Below are positions 1 to 64,000 of a stretch of 64,000 nt of DNA, in pieces (the first letter of the stretch is position 1; every line of letters starts with the position of its first letter). The DNA lies in contig CACHJU010000005.1 of NCBI GenBank assembly GCA_902580225.1, forward strand, positions 1 to 64,000, read 5' to 3'. Made by a program: the position numbers and the translations under genes. The DNA comes from an uncultured Verrucomicrobiota bacterium. GTDB taxonomy: Bacteria > Verrucomicrobiota > Verrucomicrobiia > Opitutales > Seribacteraceae. Below the pieces are notes generated by a model. It did no database searches and had not been told where the DNA came from. It saw only the letters and a list, made by a program, of their open reading frames with translations.

Positions 1-2
1 TC

Positions 3-1397
3 TACCAATTGCTAGAAGAAAGGTATCCTCTTATATCCAAAGGGATTGATGAAGTTGAATCGGAAGAAGGGTTGCAGGAAATCCTTAAAATTGTTGGGCT
101 TGAATTTGATGATTTGGAAAGTTTCAGTCTCACTGTAGAGGGATTGGAAGGTATTTCAAAAGTTCACGAACTGGGACGGGCACCCAAAATTGGTTCGGAA
201 TTAGATCTTTTGCTGAAAATTAGATTCAAAGGAAAAATCAATAAGCATGATTTAATTTCATTTATGCTTGAAGAGTTAGAAAAAGAAAAAGGTAAGGAAC
301 AGCGGGACTTAGTAGAAAAAACAAAGCGAACTGATGGAAATACATCTTATTTGACTATTCCAGTTGAAGTGATGGGTCATAAAGCAAGTTCATCAGATTT
401 ATTAATGGCAATTAATAAAGACGGCAATCATTCGGAATTGATTGTGGGTATTTTGGGCAAGGTAGAAGAAGCCCTTGAAGGGAAATTGAAACAAGATGCG
501 TTAACATGCCTGAATGCAATGTCGCAAAAACGCCAAGTTACACTAGCGATGAAAGTTGATCCTGCCCTGTGGGAAAGACCTGAGTTTGGAGCATATCAAC
601 AGAATCCTTTACTGGCCGGTTTGGCCAATTCTGTAAAAGGTACAAGGGAAGTTGGAATCTCAATTAGCTTTTTGAAGGAATCTCTTGGTATTGAAATTTG
701 TGTAAATTGTAAAGATGCCCAATCTGCTCTCGGTCTTTGGACTGTTGCTCAAGGAGGATTGGGTATGGCTCAGTTGGCCACGGCTCAGGAGGGTTCTGAT
801 GCACTTTCTATACTGAATCGTGTCAAAACTCAGGCAATTGATAAAAATGTTTTTGTTCGAGTTGAAGTGCTCCCGGAAGATTTAGAAGAATTTGAATCCA
901 AGTTAATGCCTCCTTCTTCCCGCTCAAATGGAGGTCGTACATTAGCAGAAAACGAAGAAATGGATCCACTGGTTGGAAAAAAGGCACCGGAAATTCAAGC
1001 CAAAAGCTTAAAGGGTCAAGATTTCAAGCTCTCAGATCAGAAAGGAAAAATAATAGTATTAGACTTTTGGGCCACCTGGTGTGGTCCCTGTGTTCGGGCA
1101 CTGCCTGAATTGGTCAAAGCAACTTCCAGTTTTAACAAAAACAAAGTAAGCTTTCTTGCAGTAAATCAGGGCGAATCCAAAAAAGTAATTTCTAAATTTC
1201 TTAAAAAAGAAAAACTTAAAAGTTTAACAGTTCTTTTGGATGAAACTCAAAAGATTGGAGAAGACTTTAACGTCAAAGGAATTCCCAAGACTGTGGTTTT
1301 GGATCAAAATGGAATAATTCGTCATGTTCATGTGGGGTTCTCTTCAGATATTGGAAATCGTTTGAAAGGTGAGATTGATAAACTTTTGACAGAATAA
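3..1397 (+). CDS. thioredoxin-domain (TlpA/ResA-like) protein, 5' end cut by window
   Basis: The reading frame is open to the left edge, so the true start lies outside the window; the first possible internal start is a TTG at 9. Counting from there, residues ~320-462 form a thioredoxin-like domain with a WCGPC active site near residue 357, preceded by the AlkC/TSA-type entry 'LVGKKAPE'. Such TlpA/ResA-like domains reduce disulfides outside the cytoplasm, for example in cytochrome c maturation. The ~310 residues before it match no family I recognise; they are rich in Lys and Glu with alternating hydrophobic stretches, as in verrucomicrobial and planctomycete proteins that carry a thioredoxin tail. 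A signal peptide would lie upstream and cannot be seen. The domain call is firm and the exact role is unknown. Confidence 0.8.
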   Translation, partial: YQLLEERYPLISKGIDEVESEEGLQEILKIVGLEFDDLESFSLTVEGLEGISKVHELGRAPKIGSELDLLLKIRFKGKINKHDLISFMLEELEKEKGKEQRDLVEKTKRTDGNTSYLTIPVEVMGHKASSSDLLMAINKDGNHSELIVGILGKVEEALEGKLKQDALTCLNAMSQKRQVTLAMKVDPALWERPEFGAYQQNPLLAGLANSVKGTREVGISISFLKESLGIEICVNCKDAQSALGLWTVAQGGLGMAQLATAQEGSDALSILNRVKTQAIDKNVFVRVEVLPEDLEEFESKLMPPSSRSNGGRTLAENEEMDPLVGKKAPEIQAKSLKGQDFKLSDQKGKIIVLDFWATWCGPCVRALPELVKATSSFNKNKVSFLAVNQGESKKVISKFLKKEKLKSLTVLLDETQKIGEDFNVKGIPKTVVLDQNGIIRHVHVGFSSDIGNRLKGEIDKLLTE

Positions 1398-1559
1398 TAT
1401 ATTTCACAAACTATTGATTATGAATTAGTAACATAATTTTAAATCAATTTTCTAATTGTTTTTGTCTAAATCGCTGCAATCTCTTCTATTAGTTTTTTAT
1501 CCTTAACAAGGGATTATACTGAAACCTAACACTTAACGCCTAGCAGGAGATAAAAAGCC

Positions 1560-2237
1560 ATGATGAAAGTTAACGACTTCCTTAGATACGACATCAATCT
1601 CAAGATCGATTACGATGATTATTTTCGTTTGATTTACGACACCAAATACTTAATTGAGGCAAGACTTGGTCCAAACAGAACTTTCATAGCTACTAAGGCA
1701 TTTTACGGGAACAGTAGAAAAAAAGCAGTCCAACAAGCAGTTCAATGGTTTTGGAAAGATTTTAAAGGAATTTTGGGATCGGCTCACAAAATTATGACTG
1801 TGAATGATCCCCATGAAGAAGTTGTCTATGATGATGATTTTGCCTGCAATGACATCGGGAACAAGTACCTCGACGAACCCACAATTTTACGCCTCCTCGA
1901 GGAAGCCGATGGAGATTTAGCAAGAGATGAGAGTGAGGGAAGCGAAAAGCATCCTCCTAACAGTGTAAAGAGAACTCGAAGAAGGCGTAAGTCTAACAAA
2001 CAATTAACCACCCGGCTTTCCCAATCGCCTGGTGGAACTATTTACTACAAGATGACCGAGATTCCCGAAAAAGCCAAGTCAGCAAGACCAAAAATGAAGA
2101 TGATTAAATTATCTTCGAAAAGTCTTGAAAAGGCAATTCGTGAAGTTGAGCGGAGAGGTTTAAATAAATTTGAAAAGTTTGAATCAAAAATAAAACCTTC
2201 TAGGGTAACGAAAGGGAAGGTAAAGCAAGCTGCTTAA
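1560..2237 (+). CDS. conserved-looking basic protein of unknown function
   Basis: I do not recognise this 225-residue protein. It starts at ATG 1560 (or 1563) with a good ribosome binding site, AGGAG at 1544-1548. The N-terminal ~110 residues are mixed and aromatic-rich. A short acidic stretch near residues 90-130 is followed by a strongly basic run with several consecutive Arg (near 139-145), and the C-terminal third is Lys-rich and helical. The basic half suggests nucleic-acid or RNA polymerase contact, which is inference. It ends 9 bp before the ECF sigma factor and so is probably co-transcribed with the sigma/FecR pair. Confidence 0.6.
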   Translation: MMKVNDFLRYDINLKIDYDDYFRLIYDTKYLIEARLGPNRTFIATKAFYGNSRKKAVQQAVQWFWKDFKGILGSAHKIMTVNDPHEEVVYDDDFACNDIGNKYLDEPTILRLLEEADGDLARDESEGSEKHPPNSVKRTRRRRKSNKQLTTRLSQSPGGTIYYKMTEIPEKAKSARPKMKMIKLSSKSLEKAIREVERRGLNKFEKFESKIKPSRVTKGKVKQAA

Positions 2238-2246
2238 TTTTAAATT

Positions 2247-2777
2247 ATGTCTGGTGTTGAGCAGGATCGATCCTCTGAACTAGTTCAGTTAATGATGAAG
2301 TATCAAAGAAGAATTTTTGCTTACATTCATACTCTTGTGCCTTCAAGAAGCGATGCTGAAGATATTTTACAGGAAGCAAGTCTTACCATTTGTGAAAAGT
2401 TTTCTGATTTTAAAACTGGCACAAATTTTTACTCTTGGGCGTGTCAGATTGCTTACTGGAAAGTTCGGGCTGCACGCAAAAAGTTTGCTACTGCAAAGGT
2501 TGTATTTAACCAAGAAGTTTTAGATGTGATTTCTCAAACTAGAATCGAGGCAGAGGAGATATTAGATCAAAGACATGGTGCCTTATCCAAATGCTTGCGA
2601 AAATTAAACGATCGAGACCGAAGAATGGTTCTTACCCGGTATGAGTCAGGAAAGAATGTTACTGCAGCAGCTCAAGCTTCCGGACGGACGATTCAGGGGG
2701 CATACAAAGCACTTAATCGCATCCGTAAAACTCTTTTTGACTGTGTTTCATTTGAACTTTCTACTGAAAAGATATGA
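2247..2777 (+). CDS. ECF-type sigma-70 factor (Verrucomicrobium/Rhodopirellula type)
   Basis: This 176-residue protein has the two helical modules of ECF sigma factors. Region 2 is near residues 15-80, with the 'DAEDILQEA' core-binding helix and the 'FYSWACQIAYWKVR' promoter-melting part. Region 4 is near 105-165 and carries a helix-turn-helix. It should direct RNA polymerase to a small regulon. The stop codon overlaps the start of the FecR-LamG gene (ATGA, 2774-2777), so the two are translationally coupled. That is the usual arrangement for a sigma factor and a membrane-bound regulator or target. Assignment to the verrucomicrobial/planctomycete subfamily rests on overall pattern. Confidence 0.88.
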   Translation: MSGVEQDRSSELVQLMMKYQRRIFAYIHTLVPSRSDAEDILQEASLTICEKFSDFKTGTNFYSWACQIAYWKVRAARKKFATAKVVFNQEVLDVISQTRIEAEEILDQRHGALSKCLRKLNDRDRRMVLTRYESGKNVTAAAQASGRTIQGAYKALNRIRKTLFDCVSFELSTEKI

Positions 2778-4441
2778 GTGGTTTGAGTGACTGTGAATTG
2801 TTGGAATTGCATGAGCTTTTGGACGCCTTAGTAGAAAATAATCTCTCGAGGGACAAGCTCAACCATTTAGAGAAGTGGATCGCTGAAGATGAATTTGTAA
2901 GGATGTATTATATAGAGTTCATGGATATGTCATCCAGTTTACATCATTATGCTGAGGAATTAGTCAGCGACGATACCGAAGAATTGGTCGAAGAAGAAAT
3001 TGATAAAATTGTCTTTTGGAAACCTTTTTTGTCAATTGCGGCTATAATTATTTTAAGTTTTTTCTTTTTTCAGGAATTTCAAAAAGAGAATATTCAAAAT
3101 GACTCATTACAATTTGCAGAAAATCCTCAATCCTTGCTTTCGGTTTCTTCATCAGCAAAAGAAATCATTGTTGATTCAGTTGCGGTTCTTACCAAATCGG
3201 TTGGTGTAACTTGGGATCCAGAAACTCAATTTCGTCCTAATTTAGGAGATACTCTTGAACCCAGTGAATTGAAAATGTCAAAGGGTTTGGCTCAAGTTGA
3301 GTTCCTCCAAGGTGCGACAGTTGTATTGGAAGGCCCGGTTGATTTCTCAATTCAAAATCCGAACGAAGGCACCCTTTTCGTTGGAAAACTACGTGCAATC
3401 GTTCCTAATGTCGCTACTGGTTTTACTATATCGGTGCCTAATGGTCGGGTTATTGACCTTGGTACCGATTTTGGGCTAAATGTTCATTCTGGCGGATCTA
3501 CCGAACTGTTTGTCTATGAGGGAAGTGTGATTTATGAGGGAAAAACTGATGCCGGTGACAACATTACCCGTGAAGTTTCTGTAGGAGAATCTATCTTTAT
3601 TGATCCCTATGGATATGTTAATTGGGTTGAAATGCCTACCGAACCCTTTATCAGTGCAGCTGATCTAGCCTTCCGATCGATGGAAGAATCACAAAGACGC
3701 CATGCAGCTTGGGTTGATCTGAGCAATTCTATTGCCTTGGACCCCGAAACTTTAGTTTATTTTTCATTTGATAACCACAGTCCTTGGTCCAGAATTCTTA
3801 GAAATGAAAGTAAGTCTAGCACCAATATTCAAAATGGTGCAATTGTCGGATGCAATTGGACTGAAGGTCGATGGTCGGGTAAGGGTGCTCTTTCATTTAA
3901 ACGAAAAAATGACCGTGTCAGATTGCAGCTGCCCAATCATTTAAAATCTGCCACCTTTTCTGCTTGGCTCAAAATTGACTCGCTGGACCAATCTATTTCA
4001 CCCATTATTTGCAGCGATTCCTTGACTCTAGGTTCTACTTGTTGGAGTATCAATAATGCCGGTCAAATTGTACTGCGTACCCGTAATGAAAAAGGAAATG
4101 TTTACTACGAGTCAGCCGTTGCTTTTCGTCCAGAAACTCTTGGTAGATGGTCTCATGTTGTAACCACATACAACGCTGATTCTAAAATGATTAGTCACTA
4201 CATGAACGGTCGATCTTTTAGCAGGGAGAAATTGATTGATCCAGTTTTACTCAACTTCCCCAAAGCAATGCTTGGTCATTCTAGTCCTTCAGCTAATAAG
4301 AAGAATGGAATTGCCTTCAATGGTAGCATAGATGAATTTGGTATTGTTGAAGCCGTGCATGATGAAGAGCAGATCCGAAGAGTTTATGAAATTGGTCGTC
4401 CATACGAAATAACTAACGTCCTCGGATCAAGTCTTCCTTAA
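2774..4441 (+). CDS. FecR-domain membrane protein with C-terminal LamG domain
   Basis: This 555-residue protein begins with a cytoplasmic ~80-residue segment (helical, acidic, resembling anti-sigma N-termini) and has one membrane helix at residues ~81-100. The periplasmic part contains a FecR-like domain (~165-285, 'GLAQVEFLQGATVVLEGP', 'VPNGRVIDLGTDFGLNV'). It ends in a concanavalin-like LamG domain (~355-545, ending in the typical 'GSIDEFGIVEAVHDEEQIRRVYE'). FecR domains relay outside signals to the paired ECF sigma factor, and LamG domains bind sugars or proteins, so a carbohydrate-sensing anti-sigma role is plausible. The start codon overlaps the sigma gene stop. Confidence 0.85.
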   Translation: MSGLSDCELLELHELLDALVENNLSRDKLNHLEKWIAEDEFVRMYYIEFMDMSSSLHHYAEELVSDDTEELVEEEIDKIVFWKPFLSIAAIIILSFFFFQEFQKENIQNDSLQFAENPQSLLSVSSSAKEIIVDSVAVLTKSVGVTWDPETQFRPNLGDTLEPSELKMSKGLAQVEFLQGATVVLEGPVDFSIQNPNEGTLFVGKLRAIVPNVATGFTISVPNGRVIDLGTDFGLNVHSGGSTELFVYEGSVIYEGKTDAGDNITREVSVGESIFIDPYGYVNWVEMPTEPFISAADLAFRSMEESQRRHAAWVDLSNSIALDPETLVYFSFDNHSPWSRILRNESKSSTNIQNGAIVGCNWTEGRWSGKGALSFKRKNDRVRLQLPNHLKSATFSAWLKIDSLDQSISPIICSDSLTLGSTCWSINNAGQIVLRTRNEKGNVYYESAVAFRPETLGRWSHVVTTYNADSKMISHYMNGRSFSREKLIDPVLLNFPKAMLGHSSPSANKKNGIAFNGSIDEFGIVEAVHDEEQIRRVYEIGRPYEITNVLGSSLP

Positions 4442-4464
4442 GATAGATGTAAAATCTCTTATAA

Positions 4465-5439
4465 CTACCTAATAGCCCATAATGCTTGAAATTTATTTCC
4501 GAGATGCTGGGGATGAATGAGTTCCTTTAATTTTTGTTTCTTAAGATTCAGAGCATCATTAGTATTTTCTAATACGCTTTTAATTTTCTCCTGTGAGTGA
4601 TGCATAAAAAAAGATTCTTGGCTTTGAAGTTTAGGTTTTCGAAAATTCTTTTCTTCCAGACAATCAACAAGTTCATCCCAGCATAAATGACAGGTCAAAT
4701 CTTGCTCTCCCGGACATTTAAGTAATTCGTTTCTCATTTGATGCCTAAAGTATGAACGAGCTGTACCTTCCGGGCGTTCATTAAATAAAACTTGTTTCGA
4801 TAGTCCATAGTCAAATGTAAGAAAAAGTCCAGACCATGATTGTGAAAGAATATTTTCAATGGATATGATCGATCCTGTCGGCCAATCAATAGTATATCCT
4901 GCAATACTTCTCTTTGGAAAAAGGTGATCAAGTTTTAAAGGTAGAGAGGATTCAATAAGTTTACCTTCATGAATTGAAACTCCAATTTCATACCACTTGC
5001 TTTTATTAGCATTGAATTTGAATCTTTTAAAAGGTTGAGCATCAAGCCATTCATTGGAAAAGACGATTGCGTTTTCAGGAATTTCGATAAAATCCCCTAA
5101 TCTATATGTTATCGTTCTTCTGAATGGATGTTTGATTTCGCTGAAAACAGAGCAATTTGGTTCTGCTCCTATCTCTACTAATGTATATTTTCTTAAATCT
5201 TGTGCTTTCAATATTGTTTGACATGCATTCACAATCATTTGTCCCCAAAGTGTACCCGTTGAACTGGATGTATAAAAATCCGCTCCTTGATTTTTCCCAA
5301 CCCGTTCTTTAGCTCTTGTATAGTATCCTAAGGAAGGATGATAGAGGGCAAGATCGACAAATTCGTCAAAGGGCATAGCGGGGCGATCTTTGAGTTGTGC
5401 TCTAAATTTTTGATAAAAGTTAGTATATTCCTTTGGCAT
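4465..5439 (-). CDS. SAM-dependent methyltransferase, MidA/NDUFAF7-like (DUF185)
   Basis: The 324-residue sequence starts with the family's hallmark N-terminus: 'MPFDEFVDLALYHPSLGYYT', then 'GADFYTSSSTGTLWGQ', the region before the SAM site. A Rossmann motif follows ('TLVEIGAEPNCSVF', ~95-108) and then 'NEWLDAQPFKRF', matching the NE(L/W)LDAxPV motif of MidA. Eukaryotic relatives methylate an arginine of complex I; bacterial substrates are mostly unknown. The GAEPN loop is less glycine-rich than the usual E(L/I)GAGxG, so it may be a divergent member. It is divergent from the ctp gene, with only 35 bp between the two starts. Confidence 0.8.
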   Translation of the reverse strand: MPKEYTNFYQKFRAQLKDRPAMPFDEFVDLALYHPSLGYYTRAKERVGKNQGADFYTSSSTGTLWGQMIVNACQTILKAQDLRKYTLVEIGAEPNCSVFSEIKHPFRRTITYRLGDFIEIPENAIVFSNEWLDAQPFKRFKFNANKSKWYEIGVSIHEGKLIESSLPLKLDHLFPKRSIAGYTIDWPTGSIISIENILSQSWSGLFLTFDYGLSKQVLFNERPEGTARSYFRHQMRNELLKCPGEQDLTCHLCWDELVDCLEEKNFRKPKLQSQESFFMHHSQEKIKSVLENTNDALNLKKQKLKELIHPQHLGNKFQALWAIR

Positions 5440-5474
5440 TGGCTTTGTTAAATTGCTTGGGTATATGATATAGA

Positions 5475-6722
5475 GTGAAAATTAAGCAATTCTTTATTTG
5501 GGGAATTCCGTCTTTTGTACTTTCTTTTTTGCTGTGCAAGATTTGGTTGGATCCTACAAAACATTCATATTTCGAAACCGAATATTGGAAAGCTCTATTT
5601 AGGTTCAGTGAATCTATAAGAATCACCAATGCATTATATGTAGATAGGAATCAATCTGACTTTAGTCAACTTGCAGATCATGCAATTTCAGGAATGGCGA
5701 GTAAATTGGATCGGCATTCTAGTTTTTACACACCTTCTGAATATAAATCATTTAATGATGATACACACAGAAGGTATGTTGGAATTGGAGTAATGATAAG
5801 GAAGGTTGAAGATGGAGTTTTGATTTCACGGATTTTCCCTAACGGTCCTGCTGAAGAAGCAGGATTGGTAGTCGGAGAATACATTTTAAGTGTAGCGGGT
5901 GAATCCATTTCGGATTTTGATTTGGGGCAAGTCAGTGCTCGAATAAAAGGAGAGGAGAATACGGCTGTTGAATTGTTGGTTCGATCACGAATCCTCAAAG
6001 AACGGAATGTATTCGTAGTGCGAAAAAAAATAAATATTTCCAGTGTGGAAGAGGTAAGGGTAGATGAGAATGGTACCGGTTATATTAGGTTAGTTCAATT
6101 CACATCACGATCAGGAAATGAGTTTAGGAATGGAGTAAAGCAATTACTAGAAGATGGGGCTAAGCGCCTTATAATTGATTTGAGAGATAACGCGGGTGGG
6201 CTTTTATCCGCAGCGATCGATGTTACAGAATGTTTTCTCCCTAAAGGTCAACTCATAGTATCGATAAAGGGAAGGAAGAAAGAAGAAGTACGGCATTATA
6301 AGGCAAACTCATCAGAAGTCTTTGCGGATTTTCCAGTCGTCATTTTAATGAATGAAGGCAGTGCAAGCGCATCTGAAATTGTGGGTGGAGCTTTGTCTGT
6401 ACTTGGACGTGCAGAAATTGTTGGAGAACAATCTTTTGGGAAAGGATCTGTTCAAACCATCTTTCCTTTAGGTAATAAGTCTGGTCTACGACTGACGACC
6501 GCTATGTATTTTTTGCCCGATGGAACCACCATACATGAACGTGGAATAGAGCCAAAATATTTAGTTGATTGTAGTGATGAAAATGAAACTAAGCTGAGAA
6601 TCCAAAGATACAGCGAAAAGATAATGAACCAGGAAACTTTTGAAAAACAGTTTGGATTTCTACCTATTACTGACGAACAATTAAATAGGGCTCAAGAAGT
6701 AATTCTGAAATCAGAAAGGTAA
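5475..6722 (+). CDS. C-terminal processing peptidase, S41 family
   Basis: A 415-residue periplasmic serine protease. It has an N-terminal membrane/signal segment (residues ~5-25) and a PDZ domain (~95-180, with 'YVGIGVMIRKVEDGVLISRI'). The S41 catalytic domain carries 'NEGSASASE' and 'FGKGSVQT'. By spacing to E. coli Prc, the catalytic Ser is S298 and the Lys is K323, 25 residues apart. These proteases trim C-termini of secreted or membrane proteins. The start is GTG at 5475. tsaD follows 39 bp downstream, so the two are likely co-transcribed. Confidence 0.92.
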   Translation: MKIKQFFIWGIPSFVLSFLLCKIWLDPTKHSYFETEYWKALFRFSESIRITNALYVDRNQSDFSQLADHAISGMASKLDRHSSFYTPSEYKSFNDDTHRRYVGIGVMIRKVEDGVLISRIFPNGPAEEAGLVVGEYILSVAGESISDFDLGQVSARIKGEENTAVELLVRSRILKERNVFVVRKKINISSVEEVRVDENGTGYIRLVQFTSRSGNEFRNGVKQLLEDGAKRLIIDLRDNAGGLLSAAIDVTECFLPKGQLIVSIKGRKKEEVRHYKANSSEVFADFPVVILMNEGSASASEIVGGALSVLGRAEIVGEQSFGKGSVQTIFPLGNKSGLRLTTAMYFLPDGTTIHERGIEPKYLVDCSDENETKLRIQRYSEKIMNQETFEKQFGFLPITDEQLNRAQEVILKSER

Positions 6723-6761
6723 ATCTGAATCATTGTTCAATAAGTAATAGAGATGTTCTAA

Positions 6762-7811
6762 ATGATATTAGCAATAGAAAGTTCATGTGATGAGTCGGCT
6801 TTGGCTTTATACAAGCCAAAACATGGAGTTCTTGATGAATGGGTCCATAGCCAAGTAGTCAAACATTCGGAATATGGTGGTGTGGTACCGGATATTGCTG
6901 TCTCTGAACACTTAAACAATTTTATTCCTTTGTTAGAACTTGCTAGTTTAAAGTATCAACTGTCTAGATCTGTCAACAAAATCGCGGTTACTTGCGGTCC
7001 CGGTTTGGTAGGCTGTTTAGGAATTGGTATCAGTGTGGCGAAATCTTTAGGATTATCATGGGATATTCCAGTTTTTGGTATAAATCATTTACGAGGGCAT
7101 GCTTTTTCTCCTTTTATGCCATTAGGTGAATTTGAAAGTTGGAGTCATCTACTACCTCACTTAGGATTATTGGTGTCAGGTGGAAATACATTACTTTTTG
7201 CCATAAACAAGGAACTTGAAATTTCCATTCTTGCAAAAACTGTCGATGATGCCGCAGGAGAATGTTTAGACAAGGGAGCAAAATTACTTGGAATCCCATA
7301 TCCTGGAGGAGCGGAGTTGGAGAAAAGAGCTAGAGATGGAAATTATAAGGCTTACGATTTTCCGCGAGCATTTCCCAGAAAAGATGAAATGAAATTTAGT
7401 TTTTCAGGACTTAAGACCAGCTTACTTTATACGATTCAAAAAATGAATGAATCTGAAGTAATAATGAACTTTTCGGATCTTTCTGCTTCCTACCAATGGG
7501 CTGCCATTCAGCAATTAGTAAGAAAAACTGGACATGCTTGGGACTGTGGTACTTTTAAAAGTGTTGGTCTTTCTGGAGGTGTAGCGAATAATCAGATTCT
7601 TCGGAAGGAAGTGAAAAGATTAAGTAGTGAAAAGGGAGCTATTTTGCTTTGTGCAGAGCCAACGCATACCGGTGATAATGCCGCTATGATTGCATTTGCA
7701 TCCCATATCGATTGTCAAGCTGCATGGCCTAATATTAATCAGGGATTGACTTTTAATCCATCTCTTAAACTTGAGGAAGTTTATCAAGGAAGATTTCATA
7801 GGTCATCGTAG
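6762..7811 (+). CDS. tsaD: tRNA N6-adenosine threonylcarbamoyltransferase TsaD
   Basis: A 349-residue ASKHA-fold protein that transfers threonylcarbamoyl to A37 of ANN-decoding tRNAs, with TsaB and TsaE. Family marks seen are the N-terminal 'AIESSCDES' phosphate loop, 'YGGVVPDIAVSEH', 'CGPGLVGCLGIGIS', the metal-binding 'HLRGHAF' (H109, H113), 'LLVSGGNT' and a C-terminal 'THTGDNAAMIA'. Length is normal for the family. It starts at ATG 6762 after the ctp gene and is followed 48 bp later by cysI. Confidence 0.95.
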   Translation: MILAIESSCDESALALYKPKHGVLDEWVHSQVVKHSEYGGVVPDIAVSEHLNNFIPLLELASLKYQLSRSVNKIAVTCGPGLVGCLGIGISVAKSLGLSWDIPVFGINHLRGHAFSPFMPLGEFESWSHLLPHLGLLVSGGNTLLFAINKELEISILAKTVDDAAGECLDKGAKLLGIPYPGGAELEKRARDGNYKAYDFPRAFPRKDEMKFSFSGLKTSLLYTIQKMNESEVIMNFSDLSASYQWAAIQQLVRKTGHAWDCGTFKSVGLSGGVANNQILRKEVKRLSSEKGAILLCAEPTHTGDNAAMIAFASHIDCQAAWPNINQGLTFNPSLKLEEVYQGRFHRSS

Positions 7812-7859
7812 CATCGAGAACACTTGCCTAATTTATTAAAAAAGATATCATTGTAGTAT

Positions 7860-9557
7860 ATGATTTCTGATCCTGATAAAAGTAAAAAACTATCCAAAAA
7901 CGAGAGTATCAAAGAGGAAAGTGACTATCTAAGGGGTACAATTTTAGATAGCTTAGCTGACTCATCAAGTGGTTCAATTTCTGCTAACGATGCTCAACTG
8001 ACAAAATTTCATGGTACCTATTTACAAGACAATCGCGACAAGCGATTAGCTTTACTGAAAGAAAAAAAAGAAAAGGCTTTCTCCTTTATGATTAGGGTAA
8101 GAGTACCAGGAGGTGTATGCACTCCAAAACAATGGCTTGGCATTGATCAATTGTGTGATAAATTTGGAGATCAATCTCTTAAATTGACTACCAGGCAGGC
8201 ATTTCAATTATACGGTGTTGTTAAGAAGAATTTAAGACAAACCATGAAGGAGATTAATGACACCCTTCTTGACACCTTGGCGGCTTGCGGAGATGTAAAT
8301 CGTAATGTGATGTCTCCATCGAATCCATTTGAGTCTGAATTGCACGGTGAGGCTTTAGCGGTAGCACAAAAAATTCATGATCATTTGACTCCTCAAACAT
8401 CTGCCTATGCCGAGATTTGGTTGGATGGTGAAAAAACAAAGGTCATAGGAGAAGAAACTGTAGAACCTATTTATGGTAAAACATATCTTCCAAGAAAGTT
8501 CAAAATAGCTGTTGCTCTTCCACCCCGGAATGATGTGGATGTTTTTTCAAATTGCTTAGGTTATGTTGGGATAGCCGAGAATGGAAAAATTGTCGGATAC
8601 AATGTTTTGGTAGGTGGTGGTCTAGGTATGACTCATGGTAAAATTACAACTTTTCCCCGGGTTGCTGATGTGATCGGATTTTGTACTCCTGAGCAAGCGG
8701 TTCAAGTGGCCGAAGAGGTGGTTAAAATCCAGCGTGACTTTGGTGACCGCTCAGACCGAAGGCATGCTCGGTTGAAGTACACCATAGAAGATCGTGGTGT
8801 AGAGTGGTTCATAGATGAATTAAACCAAAGACTTGGATGGGAATTGCAACCCGCTCGTGATTTTGAATTTGAATCCACCACGGACAGATATGGATGGAAT
8901 CAAGATGCGGATGGTTCTTGGACTTATGGATTATTTTTTGAAAGTGGTCGTTTACGAGATAGAACAAAACAGGCCATCCGCGATATTGCATCGACAATTT
9001 CGTGTGAGTTTAGGCTTACTGCTAATCAAAATTTAGTGATAGCCCGCATACCCGAAACGGACAAGGTCAGGGTGAATGAAATTTTATCAATCAATCAAGT
9101 TACATTACCTGAAAAACTTTCTGGATTGAGGTTGAATTCCATTGCTTGCACAGCTCTCCCAACTTGTGGTTTAGCTTTAGCTGAGAGCGAAAGATATCTT
9201 CCTCATTTAATTGATGAATTGGATGAGATAATAGAAGAGCTTGGTCTTTCAAAAGAGTCCATTGCTATACGATCAACTGGATGCCCCAATGGATGCGGAA
9301 GACCTTACCTTGGAGAAATTGGCCTTGTGGGTAAAGCTCCGGGGAAATATAACCTCTATCTTGGTGCAGGATTGGATGGTACTCGTTTAAACAAGCTTTA
9401 TAAATCTGCAATAACTCACGATGAGATTGTTGCTGAACTTCGGCCGGTTTTAAAATCATTTTCTGAAGTAAGAAATAAAGGCGAACATTTTGGTGACTTC
9501 TGTATCAGGCAAGGGTATGTAAAAGCGACTGGTCAAGGAGCAGATTTTCACGAATAA
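7860..9557 (+). CDS. cysI: assimilatory sulfite reductase hemoprotein (CysI)
   Basis: A 565-residue siroheme and [4Fe-4S] enzyme that reduces sulfite to sulfide for cysteine synthesis. It has the two-fold nitrite/sulfite reductase repeat. The cluster and siroheme ligands are C430 and C436 ('CTALPTC') and C475 and C479 ('CPNGC'). The family segments 'IRVRVPGGVCTPKQW' and 'GEIGLVGKAPGKYNLYLGA' are also present. Length fits CysI (about 570) rather than ferredoxin-type Sir. No cysJ flavoprotein gene is nearby, so the electron donor is encoded elsewhere or is a ferredoxin. Confidence 0.93.
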   Translation: MISDPDKSKKLSKNESIKEESDYLRGTILDSLADSSSGSISANDAQLTKFHGTYLQDNRDKRLALLKEKKEKAFSFMIRVRVPGGVCTPKQWLGIDQLCDKFGDQSLKLTTRQAFQLYGVVKKNLRQTMKEINDTLLDTLAACGDVNRNVMSPSNPFESELHGEALAVAQKIHDHLTPQTSAYAEIWLDGEKTKVIGEETVEPIYGKTYLPRKFKIAVALPPRNDVDVFSNCLGYVGIAENGKIVGYNVLVGGGLGMTHGKITTFPRVADVIGFCTPEQAVQVAEEVVKIQRDFGDRSDRRHARLKYTIEDRGVEWFIDELNQRLGWELQPARDFEFESTTDRYGWNQDADGSWTYGLFFESGRLRDRTKQAIRDIASTISCEFRLTANQNLVIARIPETDKVRVNEILSINQVTLPEKLSGLRLNSIACTALPTCGLALAESERYLPHLIDELDEIIEELGLSKESIAIRSTGCPNGCGRPYLGEIGLVGKAPGKYNLYLGAGLDGTRLNKLYKSAITHDEIVAELRPVLKSFSEVRNKGEHFGDFCIRQGYVKATGQGADFHE

Positions 9558-9587
9558 TTATATTTTCTTTGTTACATAAACACCTAG

Positions 9588-10157
9588 ATGGGTAGACGAT
9601 TTTCTAAATCGCTTGGTAGAAATACGCATTCAAAAACAGAAGCGAGAATATCCACATTGGATGAGGATGAAGCTTTAAATTTATTAAATTCGATTGAGGA
9701 GGATCCACTCCTACTAATTTTGGATCAAGTCCAAGATCCACGAAACTTGGGAGCCTGTTTAAGATCAGCAGATGGAGCCGGTGTATGTTTGGTTGTTCTT
9801 CCATCTGACAGGTCGGCAGGATTGACCGATGTTGTTCGGCATGTCGCTGCCGGTGCAGCAGAATCTCTTCCTATTGCACGGGTCAAGAACCTAGCTCGTT
9901 TTATGAAAAAACTCCAAGAGCGAGGAATTCGATTGGTCGGGACAAGTGATCAAGCTAAAAGTACAATTTTTGAATCCAATCTTTTAGGTCCTTTAGGGTT
10001 GGTGATGGGGGCAGAGGAAACTGGGATTCGCAGGCTGACATCAGACAATTGCGATCTCTTAGTCAATATACCTATGAAAGGCACAATAGAATGCTTGAAT
10101 GTGTCAGTCGCTACGGGTGTATGTTTATTTGAGATCTATCGTCAAAGGAGATTCTAG
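9588..10157 (+). CDS. SpoU-family 23S rRNA/tRNA 2'-O-ribose methyltransferase, short RlmB-like
   Basis: 189 residues that are nearly all SpoU catalytic domain (knotted SPOUT fold). Motif 1 is 'DPRNLGACLRSADGAGV', motif 2 'LVMGAEETGIR' and motif 3 'IPMKGTIECLNVSVATGV'. It most resembles RlmB, which methylates G2251 of 23S rRNA. The usual N-terminal RNA-recruiting L30e-like domain (about 80-90 residues) is missing; only a ~40-residue basic tail precedes the catalytic core. The start is ATG 9588, 30 bp after cysI. RlmB or another TrmH-type target cannot be decided from sequence. Confidence 0.85.
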   Translation: MGRRFSKSLGRNTHSKTEARISTLDEDEALNLLNSIEEDPLLLILDQVQDPRNLGACLRSADGAGVCLVVLPSDRSAGLTDVVRHVAAGAAESLPIARVKNLARFMKKLQERGIRLVGTSDQAKSTIFESNLLGPLGLVMGAEETGIRRLTSDNCDLLVNIPMKGTIECLNVSVATGVCLFEIYRQRRF

Positions 10158-10158
10158 T

Positions 10159-10782
10159 TTAAAGAGACTGTTGAGTTTTTGGTGCTTGAGATGAGTTTCC
10201 AAACAGAATTTTATTATTTTTATTTTTTAAAAAGAAAAATGAGAAGAAAGATGAAAAGAGAATCGTACTTACAATTGAATTTCTTAGGAACAAATAAGCT
10301 GGAGCATAACCAGGTTCACCTAAAAACTGAGCCTGCCACAAACCAGCCAGTGTCTTTGGATAAGCAGGATTAATGAACCATGCAAACCCGCAGGTAATAG
10401 CATGAAATAATAAGGCACTAGTGACTGCACCTGCAAGTAAACTGAATGGCTTTAATTTATTTCTCAATGATTTTCCGATAAAGAAAATTCCGAGGTATGA
10501 TCCAATAGAAATGAGAGTGAAGGGTTCCAATAAATTGACTCCATAATTTGGATTAAGAAATAAATCAGAAACGAAAACAGCTAACACTGGACCAATCCAA
10601 GACAGATGGCCTTGAAGAAAGGCACCCGAAACAAAAAACAAGGCAAGAACTGGAGTGAAGTTAAATAGTTCCGGAAATGTTAGAGGCAGATAGCGAGACC
10701 AGCCAACAATAACAATGAAAATTATGAACCAGAACTGGGGAATTGAACTTGATGACCTTTTATTCTTTGATGTAGATAGCAT
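10159..10782 (-). CDS. small multipass membrane protein (DUF6580-like)
   Basis: 207 residues with five or six hydrophobic helices, a Lys/Ser-rich N-terminus and a positively charged tail. The segment 'NFTPVLALFFVSGAFL', followed by a second helix ending 'AVFVSDLFLNP', resembles a family of uncharacterised membrane proteins similar to ECF-transporter substrate subunits. Function is not known. The stop codon lies 1 bp from the convergent methyltransferase stop. This is a clear coding region with uncertain family assignment. Confidence 0.65.
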   Translation of the reverse strand: MLSTSKNKRSSSSIPQFWFIIFIVIVGWSRYLPLTFPELFNFTPVLALFFVSGAFLQGHLSWIGPVLAVFVSDLFLNPNYGVNLLEPFTLISIGSYLGIFFIGKSLRNKLKPFSLLAGAVTSALLFHAITCGFAWFINPAYPKTLAGLWQAQFLGEPGYAPAYLFLRNSIVSTILFSSFFSFFFLKNKNNKILFGNSSQAPKTQQSL

Positions 10783-10824
10783 GGTTTGTTTATAATTTAC
10801 GATTTAAATAATTTCAACCATAGC

Positions 10825-11301
10825 TTATTGATTAGGTTTGGTCAGATAATCCATCAAACGATCAATAAATGGTTCCTGTTCTACTCTCAATTTTCTCTTT
10901 GCATCCTTTGCATTAAGCATAATTGCTTGGTCAATTTCTGGGAATGTCCACATTTTTCCTGTTCCTTTGGGGTACTCTAAAGTTATTTCATTACATTTCA
11001 GGATTCGTTCATTTTCCCAATCTCCCTCAAAGCCCCAAGCATAAACTCTTTTTCCATTTTTTTGAAGGATATTACCTAAACTAGTGTAAGGCCCTTTTGA
11101 ATCCATTCCCGTTTCCTCTTTGAATTCACGAATTGCTGCATCAAAAATCTCTTCATTATCTTCAGGTTCCCCCTTTGGTATGCTCCACCATCCAAGATCT
11201 CTTGTTTTAAAAAATGGTCCGCCTGGGTGTGCGATCAGAAACTTAGGTTCATTCAGAATATCCAGATTATAAAGCACGAGACCACCGCTAATTTTTTTCA
11301 T
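10825..11301 (-). CDS. Nudix hydrolase
   Basis: 158 residues with a complete Nudix box at residues 44-66: G44, E50, R58, E59, E62, E63, G65, fitting Gx5Ex7REUxEExGU. The N-terminal 'SGGLVLY' and 'GWWSIPKGE' are typical of small NTP-pyrophosphohydrolase or diadenosine-type Nudix enzymes. The substrate cannot be told from the sequence. It starts at ATG 11301, just after the GNAT gene upstream on the same strand (18 bp gap), so the two may form an operon. Confidence 0.88.
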   Translation of the reverse strand: MKKISGGLVLYNLDILNEPKFLIAHPGGPFFKTRDLGWWSIPKGEPEDNEEIFDAAIREFKEETGMDSKGPYTSLGNILQKNGKRVYAWGFEGDWENERILKCNEITLEYPKGTGKMWTFPEIDQAIMLNAKDAKRKLRVEQEPFIDRLMDYLTKPNQ

Positions 11302-11319
11302 TTTATGATCTTTTAGATC

Positions 11320-11808
11320 TTAATCTGTAGAAGAATTCTTTTCCATAACTACTAAATCCCGCCATTTATTTCCAACACGACGAAACCTTTTTTTTAGAGC
11401 AACTTCATAAAAACCCACTGACTGGTAACACCTGCGTGCCGCTATATTATGTCCATATGTATTCAAAATGATCTTATGGACTGATTTTTCATAAAAAGCC
11501 CAGTCTAACAAATGATTAACAAATATCTTTCCAATTCCTATCCTCCTTTTTTCAGGTTTAATAATCACTCTACACAGTATTCCTTTGGATAATTCTGTAA
11601 GTACAATTTCACCGTATGAGACTAAAAATTTTTTTTTATCCAAAAAACAAAGGGCGTATACATTATCGCGCTTTAGATGAAGAGAGAAAATTTCTTCATT
11701 GAGTCCTTCCTGAAAAGTATTCCCAGACCAGAAATGTTTTTGCTCATCATTTTGGATCCATGACAACAGTTCGGGTATTTTACTTTTTGGAAATTTTACG
11801 AGTTTCAA
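11320..11808 (-). CDS. GNAT-family N-acetyltransferase
   Basis: 162 residues with the GNAT fold. The acetyl-CoA loop is 'RRIGIGKIFVNHLLDWA' (R/Q-x-x-G-x-G/A), preceded by a beta strand 'GILCRVIIKPE', and the later 'NIAARRCYQSVGFYEV' is the usual motif B. This resembles RimI/ribosomal-protein-type or small-molecule acetyltransferases; the substrate is unknown. The first in-frame start is a TTG at 11808 with no nearby ATG, so the N-terminus is uncertain by a few residues. Confidence 0.8.
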   Translation of the reverse strand: MKLVKFPKSKIPELLSWIQNDEQKHFWSGNTFQEGLNEEIFSLHLKRDNVYALCFLDKKKFLVSYGEIVLTELSKGILCRVIIKPEKRRIGIGKIFVNHLLDWAFYEKSVHKIILNTYGHNIAARRCYQSVGFYEVALKKRFRRVGNKWRDLVVMEKNSSTD

Positions 11809-11839
11809 AAACTAGTTGCTGAACGACCAAAGTAAGGAA

Positions 11840-12622
11840 TCATGGAATTCGTAAATTCTTACTTTTAGCTCTAAGCAATTCTGCTGGTTGTGGTCTAAGG
11901 CGGGAAACTGTATTTAAATTTGGTAAGTAAGTGCCTTCGGTTTGAGATAAAATATTTCTTGCTTTTTCGTCAAATTGATCGGCTTCATCAAACTTTCCCT
12001 GGTTTAAATAAATTATAGCCATTGCAGCATAGGTTGCCCCAACATCAGTATGTTTCTCTCCATGTTTATCCGTCCGGGTTTTTAGTGCCTTTTCAAGTAA
12101 GTTAAGTGCCTCTTCATGCTTCTCCTGTCCTTCCAATGCCAATGCCAAGCCTTCCTCGCAGTCAGCCAAATCAGGATGATTTGCTCCAACTAACGGGAGT
12201 TTCTGGTTGAGTAATTCTCGAAAGCTTTTTTCAGCCTCTTTGTAATTATTTTTAGACTCCATTATGAACGCTATGTTTGTTTTAACGGATAAAATATCAG
12301 GATGCTTTGCACCAACCGCGGGCAGTAAAACTTCAATTGCTTTTTCATAAGCTTCCTCTGCCTTTTCGCTTTCACCAATAAAATAAAGGGCGACTCCCAG
12401 ATTATTCCAAGCCACGCCAACATCTCGATGCTGGTTTCCCTGAAAGGGCAGTCTACCTTTTATTACTTGGCGATATAAGCTTGCCGCGTCTTCATGCTGA
12501 GCATTCTTGAATAAATTATCTGCCTCTCTGTGCAAAATGGCCCAATCACCTAAGGTCTTACTTTCTGCACGAATATTCGGGCTGAATGAGACGAGCAAAA
12601 TCAAAATCAAAATTATTTTCAT
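11840..12622 (-). CDS. secreted tetratricopeptide-repeat protein
   Basis: I place the start at ATG 12622, which gives a normal signal peptide ('MKIILILILLVSFSPNIRA'). The frame extends upstream only to a TTG at 12667. After the signal come at least four TPR units of the 42-residue kinesin-light-chain type, each containing phrases such as 'NNLGVALYFIGESEKAEEAY' and 'GAKHPDI'. TPRs are protein-docking scaffolds, and the exported location suggests an envelope role. The partner is unknown. Confidence 0.8.
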   Translation of the reverse strand: MKIILILILLVSFSPNIRAESKTLGDWAILHREADNLFKNAQHEDAASLYRQVIKGRLPFQGNQHRDVGVAWNNLGVALYFIGESEKAEEAYEKAIEVLLPAVGAKHPDILSVKTNIAFIMESKNNYKEAEKSFRELLNQKLPLVGANHPDLADCEEGLALALEGQEKHEEALNLLEKALKTRTDKHGEKHTDVGATYAAMAIIYLNQGKFDEADQFDEKARNILSQTEGTYLPNLNTVSRLRPQPAELLRAKSKNLRIP

Positions 12623-12765
12623 ATAGAAGAATCTTAATAGGAAGAATTTTATTTGAGCAATGAGCAAGAAAGAATCAATAAATTTTGGAATTCTTTTGCC
12701 ATTCTATAGAGATTCTTTTTTTGTATAAGTAGAGTCATTTTTTAACTTATTGGAGAAATTATTAT

Positions 12766-13068
12766 ATGAATAAAAGTAATAAATTGTTTATGGGAATTAT
12801 TATTATCTTGTCCGCCTCCTTATTCATGGGAGCCTTGGGTAGTAAATCTGAAGCGTCTTTGAATGTTATAAAAGCGGGTGTGGATGAGAATGGGAATCCT
12901 TTATGTGTGAATAAAAGCCAAGTTTACCTTTTCAAAAAAGATCAGTCTAAAAATAAAATTATTTTTTACTATCACGATGCGAAGAGCTCTGATGCTTCGA
13001 TAATTAAGTCTTTTGCCGATTCTGAAAGTCTCGATGGCTACTGGGAAGAACTTTTAAGAAAGTGGTAA
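12766..13068 (+). CDS. small secreted or membrane-anchored protein, unknown
   Basis: 100 residues. A clear ribosome binding site (GGAGA at 12751-12755) precedes ATG 12766. The N-terminus has a hydrophobic stretch (residues ~7-25) that reads as a signal peptide or membrane anchor. The remaining ~70 residues are hydrophilic, with one Cys and a Trp-rich end. I recognise no family. It stands alone, with a long gap downstream that holds hairpins and a candidate small RNA. Confidence 0.55.
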   Translation: MNKSNKLFMGIIIILSASLFMGALGSKSEASLNVIKAGVDENGNPLCVNKSQVYLFKKDQSKNKIIFYYHDAKSSDASIIKSFADSESLDGYWEELLRKW

Positions 13069-13196
13069 ACTGACTTCGCTATTTATAACAAAGCTACTCT
13101 TTATTTTTTGTTTCTCCTTCTCTAGATAAGGAGCAAGTTACGCTTTCAGGCTATAAATTTGCTTATTATACAAATCTCGAAAAATCGTGAAAAAGT

Positions 13197-13217
13197 ATTG
13201 TTTCTTTAGGAAACAAT
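13197..13217 (+). other. perfect 8-bp hairpin in intergenic region
   Basis: An inverted repeat with arms at 13197-13204 and 13210-13217 and a 5-base loop. No T-run follows on either strand, so it is not a standard terminator. It may be part of a longer transcript leading to the structured element at 13301-13382. The rest of 13069-13300 is AT-rich and shows no gene that I can support. Confidence 0.35.
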
Positions 13218-13300
13218 CAGTAAGTATTTTGTAAAAGTGAATCCAAGGTTACATCTTTTAAAGTACTTTTTTACTATTATTTCAACTTTGGCATCAATTA

Positions 13301-13382
13301 TGCATTAGGTAAATGCAAGGAAAGGGTTTCATGGTAACACCATGTAAGGCACACGTCAGAGGAAGGCGTGTGCCTTTTTTTG
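13301..13382 (+). ncRNA. candidate structured small RNA with intrinsic terminator
   Basis: Three hairpins follow one another: 13301-13317 (6-bp stem, loop AGGTA), 13330-13344 (6-bp stem, loop AAC) and 13347-13375 (9-bp GC-rich stem with arms AGGCACACG and CGTGTGCCT, 11-base loop). The third runs directly into a T-tract (13375-13382), which is a textbook Rho-independent terminator. No gene ends just upstream on this strand and none begins downstream on it. A possible -10-like TACTAT lies at 13272-13277, without a convincing -35. I do not recognise a known RNA family. Confidence 0.5.
13347..13382 (+). terminator. Rho-independent terminator
   Basis: A 9-bp perfect stem (13347-13355 with 13367-13375) is followed by seven to eight T residues. 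It ends the candidate small RNA on the plus strand. The convergent gene at 13402-13941 ends 20 bp away. Confidence 0.7.
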
Positions 13383-13401
13383 TTAAATTTCTAGATATTG
13401 T

Positions 13402-13941
13402 TTAAAATCCCTTAATTCTTTGACCCCCACTTTGGTCCATGGGTAAAATTTGGCATATCTTAAGGTGTTTGGGGCCAATTGTGAATCGTATGACTTCACC
13501 TGTACCATTTGTTTTTCTTGGTAATCCATCTCTTGCTTTTATGGCTACGCATTCTATAAGATCTTTACCATTATAACCTTTTTCATTCGATTCTGTGTAT
13601 AATCCGTCCGGATGTACAAAGCTCACAATTTTTCCATATTTTACTTGGGCATTTCTAGAATACCGGATTATATCTCCAATTTGAAAAGTTGGTTTCTTCA
13701 AATACTTCAATCTATTCAATTTTTTACATTTACATTCACTTATTCGAAAGAATTTTAATTCTAAATTACTCTTTCGAACGGGAGATAAGTCATGTGGATT
13801 CAACTGTAGAAGTTGTAACTTTCTTTTTCTACCTTCTTGGACAAAAATAACTTCTCCAATACGTTTTTTCTGATTACTCGCGAATTTCTCAATAACCCGA
13901 TCGCCAATTTCTAAGGGTGTATAATTTTTTTTATTCATCAT
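13402..13941 (-). CDS. unknown protein with two SH3-like (KOW-type) segments
   Basis: 179 residues starting at ATG 13941 (or 13938). Two segments share a pattern: 'PLEIGDRVIEKF...KRIGEVIFVQ' (residues ~8-35) and 'FQIGDIIRYSRNAQVKYGKIVSFVH' (~86-110). This 'xIGDxIxY...xGxIV' form is typical of small SH3-like barrels that bind RNA or DNA. The protein is basic (many Lys and Arg). No family is recognised and function is not assigned. It stands alone between two long intergenic gaps. Confidence 0.55.
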   Translation of the reverse strand: MMNKKNYTPLEIGDRVIEKFASNQKKRIGEVIFVQEGRKRKLQLLQLNPHDLSPVRKSNLELKFFRISECKCKKLNRLKYLKKPTFQIGDIIRYSRNAQVKYGKIVSFVHPDGLYTESNEKGYNGKDLIECVAIKARDGLPRKTNGTGEVIRFTIGPKHLKICQILPMDQSGGQRIKGF

Positions 13942-14304
13942 AGGGATTATTTAAATTAAATGCATAAGTACACTAACTCTATTCCTGGCAAGATGCAAAA
14001 AATTATAAGTAATTTTTTTGTCGAAGTTATAATTATCTTATTTTCCTCAAATCGAACTTTTTGATTTAAAGAATATCCCAGAGAAGTTAATTCCTCTGAG
14101 TCTATCTCTACTTAGAGTACAAATATTTATCTAAAATATTGAAAATAAGGAGTGTAACATACAGTTTCATTATAAATGGGATCTTGAATGGTGCATTTTA
14201 TAATAATTGAAACCTTAATCATCGAAGATTTATGAAATAAGTCTCTAATTGAATTTTTTGGAAGAAATCATTATTTTGTTTTATTTCTGATCTCTATATT
14301 CCTT
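13942..14304. other. AT-rich intergenic region, no gene seen
   Basis: A 363-bp gap separates the divergent unknown protein and the MORN/YwqK-like gene, and should hold both promoters. It is very AT-rich. I see an AT-only inverted repeat near 13997-14018 and a weak CAGAG/CTCTG hairpin at 14079-14098, but no convincing promoter or RNA. Confidence 0.4.
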
Positions 14305-15150
14305 ATGCAAAATCAAAATATTTTCCGAATTATTAAAATCTATAAAGTATTTTTGTTTTGTAAGCCTTTACAGCAGTACAGAAAAATACTTTTTTTAAAT
14401 TTTATTTGTTTAATAGGATTTAGAACCGAATTGAGAGGAGTTGATTTTAATAATACTCAAGTTAGCGAACAAATTTTAAATCAATCCTTAGATTGGAATA
14501 GAATTCAAAATAGAAATGAAATTTTGTATTTTCCAAATTCTGAAAAACCTCATTCTGGATTTTTAAAAAAGAATTATCCGAACACCCAGGTCCAAATTCT
14601 GGTTCGATTATTAAAGGGTCAAATCGATCAATCAAGTCTTTGGAAAGAAAATGGCATTCCTGTATATGCAGTTGAAATTATTCCGGGTAGTATGAAAATT
14701 AATGAGATTCCAGATTCAATCGATAAACTTGATGGAAGTAAGTTTCATGGAAATACTCGATTTTGGTATGCAAATGGACAAAATATGCTTGAAGCTGAAT
14801 ATTCCTTCGGAAAGAGGAACGGCATTACTCGATCTTGGTATGAGAATGGAAATTTGAAAGTAGAGGAAAATTATAAAGATGGTTTAAAAGATGGGAATGC
14901 CCGATCTTGGTATGAGAATGGAAAAAAATGGATGGATTACACGCATTGGAATGATAAGCGGGATGGCCCCTTAACTTGGTGGTATGAGAACGGGGAGAAA
15001 CGTCAGGAGGGCAACTACAAAAGTGGTCAACGTTTTGGCGAGTGGACTTATTATAAAGACGATGGTTCGATTTTATACCGAAAGATATTCAGGGACGGAA
15101 AATCAATTTCAACTAAATATGGTGAAAAAGAAAAAGATGAAAAAAAATAA
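14305..15150 (+). CDS. MORN-variant / YwqK-like repeat protein
   Basis: 281 residues. After a hydrophobic N-terminal segment (~18-40) and a linker, residues ~145-265 hold five ~23-residue repeats of the 'G..RxWYENGxxKxExxYKDGxxDG' type, as in the toxin-antitoxin-like YwqK family and MORN variants. These repeats form beta hairpins. In YwqK they are linked to neutralising a toxin, but no toxin gene is adjacent, so I do not claim an antitoxin. Start ATG 14305 is the first in a long AT-rich gap. The similar repeats in the 53716-54540 gene are the classical MORN type. Confidence 0.7.
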   Translation: MQNQNIFRIIKIYKVFLFCKPLQQYRKILFLNFICLIGFRTELRGVDFNNTQVSEQILNQSLDWNRIQNRNEILYFPNSEKPHSGFLKKNYPNTQVQILVRLLKGQIDQSSLWKENGIPVYAVEIIPGSMKINEIPDSIDKLDGSKFHGNTRFWYANGQNMLEAEYSFGKRNGITRSWYENGNLKVEENYKDGLKDGNARSWYENGKKWMDYTHWNDKRDGPLTWWYENGEKRQEGNYKSGQRFGEWTYYKDDGSILYRKIFRDGKSISTKYGEKEKDEKK

Positions 15151-15165
15151 ATTTATATCCTGTGT

Positions 15166-15375
15166 TTACCAAGGTAGAATTTTCAAACGCCAAAGCAGAT
15201 TTCCTGACCATATAACAAGGCATACATACACCAGACACCATCCATATGTAACTGGAAAAATTTTATAAATAGACGGAAGTTTTTTTTCGTACCAATCTCT
15301 AAAAAAGAGGGAAACTATACCTGCAATTATGCAATCCAATGTAAGGGCGTACCAAATGATCGCTTCAAAATTCAT
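15166..15375 (-). CDS. small two-helix membrane protein, unknown
   Basis: 69 residues from ATG 15375; the frame extends to a TTG at 15411, but no ribosome binding site decides between them. Two hydrophobic helices (~5-25 and ~42-60) flank a basic loop 'FFRDWYEKKLPSIYKIFP'. The charge pattern and Trp/Tyr placement look like a real membrane protein rather than a chance frame. It is divergent from the M14 peptidase gene and converges on the MORN gene. I do not recognise a family. Confidence 0.5.
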   Translation of the reverse strand: MNFEAIIWYALTLDCIIAGIVSLFFRDWYEKKLPSIYKIFPVTYGWCLVYVCLVIWSGNLLWRLKILPW

Positions 15376-15411
15376 CGTGTCTAAACTATTTGATATATTA
15401 TTAAAAAACAA

Positions 15412-16167
15412 ATGCCATTATCCGTAAACTCTTACCAAAGTCACAATTATAAATTTCTTCTCCACCGATGGCGAAAAATTTGTCGCAAATCCGGTCTTCG
15501 GGTTCAAAAAATTGGAAAGGTGGACGATCATGCATGTTATGAAATCTATTCTCCTGCACTTCATAATAGAGATATAATTTATATTTCTGCTGGTATTCAC
15601 GGGGATGAATCTGGATCAACCGAAGGTTTACTCTTATGGGCCGAATCTAATATAGATCAACTTAGTTCTTTTCCTCTTTTGATTTACCCCTGTCTTAATC
15701 CTTGGGGCTTGATAAATAATTCTCGGTGTGATGCAAGTGGTGTGGACTTGAACCGTATTTGGGAAAGTCCAGATAATCTTTTGATTAGGCACATACTTAA
15801 TCGAACCAAAAGATTAAAGTTTAAATTGGTTCTCAATCTACATGAAGATTTTGATGGTCGAGGAATTTATCTCTATGAGCCGAGCTCAGGAGGCCGACCA
15901 AGTAAAAACGCGGAAAAAATAATTGAAGCAGGTTCTTTTTTGATTCCGCCAGACTCTCGTAGAATGATTGAGGGTCGAAAGGCAAAGAATGGAATTATTC
16001 GTCCACGACCTACGAATCCTCCCAAAGACGGTGTCCCTGAAGCCCTGTATTTTTATTTAGAACATAAGTGCCTAACTTACACCTTTGAAACTCCTTCTGA
16101 GTATGATCTTGAATTTCGTGCGTTAGCCCAGTCCACTATGATCCAAAGGGCGATTTCAATCGCTTAA
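15412..16167 (+). CDS. M14-family zinc carboxypeptidase-like protein
   Basis: 251 residues with the M14 metallocarboxypeptidase / succinylglutamate-desuccinylase fold. The zinc site is H63-x-x-E66 in 'GIHGDESG', plus H144 in 'NLHED'. The substrate motif 'GVDLNR' is at ~110-115, and the catalytic Glu is probably E226 in 'YTFETPSE'. There is no signal peptide, so it is likely cytoplasmic. Substrates of such short forms include peptidoglycan peptides or N-acyl amino acids; which applies here is unknown. It starts at ATG 15412. Confidence 0.82.
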   Translation: MPLSVNSYQSHNYKFLLHRWRKICRKSGLRVQKIGKVDDHACYEIYSPALHNRDIIYISAGIHGDESGSTEGLLLWAESNIDQLSSFPLLIYPCLNPWGLINNSRCDASGVDLNRIWESPDNLLIRHILNRTKRLKFKLVLNLHEDFDGRGIYLYEPSSGGRPSKNAEKIIEAGSFLIPPDSRRMIEGRKAKNGIIRPRPTNPPKDGVPEALYFYLEHKCLTYTFETPSEYDLEFRALAQSTMIQRAISIA

Positions 16168-16199
16168 ATGATATTCAATATCATCGAAATAAGCGTTTT
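16161..16199 (+). terminator. palindromic terminator after the M14 peptidase gene
   Basis: Nested inverted repeats overlap the end of the M14 gene. The outer arms are CGCTTA 16161-16166 and TAAGCG 16190-16195; the inner arms are 16168-16175 and 16177-16184 around one base. A short T-run (TTTT) follows. The stem is AT-rich, so strength is uncertain. The remainder of the gap to 16402 shows nothing further. Confidence 0.45.
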
Positions 16200-16402
16200 A
16201 TAGCTCGTTAAAGCTAATAATCCCCGGAGTTGAAAATGAAGAAAATTCGAAGCTTTCTGCCCCAATACACCAGGACTGCAGTTTTATAACTCAATCAGGC
16301 TACCTATGTTATTTTGAATACACTTAATTAAGATAACTTATTTTATTAACTATTATCACTTTAGGAGTGCAATTGGGCATAAATTTTGCTATTTAAAAGT
16401 CA

Positions 16403-17827
16403 ATGCTCAGGTTTTCCTTACTCGTAGTTTTTTTTCTCTTTTCAAAAAGTGGGTTGTGGGCTGCTGCTCCGATAGCTTACTCGGGTAAAGTTTCAATTTA
16501 CAACTCAAATTATCATGGTTATGCGAAACTCACTTTTTCTCTATACGATTCGAATAACACAGTAGTTTGGAGAAATGGTGCCGGTGCAGATGATTCGATT
16601 AGAGTTTTTGTAGCCAATGGGCGTTATACCGTTCTTTTAGGCGGGCAGGGTATGAATCAAATACCTTCTCAACTTTTTCTCCAATATGCTGAATTATATT
16701 TAAAAGTTGAATTTGATAACGAAGACGGTTTTGGCAAAAGGCATTTAAAGCCGGATCAACGTATTACTGCTTCGCCATATTCCTTATCTTCGGATTATGC
16801 CAGAATTGCTATGTCAGTTGTTCCCAATTCTATTTCCAAGACCATGCTTACAAGTAATCTTCGCAGTGATTTAAACCGAACAATTACCCGATCGATGTTA
16901 TCCACTGATGTACGCAATGATTTAAATCGGACGATCACCCGTTCGATGCTTTCGAGTGGTGTGCAAACCGATTTAAATCGAACGATTACTAAATCGATGC
17001 TCGCTGCTGATGTACGAAGTGATTTAAACCGAACAATTACCCGATCCATGTTGTCTTCTCAGGTACAGAATGATTTGAATGCTACGATCGAGGCGAATAA
17101 ATTGAGTTCTAATATTAAACGTTATTTCAAACCCTCCATAACCACTCATCCTCAAAATACAACAATCAACAGTGAAGCCAACGGGAGTCTAACAGTGGTG
17201 TCCTCAGGTCAATTTCTAACTTATCAGTGGAAGAAAAACGGCTCAAATCTTTCCGGAAAGATCAGTGCTACTCTTCCCATTATAGATGCAAATGCTACCC
17301 TGCACGAGGGAAATTACACAGTTGTTGTGACCAATGACTTTGGTAATCAGGAGTCCAACCAAGCGGAAATTTTAATCGCGGACCCCCCAGTTGAAATCTT
17401 GAGTTTTACCGGTGGCACCAGTTCTGGAAATATGGTCAATGCTTGGCAAAGGATTTTGATTCCATCTCCCTTTACATCTCATAACATTAGTTCCATTGAT
17501 CTTTATTTGAGAGGTTCAGCAACTGTCTATCTACATGTTTATAACCAGAGCGCAAATGTGAGTACTAACCCGAACACTCGTTTCGCCGGACTTAGTCCGG
17601 TTGCCACCTCCAATTCGAAGACTTTCAATCATAGCTCTTACACCGTTGTCAATTTCGATTTCCCTGCGGGTACAACCTTGAATAGCAATCCACCTTATTA
17701 TATTTGGGCAAAATCGAGTAGTGGTACTCCTCAAATTCAAACCACTTATGTTTCGGGGGGAACTATTGGGGGAAGAGGCAACCTACCTATGATTTTAAAT
17801 GCCAAAGTATATGGAATTGCTCCGTAG
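16403..17827 (+). CDS. secreted Ig-domain protein with 17-residue tandem repeats
   Basis: 474 residues. Residues 1-20 are a signal peptide. An N-terminal beta-rich domain (~20-140, ending 'ITASPYSLSSDYA') is shared in pattern with the 23092-25638 protein. Five tandem 17-residue repeats follow (residues 144-228, consensus ITRSMLSxxVxxDLNRT), then a degenerate sixth ending 'KRYFKPSIT'. After these come an Ig-like domain (~245-325, 'TYQWKKNGSNL', 'NYTVVVTNDFG') and a ~145-residue beta-rich C-terminal module. It is probably a surface or secreted adhesin-like protein; the ligand is unknown. It starts at ATG 16403, and the YHYH gene follows 24 bp later. Confidence 0.75.
   Translation: MLRFSLLVVFFLFSKSGLWAAAPIAYSGKVSIYNSNYHGYAKLTFSLYDSNNTVVWRNGAGADDSIRVFVANGRYTVLLGGQGMNQIPSQLFLQYAELYLKVEFDNEDGFGKRHLKPDQRITASPYSLSSDYARIAMSVVPNSISKTMLTSNLRSDLNRTITRSMLSTDVRNDLNRTITRSMLSSGVQTDLNRTITKSMLAADVRSDLNRTITRSMLSSQVQNDLNATIEANKLSSNIKRYFKPSITTHPQNTTINSEANGSLTVVSSGQFLTYQWKKNGSNLSGKISATLPIIDANATLHEGNYTVVVTNDFGNQESNQAEILIADPPVEILSFTGGTSSGNMVNAWQRILIPSPFTSHNISSIDLYLRGSATVYLHVYNQSANVSTNPNTRFAGLSPVATSNSKTFNHSSYTVVNFDFPAGTTLNSNPPYYIWAKSSSGTPQIQTTYVSGGTIGGRGNLPMILNAKVYGIAP
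16832..17086 (+). repeat. five 51-bp in-frame tandem repeats
   Basis: Period 51 bp (17 codons), five copies inside the Ig-domain protein gene. They share DLNRT ends and an 'I-T-(R/K)-S-M-L' start. Copies differ mainly in the middle residues. They probably form a rod or coiled stalk between the N-terminal domain and the Ig domain. Confidence 0.85.
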
Positions 17828-17851
17828 CCATGATTTCTCCTTTGGCTGATT

Positions 17852-20296
17852 GTGAAAAAAAGAACCAAATTATTTATCCTAATTTTGATATCCCCTTTTT
17901 TTTCACATGGTGCAGATTTTTATGGTCCGCGTCCATTTTCAACCATTCTAGAGTCTAATTTTTCCAAAACTTGGTCCCCATCGGTTGTAACTTCGGTTTC
18001 GAACAGTGCCCATGTGATTTTGATGGATTCTTCACGTCAATATTGTTTGTCCGTGACCGAAGGAAATATGACCGGATTGCAGACCGTATTGGTGTCTTCT
18101 CTAAGTGATGAAAATTCAACCTATGGTCGGGTTCTACGAAGTATGTTTCAAATCCAAGATTTAAATATAGAAAGACAATCCAGTTCTTCCCTCTCCTCCA
18201 CCTATACGATCAGACCCGAGTTGAAAATATATTTTGCTATAGATGCAAACTCGTCCAGCGGAGTTTCCACTTCCAATAATCTTCTTATTCGTCAAGTGAA
18301 AGCGGTTGATTATTCAACTATTTCAAATCCCAGCTATCTTATTTTTAGTTTTGATGGTTCTCCTTACGAGGCAACTATTAAAGCACTCGCAAGGTATACT
18401 TACAATTCGAGTTCAGGAGATTTTGAGCAGGATATAAATTGGTCTGCTGATCATTGGTTGAAAATAAGTCAAATAGGAATCGAATTGGTGACTGCAGAGT
18501 CTGATGCAACCTCTTTTATGTTGGCTGATTCAGCCGGTTTACTTAATGTTTCAAATGTGGCCGGTCAGGACTTCAATCCAGCCAGTATAAGTTGGCAAAC
18601 CAATTCTTTTGCAACTTGGCCGGTCAATCCCAGTACTTCGGAAATTGATGTCACTTCGTTGGAAAACAGCCAATTAGTTGGACCGAATGGGATGGTATAT
18701 AAAGATATTGACGAACAATACCGTAATCAATTTGGAACCAGTGAAACTGCCCGGTCGGTTGCATCCCAATACCTCAGTCAAATTGAGGCTGCCCTGTTGA
18801 ATGCTGGAGAATCTCTGAGATATGATACTTCCCTTTACATGACGGTTCGGGATAATATGCTTTCCCATAAATTTCAGGCAGTAGACGAAGTTAATGCAGT
18901 ACTAGGAGAGCAAAATATTCCTTTTGTTTTTTTCACTAACGCCCAAGACAGCTCTGGGGTGTATCATCCCTTTATGGTGGTTGGTTCCAATAACGGCACT
19001 GGCGGGCCCAATTTTTTAATCGATGTAGCCAGACCACCTGGTGATGGTTCTTCGGGAAATTACTCTAGTCAGACCATTACCCGAAATGCGGTCCTATCCA
19101 GCAGTCTTTTCCGAATTCCTCTTAAGGATTATGGATTAGTGAGTTCCTTAACCGACAATGATTTATCCACTGTGAACTCTTTGGCATCAGATGCAGGAAT
19201 TGCGGCCACTGATTACAATGTCTATAATTACGCATCCACATCTGTAAATGGAATGGCAATCGATGGGGTGAAGATTTATCCGGCATTCAATAACACCTTA
19301 AACTATGCTCAATTGAACGCGGAAATTTCCACAACCGGAGTTCATGTAGGGAGGGGAATGGGATTACATTATCATGCAGACGGACACTCTTTCAACGGTA
19401 ATGGAATCAATCTTTACAACATGGAAGATTATGTTGGTCATTCCCATCCACCTGTCATTGGTTTTTCAATGGATGGATTGGCACTTTACGGGAAATATGA
19501 AAATTCCTATTCCAGTATGGATGGATACAGTGTGGCACTCGATGACTATGGTTCCCATAGTCATGAGGATTATGGTCAGCATTATCATGCCCATGAAAAA
19601 AATGTCACTGGCACTTGGCAAAATTCTTCCTATTCTTTTGCAGGGCATTTTATGCTCGTCGGTGCTTACAAAGGTAAAATAAATAGCATTCCCGGTTTTC
19701 AGGATATAAATACGGATCAATTGAAAGATTCTACTTTGGGTAAATATGTTGGGTTAAACGGAACTTATGTAACTACTTCTTTTGTGAAAGTAACCGCCTC
19801 TGTTTTAACGGATGGAGTAGCAACCGGGGGGATAATAAGCGGAGCGGGTGGGGGATTGTCCGGTTTTCAGGCAACTCTGGAAGCAAATGCGAGTGTTGGT
19901 TTTGTTTTCTCTGGATGGAGTGGTGATGTAAATAGTACTGAAAACCCGCTTAATGTAACCGTTTCTTCGGATATGACAGTTGTTGCAAATTTTTCTTCGG
20001 ATTGGACTAATATATCAAATGTGGCAACCGGTTGGAAAAAAACGAATTGGTTTGGAAACTACTATGATAATGAAGATAACTGGCTCTATCATTCCCAGAT
20101 TGGATGGGTTTATAAAAGCTTCAATAATTTTGTCACTTGGTTTCATATTCCAAAATTAAATGCATGGGCATATACTAATCAAAATGTTTTTCCATATATG
20201 TATGATAATACAGAACAAAAATGGATTTACCTATCAAATTCGGGTACCAGTACGATCTACTATAAATATGAAAATGAAAATTGGAGCTCGTTCTAA
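17852..20296 (+). CDS. secreted YHYH-domain protein with C-terminal bacterial repeat module
   Basis: 814 residues. GTG 17852 gives a signal peptide (~1-20). Residues ~20-450 match nothing I know, but contain 'FLIDVARPPGDGSSGNY'-type text and look like an exported enzyme-like or binding domain. Residues ~485-610 form a YHYH domain: 'GLHYHADGHSF', 'VGHSHPPVIGFSMDGLALYG' and 'HYHAHEK', rich in metal-binding His. Residues ~640-715 resemble the divergent InlB B-repeat ('VFSGWSGDVNS', 'MTVVANFS'). The last ~90 residues are Trp/Tyr-rich. It lies 24 bp after the Ig-domain gene and is probably co-transcribed. Confidence 0.75.
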   Translation: MKKRTKLFILILISPFFSHGADFYGPRPFSTILESNFSKTWSPSVVTSVSNSAHVILMDSSRQYCLSVTEGNMTGLQTVLVSSLSDENSTYGRVLRSMFQIQDLNIERQSSSSLSSTYTIRPELKIYFAIDANSSSGVSTSNNLLIRQVKAVDYSTISNPSYLIFSFDGSPYEATIKALARYTYNSSSGDFEQDINWSADHWLKISQIGIELVTAESDATSFMLADSAGLLNVSNVAGQDFNPASISWQTNSFATWPVNPSTSEIDVTSLENSQLVGPNGMVYKDIDEQYRNQFGTSETARSVASQYLSQIEAALLNAGESLRYDTSLYMTVRDNMLSHKFQAVDEVNAVLGEQNIPFVFFTNAQDSSGVYHPFMVVGSNNGTGGPNFLIDVARPPGDGSSGNYSSQTITRNAVLSSSLFRIPLKDYGLVSSLTDNDLSTVNSLASDAGIAATDYNVYNYASTSVNGMAIDGVKIYPAFNNTLNYAQLNAEISTTGVHVGRGMGLHYHADGHSFNGNGINLYNMEDYVGHSHPPVIGFSMDGLALYGKYENSYSSMDGYSVALDDYGSHSHEDYGQHYHAHEKNVTGTWQNSSYSFAGHFMLVGAYKGKINSIPGFQDINTDQLKDSTLGKYVGLNGTYVTTSFVKVTASVLTDGVATGGIISGAGGGLSGFQATLEANASVGFVFSGWSGDVNSTENPLNVTVSSDMTVVANFSSDWTNISNVATGWKKTNWFGNYYDNEDNWLYHSQIGWVYKSFNNFVTWFHIPKLNAWAYTNQNVFPYMYDNTEQKWIYLSNSGTSTIYYKYENENWSSF

Positions 20297-20618
20297 AATT
20301 TAGTTCCCATATAATACGGATTTACAAACAAATACTAAAATTATTACAGATATTTTGAATCGCCCAGCTGTTAATCGAAAGACTGATCGATCTCATGGGG
20401 AGGCCGAAGTGGTTGAGGTTGATTGAGGGATATTGGCGAATTGTCAGTAGGGGCAATGGGAGAAGGTTGAAATGTTGTAGTTAGACTCTCTCAGCGGGCA
20501 GATGCTCGTCATTACTCAGTATGCAGAAATTGAAACTTAAAAGCTAGGTATGGATTTATTGACTAAGGATTCGAAACAAAGGTCTTGCCTAGGAACGCGA
20601 AGCATAAGAAAAGAATGA
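20297..20618. other. intergenic region, no gene seen
   Basis: 322 bp between the YHYH gene and a small unknown gene. It is slightly more G-rich than its neighbours. I see no open frame, terminator with a T-run, or recognisable RNA. Confidence 0.35.
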
Positions 20619-20912
20619 ATGGCAAAGACGAAAGAAGAAGTTTCTGAGGAATTTAAGTCAGATGTATACGAGCATTACCAAAATAGCGTCTCATTGTATA
20701 TGCTTTTGAGAATAGAAGCAGAAAAAGTTAAGCGAGAGATTAAGATAAATGCAGAGGAACATGATCCAAAGAGGATGCGTAGAGATTTGCATGATGCAAA
20801 CATGGTGCAAATGTTCAGCAGTAGACTCATCACCAATCTTGCTGACATAACAAGAAAATCCTTTGAGACCAAGAAAGAGCTAGGTACTACAGTAAAAACT
20901 CTAAAGCCTTAA
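20619..20912 (+). CDS. small helical protein, unknown
   Basis: 97 residues starting at ATG 20619. The sequence is charged and almost entirely helical, with Lys/Glu heptad-like spacing (~20-90), no signal peptide and no Cys. It could be a small coiled-coil or DNA-associated protein. I do not recognise a family. It is isolated by gaps of over 300 bp on both sides, and a 9-bp hairpin follows its stop. Confidence 0.5.
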   Translation: MAKTKEEVSEEFKSDVYEHYQNSVSLYMLLRIEAEKVKREIKINAEEHDPKRMRRDLHDANMVQMFSSRLITNLADITRKSFETKKELGTTVKTLKP

Positions 20913-20916
20913 AGCA

Positions 20917-20943
20917 AAGAATCCTGCTTAACAAAGGATTCTT
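20917..20943 (+). terminator. hairpin after small helical-protein gene
   Basis: Perfect 9-bp inverted repeat AAGAATCCT / AGGATTCTT (20917-20925 with 20935-20943, 9-base loop), 4 bp after the stop. There is no long T-run, so it may terminate weakly or protect the mRNA end. Confidence 0.4.
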
Positions 20944-21246
20944 AATAACTTGGTAATCATTAATGCTTGATATGCTTAGTGCTATGATAGAGGCTCGCAA
21001 AGGTATTACTTTAAGTATTTTACTCCGACTCGTAAGTGAGTGATTTGATAATCCGATCAACGATTAGCCCCCTCTGACAATAGGACAATACGCCAATAGG
21101 AATCGGTTGTAAGCCCTCGTTAAAGAAGTGGATTCGTGCGCGCGTTCGCGAGAGGTGGATAGATTCTATATGGCAAAAAGAGTAATCAAATCGTTAGCTT
21201 ATCCTCGTGGCTTGACTGTGGGGTTGGGGAGTGGTTTGGTAGGGTT
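20944..21246. other. intergenic region upstream of SHD1-FecR-SUMF1 gene
   Basis: 303 bp with no supportable gene. A 26-codon frame at 21170-21250 overlaps the next gene's GTG start but has no ribosome binding site, so I leave it out. It presumably carries the promoter of the next gene. Confidence 0.3.
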
Positions 21247-22869
21247 GTGAAGTTCCTCTTTACTATTTTTGCATTATTTCTTTTCTGTAAGCTTTGTGAC
21301 GCAGAAGAGGATTTTCGTGTTTGGACAAGTTCGGATGGGCGAACACTTAAAGCAAGGTTTGTTGAGAAGGTAGGGGAAAGTGTAAAAATCAAGAATACTC
21401 AGGGTCGTGAATTTGTTCTACCCTTAACCAAATTATCTAAAGCTGATCAGAAATATACATTAGAAGTATCGTCAAAAAATTTATTTAGTTCACCGAAACC
21501 GTTTGATGACTTGGGTAATGGTGGCATTATAATATCATCAGTTAAAGGGAAGGTTAGTGTGACACTTCCTCCCCGTAATTCTGACTCACAGGGATTGAAA
21601 GTAGTTGGTCGTGATGCTATTGTTGGTGAGTCAATACCAATTGTTTCAACTATTAAAACAGGAGCAGATTCCGAAGCAAATCTTTTACTCACAAACGGAA
21701 CACTTGCTAAGCTGGGGGCAAATTCAAAGATTGTTTTGAGTGTATTTTGGCAGAAGAACTTTGAACCATCAGCAAAAAAAGTGACCCAGTTAGAAGAGGA
21801 AGTCAGTTCAAGTCGTGTTGCACTTGAATTAGAAATTGGCGACCTAGTGGTGGATGTAAAAAAACTGAATAAGGATTCTTCTTTTATGGTAAAATCTCCT
21901 CTCGGAACTGCTGGTGTAAGAGGTACACAATTTGGAATGTCCGTCGATTCTAAGTCTACCGAGTTAGCAGTTCTTGAGGGGAAAGTGGGCTTCAAGGATG
22001 CAAATCTAGAAACCAAGAATGTGGAAACTGCTCAAAAGGTTATTGGTGCAGAAGGAGGAGCAAGTGATGTCGATGACTTACCAGATACTGAAAAGATTGA
22101 ATTAGCCAATGCAGTTGCTGATTCCAAGAAGGTTGCTTCCAAATATGATATATCAAGACTTGCGAATACTGTGGAAGGATATGCTACAAAGCCAAATTAC
22201 ATTGTTAAGTCCGCTTTAGATATGGAACTGATTTGGTGTCCGCCCGGTAGCTTCATTATGGGTGACGAAGGGGATGCCCATCCAGTAATTTTAACCAAAG
22301 GGTTTTATCTAGGTAAACATGAAGTTACGCAGGAGCAGTATGAAAGAGTAATGGGTAATAATCCCAGTAACTTTAAAGGAAAAAACTTACCAGTTGAGCG
22401 AGTTTCATGGTATGAAGCGGTGGCATTTTGTAAGGCTTTAAATAGAAAGGAACGGCGAGTCTTTCGCGGTTGGGAGTTTACTCTGCCCACCGAGGCTCAA
22501 TGGGAGTATGCCTGCCGGGCAGGTACGACAACGAAGTATTCTTGGGGGGATGACTTAGATCCGAAGTTGGCAAACTACAATGATAGTGGACTAAAGAAAA
22601 CAGGAGCGGTTGGATCGTATCGTCCCAATCCATGGGGCTTTTTTGACATGCACGGAAATGTTTCGGAGTGGTGTGCAGACTGGTATGGGAAATACCCGAC
22701 TGGTTCTGTGACCGATCCAATTGGTGTTGATTTGGACTCGCATCGGATCGTACGGGGTGGTTCTTGGTACACCGGCGGGACAAACCTGCGATCGGATAAG
22801 CGCATTAACAGCATGCCGAGCAACCGCAGCCACTTTGGCTTCCGTGTTAGTTTCCAATCGATCAACTAA
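21247..22869 (+). CDS. exported SHD1-FecR-SUMF1 (FGE-like) protein
   Basis: 540 residues from GTG 21247. Residues 1-19 are a signal peptide. Residues ~21-72 are an SHD1 domain ('RVWTSSDGRTLKARFV', 'LPLTKLSKADQKY'), common in Verrucomicrobiota and Planctomycetes. Residues ~95-260 are a FecR-like domain ('SPLGTAGVRGTQFGMSV', 'AVLEGKVGF'). Residues ~325-538 are a formylglycine-generating-enzyme (SUMF1) fold ('LPTEAQWEYACRAGTTT', 'WGFFDMHGNVSEWCADW', 'RIVRGGSW'). The two C-terminal cysteines that FGE uses for catalysis are absent after RGGSW, so it is probably a binding or structural member rather than a sulfatase activator. Confidence 0.85.
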   Translation: MKFLFTIFALFLFCKLCDAEEDFRVWTSSDGRTLKARFVEKVGESVKIKNTQGREFVLPLTKLSKADQKYTLEVSSKNLFSSPKPFDDLGNGGIIISSVKGKVSVTLPPRNSDSQGLKVVGRDAIVGESIPIVSTIKTGADSEANLLLTNGTLAKLGANSKIVLSVFWQKNFEPSAKKVTQLEEEVSSSRVALELEIGDLVVDVKKLNKDSSFMVKSPLGTAGVRGTQFGMSVDSKSTELAVLEGKVGFKDANLETKNVETAQKVIGAEGGASDVDDLPDTEKIELANAVADSKKVASKYDISRLANTVEGYATKPNYIVKSALDMELIWCPPGSFIMGDEGDAHPVILTKGFYLGKHEVTQEQYERVMGNNPSNFKGKNLPVERVSWYEAVAFCKALNRKERRVFRGWEFTLPTEAQWEYACRAGTTTKYSWGDDLDPKLANYNDSGLKKTGAVGSYRPNPWGFFDMHGNVSEWCADWYGKYPTGSVTDPIGVDLDSHRIVRGGSWYTGGTNLRSDKRINSMPSNRSHFGFRVSFQSIN

Positions 22870-22970
22870 GTTCACTTTTGGCTCTAGGAATGATAGTTGG
22901 ATTAAGGAAGAATTGCCTAAAAGCTTTACCTCAAGAAGACTTTACTACTGAGAAACTCAATGTTTAATCC

Positions 22971-23081
22971 ATGAACCTCCGTACCCGCCTATCCCGCTCG
23001 AATGGCTATCGCGAGTTGGGCATGATTGATGAGTGCAATCCTTTAGTACCTCCACCCCAATGCATTGACAATACAGTATAA
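22971..23081 (+). pseudogene. truncated N-terminus of a small TPR-type gene, copy 1
   Basis: A 36-codon frame whose first 21 codons (22971-23033) encode 'NLRTRLSRSNGYRELGMIDE'. This matches the N-terminus of the fragment at 25645-25779 at 55 of 63 bases, with most differences at third codon positions. That pattern suggests both descend from working genes. The 'YRELGMIDE' phrase looks like the start of a TPR helix pair, but the frame breaks off after 'DE' and becomes non-homologous. It lies just upstream of the Kelch-protein gene. Confidence 0.55.
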
Positions 23082-23091
23082 TCGTACAATC

Positions 23092-25638
23092 ATGCAGAGC
23101 ATGAAGTATATCGGTCAGGTATTGGTTATGTTTTTGGTAGCGGTTTTATCTGCTCATGCAGTACCATCTGTCCTCAACTATGCGGGTCAGGTCGCAGTGA
23201 ATGGACAACCCTTTGAGGGTGATGGACTCTTCAAATTCGCTCTCGTAAATACAGATGGAAAGATTACCTACTGGAGTAATGACGGAACAAGTGTCAATGG
23301 TTCTGAGCCTCAGGCATCGGTAAAAGTTTCGGTCAGTGGTGGTTTGTATTCTTTACTCTTGGGCAATACCGCGATACCGGGCATGGGTGCAATTGATCCG
23401 CAGGTCTTCGTTCAGCATTCAGATGCCAAGCTCCGGGTATGGTTTAGTGATGGGGTAAATGGCTTTCAGCAATTGAGTCCCGACCGACCCTTTGCATCTG
23501 TTCCTTATGCGTTTTCCGCGGGGACTGCACAGTCCGCTACCATTGCTGTTGGCTCGATTAATAAGTCGAAGCTTGGGAGTGATGTAATTGCTGACCTGAA
23601 TGCCCCTATTGGACTGAACCGCTTATCCTCAGAGGTCACCGCCAAGTTGGATCAGAATGGATCAGGTGGAGGTGGAGTCGTTGCGGGAAGTTTGATTTCC
23701 GTTCCAAGTGGGCAGTCCGCTCCTGATGGGTATTCGCTTTATCAGCTAGGAACACCAAAGGAATTAGTTTGGGAGGAGAAAGCTCCGATGAGCCAGCCAA
23801 GACAGGTTTTCGATGGAGCTGAATCTTTGAATGGGAAAATTTATCTTATTGGAGGAAATGATACTAATTCAGGCAAAATTGTTGAGCGTTATGATCCTAT
23901 TACAGATTCTTGGGAAACTCTCAATCCTCTGGCAGTACCAAGAATGGGAGTAGCCTCTACAGTTTTAAATGGAAAATTATATGCTATTGGAGGACAGGGT
24001 TTGTCTAGTGTAGAAGTGTACGATCCAGAAACGGGAAGTTGGACGGCTGGCGTTGACTTACCCAGCGAAGTTAATCACGGATGTGCGATAACTGTTGATG
24101 GTAAAATATACCTTATAGGAGGCAGAGGTTCTTTAGACGAAGACATGAATCAGGTTCTTTGCTTCGATCCTCTCAAAAATGAATGGAAAATTAAGACAAG
24201 CATGACTAATGCAACCCATGGAAACAGCCTAGTTCTTTTTGATAATCGAATTTGGGTCATAAGAGATATTGTAGAAAGCTATTCCACGATTAATAATTCT
24301 TGGCTATTTGAGAAAAGACTGAATTCACAGAGACACTGGGGTCTTTCTTGGATAGGAATCAATTCAGTGTATGCAGCAGGAGGACACGATGGCAGTAATT
24401 ACTTGAAAACAATAGAGAGATATGATCCAGCTTCAAAGTTATGGAAGCTTGCGGGTAATCTTCCAGAAATAAAATACATAGCATCCGCTGTTGTGATAAA
24501 CGAAAAAGTCTTTGTATTAGGGGGAGATAATGGTTCTTCTTTATCCAACAAAGTTTACGCCGCCGACCTGAATGCCTCCATGGCGGGTGTCTACGACTTG
24601 TACCGCAAGGATGGCAATGCCTCTGCGGGTACGCCCCTCGTTCAGGCAGAAGTGGCAGATGGATCGGTGACGGGGAGTAAGATGGCAGATGGAGCGGTGA
24701 CGGCAAGTAAGATTGCAAACAAGACAATTGGAAAGGATCAGATTAGCGATGAGATACTCAAATACCTTAAGCCTGAGATTACCGCTCAGCCACAAGCATC
24801 TACAATTTATGTGGGGGGTGATGGTTCTGTATCATTTTCAGCCGAAGGTAAATACCTTACTTACCAATGGAAAAAGGATGGGGTGAACTTAGTAGGCGAG
24901 ACCAATGCCACCATTAATATTACAGATGCCAATGCTACAAATCATGACGGTAATTATTCCGTGATAGTGAGTAATGATTTTGGGAGTGTGGAGTCGGTGA
25001 TGGTTGAAGTGTTAGTTAGTAATTACACACTTATGAATGGTTTAGTCGGTTGGTGGAAATTCGACGAGACTAATGGGACAGTTGCATATGATTCGAGTGG
25101 AAATGGTAATGTTGGAAACTTAACGGGCGGTCCGACTTGGACGATTGGGAAAATTGGTGGAGCATTGAGTTTTGATGGGGTGGATGATTTTGTTCAAACT
25201 TCGGTAGCTAGCAATTCGTTACCAATTTCAATTTCAACTTGGATTTATGCTCATGATATTTCAGGAAGTCATTCAATTGTGGATAGCGATGTACCAGGTC
25301 AAGGTGGCCATTCATTAATTATTGGATACAGTCCCCAAAACGGTAATTATCAGATTGAATTCCATGATGGAAGCGTTGACACATCACATCCAGCTTCACT
25401 TAACCAATGGACACATGCTGTTGTTCAATTTGATAGTAAAATAAGTTTTTTTGCTGATGGTATTAAAAAATTCGAACAAACTTATCAAAAAGGAAATTTG
25501 AACGGAACAAATTTTCGAATTGGAAGACATAACAGCTCTAAGCCCCATATTTATGCAGGACTCATCGACGACGTCCGCATCTACGACCGTGCCTTATCCG
25601 CTGCTGAAATTCAGGCTCTGTACAACATGGGGCATTAG
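23092..25638 (+). CDS. secreted Kelch-Ig-LamG modular protein
   Basis: I start at ATG 23092 (or 23101). The frame extends to TTG 23065, but only the ATGs give a proper signal peptide ('MKYIGQVLVMFLVAVLSAHA'). An N-terminal beta domain (~20-150) parallels that of the 16403-17827 protein. A six-bladed Kelch beta-propeller follows (~235-500, repeated 'GKIYLIGG', 'VERYDP', 'SW'). Next is a short 'DGSVTGSKMADGAVTASKI' repeat stalk (~535-570), then an Ig-like domain (~580-650, 'TYQWKKDGVNL'). A LamG/concanavalin domain comes last (~655-848, 'GLVGWWKFDE', 'LIDDVRIYDRALS'). It is likely a surface glycan- or protein-binding protein. Base composition shifts between modules. Confidence 0.82.
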   Translation: MQSMKYIGQVLVMFLVAVLSAHAVPSVLNYAGQVAVNGQPFEGDGLFKFALVNTDGKITYWSNDGTSVNGSEPQASVKVSVSGGLYSLLLGNTAIPGMGAIDPQVFVQHSDAKLRVWFSDGVNGFQQLSPDRPFASVPYAFSAGTAQSATIAVGSINKSKLGSDVIADLNAPIGLNRLSSEVTAKLDQNGSGGGGVVAGSLISVPSGQSAPDGYSLYQLGTPKELVWEEKAPMSQPRQVFDGAESLNGKIYLIGGNDTNSGKIVERYDPITDSWETLNPLAVPRMGVASTVLNGKLYAIGGQGLSSVEVYDPETGSWTAGVDLPSEVNHGCAITVDGKIYLIGGRGSLDEDMNQVLCFDPLKNEWKIKTSMTNATHGNSLVLFDNRIWVIRDIVESYSTINNSWLFEKRLNSQRHWGLSWIGINSVYAAGGHDGSNYLKTIERYDPASKLWKLAGNLPEIKYIASAVVINEKVFVLGGDNGSSLSNKVYAADLNASMAGVYDLYRKDGNASAGTPLVQAEVADGSVTGSKMADGAVTASKIANKTIGKDQISDEILKYLKPEITAQPQASTIYVGGDGSVSFSAEGKYLTYQWKKDGVNLVGETNATINITDANATNHDGNYSVIVSNDFGSVESVMVEVLVSNYTLMNGLVGWWKFDETNGTVAYDSSGNGNVGNLTGGPTWTIGKIGGALSFDGVDDFVQTSVASNSLPISISTWIYAHDISGSHSIVDSDVPGQGGHSLIIGYSPQNGNYQIEFHDGSVDTSHPASLNQWTHAVVQFDSKISFFADGIKKFEQTYQKGNLNGTNFRIGRHNSSKPHIYAGLIDDVRIYDRALSAAEIQALYNMGH

Positions 25639-25644
25639 TCCCTC

Positions 25645-25779
25645 ATGAACCTCTGCACCCGCCTGTCCCGCTCGAATGGATACCGCGAGCTGGGCATGTT
25701 CGATGAGTCGATCAATATATTGGAAGATATACCCTTTGAAGAGGATCGTTGGCATTCACATTTGTCAGAATTTTTTTGA
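25645..25779 (+). pseudogene. truncated N-terminus of a small TPR-type gene, copy 2
   Basis: A 44-codon frame: 'NLCTRLSRSNGYRELGMFDE' continues into 'SINILEDIPFEEDRW' and then stops. The pattern (LG-M-x-E-x-x-x-L-x-x-I/L-P) is that of a TPR-like helix pair in a longer protein, so this is a 3'-truncated gene rather than a complete one. It sits 6 bp after the Kelch gene stop. Copy 1 is on the other side of that gene. I see no continuation in another frame. Confidence 0.55.
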
Positions 25780-25954
25780 GAGGGGTAATCGGTCTTGGGT
25801 AAACATTCGATCCGATATTCGTACCCCCGCCCCCCAATGTACATGTATAAACACAACAGGATATGTATAGACACATATAAACTTATTGTAGCTTTTATTG
25901 TAGCTTTTGCCTTTTCTTGGGTTTGAATCAGCTACATCCTAGTAAATTAAAGGA
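25780..25954. other. intergenic region between TPR fragment and tRNA-Gly
   Basis: No gene is seen. A C-rich element at 25821-25840 resembles the one at 23046-23064 that lies just after TPR fragment copy 1, so both fragments share a downstream landmark. Confidence 0.35.
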
Positions 25955-26028
25955 TGGTGCGGGCACTCGGGATCGAACCGAGGACACCAGCTTGGAAGGC
26001 TGGGGTTTTACCACTAAACTATGCCCGC
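25955..26028 (-). tRNA. tRNA-Gly (anticodon TCC)
   Basis: A cloverleaf on the minus strand. The acceptor GCGGGCA pairs with TGCCCGC, the anticodon stem CCAGC/GCTGG carries loop CTTCCAA (anticodon TCC, Gly), and the T-loop is GGTTCGATCC. Discriminator A and CCA are encoded (25955-25957 is the CCA). It marks the right border of the accessory stretch. Confidence 0.95.
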
Positions 26029-26084
26029 GTCCAAAGTGATATAAAAACCTTTTGACCGAAAGTGGTCAAGTTGCAATTCTTTCC

Positions 26085-26927
26085 TTAAGACTCGATGCTC
26101 AAGGCTTTCACAACCTCTTTGTGGAAGATTTCGGAACCGACCCGAAATGGACAGGATTCCATTCTAGGAGAGAAGGATCGAAGAGGGAATACAGATTTAT
26201 TCAAAAAATGAAAGTTGGCACTAGCCCCTTCACAGATTGGATAACCGGCAGCACAATCCCAAGGCTTTGCCCGATATTCAAGACATCCATCTAATCGGCC
26301 AGTTGCCACATTGGCCAGACCAACAGCAGCGGAACCTGGGCAGCGAATTCGCCAAACACCCAGGGCCTCGGTGAGGGCATTTAAAGATTGGTGTGGGATG
26401 GGAAAGTGCATACAAAAGGTAAGTTTTTCGTTCACCAGTTCAGTAGAAGCTTTAACGGGATGGGTTCCTTCAATCGATCCAAAAAACTTACCTCCCTGTA
26501 AAAGATTGTCTCTCCCGTAATCGTAAATGAAACCATAAACGGGCATGCCATGTCGGAGTAGTCCGAGCGATATACAGCATTCAGGTACACCCACAGCATA
26601 ATTATTGGTGCCATCTACTGGGTCAAGAACCCAGCAGAATTCTGCGTTAGTGGAAATAGGTTCAGCCGTTTCCGAACCTTCCTCAGAACAGTAGTCATCA
26701 CTGGAAAATTCTTTTTGAAGTTGAAGGAATAGTTCATGGGAGATGGTTTCGTCAACGATAGTAACCCGGGTACCATCTTTTTTCCACCGACTGTCTGCGG
26801 CTCCGAAGTTAGCACGAAAGTATTCGACCTGATTGAGGACGGCATGATGTCCGGCAAGAATGCGATCCTGAAGAGCAGAGTCAGCCGCCGAGAGATTAGG
26901 GGTGTGATTGGTTAGGGAGCGATCCAT
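26085..26927 (-). CDS. inositol monophosphatase-family phosphatase
   Basis: 280 residues. The Mg-binding motif is 'LDPVDGTNNY' (~100-109), with an upstream acidic 'SEEGSE' and a later 'PWDCAAGYPICEGA', equivalent to the third metal site WDxAAG. The family dephosphorylates inositol phosphates, histidinol phosphate or 3'-phosphoadenosine phosphate; the substrate cannot be chosen from sequence alone. The start ATG overlaps the ispG stop by 16 bp, so it is the last gene of the isoprenoid/envelope operon. Confidence 0.88.
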   Translation of the reverse strand: MDRSLTNHTPNLSAADSALQDRILAGHHAVLNQVEYFRANFGAADSRWKKDGTRVTIVDETISHELFLQLQKEFSSDDYCSEEGSETAEPISTNAEFCWVLDPVDGTNNYAVGVPECCISLGLLRHGMPVYGFIYDYGRDNLLQGGKFFGSIEGTHPVKASTELVNEKLTFCMHFPIPHQSLNALTEALGVWRIRCPGSAAVGLANVATGRLDGCLEYRAKPWDCAAGYPICEGASANFHFLNKSVFPLRSFSPRMESCPFRVGSEIFHKEVVKALSIES

Positions 26928-28936
26928 TTATTTTCACTTTTAATTAGTTGAACGAGTTGATCAACGGCATCCCTTTCGGGAATTGCAGATTTGACCCGAT
27001 TTTTACTTACATAAAGATCAATTTTACCGGGTCCTGAACCGACATATCCAAAATCAGCATCTGCCATTTCTCCGGGTCCATTTACAATGCATCCCATCAC
27101 CGCAATTGTAATCCCCTTTAAATGTCCGGTTGCTTCCTTCACTTTTTGAGTAGTGCTTTGTAGATCAAACAAAGTTCTTCCACAACTGGGACAGGCAATA
27201 AATTCAGTTTTGGATATACGGGCTCGGGCACCTTGTAGAAGGTTGTAAGCTAGTGCCCGGTTTCGATTTAGATCTCCGGTGTCTTCAACAGAGATCATAT
27301 CTCCTATTCCATCACAGAGAAGGGAGCCTGATAGAATTGCAGAGTCGAGTAACTTAGCGGAAAAATAGTTTTCTTCGGGGAAGAACCTTGAGTCTTCATA
27401 ATTTCTTATCCAAATTGGGGAGTTTAGACCTAGCTGACCAATATACACAGCGAGTTCGCGGTATCCGGATACTGGTTGAATGCAGTCTTTATGATCGAGA
27501 GTAACGATTGTCTTACTTGAGGCATTCGCTAGTATGGTGGATATTTCTTCGTTTGAACCGCTGGGGTCTATTGATAAGACAGGCTGGTTCCCAGCTTCAT
27601 CACAAAGTGTAAGGAAGCGAGCTAGATCTGCTCCACTGCAAGTTGCTTTTGGACTATACCAGAGCAAGGGTACCAGTTTCGAACGGTTCGGTGGAATCGA
27701 GTCGTCGTCTGATTCCTCTCTCTGATCATCTATTAGTATAGTGTGTACCGCACCAAGCAGGGATGAACGAAGCAATGCCAAATTAGGAAGTTCTCTAGAG
27801 TGCTTCAGAGTAAGAATAAGTCCTTCTATGGGTGCGTCCTTTGAACTAACCTGAACTTGTGCAACGGTGCGAATAATTTCAGCAGTTTTAGATAATGTAA
27901 AGGAAGCATGGCTAAGAACAGCGGGTGGATGATTATCTCCGATTGATAGACCGGCAGCAGAAAGTTTTATTTCAAGACTTTCTCTTCGCTGAAAGGAGAA
28001 GAAATCAATTTCTTCCATGAGATCAATTCGATCTTTTTTTGGGGATACCCACCAATGCTCTGCTCGACTGGCAAGGTCTCGGGCAACGGGTATTTCAGCA
28101 ACTGGGTCTTCGGTCAAGGAAACTCGTACAGTATCCCCTAGACCGTCAAGAAGAAGAGAGCCTATTCCAATAGCACTTTTTATACGGGCGTCTTCACCGT
28201 CACCCGCTTCAGTCACTCCGAGATGGAGTGGGTAGTCCATATTTTCTTCCTTCATCAGCGAGACAACCAAACGATATGCTTCAATCATTACTTTCGGATT
28301 ACTCGATTTCATAGAGAGAACGAGGTCATGGAAATTATGGGAGCGAGCAATGCGAATAAATTCTAGGGCCGACTCAGCCATTCCCCGAGGCGAATCGCCA
28401 AATCGATTCATAATTCGGTCAGAAAGTGATCCATGGTTTGTTCCGATGCGCATGGAACGCCCAAGTTCTTTGCAGCGGAGAACTAATGGGGAAAAAGATT
28501 CGTGGAGTCGTTCGAGTTCATTTTGGTACTGAGAATCACTGTATTCGCGTATTTTGAATTTTTTACGGTCTGCGTAATTTCCGGGGTTGACCCTAACTTT
28601 TTCGACATATTTTGCAGCTTCCATTGCGGCTTGTGGAAGAAAATGAATATCGGCAACTAACGGAACATCAATTTTTGCAGAACGGATTTGTCGGGATATT
28701 TCCGCAAGGGCTTTTGCAGCCCGAACATTTGGGGCGGTAATACGAACAATCTCACAACCAGCTTCCGCAAGTTCAATTGTTTGTCTGACTGTTCCTTCAA
28801 TATCTAAAGTGTCAGTTGTGGTCATTGATTGGACTCTAACTGGATGATTACCTCCGGTTTCGACATATCCAATGCGTACGACTCTAGATGATCTACGAAT
28901 CGACTGAAAACGCGAGGCGCAGTATGAGGACGCCAT
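26912..28936 (-). CDS. ispG: 4-hydroxy-3-methylbut-2-enyl diphosphate synthase IspG, long form
   Basis: 674 residues, a MEP-pathway iron-sulfur enzyme. The N-terminal TIM barrel (~10-290) has 'RVGYVETGGNHPVRVQSMTTTD'-type text. The C-terminal ferredoxin-like domain (~575-670) has the cluster cysteines 'CPSCGR' and 'GCIVNGPGEMADADFGYVG'. The extra ~270-residue middle domain makes this the three-domain form known from plants, chlamydiae and related phyla, not the ~370-residue E. coli form. It lies 16 bp downstream of rseP in the operon. Confidence 0.93.
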   Translation of the reverse strand: MASSYCASRFQSIRRSSRVVRIGYVETGGNHPVRVQSMTTTDTLDIEGTVRQTIELAEAGCEIVRITAPNVRAAKALAEISRQIRSAKIDVPLVADIHFLPQAAMEAAKYVEKVRVNPGNYADRKKFKIREYSDSQYQNELERLHESFSPLVLRCKELGRSMRIGTNHGSLSDRIMNRFGDSPRGMAESALEFIRIARSHNFHDLVLSMKSSNPKVMIEAYRLVVSLMKEENMDYPLHLGVTEAGDGEDARIKSAIGIGSLLLDGLGDTVRVSLTEDPVAEIPVARDLASRAEHWWVSPKKDRIDLMEEIDFFSFQRRESLEIKLSAAGLSIGDNHPPAVLSHASFTLSKTAEIIRTVAQVQVSSKDAPIEGLILTLKHSRELPNLALLRSSLLGAVHTILIDDQREESDDDSIPPNRSKLVPLLWYSPKATCSGADLARFLTLCDEAGNQPVLSIDPSGSNEEISTILANASSKTIVTLDHKDCIQPVSGYRELAVYIGQLGLNSPIWIRNYEDSRFFPEENYFSAKLLDSAILSGSLLCDGIGDMISVEDTGDLNRNRALAYNLLQGARARISKTEFIACPSCGRTLFDLQSTTQKVKEATGHLKGITIAVMGCIVNGPGEMADADFGYVGSGPGKIDLYVSKNRVKSAIPERDAVDQLVQLIKSENKWIAP

Positions 28937-28952
28937 TTCTTAAATTAATCCT

Positions 28953-30425
28953 TTAAGGAAAAATTCGCTGAAAATCAAAAAAAGTGACATACAGCATGAA
29001 GGAAAAGAGTAGAACCACAAAAAGCATTTGTGATCGTTCAAGAAATGCCAAGGGAAGAGGTTTGCCCCGAAGTCTTTCAATAGTGGCAAAAACCATGTGT
29101 CCACCGTCCAAAACAGGTATTGGTAATAAGTTAAGAATGGCGAGGTTGACATTGATAAAGACAACAAACCAGAGGAGTCTTTTAAATCCAATGCTAGCAA
29201 AAATGCTCAAATTATTAACAATCCCGACTGGCCCGCTCATGTTGCGAAGTTTAACATCAGACTGAGGACTGACTAGACCGGTTAGAGTATGGTACATATC
29301 CTTAACCCGACTTACAATGAGAAGAAGAGGATTTGGATAAGTTGTAATCATCTTGAATTGGGGGCTAAATCCGATGAGTTTTCTTTTTACAGTATCTTCA
29401 CCTTGCTGCATTTCCTTTTCTACGGGTAAAAGGTGGTAGGTTTGTTCCAATCCACTTTCCCCTCCCTTGCGAACTGTGAGGGCGATTTCTTTATTATCAT
29501 CTAATTTCGTAAGATAATCTACAAGGTGGGAAAATGAAAAAATCTTTTTTTCATCCACGGAAACCAATTGATCTCCCTTCTCTAAACCTGCTTGTATAGC
29601 GGGCATATCTGGTTGAAGTTCATTGATAAAAAAAGTTTCCTTTGGTCCGATCCCAATAACGCGAATTTCTTCCGTGCCAAAAACTTCAGGAAACACCTCA
29701 ATATCCTTTCTCTCATTGCTTCGTAAAACGGTTAATCGTGAAAGACGTCGACCTTGGGCAGTTTTTAACTTGCCGGTTACGATTCGGCTCTGAACATCCA
29801 TAAAGTCTTCAACCGGGGCACCATCGACAGAAAGAACCTGATCGCCAGGAAGCAATCCTGCCTTTTTTGCTGGACTTGTGACGGTTTCACCCTGTTGTAC
29901 GATTGGATTCCAACGTTCGACTGTATCCGCGACATAACCAATTTTGGTGGTCAATTCTCCGTCTCTTCGTTCGTAACCAAAGAACCAAAGAACACTGGAA
30001 AGAGCGAAAGCGAGAAGGATATTAAAAACAGCCCCCATTACCGAGACGATCATTTTGTCTGCGTAGCTTATTTTGGGAGGGGTTTTGGGTTCTACACCCT
30101 CTTCTTTCTCATTGTCATCGTCTTCAATGTCATCCCATGCAGAAAGTCTGTTTTCTTCAGGTTGATCACTTTGTCCTTCAACTCGACCCATATCCGCCAG
30201 TTGGGGCAGGGCCACATAGCCGCCAAAAGGAAACATAGAAATTCGATATTCAACCCCATCTTTTTCCCAACCAAATATTTTTGGCCCAAATCCGATGGAA
30301 AATCTTTTGATAATAAGCCCACGTTGACGGGCAGCCAGAAAATGACCAAGTTCGTGTATAAAAATAGTGAAGCCTAGTGCAAGCAAGGCAACAAGAAGAA
30401 ACGCGAAGTCGTATAAAAATGACAT
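28953..30425 (-). CDS. rseP: site-2 zinc metalloprotease RseP (M50)
   Basis: 490 residues with four membrane segments. The zinc site is H24-E25-x-x-H28 ('HELGHF') in the first helix, and 'NLLPIPVLDGGH' in a C-terminal helix supplies the third ligand. Two PDZ domains lie between (~195-285 and ~290-370, 'AGLLPGDQVLSVDGAP', 'AGLEKGDQLVSVDE'). RseP cleaves anti-sigma factors and leftover signal peptides within the membrane. A Glu/Asp-rich insert near residues 85-115 precedes the second helix and is unusual. It sits between dxr and ispG. Confidence 0.93.
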   Translation of the reverse strand: MSFLYDFAFLLVALLALGFTIFIHELGHFLAARQRGLIIKRFSIGFGPKIFGWEKDGVEYRISMFPFGGYVALPQLADMGRVEGQSDQPEENRLSAWDDIEDDDNEKEEGVEPKTPPKISYADKMIVSVMGAVFNILLAFALSSVLWFFGYERRDGELTTKIGYVADTVERWNPIVQQGETVTSPAKKAGLLPGDQVLSVDGAPVEDFMDVQSRIVTGKLKTAQGRRLSRLTVLRSNERKDIEVFPEVFGTEEIRVIGIGPKETFFINELQPDMPAIQAGLEKGDQLVSVDEKKIFSFSHLVDYLTKLDDNKEIALTVRKGGESGLEQTYHLLPVEKEMQQGEDTVKRKLIGFSPQFKMITTYPNPLLLIVSRVKDMYHTLTGLVSPQSDVKLRNMSGPVGIVNNLSIFASIGFKRLLWFVVFINVNLAILNLLPIPVLDGGHMVFATIERLRGKPLPLAFLERSQMLFVVLLFSFMLYVTFFDFQRIFP

Positions 30426-30440
30426 AACTAAAATAAAGTG

Positions 30441-31595
30441 CTATCGAATATGATCGATTTCAATTGATGCAATTCTACGCGATTCTGCATCCAAAGAAAT
30501 TAATTCTTCAATTGATTCGGTTTTAATAAAATCTGATTTTTCCAAAGTGTCTTCAATTATGCGAGGAATATCAAGAAAGCCAATTCGATTCCGCAGAAAA
30601 GCATCTACAGCAATCTCATTGGCTGCATTGAAAACTAATGGAGCTGAATTGTCTTGTTCCATTGCATCCTTTGCCAAGCGTAGGCATGGGTATCTGTCGA
30701 GAGAAGGAGGAGAGAATGATAAATCGAGTGATTTAGAAAAGTCGAGAGAAGGTTCGATTCCCAGATGTCGTTCAGGAAATAGGATAGCATTTTGCATCGC
30801 AAAAGTCATAGATGGAGGAGTCATTTGAGCAAGGCAGCACCCATCCACAAAACGAACTATCGCATGAACAATACTTGGAGGATGGATTACAACTTCCAAT
30901 TGTTCTGGTTTAAGATCAAATAACCAACGTGCTTCTATGAGCTCAAGTCCTTTGTTAGCCATGGTAGCAGAATCAACGGTAATTTTTTTACCCATTGACC
31001 AGTTGGGATGACATAGAGCTTGTTTGATCGTAACTTGATCGAGTTGATTTATGGGTAAATTACGAAACGGACCTCCTGATGCGGTTAAAATGATTGATTC
31101 AATAGATCGTTGAGGCTGATTCTGAATGCATTGAAAAACCGCATTATGTTCACTATCAGCGGGAATAATGGTAGCCCCATATTTTTCTGCGGTACGGGTT
31201 ACTAATTTTCCTCCTACAACAAGTGATTCTTTATTTGCTAGGACAACATCTTTACCAGATTTAAGTGCTGCAAGCGTAGGCAAAAGTCCCACAGTTCCAA
31301 CCACAGCGATTACAATAATGTCGGCATCACCCAAGCAGGCCAGATCTTCTAAAGATTTCAGTCCCGTCCGAAGTTCAGTACAACTTGGGAAAGACAGATT
31401 TACTTTGGGTTCGCTTGTAAGGATGGCATGGGGAACTTGGAATTCATCTGCAATAGATGAAAGTTTTTCTGCCTGGGTGTGAGCTGAAATGCCAATAAGC
31501 TTAATTTTATCGGGATGTTTACGAATGACTTTTAATGTACTGTCACCAATGGAGCCAGTTGCACCTAGAAGTACCAGCTTCTTGGGAGAATTCAC
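30441..31595 (-). CDS. dxr: 1-deoxy-D-xylulose 5-phosphate reductoisomerase
   Basis: 384 residues, the second step of the MEP isoprenoid pathway. The N-terminal NADPH loop is 'LLGATGSIGDSTL'. The metal and substrate motifs are 'PADSEHNAVFQCI' and 'TASGGPFR', and the catalytic loop lies in 'HPNWSMGKKITVDSATMANKG'. Length is normal. The start is GTG 31595, overlapping the cdsA stop by 4 bp (GTGA), which points to coupled translation. Confidence 0.95.
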   Translation of the reverse strand: MNSPKKLVLLGATGSIGDSTLKVIRKHPDKIKLIGISAHTQAEKLSSIADEFQVPHAILTSEPKVNLSFPSCTELRTGLKSLEDLACLGDADIIVIAVVGTVGLLPTLAALKSGKDVVLANKESLVVGGKLVTRTAEKYGATIIPADSEHNAVFQCIQNQPQRSIESIILTASGGPFRNLPINQLDQVTIKQALCHPNWSMGKKITVDSATMANKGLELIEARWLFDLKPEQLEVVIHPPSIVHAIVRFVDGCCLAQMTPPSMTFAMQNAILFPERHLGIEPSLDFSKSLDLSFSPPSLDRYPCLRLAKDAMEQDNSAPLVFNAANEIAVDAFLRNRIGFLDIPRIIEDTLEKSDFIKTESIEELISLDAESRRIASIEIDHIR

Positions 31596-32452
31596 TTTTG
31601 CAAAAAGAATAGAATGAAGTAACCCGTGGGAGCAGCAAGAATCAGACTGTCAGTTAGATCGAAAAGACCGCCTATGCCCGGTATGGCTCCACCCGAATCT
31701 TTCATGGATGCAAGTCTTTTGAGTACCGAGGCGATTAGATCTCCAATCACTGCACTTAGAGCTAGACCTAATCCCCAAACTGCTCCTTGAGCAGGAGAAA
31801 AAATCCAATCCCCAAAAAAAACAATTTCAGTTAATTTTTCCTGGAAAATCCAGGGGAGCAGAGCGCCCATACCCGCTGAAGCAGCAAAACCTCCAAGTAA
31901 ACCTTCAATAGTTTTACCTGGACTAATGGAAGGTGCCATTTTTGTTCTTCCTATTGCTTTACCAATAAGCAAAGCACCTATGTCACTAAATTTAGCAACA
32001 ATCACAATCCAGAGGGCAAAAAAGAGTCCAAACCCCATAAAACAGTTTCCGCTCTCGCTGCCTCCTATTTGTAGGATCCTTACGAAGTATTGTAGAAGAA
32101 AAGAAACAAAAAGAAGCCCAAAGAATGTAGGCATAAGTCTTTTTATATACATTCCTCTTTGAGCCTGCGGGAATAGAACACAGGCAGCTGATGAAAAAAG
32201 AGCACCGATCGCAAGCACATCAACTCCATAACCTTCAAAATAGAAGGATATTGGAATTAAGCATCCTCCTGTAATGAGCCCCGATAATCGATTTGCTGCG
32301 TAACCCAAGCGTCCCAGAATAGTGTAAACTTCAAACAGGGTCAGAGTCGCACAAAAATTTAGAATCCACATGGCCCCAGTCTCCTTCAGCGAGTATACTA
32401 CTAATGCAATAAGTCCCCAAAGAAGAATGGTTGAGAAAGAGCGTAAGATCAT
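31592..32452 (-). CDS. cdsA: phosphatidate cytidylyltransferase
   Basis: 286 residues with about seven membrane helices. It makes CDP-diacylglycerol for phospholipid synthesis. Family marks are 'SPGKTIEGLLGGF' and the C-terminal signature 'SVLKRLASMKDSG...PGIGGLFDLTDS'. In this signature the usual His and Arg of PGHGGxxDR are Ile and Leu, a variation to keep in mind. It overlaps uppS by ATGA at 32449-32452. Confidence 0.9.
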   Translation of the reverse strand: MILRSFSTILLWGLIALVVYSLKETGAMWILNFCATLTLFEVYTILGRLGYAANRLSGLITGGCLIPISFYFEGYGVDVLAIGALFSSAACVLFPQAQRGMYIKRLMPTFFGLLFVSFLLQYFVRILQIGGSESGNCFMGFGLFFALWIVIVAKFSDIGALLIGKAIGRTKMAPSISPGKTIEGLLGGFAASAGMGALLPWIFQEKLTEIVFFGDWIFSPAQGAVWGLGLALSAVIGDLIASVLKRLASMKDSGGAIPGIGGLFDLTDSLILAAPTGYFILFFLQK

Positions 32453-33225
32453 AATTTTTGGTTGGGCATGAAGGACTGGGCAATGCTGGACAGTTGGTCA
32501 CTCGTTTGTCCAAATCTACGTTCTCTCTGAATATAATTCTGTAATGCCTCAATAAATGCATCGCGGTTAAAATCAGGCCAATGAAGAGGTGATACAAAAA
32601 TTTCTGCATAGGCAGCCTGTAATAAAAGAAAATTACTCAGACGAAACTCTCCGGAAGTACGAATGATAAGATCTGGATCCGGTAGCTCACTTGTTTCCAA
32701 ATAATTTGAGAAACTCGACCAGTTTAAATGTTTAGGGCTTTCTCCAGATTCGAAAATTTTCTGGGCATAGGTATTTATCCCATTTAGAACTTCCTGTCTG
32801 CTACCATAATTTAAAGCAAGAGTTAAGTTCCAATCAGAATTATGTTTTGTTTTTTCGATTGTTTCCTCGACAATTTTTCGGGCAAATTCGGGTAACCCAG
32901 ATAAATCGCCAATAGCCCTTAAACGAATGCCATCTTTTAACATACTTTCGAGTTCAAGTTTTAAAAATTCTTCCAATAAATGCATTAAACCTGATTTCTC
33001 TTTATCGGGTCTAGTTTGATTTTCAGTACTGAAGGCATAGAGAGTAATATATTGCACGCCTACCTCACGGGCAGTATTGACTATACTTCTAACATTCTTT
33101 ACTCCATTTCGATGGCCAAATATTCGCGGTTTTCCTCGTGAACGAGCCCAGCGACCATTGCCATCCATTATTATTGCAACATGGTTTGGAAGTTTTTCGC
33201 GTTCTTGTTCAGAAAAAGTATTCAT
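32449..33225 (-). CDS. uppS: undecaprenyl diphosphate synthase (isoprenyl transferase)
   Basis: 258 residues, a cis-prenyltransferase that makes the C55 carrier for peptidoglycan. The catalytic Asp is D21 in 'IMDGNGRWA', followed by 'GHRNGVKNVR', 'LYAFSTEN' and, near the end, 'DLIIRTSGEFRLSNFLL', the conserved region V. It is the first gene of the minus-strand operon uppS-cdsA-dxr-rseP-ispG-IMPase, and divergent from phhB with 72 bp between. Confidence 0.95.
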   Translation of the reverse strand: MNTFSEQEREKLPNHVAIIMDGNGRWARSRGKPRIFGHRNGVKNVRSIVNTAREVGVQYITLYAFSTENQTRPDKEKSGLMHLLEEFLKLELESMLKDGIRLRAIGDLSGLPEFARKIVEETIEKTKHNSDWNLTLALNYGSRQEVLNGINTYAQKIFESGESPKHLNWSSFSNYLETSELPDPDLIIRTSGEFRLSNFLLLQAAYAEIFVSPLHWPDFNRDAFIEALQNYIQRERRFGQTSDQLSSIAQSFMPNQKL

Positions 33226-33297
33226 TTATTATATTTTATTATTTCAACGAGTTCAGGACCAATTGACAACGAGGAAAGCATATTCTAATTCCAAGAT

Positions 33298-33582
33298 ATG
33301 AAAAAAAACTTATCTGAAATCACAATTATTAAGAAAGTCGCTCAGTTGTCGGGATGGACATTTGAAAAAAACAGTCTAAGAAAATCTTATGTTTTTAAGG
33401 ATTTTCGTGAGGCGATCACATTTATTTTACGGATTTCATATGAAGCTGAAGAATTGAATCATCACCCGGAGATTTTTAATTGCTTCAATCGAGTGGAAAT
33501 CATTCTAAATACTCATGAAGCTGGTAATAAGGTAACCCAGAGAGATTTTGATCTCGCAAAAGCAATGGATTCAATTTCTTAG
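33298..33582 (+). CDS. phhB: pterin-4-alpha-carbinolamine dehydratase
   Basis: 94 residues of the DCoH/PhhB family. The signature 'EELNHHPEIFNCFNRVEIILNTHEAGNKVTQRD' has the paired His of the active site ('NHHPE'). It recycles the oxidised pterin made by aromatic amino acid hydroxylases; in bacteria without a hydroxylase it may serve in other pterin steps. Length is normal. The gene downstream starts 73 bp later. Confidence 0.92.
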   Translation: MKKNLSEITIIKKVAQLSGWTFEKNSLRKSYVFKDFREAITFILRISYEAEELNHHPEIFNCFNRVEIILNTHEAGNKVTQRDFDLAKAMDSIS

Positions 33583-33655
33583 GTCGAATCAAGTTTCATC
33601 TTGGCAACATAGGATTCTTCTATGGGATAAAGATGGTGCCAGTTATTTTGATTAC

Positions 33656-36160
33656 ATGAATATGGTTAAGGATAAGAATAAAAGACCATTCAGGGTTTTA
33701 ATACCCTTATTGATTTCTCAAACTATTGGGGCTTTTAGCGATAATGGAATGAAAGCGATGCTGCCACTCATGGCTGCGATTCAATTTGGAAAAGAAAGTA
33801 TGGATCAGGTCAATCAAATGGTATCTCTCCTTTTAATTATTCCATTCGTTGTATTTGCTCCATGGGCAGGTTGGATTTCAGACCGTTTCTCGAAGAAAAA
33901 AGTGGTCAGTCATTTACTTCTCGGTCAGGTCTTTGGTTTAGGTTTACTCGCTTATGCTTTGTTTATTGAAAATTTAATGATGGCTGTAATTGGTTTTTTT
34001 CTTTTGGGCGTTCAATCCGCTTTTTTCTCTCCGGGAAAAAAAGGAATTTTAAAAGAGTTGGTCGGTTCTGAGCGTTTGGGAATGGCAGTGGGTTGGATGG
34101 AAATGTTGACTATGGTCGGGATTTTAGGCGGAGCTTTTCTTTCTGCCAGTTATTTTGACTTGCTGGCTCAGGTACACAGTGGTTGGAAAAGTGGCTTCAT
34201 ATTAGCGATGATCGCTATGGGGTTGACCATTTTTTCTTGGCTTTTATTTATTCCTACTCCGAAAACTAAGGCACCCCGAGCAGACCCTTTTCATCCAAGA
34301 GTTTTATGGAGTCACTGGTTTGATTTAAAGGAGCTTTGGAAAGATAGGGGGCTTCGAGGTGCCGCAATCGGAGATGCCTGGTTCTGGTCTGTGGGCAGTT
34401 TTTTTTATCTCATTTTGGTAAAATTATCAGGCGAGGTGGTTGAGGGTGAGATCGGGATGGGTGGGTTATATGGTTACTGGTTTTTTTTGTTAGGCCTTGG
34501 CATTATGACCGGGAGTTTATTTGTGGCCTATTTAAATCGTGGACGGGTTGAGTTAGGCTTAACTCCAATTGGAGCTGTTTTGCTTCCTTTGGCCTTATTA
34601 CTTTTGTATTTTGTAAATCCTTTTGATGATTTATTTCAATACGGATGTGTGTTATTAGGATTTTCTGGTGGTCTGTTTGTAGTTCCACTAAACGGTTTTA
34701 TGCAGGACCAGGCACGAGAATCCGAGAGAGGTAGAGTTCTGGCAGCATCAAATTTACTGACTCAAATATCCAGTATAGGACTAATTCTTTTTCATGCTTT
34801 TCTTTCTTATTTAGGTTTTTCTGCGAAGCAGGAATTATTAATTATGTCCGTGCCAGCCTGTCTGGTGGCTTATCTTTCATTGAGATTTATTCTTGAGGAT
34901 TTTTTTCGTGCCTGGTTTCATATTTTACTGAGAGTTTTTTATCGAATTCGGATTGTAGGATTAGAGAATTTTCCTAATAAGCATGGTGTGGTTCTTGTCA
35001 GTAATCATTTGTCTTACGCAGACCCAGTTTTCATAGGTGCAGCCTTTCCTAGAAAGATAAGGTATTTAGCATATTCAGGATTAACTAATTCTTCTATCAT
35101 GCGTTTTGTTTTCAAGATTACTGATACAATAACCGTTTCCCCTCAACATTCGTTCGATTCTATGAAAAGCTGTGTTAGAAAGTTGAAGGAAGGGCTCCCA
35201 CTTTGCGTTTTTGCGGAGGGAGGCATTTCAAGAACTGGTTCTATTTTTCCTTTTAAACGGGGGGTACTATTATTGGCAAGGCAGGCAAAAGTTCCAATTG
35301 TCCCAGTACATATCGATGGAGTATGGGGTTCTGTTTTTAGCATGGAACGTGGAAAGTTTTTCTACAAAAGACCTTTACGATTTCCATATCGAATTTCAGT
35401 TCGGATTGGCACAGAAATCGATGCTGGATTGGTTGGTGCAGAAAATGTTCGAATTGAAGTTATGAACTTAGGGAGAGAGTCTTTTTCAGAACGGATTCCA
35501 AGCAGAGAAAAAGCTCAAGATCTTATTATTGAGTGTTTTAAGATCTCGCCCAACGATGATTTTATTTTTTTTGAAAACCAGCTTGTTTTTACAAGGGGAG
35601 AAATGGCTCAGTTTTTACAGGGTGAACAGGTGTTGAAGAATAAAGATTCTATTCCTAAAGAATGTGGAGACTGGATTACTGGAATGCTCTCTCTTTTCCA
35701 AGAGGTAAAAGGTTCAGCAAAGATTTGGTCATCCTTTGTTCGTATTACTGAAACCCACCTGTGGGATCAGGATGGTTTTAAGTTTGAAATAAACCAATAT
35801 TTAAATCCAAAATGGATTTTATGGGTTGCTTATATAGGCAAACGAAAGCTGTTGTTCAAAGATGGTTTTTTATCGGTTTTTAATTCAAAGAATATAGAAT
35901 CGGATCATCTTTCACTTGTTAATGCTTTGAGTACCGAAAGAAATGGTCTGGTATCAATAAATTTTAAATCTATTGCTGAATGTAAAGGCCAATTTGATGA
36001 GCTGGAACATGGATTTAAGAAAAATTCATTAGGACGGCTATTGCCCGGTTTTAGCTATTGTACGGATCCTGACTTTGGAATTATTGGCATAGATGGAGTA
36101 ATAGATCGACTCAGAAAAATTAAAGGTTTAGATAATGAGGGTTTCCTTGAGGTGAATTGA
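33656..36160 (+). CDS. MFS transporter-PlsC acyltransferase fusion with short acyl-ACP-synthetase-like tail
   Basis: 834 residues from ATG 33656; the frame opens at TTG 33548, but that would overlap phhB. Residues ~10-415 are a 12-helix MFS transporter like LplT. Residues ~425-600 are a PlsC acyltransferase, with H451-x4-D456 in 'NHLSYAD' and 'EGGISRTG'. Together they would import and re-acylate lysophospholipid. The final ~200 residues end with 'LGRLLPGFSYCTDPDFG' and 'DNEGFLEVN', which resemble the late part of the Aas AMP-binding domain, but the core YTSGTTG-type motif is absent. The third domain is shrunken or degenerate. Confidence 0.82.
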   Translation: MNMVKDKNKRPFRVLIPLLISQTIGAFSDNGMKAMLPLMAAIQFGKESMDQVNQMVSLLLIIPFVVFAPWAGWISDRFSKKKVVSHLLLGQVFGLGLLAYALFIENLMMAVIGFFLLGVQSAFFSPGKKGILKELVGSERLGMAVGWMEMLTMVGILGGAFLSASYFDLLAQVHSGWKSGFILAMIAMGLTIFSWLLFIPTPKTKAPRADPFHPRVLWSHWFDLKELWKDRGLRGAAIGDAWFWSVGSFFYLILVKLSGEVVEGEIGMGGLYGYWFFLLGLGIMTGSLFVAYLNRGRVELGLTPIGAVLLPLALLLLYFVNPFDDLFQYGCVLLGFSGGLFVVPLNGFMQDQARESERGRVLAASNLLTQISSIGLILFHAFLSYLGFSAKQELLIMSVPACLVAYLSLRFILEDFFRAWFHILLRVFYRIRIVGLENFPNKHGVVLVSNHLSYADPVFIGAAFPRKIRYLAYSGLTNSSIMRFVFKITDTITVSPQHSFDSMKSCVRKLKEGLPLCVFAEGGISRTGSIFPFKRGVLLLARQAKVPIVPVHIDGVWGSVFSMERGKFFYKRPLRFPYRISVRIGTEIDAGLVGAENVRIEVMNLGRESFSERIPSREKAQDLIIECFKISPNDDFIFFENQLVFTRGEMAQFLQGEQVLKNKDSIPKECGDWITGMLSLFQEVKGSAKIWSSFVRITETHLWDQDGFKFEINQYLNPKWILWVAYIGKRKLLFKDGFLSVFNSKNIESDHLSLVNALSTERNGLVSINFKSIAECKGQFDELEHGFKKNSLGRLLPGFSYCTDPDFGIIGIDGVIDRLRKIKGLDNEGFLEVN

Positions 36161-36225
36161 AAATTTCAATGCTTTCCCTGTTGCAAGGTTTCTGATAGAT
36201 TTTTCATATTTTCACCATTTTTGTA

Positions 36226-37221
36226 ATGATCTCCTTTCTTAAAGAGTCCACTCAATTTGCCCAAGCCCTTTATGACTTAAAGGGACATTCTGTGCTTGTG
36301 CTTGGTCATCGTCGACCGGACGGGGATTGTATTGGTTCGCAAGTGGGTTTGACCCGTGTTTTGATTGAACTTGGAATTGATGCGAAGGCTGTAAATGAGG
36401 ATCCTGTTCCTAGGACATTGAAAAAATTTATTGGAAATACTCCGTTTTTCGCTCCACATGAAATAGAAGGAAATGATTTTACAATCGTAACAGTGGACTG
36501 TGCAGATAAGCATAGAATTGGAGAGGATTTATGTAAAAGATTTCCAGACATTTTTCTTAATGTGGATCACCATGTTTCCAATAACAATTATGCAAAATTG
36601 AATTTAGTCCTTTCAAATGCATCGGCAACTGGTGAGATTTTAGCTAAATTCTTTCTGGACTGTGAAATGAAAATAGATTCGACCACTGCCGAAGCTCTGT
36701 ATGTTGGAATTGCCACCGATACTGGACAGTTTTGTTATTCTGGAACTGATGCATCCGTTTTTGAAGTTTGCCGTAGATTATGTGAATATGGAGCAGTCCC
36801 TGCATTGGTTGCCCACGAATTATACGAAAGAGAAAAACCGGGAAGGGTTCAACTCTTACAACGATTTTTAGCCAGTTTTCAAATGGAACACCAAAATCGT
36901 GTGTGCATTGGAACTATTAGGGATTCATATTATGAAGAAACCAATACGCAACCTGAAGATGCCGAGGGATTTGTAGATTATGCTCGCTCTATGGAAGGGG
37001 TAGAAATTGGTGCTTTAGTTGAAGAAAAGAGTGGGAAGCTCAAGGGGAGTTTGAGGGCCAAAGATATTCGTTTTCGCGTCGATCTCTTAGCGAAACAATT
37101 TAGTGGGGGTGGTCATGCTTGTGCTGCAGGTTTTAATGTGAGTAAACCTTTGAATCAATTTTATCCCGAATTAGTGGATGCGATTGGCCTGCATTTGGAA
37201 AAAGTGGAAGAGAAAAGTTAA
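36226..37221 (+). CDS. nrnA: DHH-family oligoribonuclease / pAp phosphatase NrnA
   Basis: 331 residues. DHH metal motifs are 'GHRRPDGDCIGSQ', 'VDCAD' and 'VDHHVSNNN'. The C-terminal DHHA1 domain has 'KQFSGGGHACAAGF'. NrnA degrades nanoRNAs and 3'-phosphoadenosine 5'-phosphate. In many bacteria it neighbours truB and ribF, and here its stop shares one base with the truB start (37221). Length is normal. Confidence 0.92.
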   Translation: MISFLKESTQFAQALYDLKGHSVLVLGHRRPDGDCIGSQVGLTRVLIELGIDAKAVNEDPVPRTLKKFIGNTPFFAPHEIEGNDFTIVTVDCADKHRIGEDLCKRFPDIFLNVDHHVSNNNYAKLNLVLSNASATGEILAKFFLDCEMKIDSTTAEALYVGIATDTGQFCYSGTDASVFEVCRRLCEYGAVPALVAHELYEREKPGRVQLLQRFLASFQMEHQNRVCIGTIRDSYYEETNTQPEDAEGFVDYARSMEGVEIGALVEEKSGKLKGSLRAKDIRFRVDLLAKQFSGGGHACAAGFNVSKPLNQFYPELVDAIGLHLEKVEEKS

Positions 37222-37949
37222 TGAATGGACAGGATCCAGTTTTTGAAGGAATTCTTTTGTTGGATAAACCATTAGGTATAACATCTCACGACATAGTCGA
37301 TCGTTTGAGGCGGAAATTAAAGATGAAGAAGATTGGGCATGCGGGGACTCTCGACCCATTGGCTACTGGGCTCATGATCATGTTGATAGGTAAAGCTACC
37401 AAGGTTTCTCAGTTCCTTATTAGTCTGGATAAAAGTTACGATGGAGAATTCCTTCTCGGGGTCGAAACAGATAGTCAAGATTCGGATGGTAAGGTTGTCG
37501 CTGAAAAGCTTGTTTCTGATGAAATTAATCGAGAGTGCATTGAGCTTGAAATGAAGGCTTTTCTTGGGGATCAGTATCAAACGCCACCTATGTTTTCGGC
37601 CAAGAAAATTGACGGGGTTCCCCTTTACAAGATGGCAAGAAAAGGCAAGACAGTTGAACGGGAACCTCGTTTTATCAGAATTAACGAATTCATATTGAGA
37701 AGTTGGAATTCTCCGAAGGGTGAATTCAGTTTGGCAAGTAGTAAAGGAACCTATGTGCGTACGGTTTTACATGATCTTGGGAGAAACTTAGGATGTGGAG
37801 CTCATCTTACTGCATTGCGAAGAACGAAAATTGATCAATTTGAAATTGAAGGGGTAAAGACATTAGAAGAAATTGAAATGATGCCTTTAAATGATTTTCA
37901 ATCAATTTTAATTCCGATTAATAAAGCAGTTCCCACTCATGTTCTCTAA
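37221..37949 (+). CDS. truB: tRNA pseudouridine-55 synthase
   Basis: 242 residues. The catalytic Asp is D45 in 'GHAGTLDPLATG'. 'LLLDKPLGITSHDIV' and 'KGTYVRTVLHDLG' are typical. It makes pseudouridine 55 in the T-loop of tRNAs. It is shorter than E. coli TruB (314), lacking most of the C-terminal PUA domain, as in many bacteria. The start touches the nrnA stop, and the end overlaps ribF by 11 bp. Confidence 0.95.
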   Translation: MNGQDPVFEGILLLDKPLGITSHDIVDRLRRKLKMKKIGHAGTLDPLATGLMIMLIGKATKVSQFLISLDKSYDGEFLLGVETDSQDSDGKVVAEKLVSDEINRECIELEMKAFLGDQYQTPPMFSAKKIDGVPLYKMARKGKTVEREPRFIRINEFILRSWNSPKGEFSLASSKGTYVRTVLHDLGRNLGCGAHLTALRRTKIDQFEIEGVKTLEEIEMMPLNDFQSILIPINKAVPTHVL

Positions 37950-38904
37950 CTTGATGGAGGTTTTCACCTCAATTGAAGACTTGGGTAGAAGTTCGGAAAA
38001 GCCGATTTATCTGGCTTTGGGAATGTTTGATGGGGTCCACTTAGGTCATCGAGCAGTTCTTTCTCAAGTTAGGAAGATTGCTAATGAAAATAATGGTTTA
38101 TCAGTTGCCTTTACTTTTCCTGATCACCCCGCCTCTTTTCTGCGCCCCGAGAGTGCTCCGAAGCTGTTGATGAATAAAGATGAAAAAGCAATTCGATTGC
38201 TGGGTACTGGGGTAGATGCAGTAGTTTTACGAACATTTGATCAAGAATTTGCCAATGTTGAAGGAATGCATTTCCCCTCTTTTCTTATTGCCCGAATTCC
38301 CAGTTTAGAAGGACTATGCGTAGGAGAGAACTTTCGGTTTGGGAAAGGACGAACTGGGGACAGTGAGTATTTAAAAAAATACGGAATTGAAGTAGGATTA
38401 TCTGTGGAGGTGGTGGGATCTGAATTGTTTTCCGAATTACCTGTTAGTAGTTCGAGGATACGTGAAGCATTGTCTAAGGGTGAAATCGAAGAAGTAAACA
38501 AAATGCTTGGTTGGAAATATACAATTTCCTCTAAGGTTTTAAAAGGGAAAGGAATGGGGAGAGAAATCGGTTTCCCTACGATTAATCTTCCATGGTCACC
38601 CGATTCAAAGCCCGCTTATGGGGTATACATTGGAAGAGTGGGGTGCAGAGATGATCGGAAAGAAAAATTTGCGATTGCGAATTATGGTCTACGACCAACA
38701 GTAGAAGAAGGTGTAACCCAACCTCTCTTGGAAGTTCATCTTTTGGATCCGATAGATGAAGGCTTCGGGATGATGGGAGAGACTTTATACATGAGCTTGG
38801 AAGCTTTCCTTAGGAAGGAGCAAAAATTCGATTCCGTGGAAGACTTACGCAGTCAAATTAAACGGGATCTTATAAGTGCAGAAGGTTTTCGTAATAAAAT
38901 TTAA
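37939..38904 (+). CDS. ribF: bifunctional riboflavin kinase / FAD synthetase
   Basis: 321 residues. The N-terminal FAD synthetase has the nucleotidyltransferase motif 'GMFDGVHLGHR' and, later, 'SSSRIREALSKG'. The C-terminal riboflavin kinase (~185-315) has 'GREIGFPTINL'. It converts riboflavin to FMN and FAD. ATG 37939 overlaps truB by 11 bp; a second Met five codons later is possible. The stop overlaps the convergent mutM stop by 2 bp. Confidence 0.94.
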   Translation: MFSNLMEVFTSIEDLGRSSEKPIYLALGMFDGVHLGHRAVLSQVRKIANENNGLSVAFTFPDHPASFLRPESAPKLLMNKDEKAIRLLGTGVDAVVLRTFDQEFANVEGMHFPSFLIARIPSLEGLCVGENFRFGKGRTGDSEYLKKYGIEVGLSVEVVGSELFSELPVSSSRIREALSKGEIEEVNKMLGWKYTISSKVLKGKGMGREIGFPTINLPWSPDSKPAYGVYIGRVGCRDDRKEKFAIANYGLRPTVEEGVTQPLLEVHLLDPIDEGFGMMGETLYMSLEAFLRKEQKFDSVEDLRSQIKRDLISAEGFRNKI

Positions 38905-39701
38905 ATTTTTTTTTGTAGGCTCGGACACCAGCAAGATGTCCTTCCTCCAATTTTTTCTCGAATTAGAGGCGATTTAGTCTTGGGGCAGAGTAACCCGTTT
39001 TTCCATCTTGAATGAAAAAGCCATCCCTTGGGTGGGTCACCTCCGTGTTTTCCAACAGATTGCATGGCACCACGAGCAACAAAAAGGATTTGTTTGAAAA
39101 GTTTTTTTGCACCTGAATGGTTTATCATTTTCCCTAGTGTTGATGGATGTATATGAGCCCGCCATAGCACTTCGTCGGCCATCCAATTTCCCATTCCAGG
39201 GAAATATCTTTGATCTAGCAGGAGGGCTTTGATTGGTCTGCGGTTATGTCTATTAAGAGCATTTAAAAGGATATCTAATTGAAATTTTCTCTCGAGCATT
39301 GAAGTTGGGAGCCTTTCCCACCATTCAGGCCCGGATTCTCCAATGTGAAGGCGAAGACGTCCGAATTGACGGGGATCACGAAAAGTGAGAATTTGAGAAG
39401 ATTGTCTGAGTACAAGTGCATCATATTTAGTAGGAATATATTCGATTGATTCGACTGCTAGACTACCTGTCATACCTAGATGAATCCCTAGCCATTTATT
39501 GTTGGAAAAGGAAAAAAGCATTTGTTTGCCATGTGTGAATGACGAATTTAATAAGGTACCGATAAGGTTTTTTTTAAAATCTAGTCGGTTGTTTTCTCTG
39601 AATACTCGGGAAGTTGGATTGGTAATCACATCTTGAATACAACTACCTAATCCGTTTTTCCACTGCTTACAGGAATAGGCTACTTCAGCGAGTTCTGGCA
39701 T
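38901..39701 (-). CDS. Fpg/Nei-family DNA glycosylase with altered zinc finger
   Basis: 266 residues. It starts MPELAEV, with the catalytic Pro and Glu at positions 2 and 3. The lysine is in 'THGKQMLF', and the helix-two-turn-helix is in 'PGMGNWMADEVLW'. It removes oxidised bases and cuts abasic sites. The C-terminal zinc finger is unusual: relative to CxxC...CxxC the first Cys is kept, the second is Thr ('CPKT'), the third is kept ('CWC') and the fourth is Leu ('CPSLQ'). The Arg of 'GGRT' remains. Zinc binding is therefore doubtful, as in 'zincless' relatives such as NEIL1. Confidence 0.88.
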   Translation of the reverse strand: MPELAEVAYSCKQWKNGLGSCIQDVITNPTSRVFRENNRLDFKKNLIGTLLNSSFTHGKQMLFSFSNNKWLGIHLGMTGSLAVESIEYIPTKYDALVLRQSSQILTFRDPRQFGRLRLHIGESGPEWWERLPTSMLERKFQLDILLNALNRHNRRPIKALLLDQRYFPGMGNWMADEVLWRAHIHPSTLGKMINHSGAKKLFKQILFVARGAMQSVGKHGGDPPKGWLFHSRWKNGLLCPKTKSPLIREKIGGRTSCWCPSLQKKI

Positions 39702-39718
39702 GATTGTTGGCTTTCAGG

Positions 39719-41410
39719 TTATTCAGTGTTTAGCTTAAGAAGCCTTTGACGGGTTGAACGGTCTGATTTTCGGTTAGTTATAATTTCAATTACTTGAATA
39801 CCAAAACGGATGGGTTCTTTGATGAGTTTAACAACATGATTCCAATTTTCTGGTTTAACATAATTAATTTGATGTGCTTTGCAAAGGTCTGAAAATATAA
39901 CTCTTTGCGGTGTAGCAAAACACTTTTCAAATTCAGGTTCTTCAGCAATTGGAAGATTCTCGAAGATTCCACCCCCGTTATTGTTTATTAAAAAAATAGT
40001 TAGACTTCCTTCGAATTCTTTATTGAAAAACAGGGCATTAGAATCATGTAAAAAAGCAAGTTCTCCAGTAAGCAGATAAGTGGGAGTTCGGGATTTATGG
40101 GCAATTCCAAGTGCAGTGCTTATTGTACCATCGATACCATTAACGCCCCGATTTCCAAAAAGTTTCCGTTTTTTAACACTCGGTTTCCAAAACCATTCCA
40201 AATCCCGGATCGGCATACTGTTAGCGACATGTAGAAATGTCTCATGGGGCATATATTCTGAAAGTAATCGCACCACTTTGCCTTCAAAAAATGGATGCTC
40301 TTGTTGAAAAGCTTTTTCAAGTTTAGATTCGACAAGGTTTTCCGCATTTTTCCAAGACTTAATCCAATCTGTTTGATTAGATGTCAGCGAAAGAGAGGAT
40401 AAGAAGCGGTAATCTAGCTGAAATGAAAGGCTCGGACTTATTAATGGATCAACATTGATTCCGCGAGGTTCAATCACAATTCTTTTTGCACTGCATTCTT
40501 CAATCCACTTACGAAGAGTTTTTGAAGTAGGCAAAGCCCCTAAACTGATTATCAGATCAGGTTTACCAATCTTTAAAAAGGAAGGATCCCTTAGCAGGTT
40601 TTCATAACGAAGAATACGGTTATCGTAAGGGTATTCCCTAAGAGGCGAAAGTGAATCGCAAAAAACTGGCATTTTATTCCTTTTAAGCCACTCGAGAATG
40701 AATTCAATTGGCACTTTTTCTCCCACAATGATCAAAGGGAATTTACAGGATTTAATTTCCTTTTGAATTGAATCGATTAAATCAGGGTTTTTAAATTTAG
40801 TTTGTTTTGGTAATTCGGTTTTGAGTAAGACTTGCAATTTGTCGGTATACTTAGGAATAAAAGGTTCGCGAAAAGGAAAGTTTAAGTGAACTGGGCCTGG
40901 GTTTAAACCAATACTTTCTGCATGAGCAAGACACAAACTTTGTCGAAGAGAATGAATTTCTGAATTTTTAGAACTCGGTAAGTTTATTTCGGTAAAAGAA
41001 CGGACGAAAGAACCAAAAATTTTGATTTGGTTGATTGTTTGCCCGGCACCGCAATCCCTTAGTTCAGGAGGGCGGTCGGCCGAAAGAAGGAGTAAAGGAA
41101 TACTTGAGTGCGACGCTTCTGCGAGAGCAGGGAACCAATGAGTTGGTGCGGAGCCTGAGGTACATAGCAAAACGGAGGGTTTCTGATTACGTTTAGCAAA
41201 ACCTAGAGCAATAAAGGCAGCACTTCTTTCGTCCAGAATTGGCGAGCAATCTATATCAGGATGTCTATTGAATCCTAAGACTAAAGGGGTTGAACGAGAT
41301 CCGGGTGAAAAAAATACATTCGTCACCCCTAGCTCGTGGAGGGTTTGAGCGACCACTTCACCCCAAATGTGATTTGCTTTGGCGGTAGTTTCGAGATCTT
41401 GATCATTCAT
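39719..41410 (-). CDS. menD: MenD, SEPHCHC synthase
   Basis: 563 residues from ATG 41410; the frame opens at TTG 41443, but the ATG gives the normal 8-bp overlap with menF. A thiamine-diphosphate enzyme that joins isochorismate and 2-oxoglutarate in menaquinone synthesis. 'FSPGSRSTPL', 'DERSAAFIALGFAK' and 'NRGVNGIDGTISTALG' (ThDP-binding) are typical. It follows menF directly, with yidD upstream. Confidence 0.94.
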   Translation of the reverse strand: MNDQDLETTAKANHIWGEVVAQTLHELGVTNVFFSPGSRSTPLVLGFNRHPDIDCSPILDERSAAFIALGFAKRNQKPSVLLCTSGSAPTHWFPALAEASHSSIPLLLLSADRPPELRDCGAGQTINQIKIFGSFVRSFTEINLPSSKNSEIHSLRQSLCLAHAESIGLNPGPVHLNFPFREPFIPKYTDKLQVLLKTELPKQTKFKNPDLIDSIQKEIKSCKFPLIIVGEKVPIEFILEWLKRNKMPVFCDSLSPLREYPYDNRILRYENLLRDPSFLKIGKPDLIISLGALPTSKTLRKWIEECSAKRIVIEPRGINVDPLISPSLSFQLDYRFLSSLSLTSNQTDWIKSWKNAENLVESKLEKAFQQEHPFFEGKVVRLLSEYMPHETFLHVANSMPIRDLEWFWKPSVKKRKLFGNRGVNGIDGTISTALGIAHKSRTPTYLLTGELAFLHDSNALFFNKEFEGSLTIFLINNNGGGIFENLPIAEEPEFEKCFATPQRVIFSDLCKAHQINYVKPENWNHVVKLIKEPIRFGIQVIEIITNRKSDRSTRQRLLKLNTE

Positions 41411-42842
41411 TGGAAAGAGTAGTTCTTCCCGTGATAACTTCAAGCATCGCTTCTAATTTTAAATCGGTTTCAGACTTTTCATTAGCAGGGAGAGAACCTT
41501 TTACAATTCCAGCTCCTGCATAAAGAGTAAGTGAGTTGGGCATGATTTTTCCGCATCGGATAGGAACCATGAATTCCCCGCGTCCACGAGAGTCAAACCA
41601 ACCCGCGATTCCTGAATACCAACCACGTGAAAAACCCTCAAGTTGGCGAACAAGTGGTAATGCTTTTTCACGGGGAGATCCACCCATTGCAGGGGTCGGA
41701 TGAAGGGCGGAAAGAGCATCGAAAGGATGAACATGGCTGGGTAATTTTGCCCTTAAAGGAGTACGTACATGTTGTAGGTTAGCTAGACGAAGAAGACGAG
41801 ATTTACCCTCTTTACATTCAGAGATTCCACAAGATGCTAGTCTCCTTAAAATAGAATCTATGACTAGTCTGTGTTCGTGCACCTCCTTTTCACGGCCAAG
41901 TAAGGTTTTGCCTAAATGAGCATCTTTTCCGGCGGAAGGACCTCGGGGAGCGGTACCTGCGACAGCTTCCGTTTCAAGAGAATTACCCGAAATTCGGGAA
42001 AGTATTTCAGGAGTTGCTCCAATGAACATTCCCAAATCTGGTGTGGTCATGCAAAAGGTATAGCAGTCTGGAAACCTATTTCGTAAGGAGTGTGCAATTG
42101 AAAAATAAGGTATTTGAGTGTTAGTCTGATAAATTAATTTACGGGCAAGAACAATTTTGGATATATCCCCTTTATTGATGAATTGAAGAGCTTTTTTAAC
42201 CGTTTGCTCATAAACGCTTTTTTCTAATGGGGTGCCCAGTTTGACTTTAACTGGGGTAGTATACTCTGGACGATAATCTGGTAGACTGTTTAATTCATTA
42301 AAAGATATCCGAACTTGTTTTGCTAACCGATGTGGATTCGCATTTGGTGCTATTTTGCTGTTTATGACAATTAGATGAGAACCTCCGTTGCGTACAATTT
42401 GCCATCGTGGAAGAAAAACTTGAAGTGCAGGATTTTTTGAGTTTGCGGAATTTTTTTCGAAGGTGGCGTTTATGAAAAGTGTGGGTCCAGAACCTTCCAC
42501 TTTATTATCTCCGGCTACCCGAGTCCGGGAAAGAAGATTCTCCGACCACACCTTTGCATTTTGAAAGCGTTGGGAACCATTAAAATTTGATTTCACAATG
42601 GAGTCCCCACAAGCAACAGAGAACTCTTCTGTCTGTTTTTCGAAGAAACAAATTGATCGGGTTGGATCGTGAATTTGTTCAAGAATCGCTAATGGATCGT
42701 TAAAGCTAGTCTCAAATGTGATGGACGAAAAAAGAGTGCTATTTTCTCTTTTAGCCTCATTTAGGCATAACTCAAAAAAAGGAACGAGATCCGTTTGTTT
42801 GTCACAAATTATAGGAGTGATCGTTGAATACGAATTATTCAT
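41403..42842 (-). CDS. menF: isochorismate synthase MenF
   Basis: 479 residues of the chorismate-utilising family. The catalytic region has 'AGTAPRGPSAGKDAHLG', 'HEHRLVIDSI', 'HPTPAMGGSPREKAL' and 'LYAGAGIVKGS'. It converts chorismate to isochorismate for menaquinone. Anthranilate or salicylate synthase are less likely because menD follows. The C-terminal part is well conserved; residues 1-200 are more variable, as usual. It overlaps yidD by 8 bp and menD by 8 bp. Confidence 0.92.
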   Translation of the reverse strand: MNNSYSTITPIICDKQTDLVPFFELCLNEAKRENSTLFSSITFETSFNDPLAILEQIHDPTRSICFFEKQTEEFSVACGDSIVKSNFNGSQRFQNAKVWSENLLSRTRVAGDNKVEGSGPTLFINATFEKNSANSKNPALQVFLPRWQIVRNGGSHLIVINSKIAPNANPHRLAKQVRISFNELNSLPDYRPEYTTPVKVKLGTPLEKSVYEQTVKKALQFINKGDISKIVLARKLIYQTNTQIPYFSIAHSLRNRFPDCYTFCMTTPDLGMFIGATPEILSRISGNSLETEAVAGTAPRGPSAGKDAHLGKTLLGREKEVHEHRLVIDSILRRLASCGISECKEGKSRLLRLANLQHVRTPLRAKLPSHVHPFDALSALHPTPAMGGSPREKALPLVRQLEGFSRGWYSGIAGWFDSRGRGEFMVPIRCGKIMPNSLTLYAGAGIVKGSLPANEKSETDLKLEAMLEVITGRTTLSNE

Positions 42843-43128
42843 GATCAGAATTTATTTTATTTGAACTACAAACAGGGTCGTACCCTCCAGGATGCATTGG
42901 ATTGCAGCGAGCAATTCGAGTAAAGGTTTTCCACAGTGCTTTGGGGAGAGAGAACAATTTAAGACACTCCAAAGCATATTCTGAACATGTGGGATGAAAA
43001 CGGCAGGAGGCGTAAGGACCTAAAATGAATTGTTTAATTGGGGAAAAAATTCGATAAATTTTTATAAATACAACGAATGGAAATGCAATGACACGTCCAA
43101 ACAATCCAATATTAGACTCGTGTAACAT
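42835..43128 (-). CDS. yidD: membrane protein insertion efficiency factor YidD
   Basis: 97 residues with the DUF37 signature 'GPYASCRFHPTCSEYALECL' and 'RIARCNPMHPGGYDPV', with three conserved cysteines. The protein is thought to help YidC insert membrane proteins. It usually lies beside rnpA and yidC; here it is directly upstream of menF with an 8-bp overlap, an unusual location. Length is normal. Confidence 0.93.
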   Translation of the reverse strand: MLHESNIGLFGRVIAFPFVVFIKIYRIFSPIKQFILGPYASCRFHPTCSEYALECLKLFSLPKALWKTFTRIARCNPMHPGGYDPVCSSNKINSDHE

Positions 43129-43203
43129 TTTTATAGTATATCGGTTTTAGCCTTCATTCTCAAAGTAAACTATCTAGAAATCAATCTATTACCTATCCAA
43201 AGA

Positions 43204-45081
43204 TTATTTTTCAGGCAATTGACGAAATACTGGCAAAGCTTTGGAATTAATTTCGTCATTAATCTCTTCAATAAAACTTTCAATTGTTGAAGAACCGTCT
43301 AGTTTTGGATTTGCTCGCGAACGGATCGCAACCTTTCCTTCTTCAACTTCTTTTTTTCCTAAAATCAACATGTGTGGAATTTTATCCTTTTCCGCCTTTC
43401 TGATTTTGGCTCCAAGTTTTCCAGAAAGACTATCAATACCGGCTCGGATGCCGAGGTTCTTTAAAACAATAAGGTGCTCTTCTGCATTCTCAATTAAATC
43501 ATCGTTCATGGGCAGAATCCTAACCTGTTCTGGAGCCAACCAAGTTGGGAAATTTCCGGCAAAGTGTTCAATTAAAACGCCACAAAATCTTTCCATCGAG
43601 CCGAATGGAGCACGATGAATCATGACTGGACGATGATCTTTATTGTCTGATCCAACATACGAAAGGTCGAAGCGCTCAGGTAAGTTGTAATCTACTTGAA
43701 CTGTACCTAACTGCCATTCTCGCCCGATCACATCCTTGACCACAAAATCAATTTTTGGACCATAAAAGGCGGCTTCGCCAAGTTCTTCCTCGTAGTCAAC
43801 TCCTAAAGTCTTGACTGCTTTTCGTAAAGCAGTCTCGGCTTTATCCCATGCTTCGGGTTTACCCACATATTTATCGGAGTCCGGATCCCGCAAGCTCACA
43901 CGAACACGATAGTCATTCATACCTAAGACTGAAAAAACCAATTTAACGAGTCCTAGGCAGCCCTGAATTTCTTCTTGCAGTTGGTCTTCACGAAGGAATA
44001 GGTGAGCGTCATCTTGGGTGAACCCGCGTACTCTGGTCATACCATTAAGTTCTCCTGATTGTTCCCAGCGATAGACAGTACCGAATTCGGCTAACTTTAT
44101 AGGCAGGTCCCGATATGACCTTTGTTCAGATTTGTAAATGCTCATGTGCATAGGGCAGTTCATCGGCCTAAGCAAATAGCCATCAATTTCTCCTTGATCT
44201 AGTTTGTTCTCCAATTCTGCACTCGAGTAACCTTCCTTAGCGAATCCCGATAAACAGTCACGGTGAATTATCGGAGGATACTGAGAGTCCTGATAATAAG
44301 GAAAGTGACCGGATGTTCGAAAAAGATCAAGTTTTCCAATGTGTGGGGTGTACACTTGAGAGTATCCCTGTTTTGTAAGTTCTAAGGTAATGAACTTTTC
44401 AAGTTCCTGCCGAATAATAGCACCTTTGGGTTTCCATAATACAAGACCCTGCCCAGTCATATCGTCGATGTGGAATAGTCCCATTTCCCGCCCGATATTT
44501 CGGTGGTCTCTTTTTTTTGCTTCTTCGATCCTTTGGAGGTGCTCGACCAATTCGTCTTTGGTTGGGAATGCTGTGCCGTAAATTCTTTGTAATTGCTTGT
44601 TTGCTGAGTCTCCACGGTGATAAGAACCTGCGACATGAAGAAGTTTAAAGGCTTTAATTTTTTTTGTGTACGACACATGAGTTCCTGCACAAAGATCATG
44701 AAATTCTCCGTTTTTATAAAAAGAAATCGTTTCTCCTTCAGGAATATCGCTTAAACGACCTAATTTGTAAGTTTCCTGTCCCATCTCAGAAATAATTCTT
44801 TTAGCTTCATCTCGGGAAACCTCCAGTTTTTCAAACCTCTGATTTTCCTTAACAATTTTTTTCATTTCAACTTCAATTTCTTCAATAATCTCAGGTGTAA
44901 ATGCTAATTCAGAATCAAAGTCGTAATAAAAGCCATTTTCGGTGGGTGGACCGATATCTAATTTTGTGTCGGGGTAAAGCCGCAAAACTGCGGTCGCTAG
45001 TACATGTGCGGCTGAATGTCGAATTTCATCCAATGTGGTCATTTCCTTCATATTGCTTGTATTATCTAAATGAGCAGGCAA
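43204..45081 (-). CDS. thrS: threonyl-tRNA synthetase without TGS domain
   Basis: 625 residues. It begins at the editing domain ('HSAAHVLATAV', 'HDLCAGTHVSYT'), followed by the class II core ('MNCPMHMSIYKS', 'MTRVRGFTQDDAHLF', 'HRAPFGSMERFCG') and the anticodon-binding domain (~530-620). The N-terminal TGS domain of E. coli ThrS is missing. A ~35-residue insert near residues 275-310, before 'RPMNCP', lengthens the catalytic domain. Start TTG 45081 is preceded by CAGG; ATG 45051 is the alternative. It lies 27 bp after metH. Confidence 0.93.
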   Translation of the reverse strand: MPAHLDNTSNMKEMTTLDEIRHSAAHVLATAVLRLYPDTKLDIGPPTENGFYYDFDSELAFTPEIIEEIEVEMKKIVKENQRFEKLEVSRDEAKRIISEMGQETYKLGRLSDIPEGETISFYKNGEFHDLCAGTHVSYTKKIKAFKLLHVAGSYHRGDSANKQLQRIYGTAFPTKDELVEHLQRIEEAKKRDHRNIGREMGLFHIDDMTGQGLVLWKPKGAIIRQELEKFITLELTKQGYSQVYTPHIGKLDLFRTSGHFPYYQDSQYPPIIHRDCLSGFAKEGYSSAELENKLDQGEIDGYLLRPMNCPMHMSIYKSEQRSYRDLPIKLAEFGTVYRWEQSGELNGMTRVRGFTQDDAHLFLREDQLQEEIQGCLGLVKLVFSVLGMNDYRVRVSLRDPDSDKYVGKPEAWDKAETALRKAVKTLGVDYEEELGEAAFYGPKIDFVVKDVIGREWQLGTVQVDYNLPERFDLSYVGSDNKDHRPVMIHRAPFGSMERFCGVLIEHFAGNFPTWLAPEQVRILPMNDDLIENAEEHLIVLKNLGIRAGIDSLSGKLGAKIRKAEKDKIPHMLILGKKEVEEGKVAIRSRANPKLDGSSTIESFIEEINDEINSKALPVFRQLPEK

Positions 45082-45108
45082 AAACCTGCAATGCCAAAGG
45101 AAAGCGTT

Positions 45109-48100
45109 TTAAGAATCAAATCCAAGATTTGGACGAAGCCATTTTAAAGCTTCCTCTAAAGGCCAATTCTTGCGATTTGCGTAATCCTGAACTTGGTCTT
45201 TATCAAGTTTACCAACATTAAAGTATTTAGCCTCAGGGTGTGAGAAATAAAGTCCTGATACGGAGCATCCTGGATTCATAGCACGCGATTCAGTCAGTTC
45301 GAGTCCGATTTTATTCTTCACATCAAGAAGTTCCCAAATTATGTCTTTTTCGGTATGATCAGGTTGGCAAGGGTATCCACTTGCGGGACGAATCCCTCTA
45401 TATTTTTCTTTGATCAAATCGCTGTTACTTAGTTTTTCATTGTTACCGAATCCCCAGATTTCGCGTACCTTTTTATGAGTGAATTCTGCCATACCTTCAG
45501 CAAAACGATCTCCTAAAGCTTTGGTCATAATTGCGTTATAGTCATCATTTTCTTTTTCGAATTCAATAGCGAGAGAATCAACTCCGGAACCAGCACAAAC
45601 AGCGAAAGCACCTAAATAATCAGTTCTCTTAGATGAAAGAGGGGCAATGAAATCAGATAAACAAAATTGAGGTTGATCAAGAATGGTTTGTTGTCGTCTA
45701 ATAAAATGAAAGCGGTTTATTTCATTTTTGTTTTCGGAATCATTGAAGATAACAACATCGTCTGCATTAGAATTTGCTGGCCAAATTCCAACAACCGCTT
45801 CGCAAGTAAAAAGATCTTGTTCAATAATTCTATTGAGTAGTTTTTGAGCATTATCAAAAAGATCTTTGGCTTCCTTTCCCGAGTCAGAGCGATCAAATAT
45901 TGAAGGATATTGACCCTTTAATTCCCAAGACCAGAAAAAAGGTGACCAGTCAAAAAATTCTAGAACATCTTCAAGACTAGCAGTAATTTTTTGCACCCCC
46001 AATGCATTTTCATCGGGGACGGCGATTTCTTGAGAATCCCAATCAAATGAAATTGGTTTTTTCCGTGCTTCTTCAATAGGTAAAAGCTTTTGCTTAGTTT
46101 TTCCAGCGTGTTTAATTCGTTCTTTTTCTTGGTTCTCGAGTAAATTTTCAATAAATATTTTGCTCTTATCTGTATTGGTAAGATCGTTGCAAACATTTAC
46201 AACAAGAGAAGCATCAGGGACTTGAACCACAGGCTTGTCATAAAATGGAGCTATTTTTATCGCAGTGTGTGCCCGACTTGTGGTGGCCCCTCCAACAAGG
46301 AGTGGAATATTTATTTTTGACTTGGTCATTTCCTTAGCATTATGAATCATTTCATCTAGCGAAGGAGTAATCAATCCGCTCAGACCAAGAATATCAGCAT
46401 TGTGTTCCCGAACTGCCTCCAAAATTTTGTCACAGGATACCATTACACCAAGATCAATCACATCCCAATTGTTACAGGCGAGCACAACGCCAACGATATT
46501 TTTCCCAATATCATGAACATCACCTTTTACAGTCGCAATAACCATAGTGCCTCTTTTTTTTGATTCTTCACCATCCTTTTCCGCTTCCATAAATGGTTCC
46601 AAATAAGCGACCGCTTTTTTCATTACCCTGGCACTTTTCACAACCTGTGGAAGAAACATTTTTCCTTCACCAAATAGATTGCCTACGACCTTCATTCCAT
46701 CCATCAGCGGACCTTCAATTACTTCCAATGGTCGCCCAAGCATTTTTCTGGCTTCCTCCGCATCAGTTTCAGCATAATCCCCAATTCCCTTGACTAGTGA
46801 GTGGGTTAGTCGTTCCCCGACAGGTTTTTCTCTCCATGATAAATCAGGGCCATCCGATTTTTTTTTGGAATTTTGATCCTTAATTTCTTCGGCATAACTC
46901 AATAATCGTTCCCCAGCATCAGGGTCTTTTGCTAAGACAACATCCTCGACCCGTTCTCTGAGTTCGGGTTCAACTTCGTCATAAACTGCCAGCATGCCGG
47001 CATTTACGATACCCATATCAAGACCGGCTTTACATCCATGATAAAGAAAGGCTGCATGCATGGCTTCTCTGACTAAGTTATTTCCCCGGAAGGAAAATGA
47101 AACATTACTTACTCCACCACTGGTTCGTGCATGAGGGCATCTTCTCTTGATTTCTCGAACTGCTTCAATGAAATCAATGCCGTAAGAGTCGTGTTCAGGC
47201 ATACCTGTTGCCAAAGTCAATACATTAGGATCAAAAATAATGTCATTAGGAGGAAAATTTACTTCATTCACTAGAATTTCGTAGGCTCTTTCGCAAATTC
47301 TTACCTTGTCATCTAAAGTAGCTGCCTGACCTTTCTCATCAAAAGCCATGACTACCACTGCAGCTCCATATCGCAATGCTAACTTAGCGTGATTTTTAAA
47401 AGTCTCTACACCCTCTTTCAGACTGATTGAATTTATAATACATTTTCCTTGGATAACTTTCAAACCTGCTTCAATAACAGACCATTTTGAACTATCTATC
47501 ATTATAGGGACGCGGGAAATATCAGGTTCGGAAACAACGAGATTGAGAAAACGACTCATGCAGGCGGCTCCATCAAGCATAGCCGCGTCAAAATTTACAT
47601 CGATTACATTTGCACCGTTTTCCACCTGTTGCTTAGCTACCTTTAAGGCACTTTCATAATCTTCCGATTCTATAAGTTTTCGGAAGCGTGGGGATCCAGT
47701 TACATTAGTTCTTTCCCCAACCATTAAAAAAGACGCCTGCTTATCTTGCATCGTAAAGGGCTCTAAGCCACTCAAGCGAAGAGCGGGTTCGACTTCTGGA
47801 ACAATACGTGGAGCGTAATTACAAAGTTGTTCAGCTATTTCATGGATGTGATCTGGTGTTGTACCGCAGCATCCACCGGCAATATTAAGCAAGCCTTCAT
47901 CAGCAAATACAGCTAAAGATTGAGCGGTATCTTCCGGCTTTTCATCATATCCAGTGGCTGATAATGGATTGGGAAGACCTGCGTTTGGGTAACAGTGAAC
48001 TCTGCAATCAGCATTTTTTGAAAGCTCCTGTAGGTAGGGCCTCATGGCATCCGCCCCTAAAGCACAGTTCAGACCTACACAAAGAGGCTTAGAATGAGCA

Positions 48101-48822
48101 ATTGAATTCCAACAAGCTTCGGTTGTTTGCCCAGAAAGTGTCCTTCCTGAGGCATCTGTTATGGTAACAGATAAAATAACTGGAAGTCTTTTGCCAAAGT
48201 CATCAAAAAAATTTTCAATCGCAAAAATAGCTGCTTTCAAATTAAGCGTGTCGAAAGTAGTTTCTGGAAGCAATAAATCTACTCCACCTCGCACCAGAGC
48301 CTCAATCTGTTGGTAGTATGAAGAAACGAGTTGATCAAAATTTACATTTCTTAGTGCCGGATCATTTACATCTGGAGATAGTGATGCCGTACGGTTGGTA
48401 GGACCGATTGCACCTGCTACAAATCGAGGCCTAGTAGGATCTTTGGCCATTGATAGATCTGCCGCTTCTCTTGCTAGCTTAGCTGCGTTTACATTAAGTT
48501 CGGGGACGATCTCTTCGAGGTTATAATCGGCCATTGAAATACTGGTTGCACTAAAACTATTAGTTTCAACAATATCACTTCCAGCATCAAAATAAGATTG
48601 ATGAATTTTACGAATTATATCAGGCCTCGTTAAACACAAAAGATCATTGTTTCCTTTTAATTCTTTGGTATGGTTGCGAAAATGATCCCCTCGGAAATCT
48701 TCTTCTTCAAGTTTTTCCTGCTGAATCATTGTCCCCATGGCACCATCCATGATTACAATTCTTTCCTCTAAAAGTTTTTTTAGATCTTTTTCTGTTGGTC
48801 GATTTTTTGAAAAGTCATTCAT
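45109..48822 (-). CDS. metH: cobalamin-dependent methionine synthase MetH
   Basis: 1237 residues in the full four-module order: homocysteine-binding barrel (~15-330, 'DGAMGTMIQ', C-terminal 'GGCCGT'), methyltetrahydrofolate barrel (~360-620, '[10 protein letters not shown]'), cobalamin-binding domain (~665-900, 'GDVHDIGKN' with the ligand His near 768) and reactivation domain (~930-1225). It needs vitamin B12, so the cell must take up or make cobalamin. A strong palindrome lies 5 bp before the start codon, in the ribosome-binding zone. thrS follows. Confidence 0.96.
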
Positions 48823-48826
48823 TACA

Positions 48827-48852
48827 TATCAACATATCATGATATGATGATA
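48827..48852. promoter_or_regulatory. 26-bp palindrome at the metH start
   Basis: A near-perfect inverted repeat: the core CATATCATGATATG (48833-48846) is flanked by TATCA and TGATA, with one mismatched pair. It lies 5 bp upstream of the metH start codon, between metH and the divergent tRNA-Pro. This looks like an operator for a dimeric regulator. Its AT-rich arms could also form an mRNA hairpin covering the ribosome binding site. Which regulator binds cannot be told. Confidence 0.6.
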
Positions 48853-48951
48853 CGTTTTTGCAAACTCAAAGAATGTTTGAGTTGGAAGTAAATACTTTAT
48901 TTTTGGTAAATTTCTTTGCTTATTTAGTAAAATATGTTAAAAAAAATTTTT

Positions 48952-49029
48952 CGGGACGTAGCGTAGTCTGGTTAGCGCGCCTGCTTTGGGAGCAGGAGGC
49001 CGAGAGTTCGAATCTCTCCGTCCCGACCA
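48952..49029 (+). tRNA. tRNA-Pro (anticodon TGG)
   Basis: A plus-strand cloverleaf. Acceptor CGGGACG pairs with CGTCCCG, anticodon stem CCTGC/GCAGG has loop TTTGGGA (anticodon TGG, Pro), and the T-arm is GAGAGTTCGAATCTCTC. The CCA is encoded (49027-49029). It is divergent from metH. Confidence 0.95.
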
Positions 49030-49149
49030 TTTTTTTGAAAATATTATTATATTTGAAATTTTACTTATTACAATTATCGGCAGATTTGTTTAAAGTTCTT
49101 TTACACTGATTGGTGGATAAGGTTTAAATTCTAGATTTTCGAAATTATC

Positions 49150-49632
49150 ATGATTGAATACGAAAGTGTAATTGAGAAATATAACTTAATTCCTCATCCA
49201 GAAGGCGGCTGGTTTAAAAGAACTTACACTTCTTCTCAAGTTCTTAATACAGCTCGAGGAGAAAGGATATGTGGAAGTTCGATTTTATATTACCTAGACA
49301 AAGGTGAAAAATCTCGACTTCATTTTCTTGATTCTGACGAAGTTTGGTATTTTCATTACGGATCTTCACTTAGGATGCATCTTTTTTTTGAAGGGCAGTA
49401 TTTAGATGTTGTATTAGGAAATTCCTTAATAAGGGGAGAGTTAATTCAATACACAGTACCGAGAGGAACTGTGTTTGGTGCAGAATTAGTGGAAAATAAA
49501 GGTTCTTTATTAAGTTGTTTTGTTTGCCCTGGTTTTTGTGATGAAGATTTTCACTGGGGGATAGCAGAAAAACTAATTGTAGAATTCCCTGATCAAATAG
49601 AAACGATCAAAAGGCTAACACCAAAGGCATAA
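49150..49632 (+). CDS. cupin-family protein (DUF985 type)
   Basis: 160 residues. The N-terminal 'YNLIPHPEGGWFKRTY' and central 'SSILYYLDKGEKSRLHFLDSDEVWYFHYG' are hallmarks of the DUF985 cupin family, a double-stranded beta-helix. Some members are thought to be sugar epimerase-like, but the function is mostly unknown. It starts at ATG 49150, and the 2OG-oxygenase gene follows after 1 bp, so the two form an operon. Confidence 0.85.
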   Translation: MIEYESVIEKYNLIPHPEGGWFKRTYTSSQVLNTARGERICGSSILYYLDKGEKSRLHFLDSDEVWYFHYGSSLRMHLFFEGQYLDVVLGNSLIRGELIQYTVPRGTVFGAELVENKGSLLSCFVCPGFCDEDFHWGIAEKLIVEFPDQIETIKRLTPKA

Positions 49633-49633
49633 T

Positions 49634-50218
49634 TTGAAAATACCTTTGACTAAAGATTATAATTTCGGTTCGTCCCGAATATTAACTTGTAGAATTCCTG
49701 ACCATAAAAATTGGATTAATGTAATTTCAAAAGAAATTAACAATAGGAGGGAAAAATTCCGATATTCTCATAAAATAAATGGTCGTTGGGAAAACAAGTA
49801 TCTCTCGGTAAATGAAGTTCCTTCGATTCGACTGCCAATGCGTTTAGCTAGAGATTTGGTCAAAGGAAAATGGAATATTTCAGCTGTTGTACTTTTTGAA
49901 CCAGTAAAAAATTTTCATAATCAACTACCCCCTTTTTGGTTTAATATCATGGAGAAAGGAGAAAAAACTGGAATCCATGATCATGCAAAGTTAGCAAACT
50001 TTTCGGCTGTAGTATTCATTCAATGTGATCAGGACAGTGGGGATTTATTTTTCACCCAAGATAGCGAAGAAGATTTTTCAATTAAACCTGAAATGGGAAA
50101 AATGGTTATTTTTCCTTCTTCTTTGAAGCATGGAGTACACTTGAACAAGTCATTTCAGAAACGAATTTCGCTAGCATTTAATCTTTTTCCATTCCCCCTT
50201 CCTAATGAAGAATGGTAG
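49634..50218 (+). CDS. 2-oxoglutarate/Fe(II)-dependent oxygenase (PF13759-like)
   Basis: 194 residues from TTG 49634, one base after the cupin stop. The iron site is in 'GIHDHAKLANFSAVVFI', with a distal His in 'FPSSLKHGV' and an Arg in 'QKRISLAFNLF' for 2-oxoglutarate. This is the pattern of the putative 2OG-Fe(II) oxygenase family seen in marine bacteria and cyanophages. The substrate is unknown. The first ~90 residues are divergent. There is no ATG near the start, so the N-terminus is slightly uncertain. Confidence 0.75.
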   Translation: MKIPLTKDYNFGSSRILTCRIPDHKNWINVISKEINNRREKFRYSHKINGRWENKYLSVNEVPSIRLPMRLARDLVKGKWNISAVVLFEPVKNFHNQLPPFWFNIMEKGEKTGIHDHAKLANFSAVVFIQCDQDSGDLFFTQDSEEDFSIKPEMGKMVIFPSSLKHGVHLNKSFQKRISLAFNLFPFPLPNEEW

Positions 50219-50351
50219 TCATTTCTTTCATATGTTACATTTTTGAAAAAAAAAGCATCAACTATTGAGATTTACATTGTGATTATTCATTGCAATCGCA
50301 ATTATTGGGATGTACTAAGTTTTTTTTACTTACTCAATAGATTTGCCAGTT
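50219..50351. other. intergenic region upstream of korA
   Basis: Short AT-rich gap (133 bp) likely holding the korA promoter. No element is recognised. Confidence 0.3.
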
Positions 50352-52193
50352 ATGATCCAGCCCACTGATTCTTTTGAAGAAATTGATTCTGCCGTAGTCC
50401 GATTCGCCGGTGATTCCGGAGACGGTATGCAAACAGTCGGTGAACGTTTTACCGATAGCAGTGCTTTTGCTGGTAATGACATTGCGACCTTGCCAGATTT
50501 TCCTGCTGAAATCAGGGCTCCAGCCGGCACATTAGCTGGAGTTTCCGGATTTCAGTTGCAATTTGGCAATCGAAAAATTTTAACCCCTGGTGATGCTCCA
50601 GATGCTTTGGTGGCGATGAACCCTGCTGCTTTAAAGGCTAACATTAATGATTTGCCCGAAGGAGGCATGCTTGTGGTTAATATAGATTCTTTTAAATCAA
50701 TGAATTTAAAAAAGGCTGGCTATGAGAGTAATCCTTTGGAAGAAGAAGATTTTAGAAAAAAATATCATTTGGTTGAATTAGATTTGACAGGATTAACCAA
50801 GGAAGCGTTAAAGGAGAGCCCGTTAAAACCATCGGAAAAAGTCAGGTGTAAAAATTTCTTTGCCCTTGGATTTATGTATTATGTATATGGACGTCCGTTG
50901 GAACCAACTCTTGCTTTTTTTGGACAAAAATGGGGTAAGAAGTTACCGGAACTGGCTCTTGCTAATTCTCAGGTTCTGCAAGCTGGATTCAATTTGGGTG
51001 ACACTATGGAAACTGCCCGAAATCGTTATCAAATTTCCAAGGCACCCGTTCAAGCAGGTGTGTATCGTAAGATTTCAGGAAATGAAGCCTTAGTTTACGG
51101 ATTAGTTGCTGCTTCCAAACTTTCGAAGCGTGAGCTTTTATATTCCGGATATCCAATTACACCTGCTTCTCCCATTCTGGAAGGTTTATCTCATCTTAAA
51201 AAATTTGGAGTAAAATGTGTCCAAGCTGAAGATGAAATAGCTGCCATGGGTGTTGCCCTAGGAGCCAGTTTTGCAGGGAATTTAACGGTGACTGCAACCA
51301 GTGGCCCAGGTATGTGTTTAAAAAGTGAATTTATTGGTTTGGCATCAATCACTGAACTTCCGTTAATTATATGCAATGTACAGCGTGGAGGCCCAAGCAC
51401 CGGTTTGCCTACAAAAACTGAGCAAAGTGATTTGTTGCAGGCACTATATTCTAGGCACGGAGATTGTCCTCTTCCAATTTTGGCAGCTCATTCACCATCT
51501 GATTGTTTTGATGTTGCTGTAGAAGCAGCACGAATTGCAATTACCTATATGACACCGGTTATTCTATTGAGTGATCTTTATGTGGCGAATGGTGCTGAAC
51601 CATGGAGAGTTCCAAATGTAGCGGACTTACCTGCTATTGAAAACTCATTTGCCAGCCCAGATGAAGAATATGTAATTTACAGGCGTAATGAGGAAACCTT
51701 GGCCCGATCGCAAGCTATACCCGGACAGGTAGGCTTAGAACATAGGATTGGTGGATTGGAAAAAGGAGAGGATGGGGGAGTAAGTTATGATCCTGAGAAT
51801 CATGAGGAAATGAGTCATTTGAGGGCCCAGAAAATAGATGGAATATCCAAGTCTTTTGATCCGACCTCAATTAATGGTGATTCTGAGGGTGATTTATTAG
51901 TTATTGGGTGGGGAGGGACTTATGGTGCAATTTCATCGGCTGTAAAGAATCTAAGGGATGAAGGTTTTTCGATTAGCAGTATTCATCTTCGCCATCTTAA
52001 TCCATTACCAGATGATTTGTGCGGTATTATGAGTCGTTTTAAAAAAGTGATTGTTCCAGAGTTGAATCATGGTCAATTAAACTTAATAATTAGGGCCAAG
52101 TATCTAGTAGATGTAATCTCTTATGGAAAATTACAGGGTAAACCCTTTAAAGTTTCTGAATTACGGGAGAAATTTATTGAGCATTTAAGCTAA
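50352..52193 (+). CDS. korA: 2-oxoacid:ferredoxin oxidoreductase, fused gamma-alpha subunit
   Basis: I take ATG 50352 (613 residues); the frame opens at TTG 50343. The N-terminal gamma domain (~10-190) has 'FAGDSGDGMQTVGERF', 'PAEIRAPAGT' and 'FQLQFG'. The alpha (pyrimidine-binding) domain (~215-610) has 'GYPITPASPI', 'AEDEIAAMGVALGAS' and 'TSGPGMCLKSEF'. With KorB it oxidises 2-oxoglutarate (or a related 2-oxoacid) to the CoA thioester, reducing ferredoxin. The fused arrangement fits KGOR of aerobes and microaerophiles. korB follows 22 bp later. Confidence 0.93.
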   Translation: MIQPTDSFEEIDSAVVRFAGDSGDGMQTVGERFTDSSAFAGNDIATLPDFPAEIRAPAGTLAGVSGFQLQFGNRKILTPGDAPDALVAMNPAALKANINDLPEGGMLVVNIDSFKSMNLKKAGYESNPLEEEDFRKKYHLVELDLTGLTKEALKESPLKPSEKVRCKNFFALGFMYYVYGRPLEPTLAFFGQKWGKKLPELALANSQVLQAGFNLGDTMETARNRYQISKAPVQAGVYRKISGNEALVYGLVAASKLSKRELLYSGYPITPASPILEGLSHLKKFGVKCVQAEDEIAAMGVALGASFAGNLTVTATSGPGMCLKSEFIGLASITELPLIICNVQRGGPSTGLPTKTEQSDLLQALYSRHGDCPLPILAAHSPSDCFDVAVEAARIAITYMTPVILLSDLYVANGAEPWRVPNVADLPAIENSFASPDEEYVIYRRNEETLARSQAIPGQVGLEHRIGGLEKGEDGGVSYDPENHEEMSHLRAQKIDGISKSFDPTSINGDSEGDLLVIGWGGTYGAISSAVKNLRDEGFSISSIHLRHLNPLPDDLCGIMSRFKKVIVPELNHGQLNLIIRAKYLVDVISYGKLQGKPFKVSELREKFIEHLS

Positions 52194-52215
52194 CCGAAAA
52201 CAAGTATTCTATCCT

Positions 52216-53244
52216 ATGAACCAAACAATTACAGACGATAGTAGTTTAACCAAAAAAGATTTTGTAACGCCCAACGATGTACGTTGGTGCCCTGGTTGCG
52301 GAGATTACGCAATTTTAAATGCAGTGCAAAGAACTTTACCGGAACTAGGGATTCCTAAGGAACAGTTTGTAGTGGTGAGTGGTATTGGATGTAGCAGTCG
52401 ATTTCCTTACTACATGAACACTTATGGATTCCACACTATTCACGGCCGTGCTCCCACAGTTGCAACGGGTGTTAAAGTTGCAAATCCAGATTTGTCGGTT
52501 TGGATGATAACCGGTGATGGTGATGGTCTTTCTATCGGTGCTAATCATCTATTGCACTTACTTCGAAGAAACTTAGATATTAATGTACTTCTATTTAATA
52601 ACCGGATTTACGGGCTTACCAAAGGACAATACAGCCCTACTTCTGAGGTTGGTAAAAAAACAAAAAGTACACCTCTAGGCTCGGTGGATCATCCAATAAA
52701 TCCTTTATTATTTGCTTTGGGAAGTGAAGCCACTTTTGTAGCTCGGACTACGGATACTGATATGAAGCACATGGTGGAAACATTCAAAACAGCCCAATCA
52801 CATAAAGGAACATCTTTCATCGAAGTGTTTCAAAATTGTGTTATTTTTAATAATAAAACCTTTGATTCCGTAACATCGAGGGATGCAAAGCAAGATCAGG
52901 TTTTGGTTCTAGAGGAAGGAATGCCACTCATCTTTGGTGCGAATAAGGATAAAGGTATTCGCCTAAACGGATTGGATCCTGAAATTGTGACTTTGGGTGA
53001 TGGTATTGGTCAGGATGATCTTCTAGTTCATAAACCGCGGAGCCCAAATTCTGCTTATGCGAACATACTTGCTCAAATGACTTATCCAACATTCCCTACA
53101 CCGGTTGGTGTCCTTAGGCAATTAGATGGTAGAGAAACTTATGAGGATGCCTTAATTCAACAGATTTCTCATGCTAAAATAGATAAAACTGAGAATTTGC
53201 AGGAACTTCTGATCGGTCAGAATTCATGGGTAGTTGAGGATTAA
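52216..53244 (+). CDS. korB: 2-oxoacid:ferredoxin oxidoreductase subunit beta
   Basis: 342 residues. The thiamine diphosphate site is 'GDGDGLSIGANH...FNNRIYGLTKGQYSPTS'. Cluster cysteines are in 'WCPGCGDYAIL', 'GIGCSSR' and a downstream 'FQNCVIFNN'. It is the catalytic partner of KorA; the [4Fe-4S] cluster passes electrons to ferredoxin. Length is typical. A small membrane protein gene follows 51 bp later. Confidence 0.95.
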   Translation: MNQTITDDSSLTKKDFVTPNDVRWCPGCGDYAILNAVQRTLPELGIPKEQFVVVSGIGCSSRFPYYMNTYGFHTIHGRAPTVATGVKVANPDLSVWMITGDGDGLSIGANHLLHLLRRNLDINVLLFNNRIYGLTKGQYSPTSEVGKKTKSTPLGSVDHPINPLLFALGSEATFVARTTDTDMKHMVETFKTAQSHKGTSFIEVFQNCVIFNNKTFDSVTSRDAKQDQVLVLEEGMPLIFGANKDKGIRLNGLDPEIVTLGDGIGQDDLLVHKPRSPNSAYANILAQMTYPTFPTPVGVLRQLDGRETYEDALIQQISHAKIDKTENLQELLIGQNSWVVED

Positions 53245-53295
53245 AGTTAACTTTTCATTTCTCTTGTTGTTGACCTTATTTCTTAACTGATCAGA

Positions 53296-53469
53296 ATGCA
53301 ACTATCTATGGATTTTATTGACGACCCAAAGTTTGGACATAGTAAATTTAGGCTTCCAGTGCTTCTGGTTCCGATTTTAATGTTTGGGATTCTAATTCTA
53401 GGAATAATTGTATCCAAAATTTATGTGAATAGCGTCTTGGATCAACCTCACGCTGAAGAATCAAACTAA
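53296..53469 (+). CDS. small single-helix membrane protein after korB
   Basis: 57 residues from ATG 53296; ATG 53308 would give 53. One hydrophobic helix spans ~19-41 ('RLPVLLVPILMFGILILGII'). It is preceded by a basic/aromatic cytoplasmic part with 'DDPKFGHSKF' and followed by a short acidic tail. The composition and single helix look real, not random. No strong ribosome binding site is seen. Function unknown; co-transcription with korAB is plausible. Confidence 0.5.
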   Translation: MQLSMDFIDDPKFGHSKFRLPVLLVPILMFGILILGIIVSKIYVNSVLDQPHAEESN

Positions 53470-53715
53470 GATATTATTTACTATTGAATTTGTAAATATA
53501 TCTACACGACTTCGGTTATGAAGTTTGAACTAGGGAATTGTCTTTCTTACTCCTAAACTGTTTTGGAGTTTGAATTTCCATAACGGTTCTTTAACAGGAT
53601 AATTTTTGACTTATCAATAAGCTTTCACCGAGGAGAACAAGAATGTTCGACAATTCTAAGTCACAAGCTTTTTGATTACCTACTACAATGGGAATGAATT
53701 CAATTATCTCTTGTC
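53470..53715. other. convergent intergenic region
   Basis: 246 bp between the korB-side genes and the Sel1/MORN gene. A hairpin at 53549-53569 (ACTCC-AAAC / GTTT-GGAGT with one mismatch) could be a weak bidirectional terminator. A strong ribosome binding site AGGAG (53631-53635) precedes a 10-codon frame at 53643-53675. Nothing else is seen. Confidence 0.4.
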
Positions 53716-54540
53716 TTAATAACTTGTTAAATCTTTTACAACTTTTTTACCCATTTTTTGGGGAATGCCTTTTTTCCATCCGCCTTGAAATGAGATCTTT
53801 CCATCCTTATCAAAAGATGTACCATATCCGTGTTCTAACCCCATTAGGAATTCTCCCTGATAGGTTGTGCCTTGGTCTAATTTCTTTTTTCCGAAACCAT
53901 GGGGTAAACCATTTTTGGTTTGTCCCCAATATGTGTAGCCATTCTCTAATTCAGTTCGTTTAATTGGTTTCTGTAATATTTCATTAAAAGCGCTTGAAGG
54001 ATTTTCTTCGATTGAAATAGAGGATCTTAATTTTAAAACCATTATATCCAAATCATCTGATTGAGAGGCTTGTATATTATGCGATATAGCTTTAAGAAAT
54101 TTTTGTGCATCAATACTCCCATATTGGTGGGCGATTCTATACCAAGCCGCTGATTCGATCCACTTTTTCTCCAATTCTAAGCTCTTGCCAAGGTCTATCA
54201 TAGCCACAACATCTCCGAGCTTTGCACTGGTTAAAAACCACTTTTTTGCATAATCTGAATTAATGCTTGTACCCTTTCCATAAAGGTGGGCTCGTCCAAC
54301 ATAGCGACAAGCCGAAAGATGATTTTTTTTGGCAGCCATTTTCATCCAATAGTATGCTTCCAAAAGATCTTTATTTTTTCCCTTTTGATAGAATAAACCA
54401 AGTTGGAACTGTGTGTTTCTATCTCCTTTGAGTGCTAGCAATTTTTTATCGTGTAAGTTAAAGGAAAAAGCTTGGTTCACAATCATGAAATAAAATAATA
54501 AGACAAACGCAGTTTGAATAATTCTTTTTCGGAAATTCAT
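53716..54540 (-). CDS. secreted Sel1-repeat and MORN-repeat protein
   Basis: 274 residues with a signal peptide (~1-26). Residues ~35-155 carry three Sel1-type helical repeats ('FQLGLFYQKG', 'ACRYVGRAHLYGKG', 'AMIDLGKSLE'). Residues ~200-260 carry MORN repeats ('GYTYWGQTKNGLPHGFGKK', 'TYQGEFLMGLEHGYG'). Such mixed proteins are periplasmic scaffolds. It is the last gene in a run with the FecR-like, barrel and repeat proteins, 30 bp after the FecR-like gene. Role unknown. Confidence 0.78.
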   Translation of the reverse strand: MNFRKRIIQTAFVLLFYFMIVNQAFSFNLHDKKLLALKGDRNTQFQLGLFYQKGKNKDLLEAYYWMKMAAKKNHLSACRYVGRAHLYGKGTSINSDYAKKWFLTSAKLGDVVAMIDLGKSLELEKKWIESAAWYRIAHQYGSIDAQKFLKAISHNIQASQSDDLDIMVLKLRSSISIEENPSSAFNEILQKPIKRTELENGYTYWGQTKNGLPHGFGKKKLDQGTTYQGEFLMGLEHGYGTSFDKDGKISFQGGWKKGIPQKMGKKVVKDLTSY

Positions 54541-54570
54541 AGAAATTTGGCAGAAAAAAAGTAGAAAAAT

Positions 54571-55320
54571 TTATTTTGTTTCGCCTTCTCCAAAAGCCCA
54601 CATTTGAAGATTTTCGTCTGTGGGTGCATCTCCAATAAGAGCATTAAATTTTCCTTTTAAACTGAGTTGTTGGGCATAAATAGAAAGAGAAATTCTCTTC
54701 ATTGAGGGTAGGGCAGATGGAAATGAATTAATTAATCGGCTAGATTTTAACAGGAGTAAGAGATCAATATCATATGCATTTCCTAGTCTGGAAGGAGATC
54801 CAAGGACCATAGTCAATCTTCCCCGAAAAATATCTTTTGGTTCACCTTGATCTGGAATAATTTTACCTTTTCCTTCGAGTGGTATAATTTTGAAACCACC
54901 ATTACTTGTACAATCAATAATTATTGTGAACTTACCCACTAATCTAATTTTAGATAAATCTGATTGAATTGTAATATCAGAAGGTTTTTCCAGATAAAGA
55001 AGCATACTTCCTCTTGTTAAGTTGATTACATTTTCGTTGTTAAATTCAAAAACCGAGTGTGAACCAATTCTAATTATTCGTTTGTCATTTTTAAACTCAC
55101 ACAGTGCACTTTCTTTGGTGTGCAAAGATGTAGACGGACTTAGAGTAGAGTTTTCTTCTAATTGAGTTGGTAATTTGTTTCCCTCTTCTGCTTTTGTAAA
55201 AATCCATGAGTCTCCCAATGAGTAAGAACATATGAAAAAAGAATTATCCAATGTTTTGGAAAACAAAAATGCTCCCATGCTAAACAAGGGAGCATAAAAG
55301 AAATAAAGTTTTAGGTACAA
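54571..55320 (-). CDS. FecR-domain-like periplasmic protein
   Basis: 249 residues. The frame starts at TTG 55320, touching the barrel gene stop; ATG 55278 is an alternative. The N-terminus is hydrophobic (~1-20). Residues ~75-165 show a FecR-type pattern ('IRIGSHSVFEFNNENVINLTRGSMLLYLEKPSDITI', then 'KIRLVGKFTIII'). No membrane anchor follows and no sigma factor is adjacent. It is part of the surface-protein operon. Confidence in the FecR call is moderate. Confidence 0.6.
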   Translation of the reverse strand: MYLKLYFFYAPLFSMGAFLFSKTLDNSFFICSYSLGDSWIFTKAEEGNKLPTQLEENSTLSPSTSLHTKESALCEFKNDKRIIRIGSHSVFEFNNENVINLTRGSMLLYLEKPSDITIQSDLSKIRLVGKFTIIIDCTSNGGFKIIPLEGKGKIIPDQGEPKDIFRGRLTMVLGSPSRLGNAYDIDLLLLLKSSRLINSFPSALPSMKRISLSIYAQQLSLKGKFNALIGDAPTDENLQMWAFGEGETK

Positions 55321-56295
55321 CTAGAAGGTGGTATTTAAACCAAGAGCAAATCCACCATCTGCACTTTCAAAATCGAAGTCAGCAAAGGAACTTTTCGAGT
55401 CTCTTTTTGAATAGCTTCCAAAAAGGGTAACTTTAATGTATTCATCGATGGGGTAATCCACTTTTAAACTGAGGGAATGAATTAAATCTTCGCGTCCATC
55501 ATTTGTGGAGGGTGAATCTTCGGAGTATGTCTTGTAAGTAGCACCATAACGAGGAGAAATAATGAAGTTTTGATATAAATATTGGAGAGCATAAGATGCA
55601 GTCACATCAATATTGTCCAAATCATTTTTTTGAGAAATATTAAATGCACTGTCAGATGTAGAATCATGGAAACCACCAGATATATCAAAAATACCCATTA
55701 AATTTTCTCCTAAACCATGCAGCTTCATTGCACCAATGTAAGGATAGAATTCCATGTAAGTTTCTTCTTCGTTCACATCACTTTTATCCATAGCGTAACT
55801 GACACCAACACGGTACGCCCAACCATTACTATGTTGAGCTGAAAGCATCATGTATGCACTGGTGGAATCGAAATTAAATCCGTCAAGACCACTTTCGAGA
55901 TATTCCGTTTTTGTGTAACTTGCACCAATATATGGCGTAATCACTGCATCCTGAACTTCAATTGCTTGGAAGCTTGCCCCTGCGTAGGCTGTATTTAGCC
56001 ACATTGCAGTTTCAAAATAGGCGAGCTTGTCCCCAGCGGAAAAGGGATTATTTCTGTAAAGATATTTTGAATCGAACCCAGCAAAAGCAGAAATATTCTC
56101 AGTTTTCAGGAAAATAGGTCTTTGGGCACCAGCATCGCTAGCATCTATATTCGCGTTATTAGTATCTGCATTGGATATTGAAGCAGGAGGTTGATTATTT
56201 CTCTCAATTGTAGTTGCGTCAGGACCTGCTTGAGCAAACATTAGAGAGGGCAATGTAGCAAACAATGCTGCTATTCTTATATTTTTTACTTTCAT
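55321..56295 (-). CDS. outer-membrane beta-barrel protein
   Basis: 324 residues. The signal peptide (~1-21) ends 'LMFAQA', followed by a Pro/Asn linker. The rest is amphipathic beta strands with aromatic girdles ('NISAFAGFDSKYLYRNNPF', 'YMMLSAQHSNGWAYRVGVSYAM', 'YALQYLYQNFIISPRYGATYKT') and ends in Phe ('GLNTTF'), the BamA recognition signal. It is probably a 12-14 strand barrel. It lies 11 bp after the large repeat protein, so it could help export or display it, but no POTRA or secretion domain is visible. Confidence 0.75.
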   Translation of the reverse strand: MKVKNIRIAALFATLPSLMFAQAGPDATTIERNNQPPASISNADTNNANIDASDAGAQRPIFLKTENISAFAGFDSKYLYRNNPFSAGDKLAYFETAMWLNTAYAGASFQAIEVQDAVITPYIGASYTKTEYLESGLDGFNFDSTSAYMMLSAQHSNGWAYRVGVSYAMDKSDVNEEETYMEFYPYIGAMKLHGLGENLMGIFDISGGFHDSTSDSAFNISQKNDLDNIDVTASYALQYLYQNFIISPRYGATYKTYSEDSPSTNDGREDLIHSLSLKVDYPIDEYIKVTLFGSYSKRDSKSSFADFDFESADGGFALGLNTTF

Positions 56296-56306
56296 AGAAT
56301 TAAAAT

Positions 56307-59300
56307 TTAGAATTTCTTGACTTGTACTGCTGGAGTACCATTAGGAAGTACTTTATGTGTAGCGAACTTTCCAGGAATTCCATGAAAAGAACCTTGAGCA
56401 AGAGTATTACTTCCATGCTTAACATTGGTCATATTGACACCGCCTAAGATTGGAGTAGAGAAATTATTAAACCCGACGGTTCCGTCCCTACTTCTCAAAG
56501 TCACTTCAGAGGTGTTTGGAAATGTTACATTTCGCAAATTAACTGTCACTGCCTCCATGTAAACATCGTCTACCCTTCCTGTGATATTCAAACCGTTAAT
56601 TTGAATTAATTTATCAGCATAAAGATATATGTTATCAGGATCAGAGTTTTGCCCACCATTACCAACGGTAAATGTACTCGAATGACCGTCCGAAAGTCCA
56701 ATGTGTAATTCGTTTAATGTACCAATAGCAAGATTGCCTCCAGTTGATATGGAAACATTGACTAAACGCATAGTATCTTCTGAGCCTAAAGCAAGGTTAG
56801 CACCTTCATTATTGATGAAAACAACGCTTGGATTGCCGGTGTAATCAGCGGAATTAGCTGGAGAATATTCAGACCTAAAGTAAAGATCATCCGCTGCACC
56901 TAATACAAGGGCACCGTTTTCAGTTGTATTGGAATTTTTAATTCTTAGATTACCCTTGATGGTCATATCTTTTGCTGCACCTACAATAGCTAGTCTTCTA
57001 TCCCCTTTTGCTTCAAGAAAATCAGGAACAAATTTAGCATTTTTATTGAATGTGATGTTTGCACCTGGGCTAACTTCAATATTGGAAGTACTCACACTGA
57101 AGATGTTATTGCTTGTTTTAGATGGTCCGAAAGCTCGAGCGCCAAGTTTCGTAAGAAATTGTTGATAGTAACTTGTATTGGGCTGTACTTTGGAGCCTAA
57201 ACCAAAGGATTTATCAAAAGCTCTGAAATCAGTACCAAGAACTGCATCGGATAATTCCGATCCTTTACTTCCTAAAGCTCCATATTTTGCGAGGATTCGG
57301 ATCAATTCTGCATTGTATCCATTTGCTGAAAGGCTTGTGACAGTTAGACCACTAGGTAAATCTTCTTCTGTATTGAGAACGCGATCAGTTAACAACAATT
57401 CAGCAACTTTAACCGCGGATTCTAAAGCAGCTTGAAAACCATTAGCACCTGCAAGTGATTCATAGACTGTTCCTTTGGCTTTTGCATCAGTTTTAACTGC
57501 TTTGGCAGCAGTATCAATTTCAGCATTATCGGAATTCTTGGTGCCAGCAATTTGAGCCGCACCAGCATGATCATTAAGTGAAGTACCCGCTTCTCTAGCA
57601 ATCTTAAGATCGTCTTTAGTGCTAGTTCCAATAGCAGCGAGCGCGTCCCCAGTAAGAGCAACTGCGTCTTCGATGGAATATCCTGCTGCAACCGCTTTTG
57701 CTTTGTGTGCCGCATCTTCATGTACTTTTGAAATGTCGACGCTGGTTGCAATTGATTTGAGCTTTGTATGATCAAGTTCAGCAAAATTAGCTAAATCATC
57801 AGCTTTTATATTACTGACATTTGTTAGAATATCAGCAACATTCGCGGATGTGCCGGCAGTTTCTTTATAAGCATGTGCGACTTTTGCTTTGTGGCCAACA
57901 CTTGCGATGGCAGTTATATCAACTCCCGTAGCCATAGTAGCCATGTGGGTAGGATCAAACTCTTTTAGTGATGTTGTAAATTCTACGGTTATTGTGGTTT
58001 GGATATTAGTAACAATAGATGCAATGTCTACGCCAGTACCTCCAGCGTCGACATAGACTGATGCAAGCTCACCTTTTGTTGCGAAGTGTGATAAATCATC
58101 AGCTTTTAAACCTGCAGATAGGTCAGTTCCTTTGGCCATAGTTGCCATATGAGTAGGATCTAACTTTGCCAAGGCTTTTGTGTTATCAACATCCAAAGTA
58201 TTTGCTGTAGTAACAAAATCTTCGATTTTTACAGCGGAAAAGTCAAATTTACCAGATGCATCAGCAGCAGCAGTAGGTGCAGCAACTTTGGCGAATTCAA
58301 CCACGACTTCGGCTTTGGTAGCAAAATGAGTCAAATCATCAGTCTTTAAACCCGCAGATAAATCTGTGCCTTTAGCCATGGTGGCCATGTGTACAGGATC
58401 TAAATTAGCTAGTGCTTTGGTGCTATCAGTATCAAGAGTGTTCGCTGTAGATACGAAATCCTCAATTTTAATCGCAGAGAAATCAAATTTACCGGATGCA
58501 TCAGCAGCAGCAGTAGGTGCGGCAACTTTGGCGAATTCAACCACGACTTCGGCTTTGGTAGCAAAATGAGACAAGTCAGCAACTTTAAGTCCAGAAGTTA
58601 AATCAGTACCCTTTGCCATTGTAGCCATGTGAGTTGGATCTAAATTGGCTAAGGCCGCAGTATGGTCCGTATCAAGGGATGCGTGAACATTGGTAACGAA
58701 GTCATCAATTTTGATAGTTGAGAAATCAAGAGCGCCTGCTGCATCTGCAACGGCTGTTGGAACAGCGGCTTTCGCAAATTCAACCACAACTTCAGCTTTA
58801 GTCGCAAAATGTGTTAAAGTTGTCCCTACATTAATATCAGTTTTTGTGATATCAACTCCAGTAGCCATGGAAGCCATGTGAGTTGGGCTCAATTGCTGTA
58901 GGGCAGTCAAATGATCATCGTCCAAATTAGCATGTATATTTGTTGCGATAGCACCGAGGTCGACTTTAGAAAGATCAACAGTCCCTCCAGAAGTGGGAGC
59001 AGCAGCTTTCGCAAATTCGACGGTTACTTCTGCTTTAGTCGCGAATTTTTTAACCGATTTTTTGATAACAGAAGCATCAAAGGAAGCTGTAAGGTCAATT
59101 TTTTTATCGCCAGTACCTACAAGGGTTGTCATGTGAGATTTTTCAAGTGACTTGAGTGCTGTTAAGCTGTCCCCATCTAAACTACTGTGGAGATTATCAA
59201 CTAGAGATGTAAGTTTGGTGGTATCGAGAGTATCAAGGGAGGAACCGACCATGGCCGAGGTTACATCAACACGAGTTGCAAAGTTGTCTATTTTAGCAAT

Positions 59301-59816
59301 TCCATCACTTGCAAATGTTTTCATGTGAGACACATCTAACTTTCCAAGAGTGCTGATATGATCGGCAGTAAGGTTAGTAACAGTGGAATTAACAATGGTA
59401 GATAAATCTGCCGATGGGTTGATCGCCCTTCGTCCAACCGTGCTCGAATCACTTGCAACATTAGAATAAGCGTCAATTACATTAATATATGTTTTTAGTT
59501 GAGTAGCCCTTTCTGCTGCAGTGGTTGCTGTGAGTTTGTCTGTAATTAGCCTTAAGTTAGCAACACCTAAAGTGGCTGCTGCTGTTGAATCGACCCCAGA
59601 AGATGATAATTGGATGAGGGTATTACTTTCAATTCCTGATGAGATTGGTGCTGGAACGGTAGGAGGTAAAGTAATTTGATTGATGATTTCTTTATCTTCT
59701 TGCTCCTCAGATGATTCCTCAGATTCATCTGATGCAGATTCCTGCGCGTTAATATAAAGTGACGGGATAGCAAAGAATGCAACACCCATAAAGAGTAATT
59801 TTAGGTAATTTGACAT
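56307..59816 (-). CDS. large secreted repeat protein, adhesin-like
   Basis: 1169 residues from ATG 59816; the frame runs upstream into the tRNA-Leu, which cannot be coding. A signal peptide (~1-26) is followed by an acidic stretch. About a dozen repeats with the motif LDPTHMATMAxGTD...HFATKAEVVVEFA fill residues ~90-690, the best copies being exactly 80 residues long. The last ~300 residues are beta-rich ('GNLRIKN', 'NLALGSEDTMRL', 'VTLRSRDGTVGF'), as in filamentous-haemagglutinin-like beta-helices. No Cys is present. It is probably exported and displayed; function and partner are unknown. Confidence 0.75.
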   Translation of the reverse strand: MSNYLKLLFMGVAFFAIPSLYINAQESASDESEESSEEQEDKEIINQITLPPTVPAPISSGIESNTLIQLSSSGVDSTAAATLGVANLRLITDKLTATTAAERATQLKTYINVIDAYSNVASDSSTVGRRAINPSADLSTIVNSTVTNLTADHISTLGKLDVSHMKTFASDGIAKIDNFATRVDVTSAMVGSSLDTLDTTKLTSLVDNLHSSLDGDSLTALKSLEKSHMTTLVGTGDKKIDLTASFDASVIKKSVKKFATKAEVTVEFAKAAAPTSGGTVDLSKVDLGAIATNIHANLDDDHLTALQQLSPTHMASMATGVDITKTDINVGTTLTHFATKAEVVVEFAKAAVPTAVADAAGALDFSTIKIDDFVTNVHASLDTDHTAALANLDPTHMATMAKGTDLTSGLKVADLSHFATKAEVVVEFAKVAAPTAAADASGKFDFSAIKIEDFVSTANTLDTDSTKALANLDPVHMATMAKGTDLSAGLKTDDLTHFATKAEVVVEFAKVAAPTAAADASGKFDFSAVKIEDFVTTANTLDVDNTKALAKLDPTHMATMAKGTDLSAGLKADDLSHFATKGELASVYVDAGGTGVDIASIVTNIQTTITVEFTTSLKEFDPTHMATMATGVDITAIASVGHKAKVAHAYKETAGTSANVADILTNVSNIKADDLANFAELDHTKLKSIATSVDISKVHEDAAHKAKAVAAGYSIEDAVALTGDALAAIGTSTKDDLKIAREAGTSLNDHAGAAQIAGTKNSDNAEIDTAAKAVKTDAKAKGTVYESLAGANGFQAALESAVKVAELLLTDRVLNTEEDLPSGLTVTSLSANGYNAELIRILAKYGALGSKGSELSDAVLGTDFRAFDKSFGLGSKVQPNTSYYQQFLTKLGARAFGPSKTSNNIFSVSTSNIEVSPGANITFNKNAKFVPDFLEAKGDRRLAIVGAAKDMTIKGNLRIKNSNTTENGALVLGAADDLYFRSEYSPANSADYTGNPSVVFINNEGANLALGSEDTMRLVNVSISTGGNLAIGTLNELHIGLSDGHSSTFTVGNGGQNSDPDNIYLYADKLIQINGLNITGRVDDVYMEAVTVNLRNVTFPNTSEVTLRSRDGTVGFNNFSTPILGGVNMTNVKHGSNTLAQGSFHGIPGKFATHKVLPNGTPAVQVKKF
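58100..58830 (-). repeat. 240-bp in-frame tandem repeats
   Basis: Three near-identical units of 240 bp (80 codons) in the large repeat protein. The anchor encoding HMATMA recurs near 58136, 58376 and 58616. A ~70-base part differs by only about one base between the units at 58257 and 58497. More divergent copies extend both ways (near 57936, 58865, 59130, 59325). Confidence 0.85.
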
Positions 59817-59889
59817 GATGGAATGTGGTGGTTGAAATAGTTTAATATTTTTTTTTACTTCCCTATGCAAGTTAATAAGATAAAATTTT

Positions 59890-59976
59890 TGGTGCCGAGA
59901 GCGAGACTTGAACTCGCACATTCTTTCGAATACTAGAACCTGAATCTAGCGCGTCTACCAATTCCGCCACCCCGGC
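59890..59976 (-). tRNA. tRNA-Leu (anticodon CAG)
   Basis: A minus-strand class II tRNA. Acceptor GCCGGGG pairs with TCTCGGC (two G-T pairs), anticodon stem CTAGA/TCTAG has loop TTCAGGT (anticodon CAG, Leu), and there is a long variable arm. The T-loop is GAGTTCAAGTCTC-like. The CCA is encoded. It lies 74 bp upstream of the large repeat protein gene. Confidence 0.93.
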
Positions 59977-60035
59977 GGGTAACAAATATAATATTTATGT
60001 TAAGCATCAGGTTTGTGCGAGGTAAAAAACGAAAC

Positions 60036-60719
60036 TTATTGATTTTTTTTCCATTTAGGAATGATTAAAGGATTATTTCTTTTGCCATTTGGCTGTCTCG
60101 ATAGGAAAGGATCATTTTCAAGAGTTTCTTCTGGTTCAAGGATATCTAACGGATCAAAGATGTGGGAGATCCGCCGAGGAACTTGACATAATATTTGGTC
60201 AATAGGAGGCGTTTTCTTTTTGGATAAAATAAATGTTTCCATCGGATAACGCATGTTTTTATAACGATCAACTAATAAATTCAATGCTTTAGTGTTTTTG
60301 TTATTTCTATTTGAAAAGCAAAAAACATCTGAAAAATGAGCACAGGCATCTATCCAATTAAGAATCTTTTTATCAGTCTTTTCTAAATAATCTAAATTAA
60401 AAAAGCTAAGAATTCTTCCAATGTTCAATCCATCCCTGCGATCTAGAAAATGTTTTAAGGATTCAATTTGTTCGGCAAGGTCAAGTTTATTTGAGAAAAA
60501 AAGGAACCATTCGTCAATACTTTCTTCCACCAAGTTTTGAATGATAAATTCTTTATTTTTCCATTCCCAATGAGTACAGTAAAAATTCTCGGAATTTAAA
60601 TCTTTGGGAAGAAGAAAGGGAGTGCCCGATCTGGCACCGATAGTTTCTACAGCGTGATGAAGGGTAGATCTGCGGCTGGATTCAGGTGTTCCTATAACAG
60701 CATGTAGAATGCCTTTCAT
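60036..60719 (-). CDS. unknown protein with degenerate P-loop-like N-terminus
   Basis: 227 residues. The start 'LHAVIGTPESSRRSTL' resembles the strand and phosphate loop of a P-loop NTPase (GxPxSGKST) but lacks the lysine, so nucleotide binding is doubtful. The rest is mixed and Trp-rich with a basic tail. It shares no gap with aroC: its start is the base next to the aroC stop, so the two are translationally linked. It may be a lineage-specific partner of aroC or an unrelated regulator. I do not recognise the family. Confidence 0.55.
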   Translation of the reverse strand: MKGILHAVIGTPESSRRSTLHHAVETIGARSGTPFLLPKDLNSENFYCTHWEWKNKEFIIQNLVEESIDEWFLFFSNKLDLAEQIESLKHFLDRRDGLNIGRILSFFNLDYLEKTDKKILNWIDACAHFSDVFCFSNRNNKNTKALNLLVDRYKNMRYPMETFILSKKKTPPIDQILCQVPRRISHIFDPLDILEPEETLENDPFLSRQPNGKRNNPLIIPKWKKNQ

Positions 60720-61814
60720 TTAAATTTGAAAAGGAAAAGAATCGCATTGTGCATGATGCCGCATTCGGTGATCAACTAAAACCAGTGCACTCATGGCCTC
60801 GACAATAGGAACTGCACGAGGTAATACACAAGGGTCATGTCTTCCCCGTCCCATAAGTTCAGTTTCTTGATCCTGATCGTCGACCGTTTTTTGATTTTGC
60901 AAGACCGTTGCAGTGGGTTTAAAGGCAATACGAAAATATAATTCCTCTCCGTTCGTTATCCCACCTTGAACGCCTCCGGAACGATTAGATTTTGTCCTAA
61001 CTTTACTATCTCGAATTTCAAAGGCGTCATTATGTTCTGACCCTTTTAAGAAAGTTCCTGAAAATCCACTTCCAATTTCAAATCCTTTTGTAGCCGGAAG
61101 AGAAAGCATTGCTTTAGCAAGATCAGCTTCAACACGGTCGAAAACTGGTGATCCCCAGCCTACCGGTAACCCATTTATTCGGCATACTATAGAACCACCA
61201 ACTGAATCGCCTTCTTTTTTGGCGTTTAAGATACATTTCTCCATTAGGGCAGCGGTTTTTAGATCTGGGCAACGGGTAGGGGAAGATTCTATCTCATCAG
61301 AAGTCGGAACATTTTTTAACTCGGGTGCTTGAATATCGTGAATTCGTTCTACATATGTTGTAATTACAACTTGATCATAAGAAAGTATTTTTTGAGCAAC
61401 TGCACCTGCTGCTACCCGAGCAATGGTTTCTCTTGCTGATGATCGGCCACCCCCTTCATGATTTCGAATACCATATTTCTTTTGATATGTATAATCCGCG
61501 TGTGAAGGACGAAATTTCATTTTCATTTCGTCATAGGCTTGTGGACGTGCGTCCTTGTTTCGAACTAACATCGCAATTGGAGTGCCTATAGTTTTACCTT
61601 TAAATACGCCAGAAAGAATTTCAACCTGATCCGATTCTTTTCTTGGAGTAGTTAATTTACTTTGACCAGGTCGTCTGCGGTCAAGGGCGGGTTGAATATC
61701 CTCAACGGAGAGGGGTAGTTTTGGAGGGCACCCATCCAAGACAAGACCTATTCCACCTCCGTGACTTTCTCCCCAGGAAGAGAATTGAAAGAGCGAACCA
61801 AAAGAATTTCCCAT
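60720..61814 (-). CDS. aroC: chorismate synthase
   Basis: 364 residues. N-terminal '[11 protein letters not shown]' and '[24 protein letters not shown]', central '[30 protein letters not shown]' and C-terminal '[10 protein letters not shown]' are diagnostic. It makes chorismate, the branch point to aromatic amino acids, folate and menaquinone (compare menF at 41403). It uses reduced FMN, made here by RibF. It starts at ATG 61814. Confidence 0.96.
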
Positions 61815-61940
61815 ACAAATATTACAACTTTATCGAGGAAGAAAACGCAAAACTAAAAGAAGGTTTTGATTCATATAGTGGAAATGCAATTAAGATTGTT
61901 TTGGGTTGCATTAAATATTCTCTTATTTAAGTTTAAATAT

Positions 61941-62036
61941 GGTCGGGTCCCATGCGACAACGATTGGATGAACCCCGTCAGGTCCGGAAGGAAGCAGCGG
62001 TAATCACAATTGGCGTGTGCTGTGGGGTGCCTGGCC
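61941..62036 (+). ncRNA. ffs: signal recognition particle RNA (4.5S type)
   Basis: A bacterial short SRP RNA. The conserved apical part 'CAGGTCCGGAAGGAAGCAG' is at 61979-61997, with GGAA tetraloop context and paired flanks. The long outer helix closes between the 5' GGTCGGGT and the 3' GCCTGGCC. A T-run follows at once (62037-62042). It pairs with Ffh to target membrane proteins. It lies between the divergent aroC and dnaX genes. Confidence 0.93.
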
Positions 62037-62042
62037 TTTTTT
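62037..62042 (+). terminator. T-run terminator of SRP RNA
   Basis: Six T residues directly after the closing SRP helix, a normal intrinsic end for this RNA. Confidence 0.6.
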
Positions 62043-62140
62043 AATTTCATTTTTCTCTTATAAAAACGAAAAGATTTTAATAATTAATAAGTTTCGCTTG
62101 CCTGAGTTTGCTATCGTGGCAAGAAAAGAATGTTTTCAAA

Positions 62141-63619
62141 ATGAATAATGCCTATAAAGTAATTGCAAGAAGATGGCGTCCGAAACAGTTTTCTGAATTG
62201 GTGGGGCAGGATCATGTCGTGCAAACATTGGGTAATGCTATAAATATGTCCAGAATTGCTCATGCTTATCTTTTTGTAGGTCCCCGAGGAACTGGTAAAA
62301 CCACTTCCGCCCGGTTATTTGCGAAGTCCTTGAATTGGGAAAATGGTCCATCTCTTGAAGTTCCAGAAGATTCTGACATTGGAAATGCTATTATGGAGGG
62401 TAGGTGTTTAGATGTTATTGAGATTGATGGTGCTTCCAATAACTCAGTAGATCAAGTGCGTGATTTGCGAGACGAATGTCAATATGCACCCGCTCAATGT
62501 AGGTATAAAATATATGTTATTGATGAAGTTCATATGCTTAGTCAGCAGGCATTTAATGCATTACTTAAAACTCTTGAAGAACCTCCTCCTCATGTGAAGT
62601 TTGTTTTTGCAACGACTGAATCCCATAAGGTTCTGCCCACGATCGTTTCGCGGTGTCAGCGTTTTGAGTTTAGATCCATTCCCGCACCTTTGATTGTAAA
62701 AAAGTTGAAAGAAATCTGTGTGGCTGAATCCATTGAGGTTGAAACCGAGGCAATCGAAGCTATTGCGAGGATGGCAATGGGTGGAATGCGTGATGCACAA
62801 AGTGTTTTGGATCAAATGATTTCTTTTTGTGGTAAAACAATTTCACAAAATGATGTACTTGAAGTATACGGATTGGCTTCGAAAGAAAGAATAGGGAAAC
62901 TTGCTGATTTTATAAATATTGCCGATTATAACTCCATAATTCAATACACTGATGCATTTTCTGCTGAAGGGTTGGATTTCTATCGTGCGTTGCTAGACTT
63001 ATCAGATGCATTTAGGGAATTGATGCTTGATATATTGCGGAACAATGAGACACCTACAAATTATTTCCCTGAACAGTGCGTTCGTATTCTTGATGTGCTT
63101 CGTCAAGGTGAGGATTTAGTTAGAATGGGACTTTCCGAGAAAACGAATTTTGAGGTAACCTTATTTCGTGCTGTTGAAGCAGGCCGAAGTCGTTCAATCG
63201 ACCAAGTAATAGGTAAGATTTCTGGAATGATTCCAAATGATTTAAAAAAAAAAGATGATTTAAATAAACAATCAGTTTCGTCACTTGATACTCAAAACTT
63301 AGTCGAGGAGAAATTTATTCATCCAAAATCTTCTAAAACTAAACTTGTCGAAGATTTGATCTTGGAAGAACCTGTATCGATTCAATCAATTAATAGTAAC
63401 AAATTTGAAAATATTTCTTCCACTGAAGTGGTAAATGAAACTGAGGTAATAGAAAAGAATTCTGAGGAAAAAGACGAAGAACCTATGCAACTTTTAGATC
63501 GAACAAAAATTGAGATAAAAATTGCTGAATTACCGGATGGAATTCGGGGAGTTTTGGAAGAAAAATTTCAGGCTGATTTTGTATCTGTTGAAAAGATAGA
63601 TAAGGAAAAATTAATCTGA
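62141..63619 (+). CDS. dnaX: DNA polymerase III subunit tau/gamma (DnaX) with A10 slippage site
   Basis: 492 residues from ATG 62141; the frame opens at TTG 62108, but '[13 protein letters not shown]' is the family start. Walker A is '[12 protein letters not shown]', Walker B 'VIDEVHML', and the SRC arginine-finger motif is 'VSRCQRF'. The four zinc-binding cysteines normal between Walker A and '[11 protein letters not shown]' are replaced by a Pro/Asp/Glu stretch. An A10 run at 63244-63253 falls at codons 368-371, the end of domain III. Slippage by one base either way meets a stop within six codons, giving a gamma-like ~372-residue product. The tau C-terminus is short and acidic. Confidence 0.94.
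63244..63253 (+). promoter_or_regulatory. A10 slippage (frameshift) site in dnaX
   Basis: Ten consecutive A in the frame TTA-AAA-AAA-AAA-GAT. A -1 ribosomal shift or an added A leads to AGA-TGA (stop at 63256-63258). A lost A leads to AAG-ATG-ATT-TAA (stop at 63261-63263). No convincing stimulatory hairpin is seen downstream, so transcriptional slippage is more likely than an E. coli-type ribosomal shift. Confidence 0.6.
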
Positions 63620-63637
63620 TTTTACTTTTTTATTAAA

Positions 63638-64000
63638 TTACGAACTTGGGTCAATAATCCACCCAAATTCATCTTCTCGTATCCATCCTTTCTTTTTTCC
63701 ATCGGTGCTTTTAGCAAGATACCATGTTTTCCCATTTGAAATTTGAAATGATTTATTAGTTCCGTCATTTCCGAGTTGAATAATAAGACTTTCGCCAGGA
63801 ATTATATTTGTATTTGCAGAATTAGACTCACCTGCAAATCGCCTCAGAGGAATTGATTTAGAATGATTATTTTCAATTGAGGACAAGTGTGAGATGACTT
63901 CTCGTCCGAGTTCAGATTTTTGATTTAGGGATAAATTCGTAGCAAAGCAACAAAGAAAAAAAGCAAATATCCAACAAAATAAAAAATAAAAGAATGGCTT
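63638..64000 (-). CDS. secreted SH3-like domain protein, 5' end cut by window
   Basis: 121 residues are visible and the start lies beyond the right edge. The first visible residues form a signal peptide (Lys, then a Phe/Leu/Cys-rich core from 'KPFFYFLF' to 'LCCFA'). The C-terminal ~65 residues look like a bacterial SH3 domain ('KTWYLAKSTDGKKKGWIREDEFGWI'). Such domains bind peptidoglycan or other envelope parts. An internal TTG at 63886 would give only 82 residues and lose the signal peptide, so I prefer the longer frame. Convergent with dnaX. Confidence 0.65.
   Translation of the reverse strand, partial: KPFFYFLFCWIFAFFLCCFATNLSLNQKSELGREVISHLSSIENNHSKSIPLRRFAGESNSANTNIIPGESLIIQLGNDGTNKSFQISNGKTWYLAKSTDGKKKGWIREDEFGWIIDPSS

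Follow-up and report, generated by a model that had tools for sequence, protein, structure and literature searches.

Organization and predicted fold of the locus

We found that, in the window (the whole 64,000-nt stretch of DNA analysed), a predicted small RNA (sRNA) gene with its own sigma-54 promoter and intrinsic terminator lies between a gene on the same strand and a convergent gene (Table 1). Neither neighbouring protein, of 100 aa and 179 aa, belongs to a Pfam family, and for the 100-aa one NCBIfam likewise gave no match. A sequence-only reading had placed at 13301-13382 a small structured RNA of three hairpins, the last a strong terminator, in a stretch free of open frames on this strand, with the upstream gene more than 200 bp away; this gene indeed ends at 13068, around 220 bp before the promoter.

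Table 1. Features of the predicted sRNA locus and of the second family's copy in the same genome
Feature	Position	Strand	Remarks
AT-rich upstream element AAAGTACTTTTTT	13260-13272	+	C at 13266, 22 nt before TTGGCA
Sigma-54 promoter TTGGCATCAATTATGCA	13288-13304	+	-24 GG at 13290-13291, -12 GC at 13302-13303
Predicted sRNA, ~66 nt	13315-13381	+	Predicted start 12 nt past the -12 C, ±2 nt
Nearly invariant 5' block AGGAAAGGGTTT	13318-13329	+	Candidate base-pairing seed, from the 13-copy alignment
Hairpin 2 CATGGTAACACCATG	13330-13344	+	CATGG-type stem
Intrinsic terminator	13346-13381	+	12-bp stem 13346-13376, 7-nt loop AGAGGAA, T-run 13375-13381
Gene of 100-aa protein	12766-13068	+	Conserved upstream neighbour, not part of the RNA; beside the sRNA in 13/13 loci
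Gene of 179-aa protein	13402-13941	-	Convergent neighbour; present in 10/13 loci
Family-B copy in own genome	L035:1501-1597 = G000:C16:41736-41832		eboE follows ~100 nt downstream, same strand

The three inverted repeats reported earlier (13301-13317, 13330-13344 and 13347-13375) were all recovered at those places, and both hairpin 2 and the terminator with its T-run to 13381 were borne out by the fold of 13301-13382 (MFE -30.5 kcal/mol, z = -5.3), which was equalled by none of 200 shuffles. The terminator hairpin exists, but it begins at 13346 instead of 13347 and its stem has 12 bp. The first hairpin (13301-13317) overlaps the TGCA of the -12 element and lies nearly entirely before the start that we infer at ~13315, and thus it is not expected to form part of the RNA; the stretch is also unconserved in the 12 other copies described below. 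The three-hairpin anatomy is therefore wrong, since its first hairpin is promoter DNA. In the MFE structure of the window copy the bases of the 5' block AGGAAAGGGTTT are left free, whereas in the centroid of a 69-nt fold its leading part pairs with the T-run.

Conservation of the predicted sRNA within the genus

A BLASTn search of 57 genomes, own genome included, returned four relatives of the sRNA locus, two of which (L004 and L005) aligned only from ~13317 onwards, without the promoter, yet carry one. With a covariance model built from these four and the window copy and run on 42 genomes of the family, we detected the sRNA, hereafter family A, in 13 of the 27 genus genomes (Opitutales), each time with a sigma-54 promoter and adjoining the same 100-aa gene; the search models include the promoter, and promoter-less copies could be missed. 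Two weak matches (18-21 bits) among the 15 other family members were dropped, and the first-model matches L029-L032 (18-24 bits) were dropped as chance. Upon extending the search with the family-A model to 273 genomes of the order, drawn evenly from a larger group, 37 gave matches at E <= 0.05, including ten strong ones (78.7-101.6 bits), all within the genus; the other three of the 13 genomes, G017, G007 and G025, were not among the order-wide matches listed. The remaining matches were family-B copies, described below, or weak, those outside the family scoring no more than 34 bits. Among the weak ones, L245, L249 and L250 lack a promoter, and L248, despite a promoter-like TTGGCAT-N6-TGCT, is without both the 5' block and the final T-run; all four were rejected. 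Searching with a pattern that spans the two sRNA families brought up 19 named genome contigs, of which 14 come from Verrucomicrobia, Opitutia or Opitutales assemblies, presumably marine from the assembly names, and five from unrelated taxa.

Across the 13 family-A copies, which come from incomplete assemblies (own genome 67%) of related and hence not independent species, AGGAAAGGGTTTCATGG is nearly invariant. The sequence-only reading had suggested purine-rich binding surfaces in a linker and in the terminator loop: the linker AGGAAAGGG hardly varies, which is the behaviour expected of a binding surface, but the loop AGAGGAA recurs in just 4 of the 13 copies. The CATGG-type stem of hairpin 2 appears in the MFE structure of 11 copies and is missing in G003 and G021. 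The terminator stem, with its structure taken from the window copy, is paired in all 130 cells (10 inner pairs in 13 sequences), and slid versions of it reach at most 71%. A lack of compensatory changes in homologues had been named beforehand as the refutation of a structured RNA; we observed that 6 of the 10 pairs have changed on both sides, as well as none of 500 shuffles achieved. The covariation thus supports a small structured RNA that ends in a terminator of its own, and once the edges and first hairpin are corrected, the small RNA proposed at 13301-13382 is probably real.

A second putative sRNA family upstream of eboE

Among the hits of the first family-A model was also a sister type, here called family B, which has a sigma-54 promoter, a 5' GGGCA block, a sequence-variable hairpin in most copies, and a terminator with the mostly conserved loop CTGGGCTGG. 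In this terminator 97.4% of cells are paired and 3 of 10 pairs are compensated. Family B occurs in 19 of the 27 genus genomes, namely 17 from the model search together with G025 and G017, the latter with a tandem pair, and in 4 of 8 sister-genus genomes. When partitioning the genus genomes by family, nine contain both, four only A, ten only B, and four neither, the last being 62-78% complete; all these counts are lower bounds, with G006 and G007 searched for family B with the first model alone. The gene downstream is eboE in all 23 loci, and family B could therefore either act in its own right as an sRNA or form a terminator-bearing leader of eboE. Two weak family-B matches, L263 and L264, have no promoter and were set aside. 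A tandem duplication of family B is seen on the minus strand at L036:1501-1598 and 1735-1830, both copies being equipped with a sigma-54 promoter and a terminator of their own.

Sigma-54 promoter and upstream element

Sigma-54 promoters follow the consensus YTGGCAC-N5-TTGCW, in which GG and GC stand ten bases apart. Directly upstream of the predicted sRNA, TTGGCATCAATTATGCA is a near-consensus promoter of this kind, which the sequence-only reading overlooked and which is the main clue to function. Its TGGC and TGCA are invariant in all 13 family-A copies, as is the GG-N10-GC spacing, and in every copy 15-17 nt separate the -12 C from the GGAAAGG-type block. The exact pattern TTGGCAY-N6-TGCA was found at 7 sites in the own genome, compared to none for the reversed-pattern control, and at 138 versus 9 sites across the 27 genus genomes.

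We examined 111 further sigma-54 sites (106 fetched regions and five loci of the own genome), which rule-based sorting divided into 60 intergenic and 51 others. At least eight flgB promoters and one family-B promoter were reassigned by eye from the non-intergenic set, and the remaining 42 sites served as an intragenic control, which may include a few real promoters. Recurrent downstream genes, grouped by BLAST clustering, were those of an ammonium transporter (12 sites), a low-molecular-weight phosphatase (9), a urea-type ABC substrate-binding protein (5), a UrtA-like protein (1), the MSMEG_0572/Sll0783 nitrogen-starvation protein (3) and flgB (13, corrected by eye). One member per cluster was tested against NCBIfam and Pfam: MSMEG_0572 and FlgB scored above the NCBIfam equivalog cut-off and the phosphatase above the Pfam cut-off, and the ammonium-transporter, UrtA and urea-type proteins, which are partial sequences, scored below the NCBIfam cut-offs. 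Neither the phosphatase gene nor flgB counts as a nitrogen gene, and thus a sigma-54 promoter alone is no proof of a nitrogen signal. The phosphatase, a low-molecular-weight phosphotyrosine phosphatase, follows a sigma-54 promoter in L124, L163, L176, L184, L195, L216, L221, L222 and L223. A separate site, in L125 (minus strand, position 150), is divergent from a urtA-like gene and has CATTTTT upstream; no ORF was found after it, and it possibly starts another non-coding transcript.

Upstream of the promoters, we compared the C at -22 and a longer motif around it (Table 2).

Table 2. Occurrence of the upstream C and of the longer motif by promoter class
Promoter class	C at -22	C[AT]TTT near -22
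sRNA, all	34/36	
sRNA, family A	11/13	6/13
sRNA, family B		14/23
Ammonium transporter	11/12	9/12
Other nitrogen genes	4/9	6/9
Phosphatase	9/9	0/9
flgB	1/13	2/13
Intragenic sites	9/42	1/42

The C at -22 is shared by the ammonium-transporter promoters and absent from most flgB promoters, so that at the level of sequence the upstream box links the sRNAs to the former and separates them from flgB, without being exclusive to nitrogen genes. A nitrogen-specific box had seemed to follow from the comparison with intragenic sites (15 of 21 nitrogen promoters versus 9 of 42, Fisher p = 0.0002) and is contradicted by the phosphatase promoters, all nine of which have the C; between nitrogen genes and other sigma-54 genes there is no clear difference (15 of 21 versus 10 of 22, Fisher p = 0.08). 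These p-values are descriptive, as the C was spotted on the same sequences before counting and the species are related. In a search for a far-upstream activator palindrome, the window's ATTGTTTCTTTAGGAAACAAT at 13197-13217 was not common to other sigma-54 promoters.

The own genome encodes RpoN (201.5 bits) and two response regulators in which the sigma-54 activation domain is complete, and this incomplete assembly (67%) also contains a kinase/regulator pair with the domains expected of the NtrC type. The NtrC-like regulator reaches 400.6 bits with the NCBIfam NtrC model, below its cut-off of 558.6, and its best NCBIfam model is AtoC (464.1 versus a cut-off of 714), the pair being a candidate NtrB/NtrC.

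Targets and protein partners

For base pairing, the best candidate is the conserved 5' block AGGAAAGGGTTT. Across the family-A genomes other than G015 and G021 (11 of the 13), the complementary 10-mer AACCCTTTCC was not enriched, with 134 sites compared to 180 for the reversed control. Upon closer examination of 90 of these sites, 89 of them distinct and some being the sRNA itself, 15 lay near a possible start, with one ortholog pair alone (2 of the 11 genomes) sharing such a position, where the site also sits within the last part of the ORF before it. A search for cis targets by duplex energy gave nothing consistent at 12 of the 13 family-A loci, L014 being left out for its N bases.

Turning to protein partners, an Hfq domain was detected in 1 of the 27 genus genomes and was absent from the own genome (67% complete), in which a CsrA domain, looked for in this genome alone, was likewise not found; neither standard partner is thus likely. 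The sole Hfq gene lies on L120 (G004:C54), a 7-kb contig that is possibly a contaminant.

Interpretation and alternative explanations

Sequence comparison presents the promoter, terminator, 5' block and synteny of the sRNA as conserved, and the promoter type as common with nitrogen-uptake genes. As the promoter resembles those of ammonium- and urea-uptake genes, the sRNA is probably a regulator made when nitrogen is short. With moderate confidence, we favour a stand-alone, trans-acting sRNA of ~66 nt, driven by sigma-54, induced by nitrogen limitation and acting without Hfq. When fixed nitrogen is scarce, an NtrC-family activator, presumably that of the candidate pair, would switch on RNA polymerase carrying sigma-54 (RpoN), which would transcribe the free-standing sRNA gene up to the strong intrinsic terminator. 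The 5' block would probably be the part that contacts pyrimidine-rich stretches of mRNAs, and the two hairpins after it would end and protect the RNA, with Hfq not needed. Counting against this reading are the fruitless target searches, the failure to find a far-upstream activator site common to the promoters, the regulator's NtrC score below the cut-off and the C at -22 in the phosphatase promoters, the last of which lowered our confidence slightly.

It is also conceivable, though unlikely, that a sigma-54 sRNA here answers a signal other than nitrogen, for instance the one driving the phosphatase gene. Both flgB and the phosphatase genes are likewise under sigma-54 promoters, and the C at -22 marks every phosphatase promoter as it does nearly all sRNA promoters; however, the same C stands in all but one of the ammonium-transporter promoters, and the longer C[AT]TTT motif, missing from the phosphatase promoters and rare before flgB, is frequent before ammonium-transporter and other nitrogen genes and occurs in both sRNA families (Table 2).

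We regard as improbable that the locus is merely a terminator, possibly bidirectional, of the 100-aa gene, the convergent 179-aa gene or both, with no independent RNA. The convergent arrangement of the neighbours, the strong terminator stem and the constant presence of the 100-aa gene upstream (13 of 13 loci) would fit such a role, whereas the conserved sigma-54 promoter, the nearly invariant 5' block and a second family of the same layout elsewhere in the genome would be left unexplained, and the convergent gene is not found in 3 of the 13 loci.

Very improbable, in our view, is a tiny mRNA in which GGAAAGGG serves as Shine-Dalgarno sequence for an AUG in the first hairpin of the RNA, so that a micro-ORF is encoded. 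The SD-like block does lie a few bases upstream of the AUG, and in 9 of the 13 copies a single codon separates this AUG from a stop, but no such stop exists in the window or G017, it comes after five codons in G014, G003 has no AUG there, the frame is unconserved, and family B has no comparable AUG. A related and highly doubtful proposal is that these marine bacteria, which apparently lack Hfq, respond to nitrogen starvation with two sigma-54 RNAs whose 5' ends are rich in G, and that the window type is a ribosome decoy or minigene that slows translation rather than acting on a particular mRNA by pairing; here the strong SD-like GGAAAGGG, the AUG and the stop one codon on (in nine of the 13 species, not the window's own) would let the RNA tie up initiating ribosomes or peptidyl-tRNA.

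Finally, a protein-titrating RNA of the CsrB/RsmZ type, binding CsrA through the GGA of the 5' block and terminator loop, is most improbable, as GGA occurs in each of the two unpaired stretches in the window copy but in the loop of just 5 of the 13 copies, and no CsrA domain was found in the one genome searched (67% complete).

Comparison with known sigma-54-controlled sRNAs

The known sigma-54-controlled sRNAs include Qrr, which are Hfq-dependent quorum-sensing RNAs, and GlmY/GlmZ, which act through RapZ and glmS. Unlike these, the RNA predicted here has no Rfam match: at this locus the Rfam scans gave no family at gathering score, and the three matches obtained at E up to 5 were all at chance level, none being NrsZ. 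The only bacterial sRNA among the three was the Neisseria sigma-E sRNA (RF02270), with 16.7 bits versus a gathering score of 75 (E = 2.7).

The nearest system by its working is NrsZ of Pseudomonas aeruginosa, which a review (PMC8395346) describes as an sRNA transcribed from a sigma-54 promoter under the nitrogen two-component system NtrB/C; the RNA studied here likewise has a sigma-54 promoter, and its putative link to nitrogen is indirect. It differs from NrsZ in phylum, has a predicted length of ~66 nt, and displays no relation to it in the Rfam scans. The same review presents CrcZ of Pseudomonas as a sigma-54-dependent sRNA under the two-component regulator CbrB, 407 nt long, with several A-rich motifs and acting as an Hfq decoy (PMC8395346), in contrast to an RNA of ~66 nt in a genus in which 26 of 27 genomes yielded no Hfq. 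With an NrsZ-like working and no sequence relation in the Rfam scans, we therefore call the window sRNA a new family of a known kind.

If the favoured sigma-54 sRNA reading is true, uncultured marine Verrucomicrobiota would have a sigma-54 nitrogen regulon that includes two non-coding RNAs, in a lineage whose 27 genomes yielded Hfq just once, and a concrete promoter, transcript and gene set could be tested in metatranscriptomes of nitrogen-poor seas. Searching the open-licence literature by title, we found no study of Opitutales sRNAs and none of a Verrucomicrobia sigma-54 regulon.

Elsewhere in the window, we observed on the forward strand a protein with the repeated motif DLNRTITRSMLS (16403-17827) and the bacterial small SRP RNA (61941-62039; Rfam RF00169, 66.7 bits).
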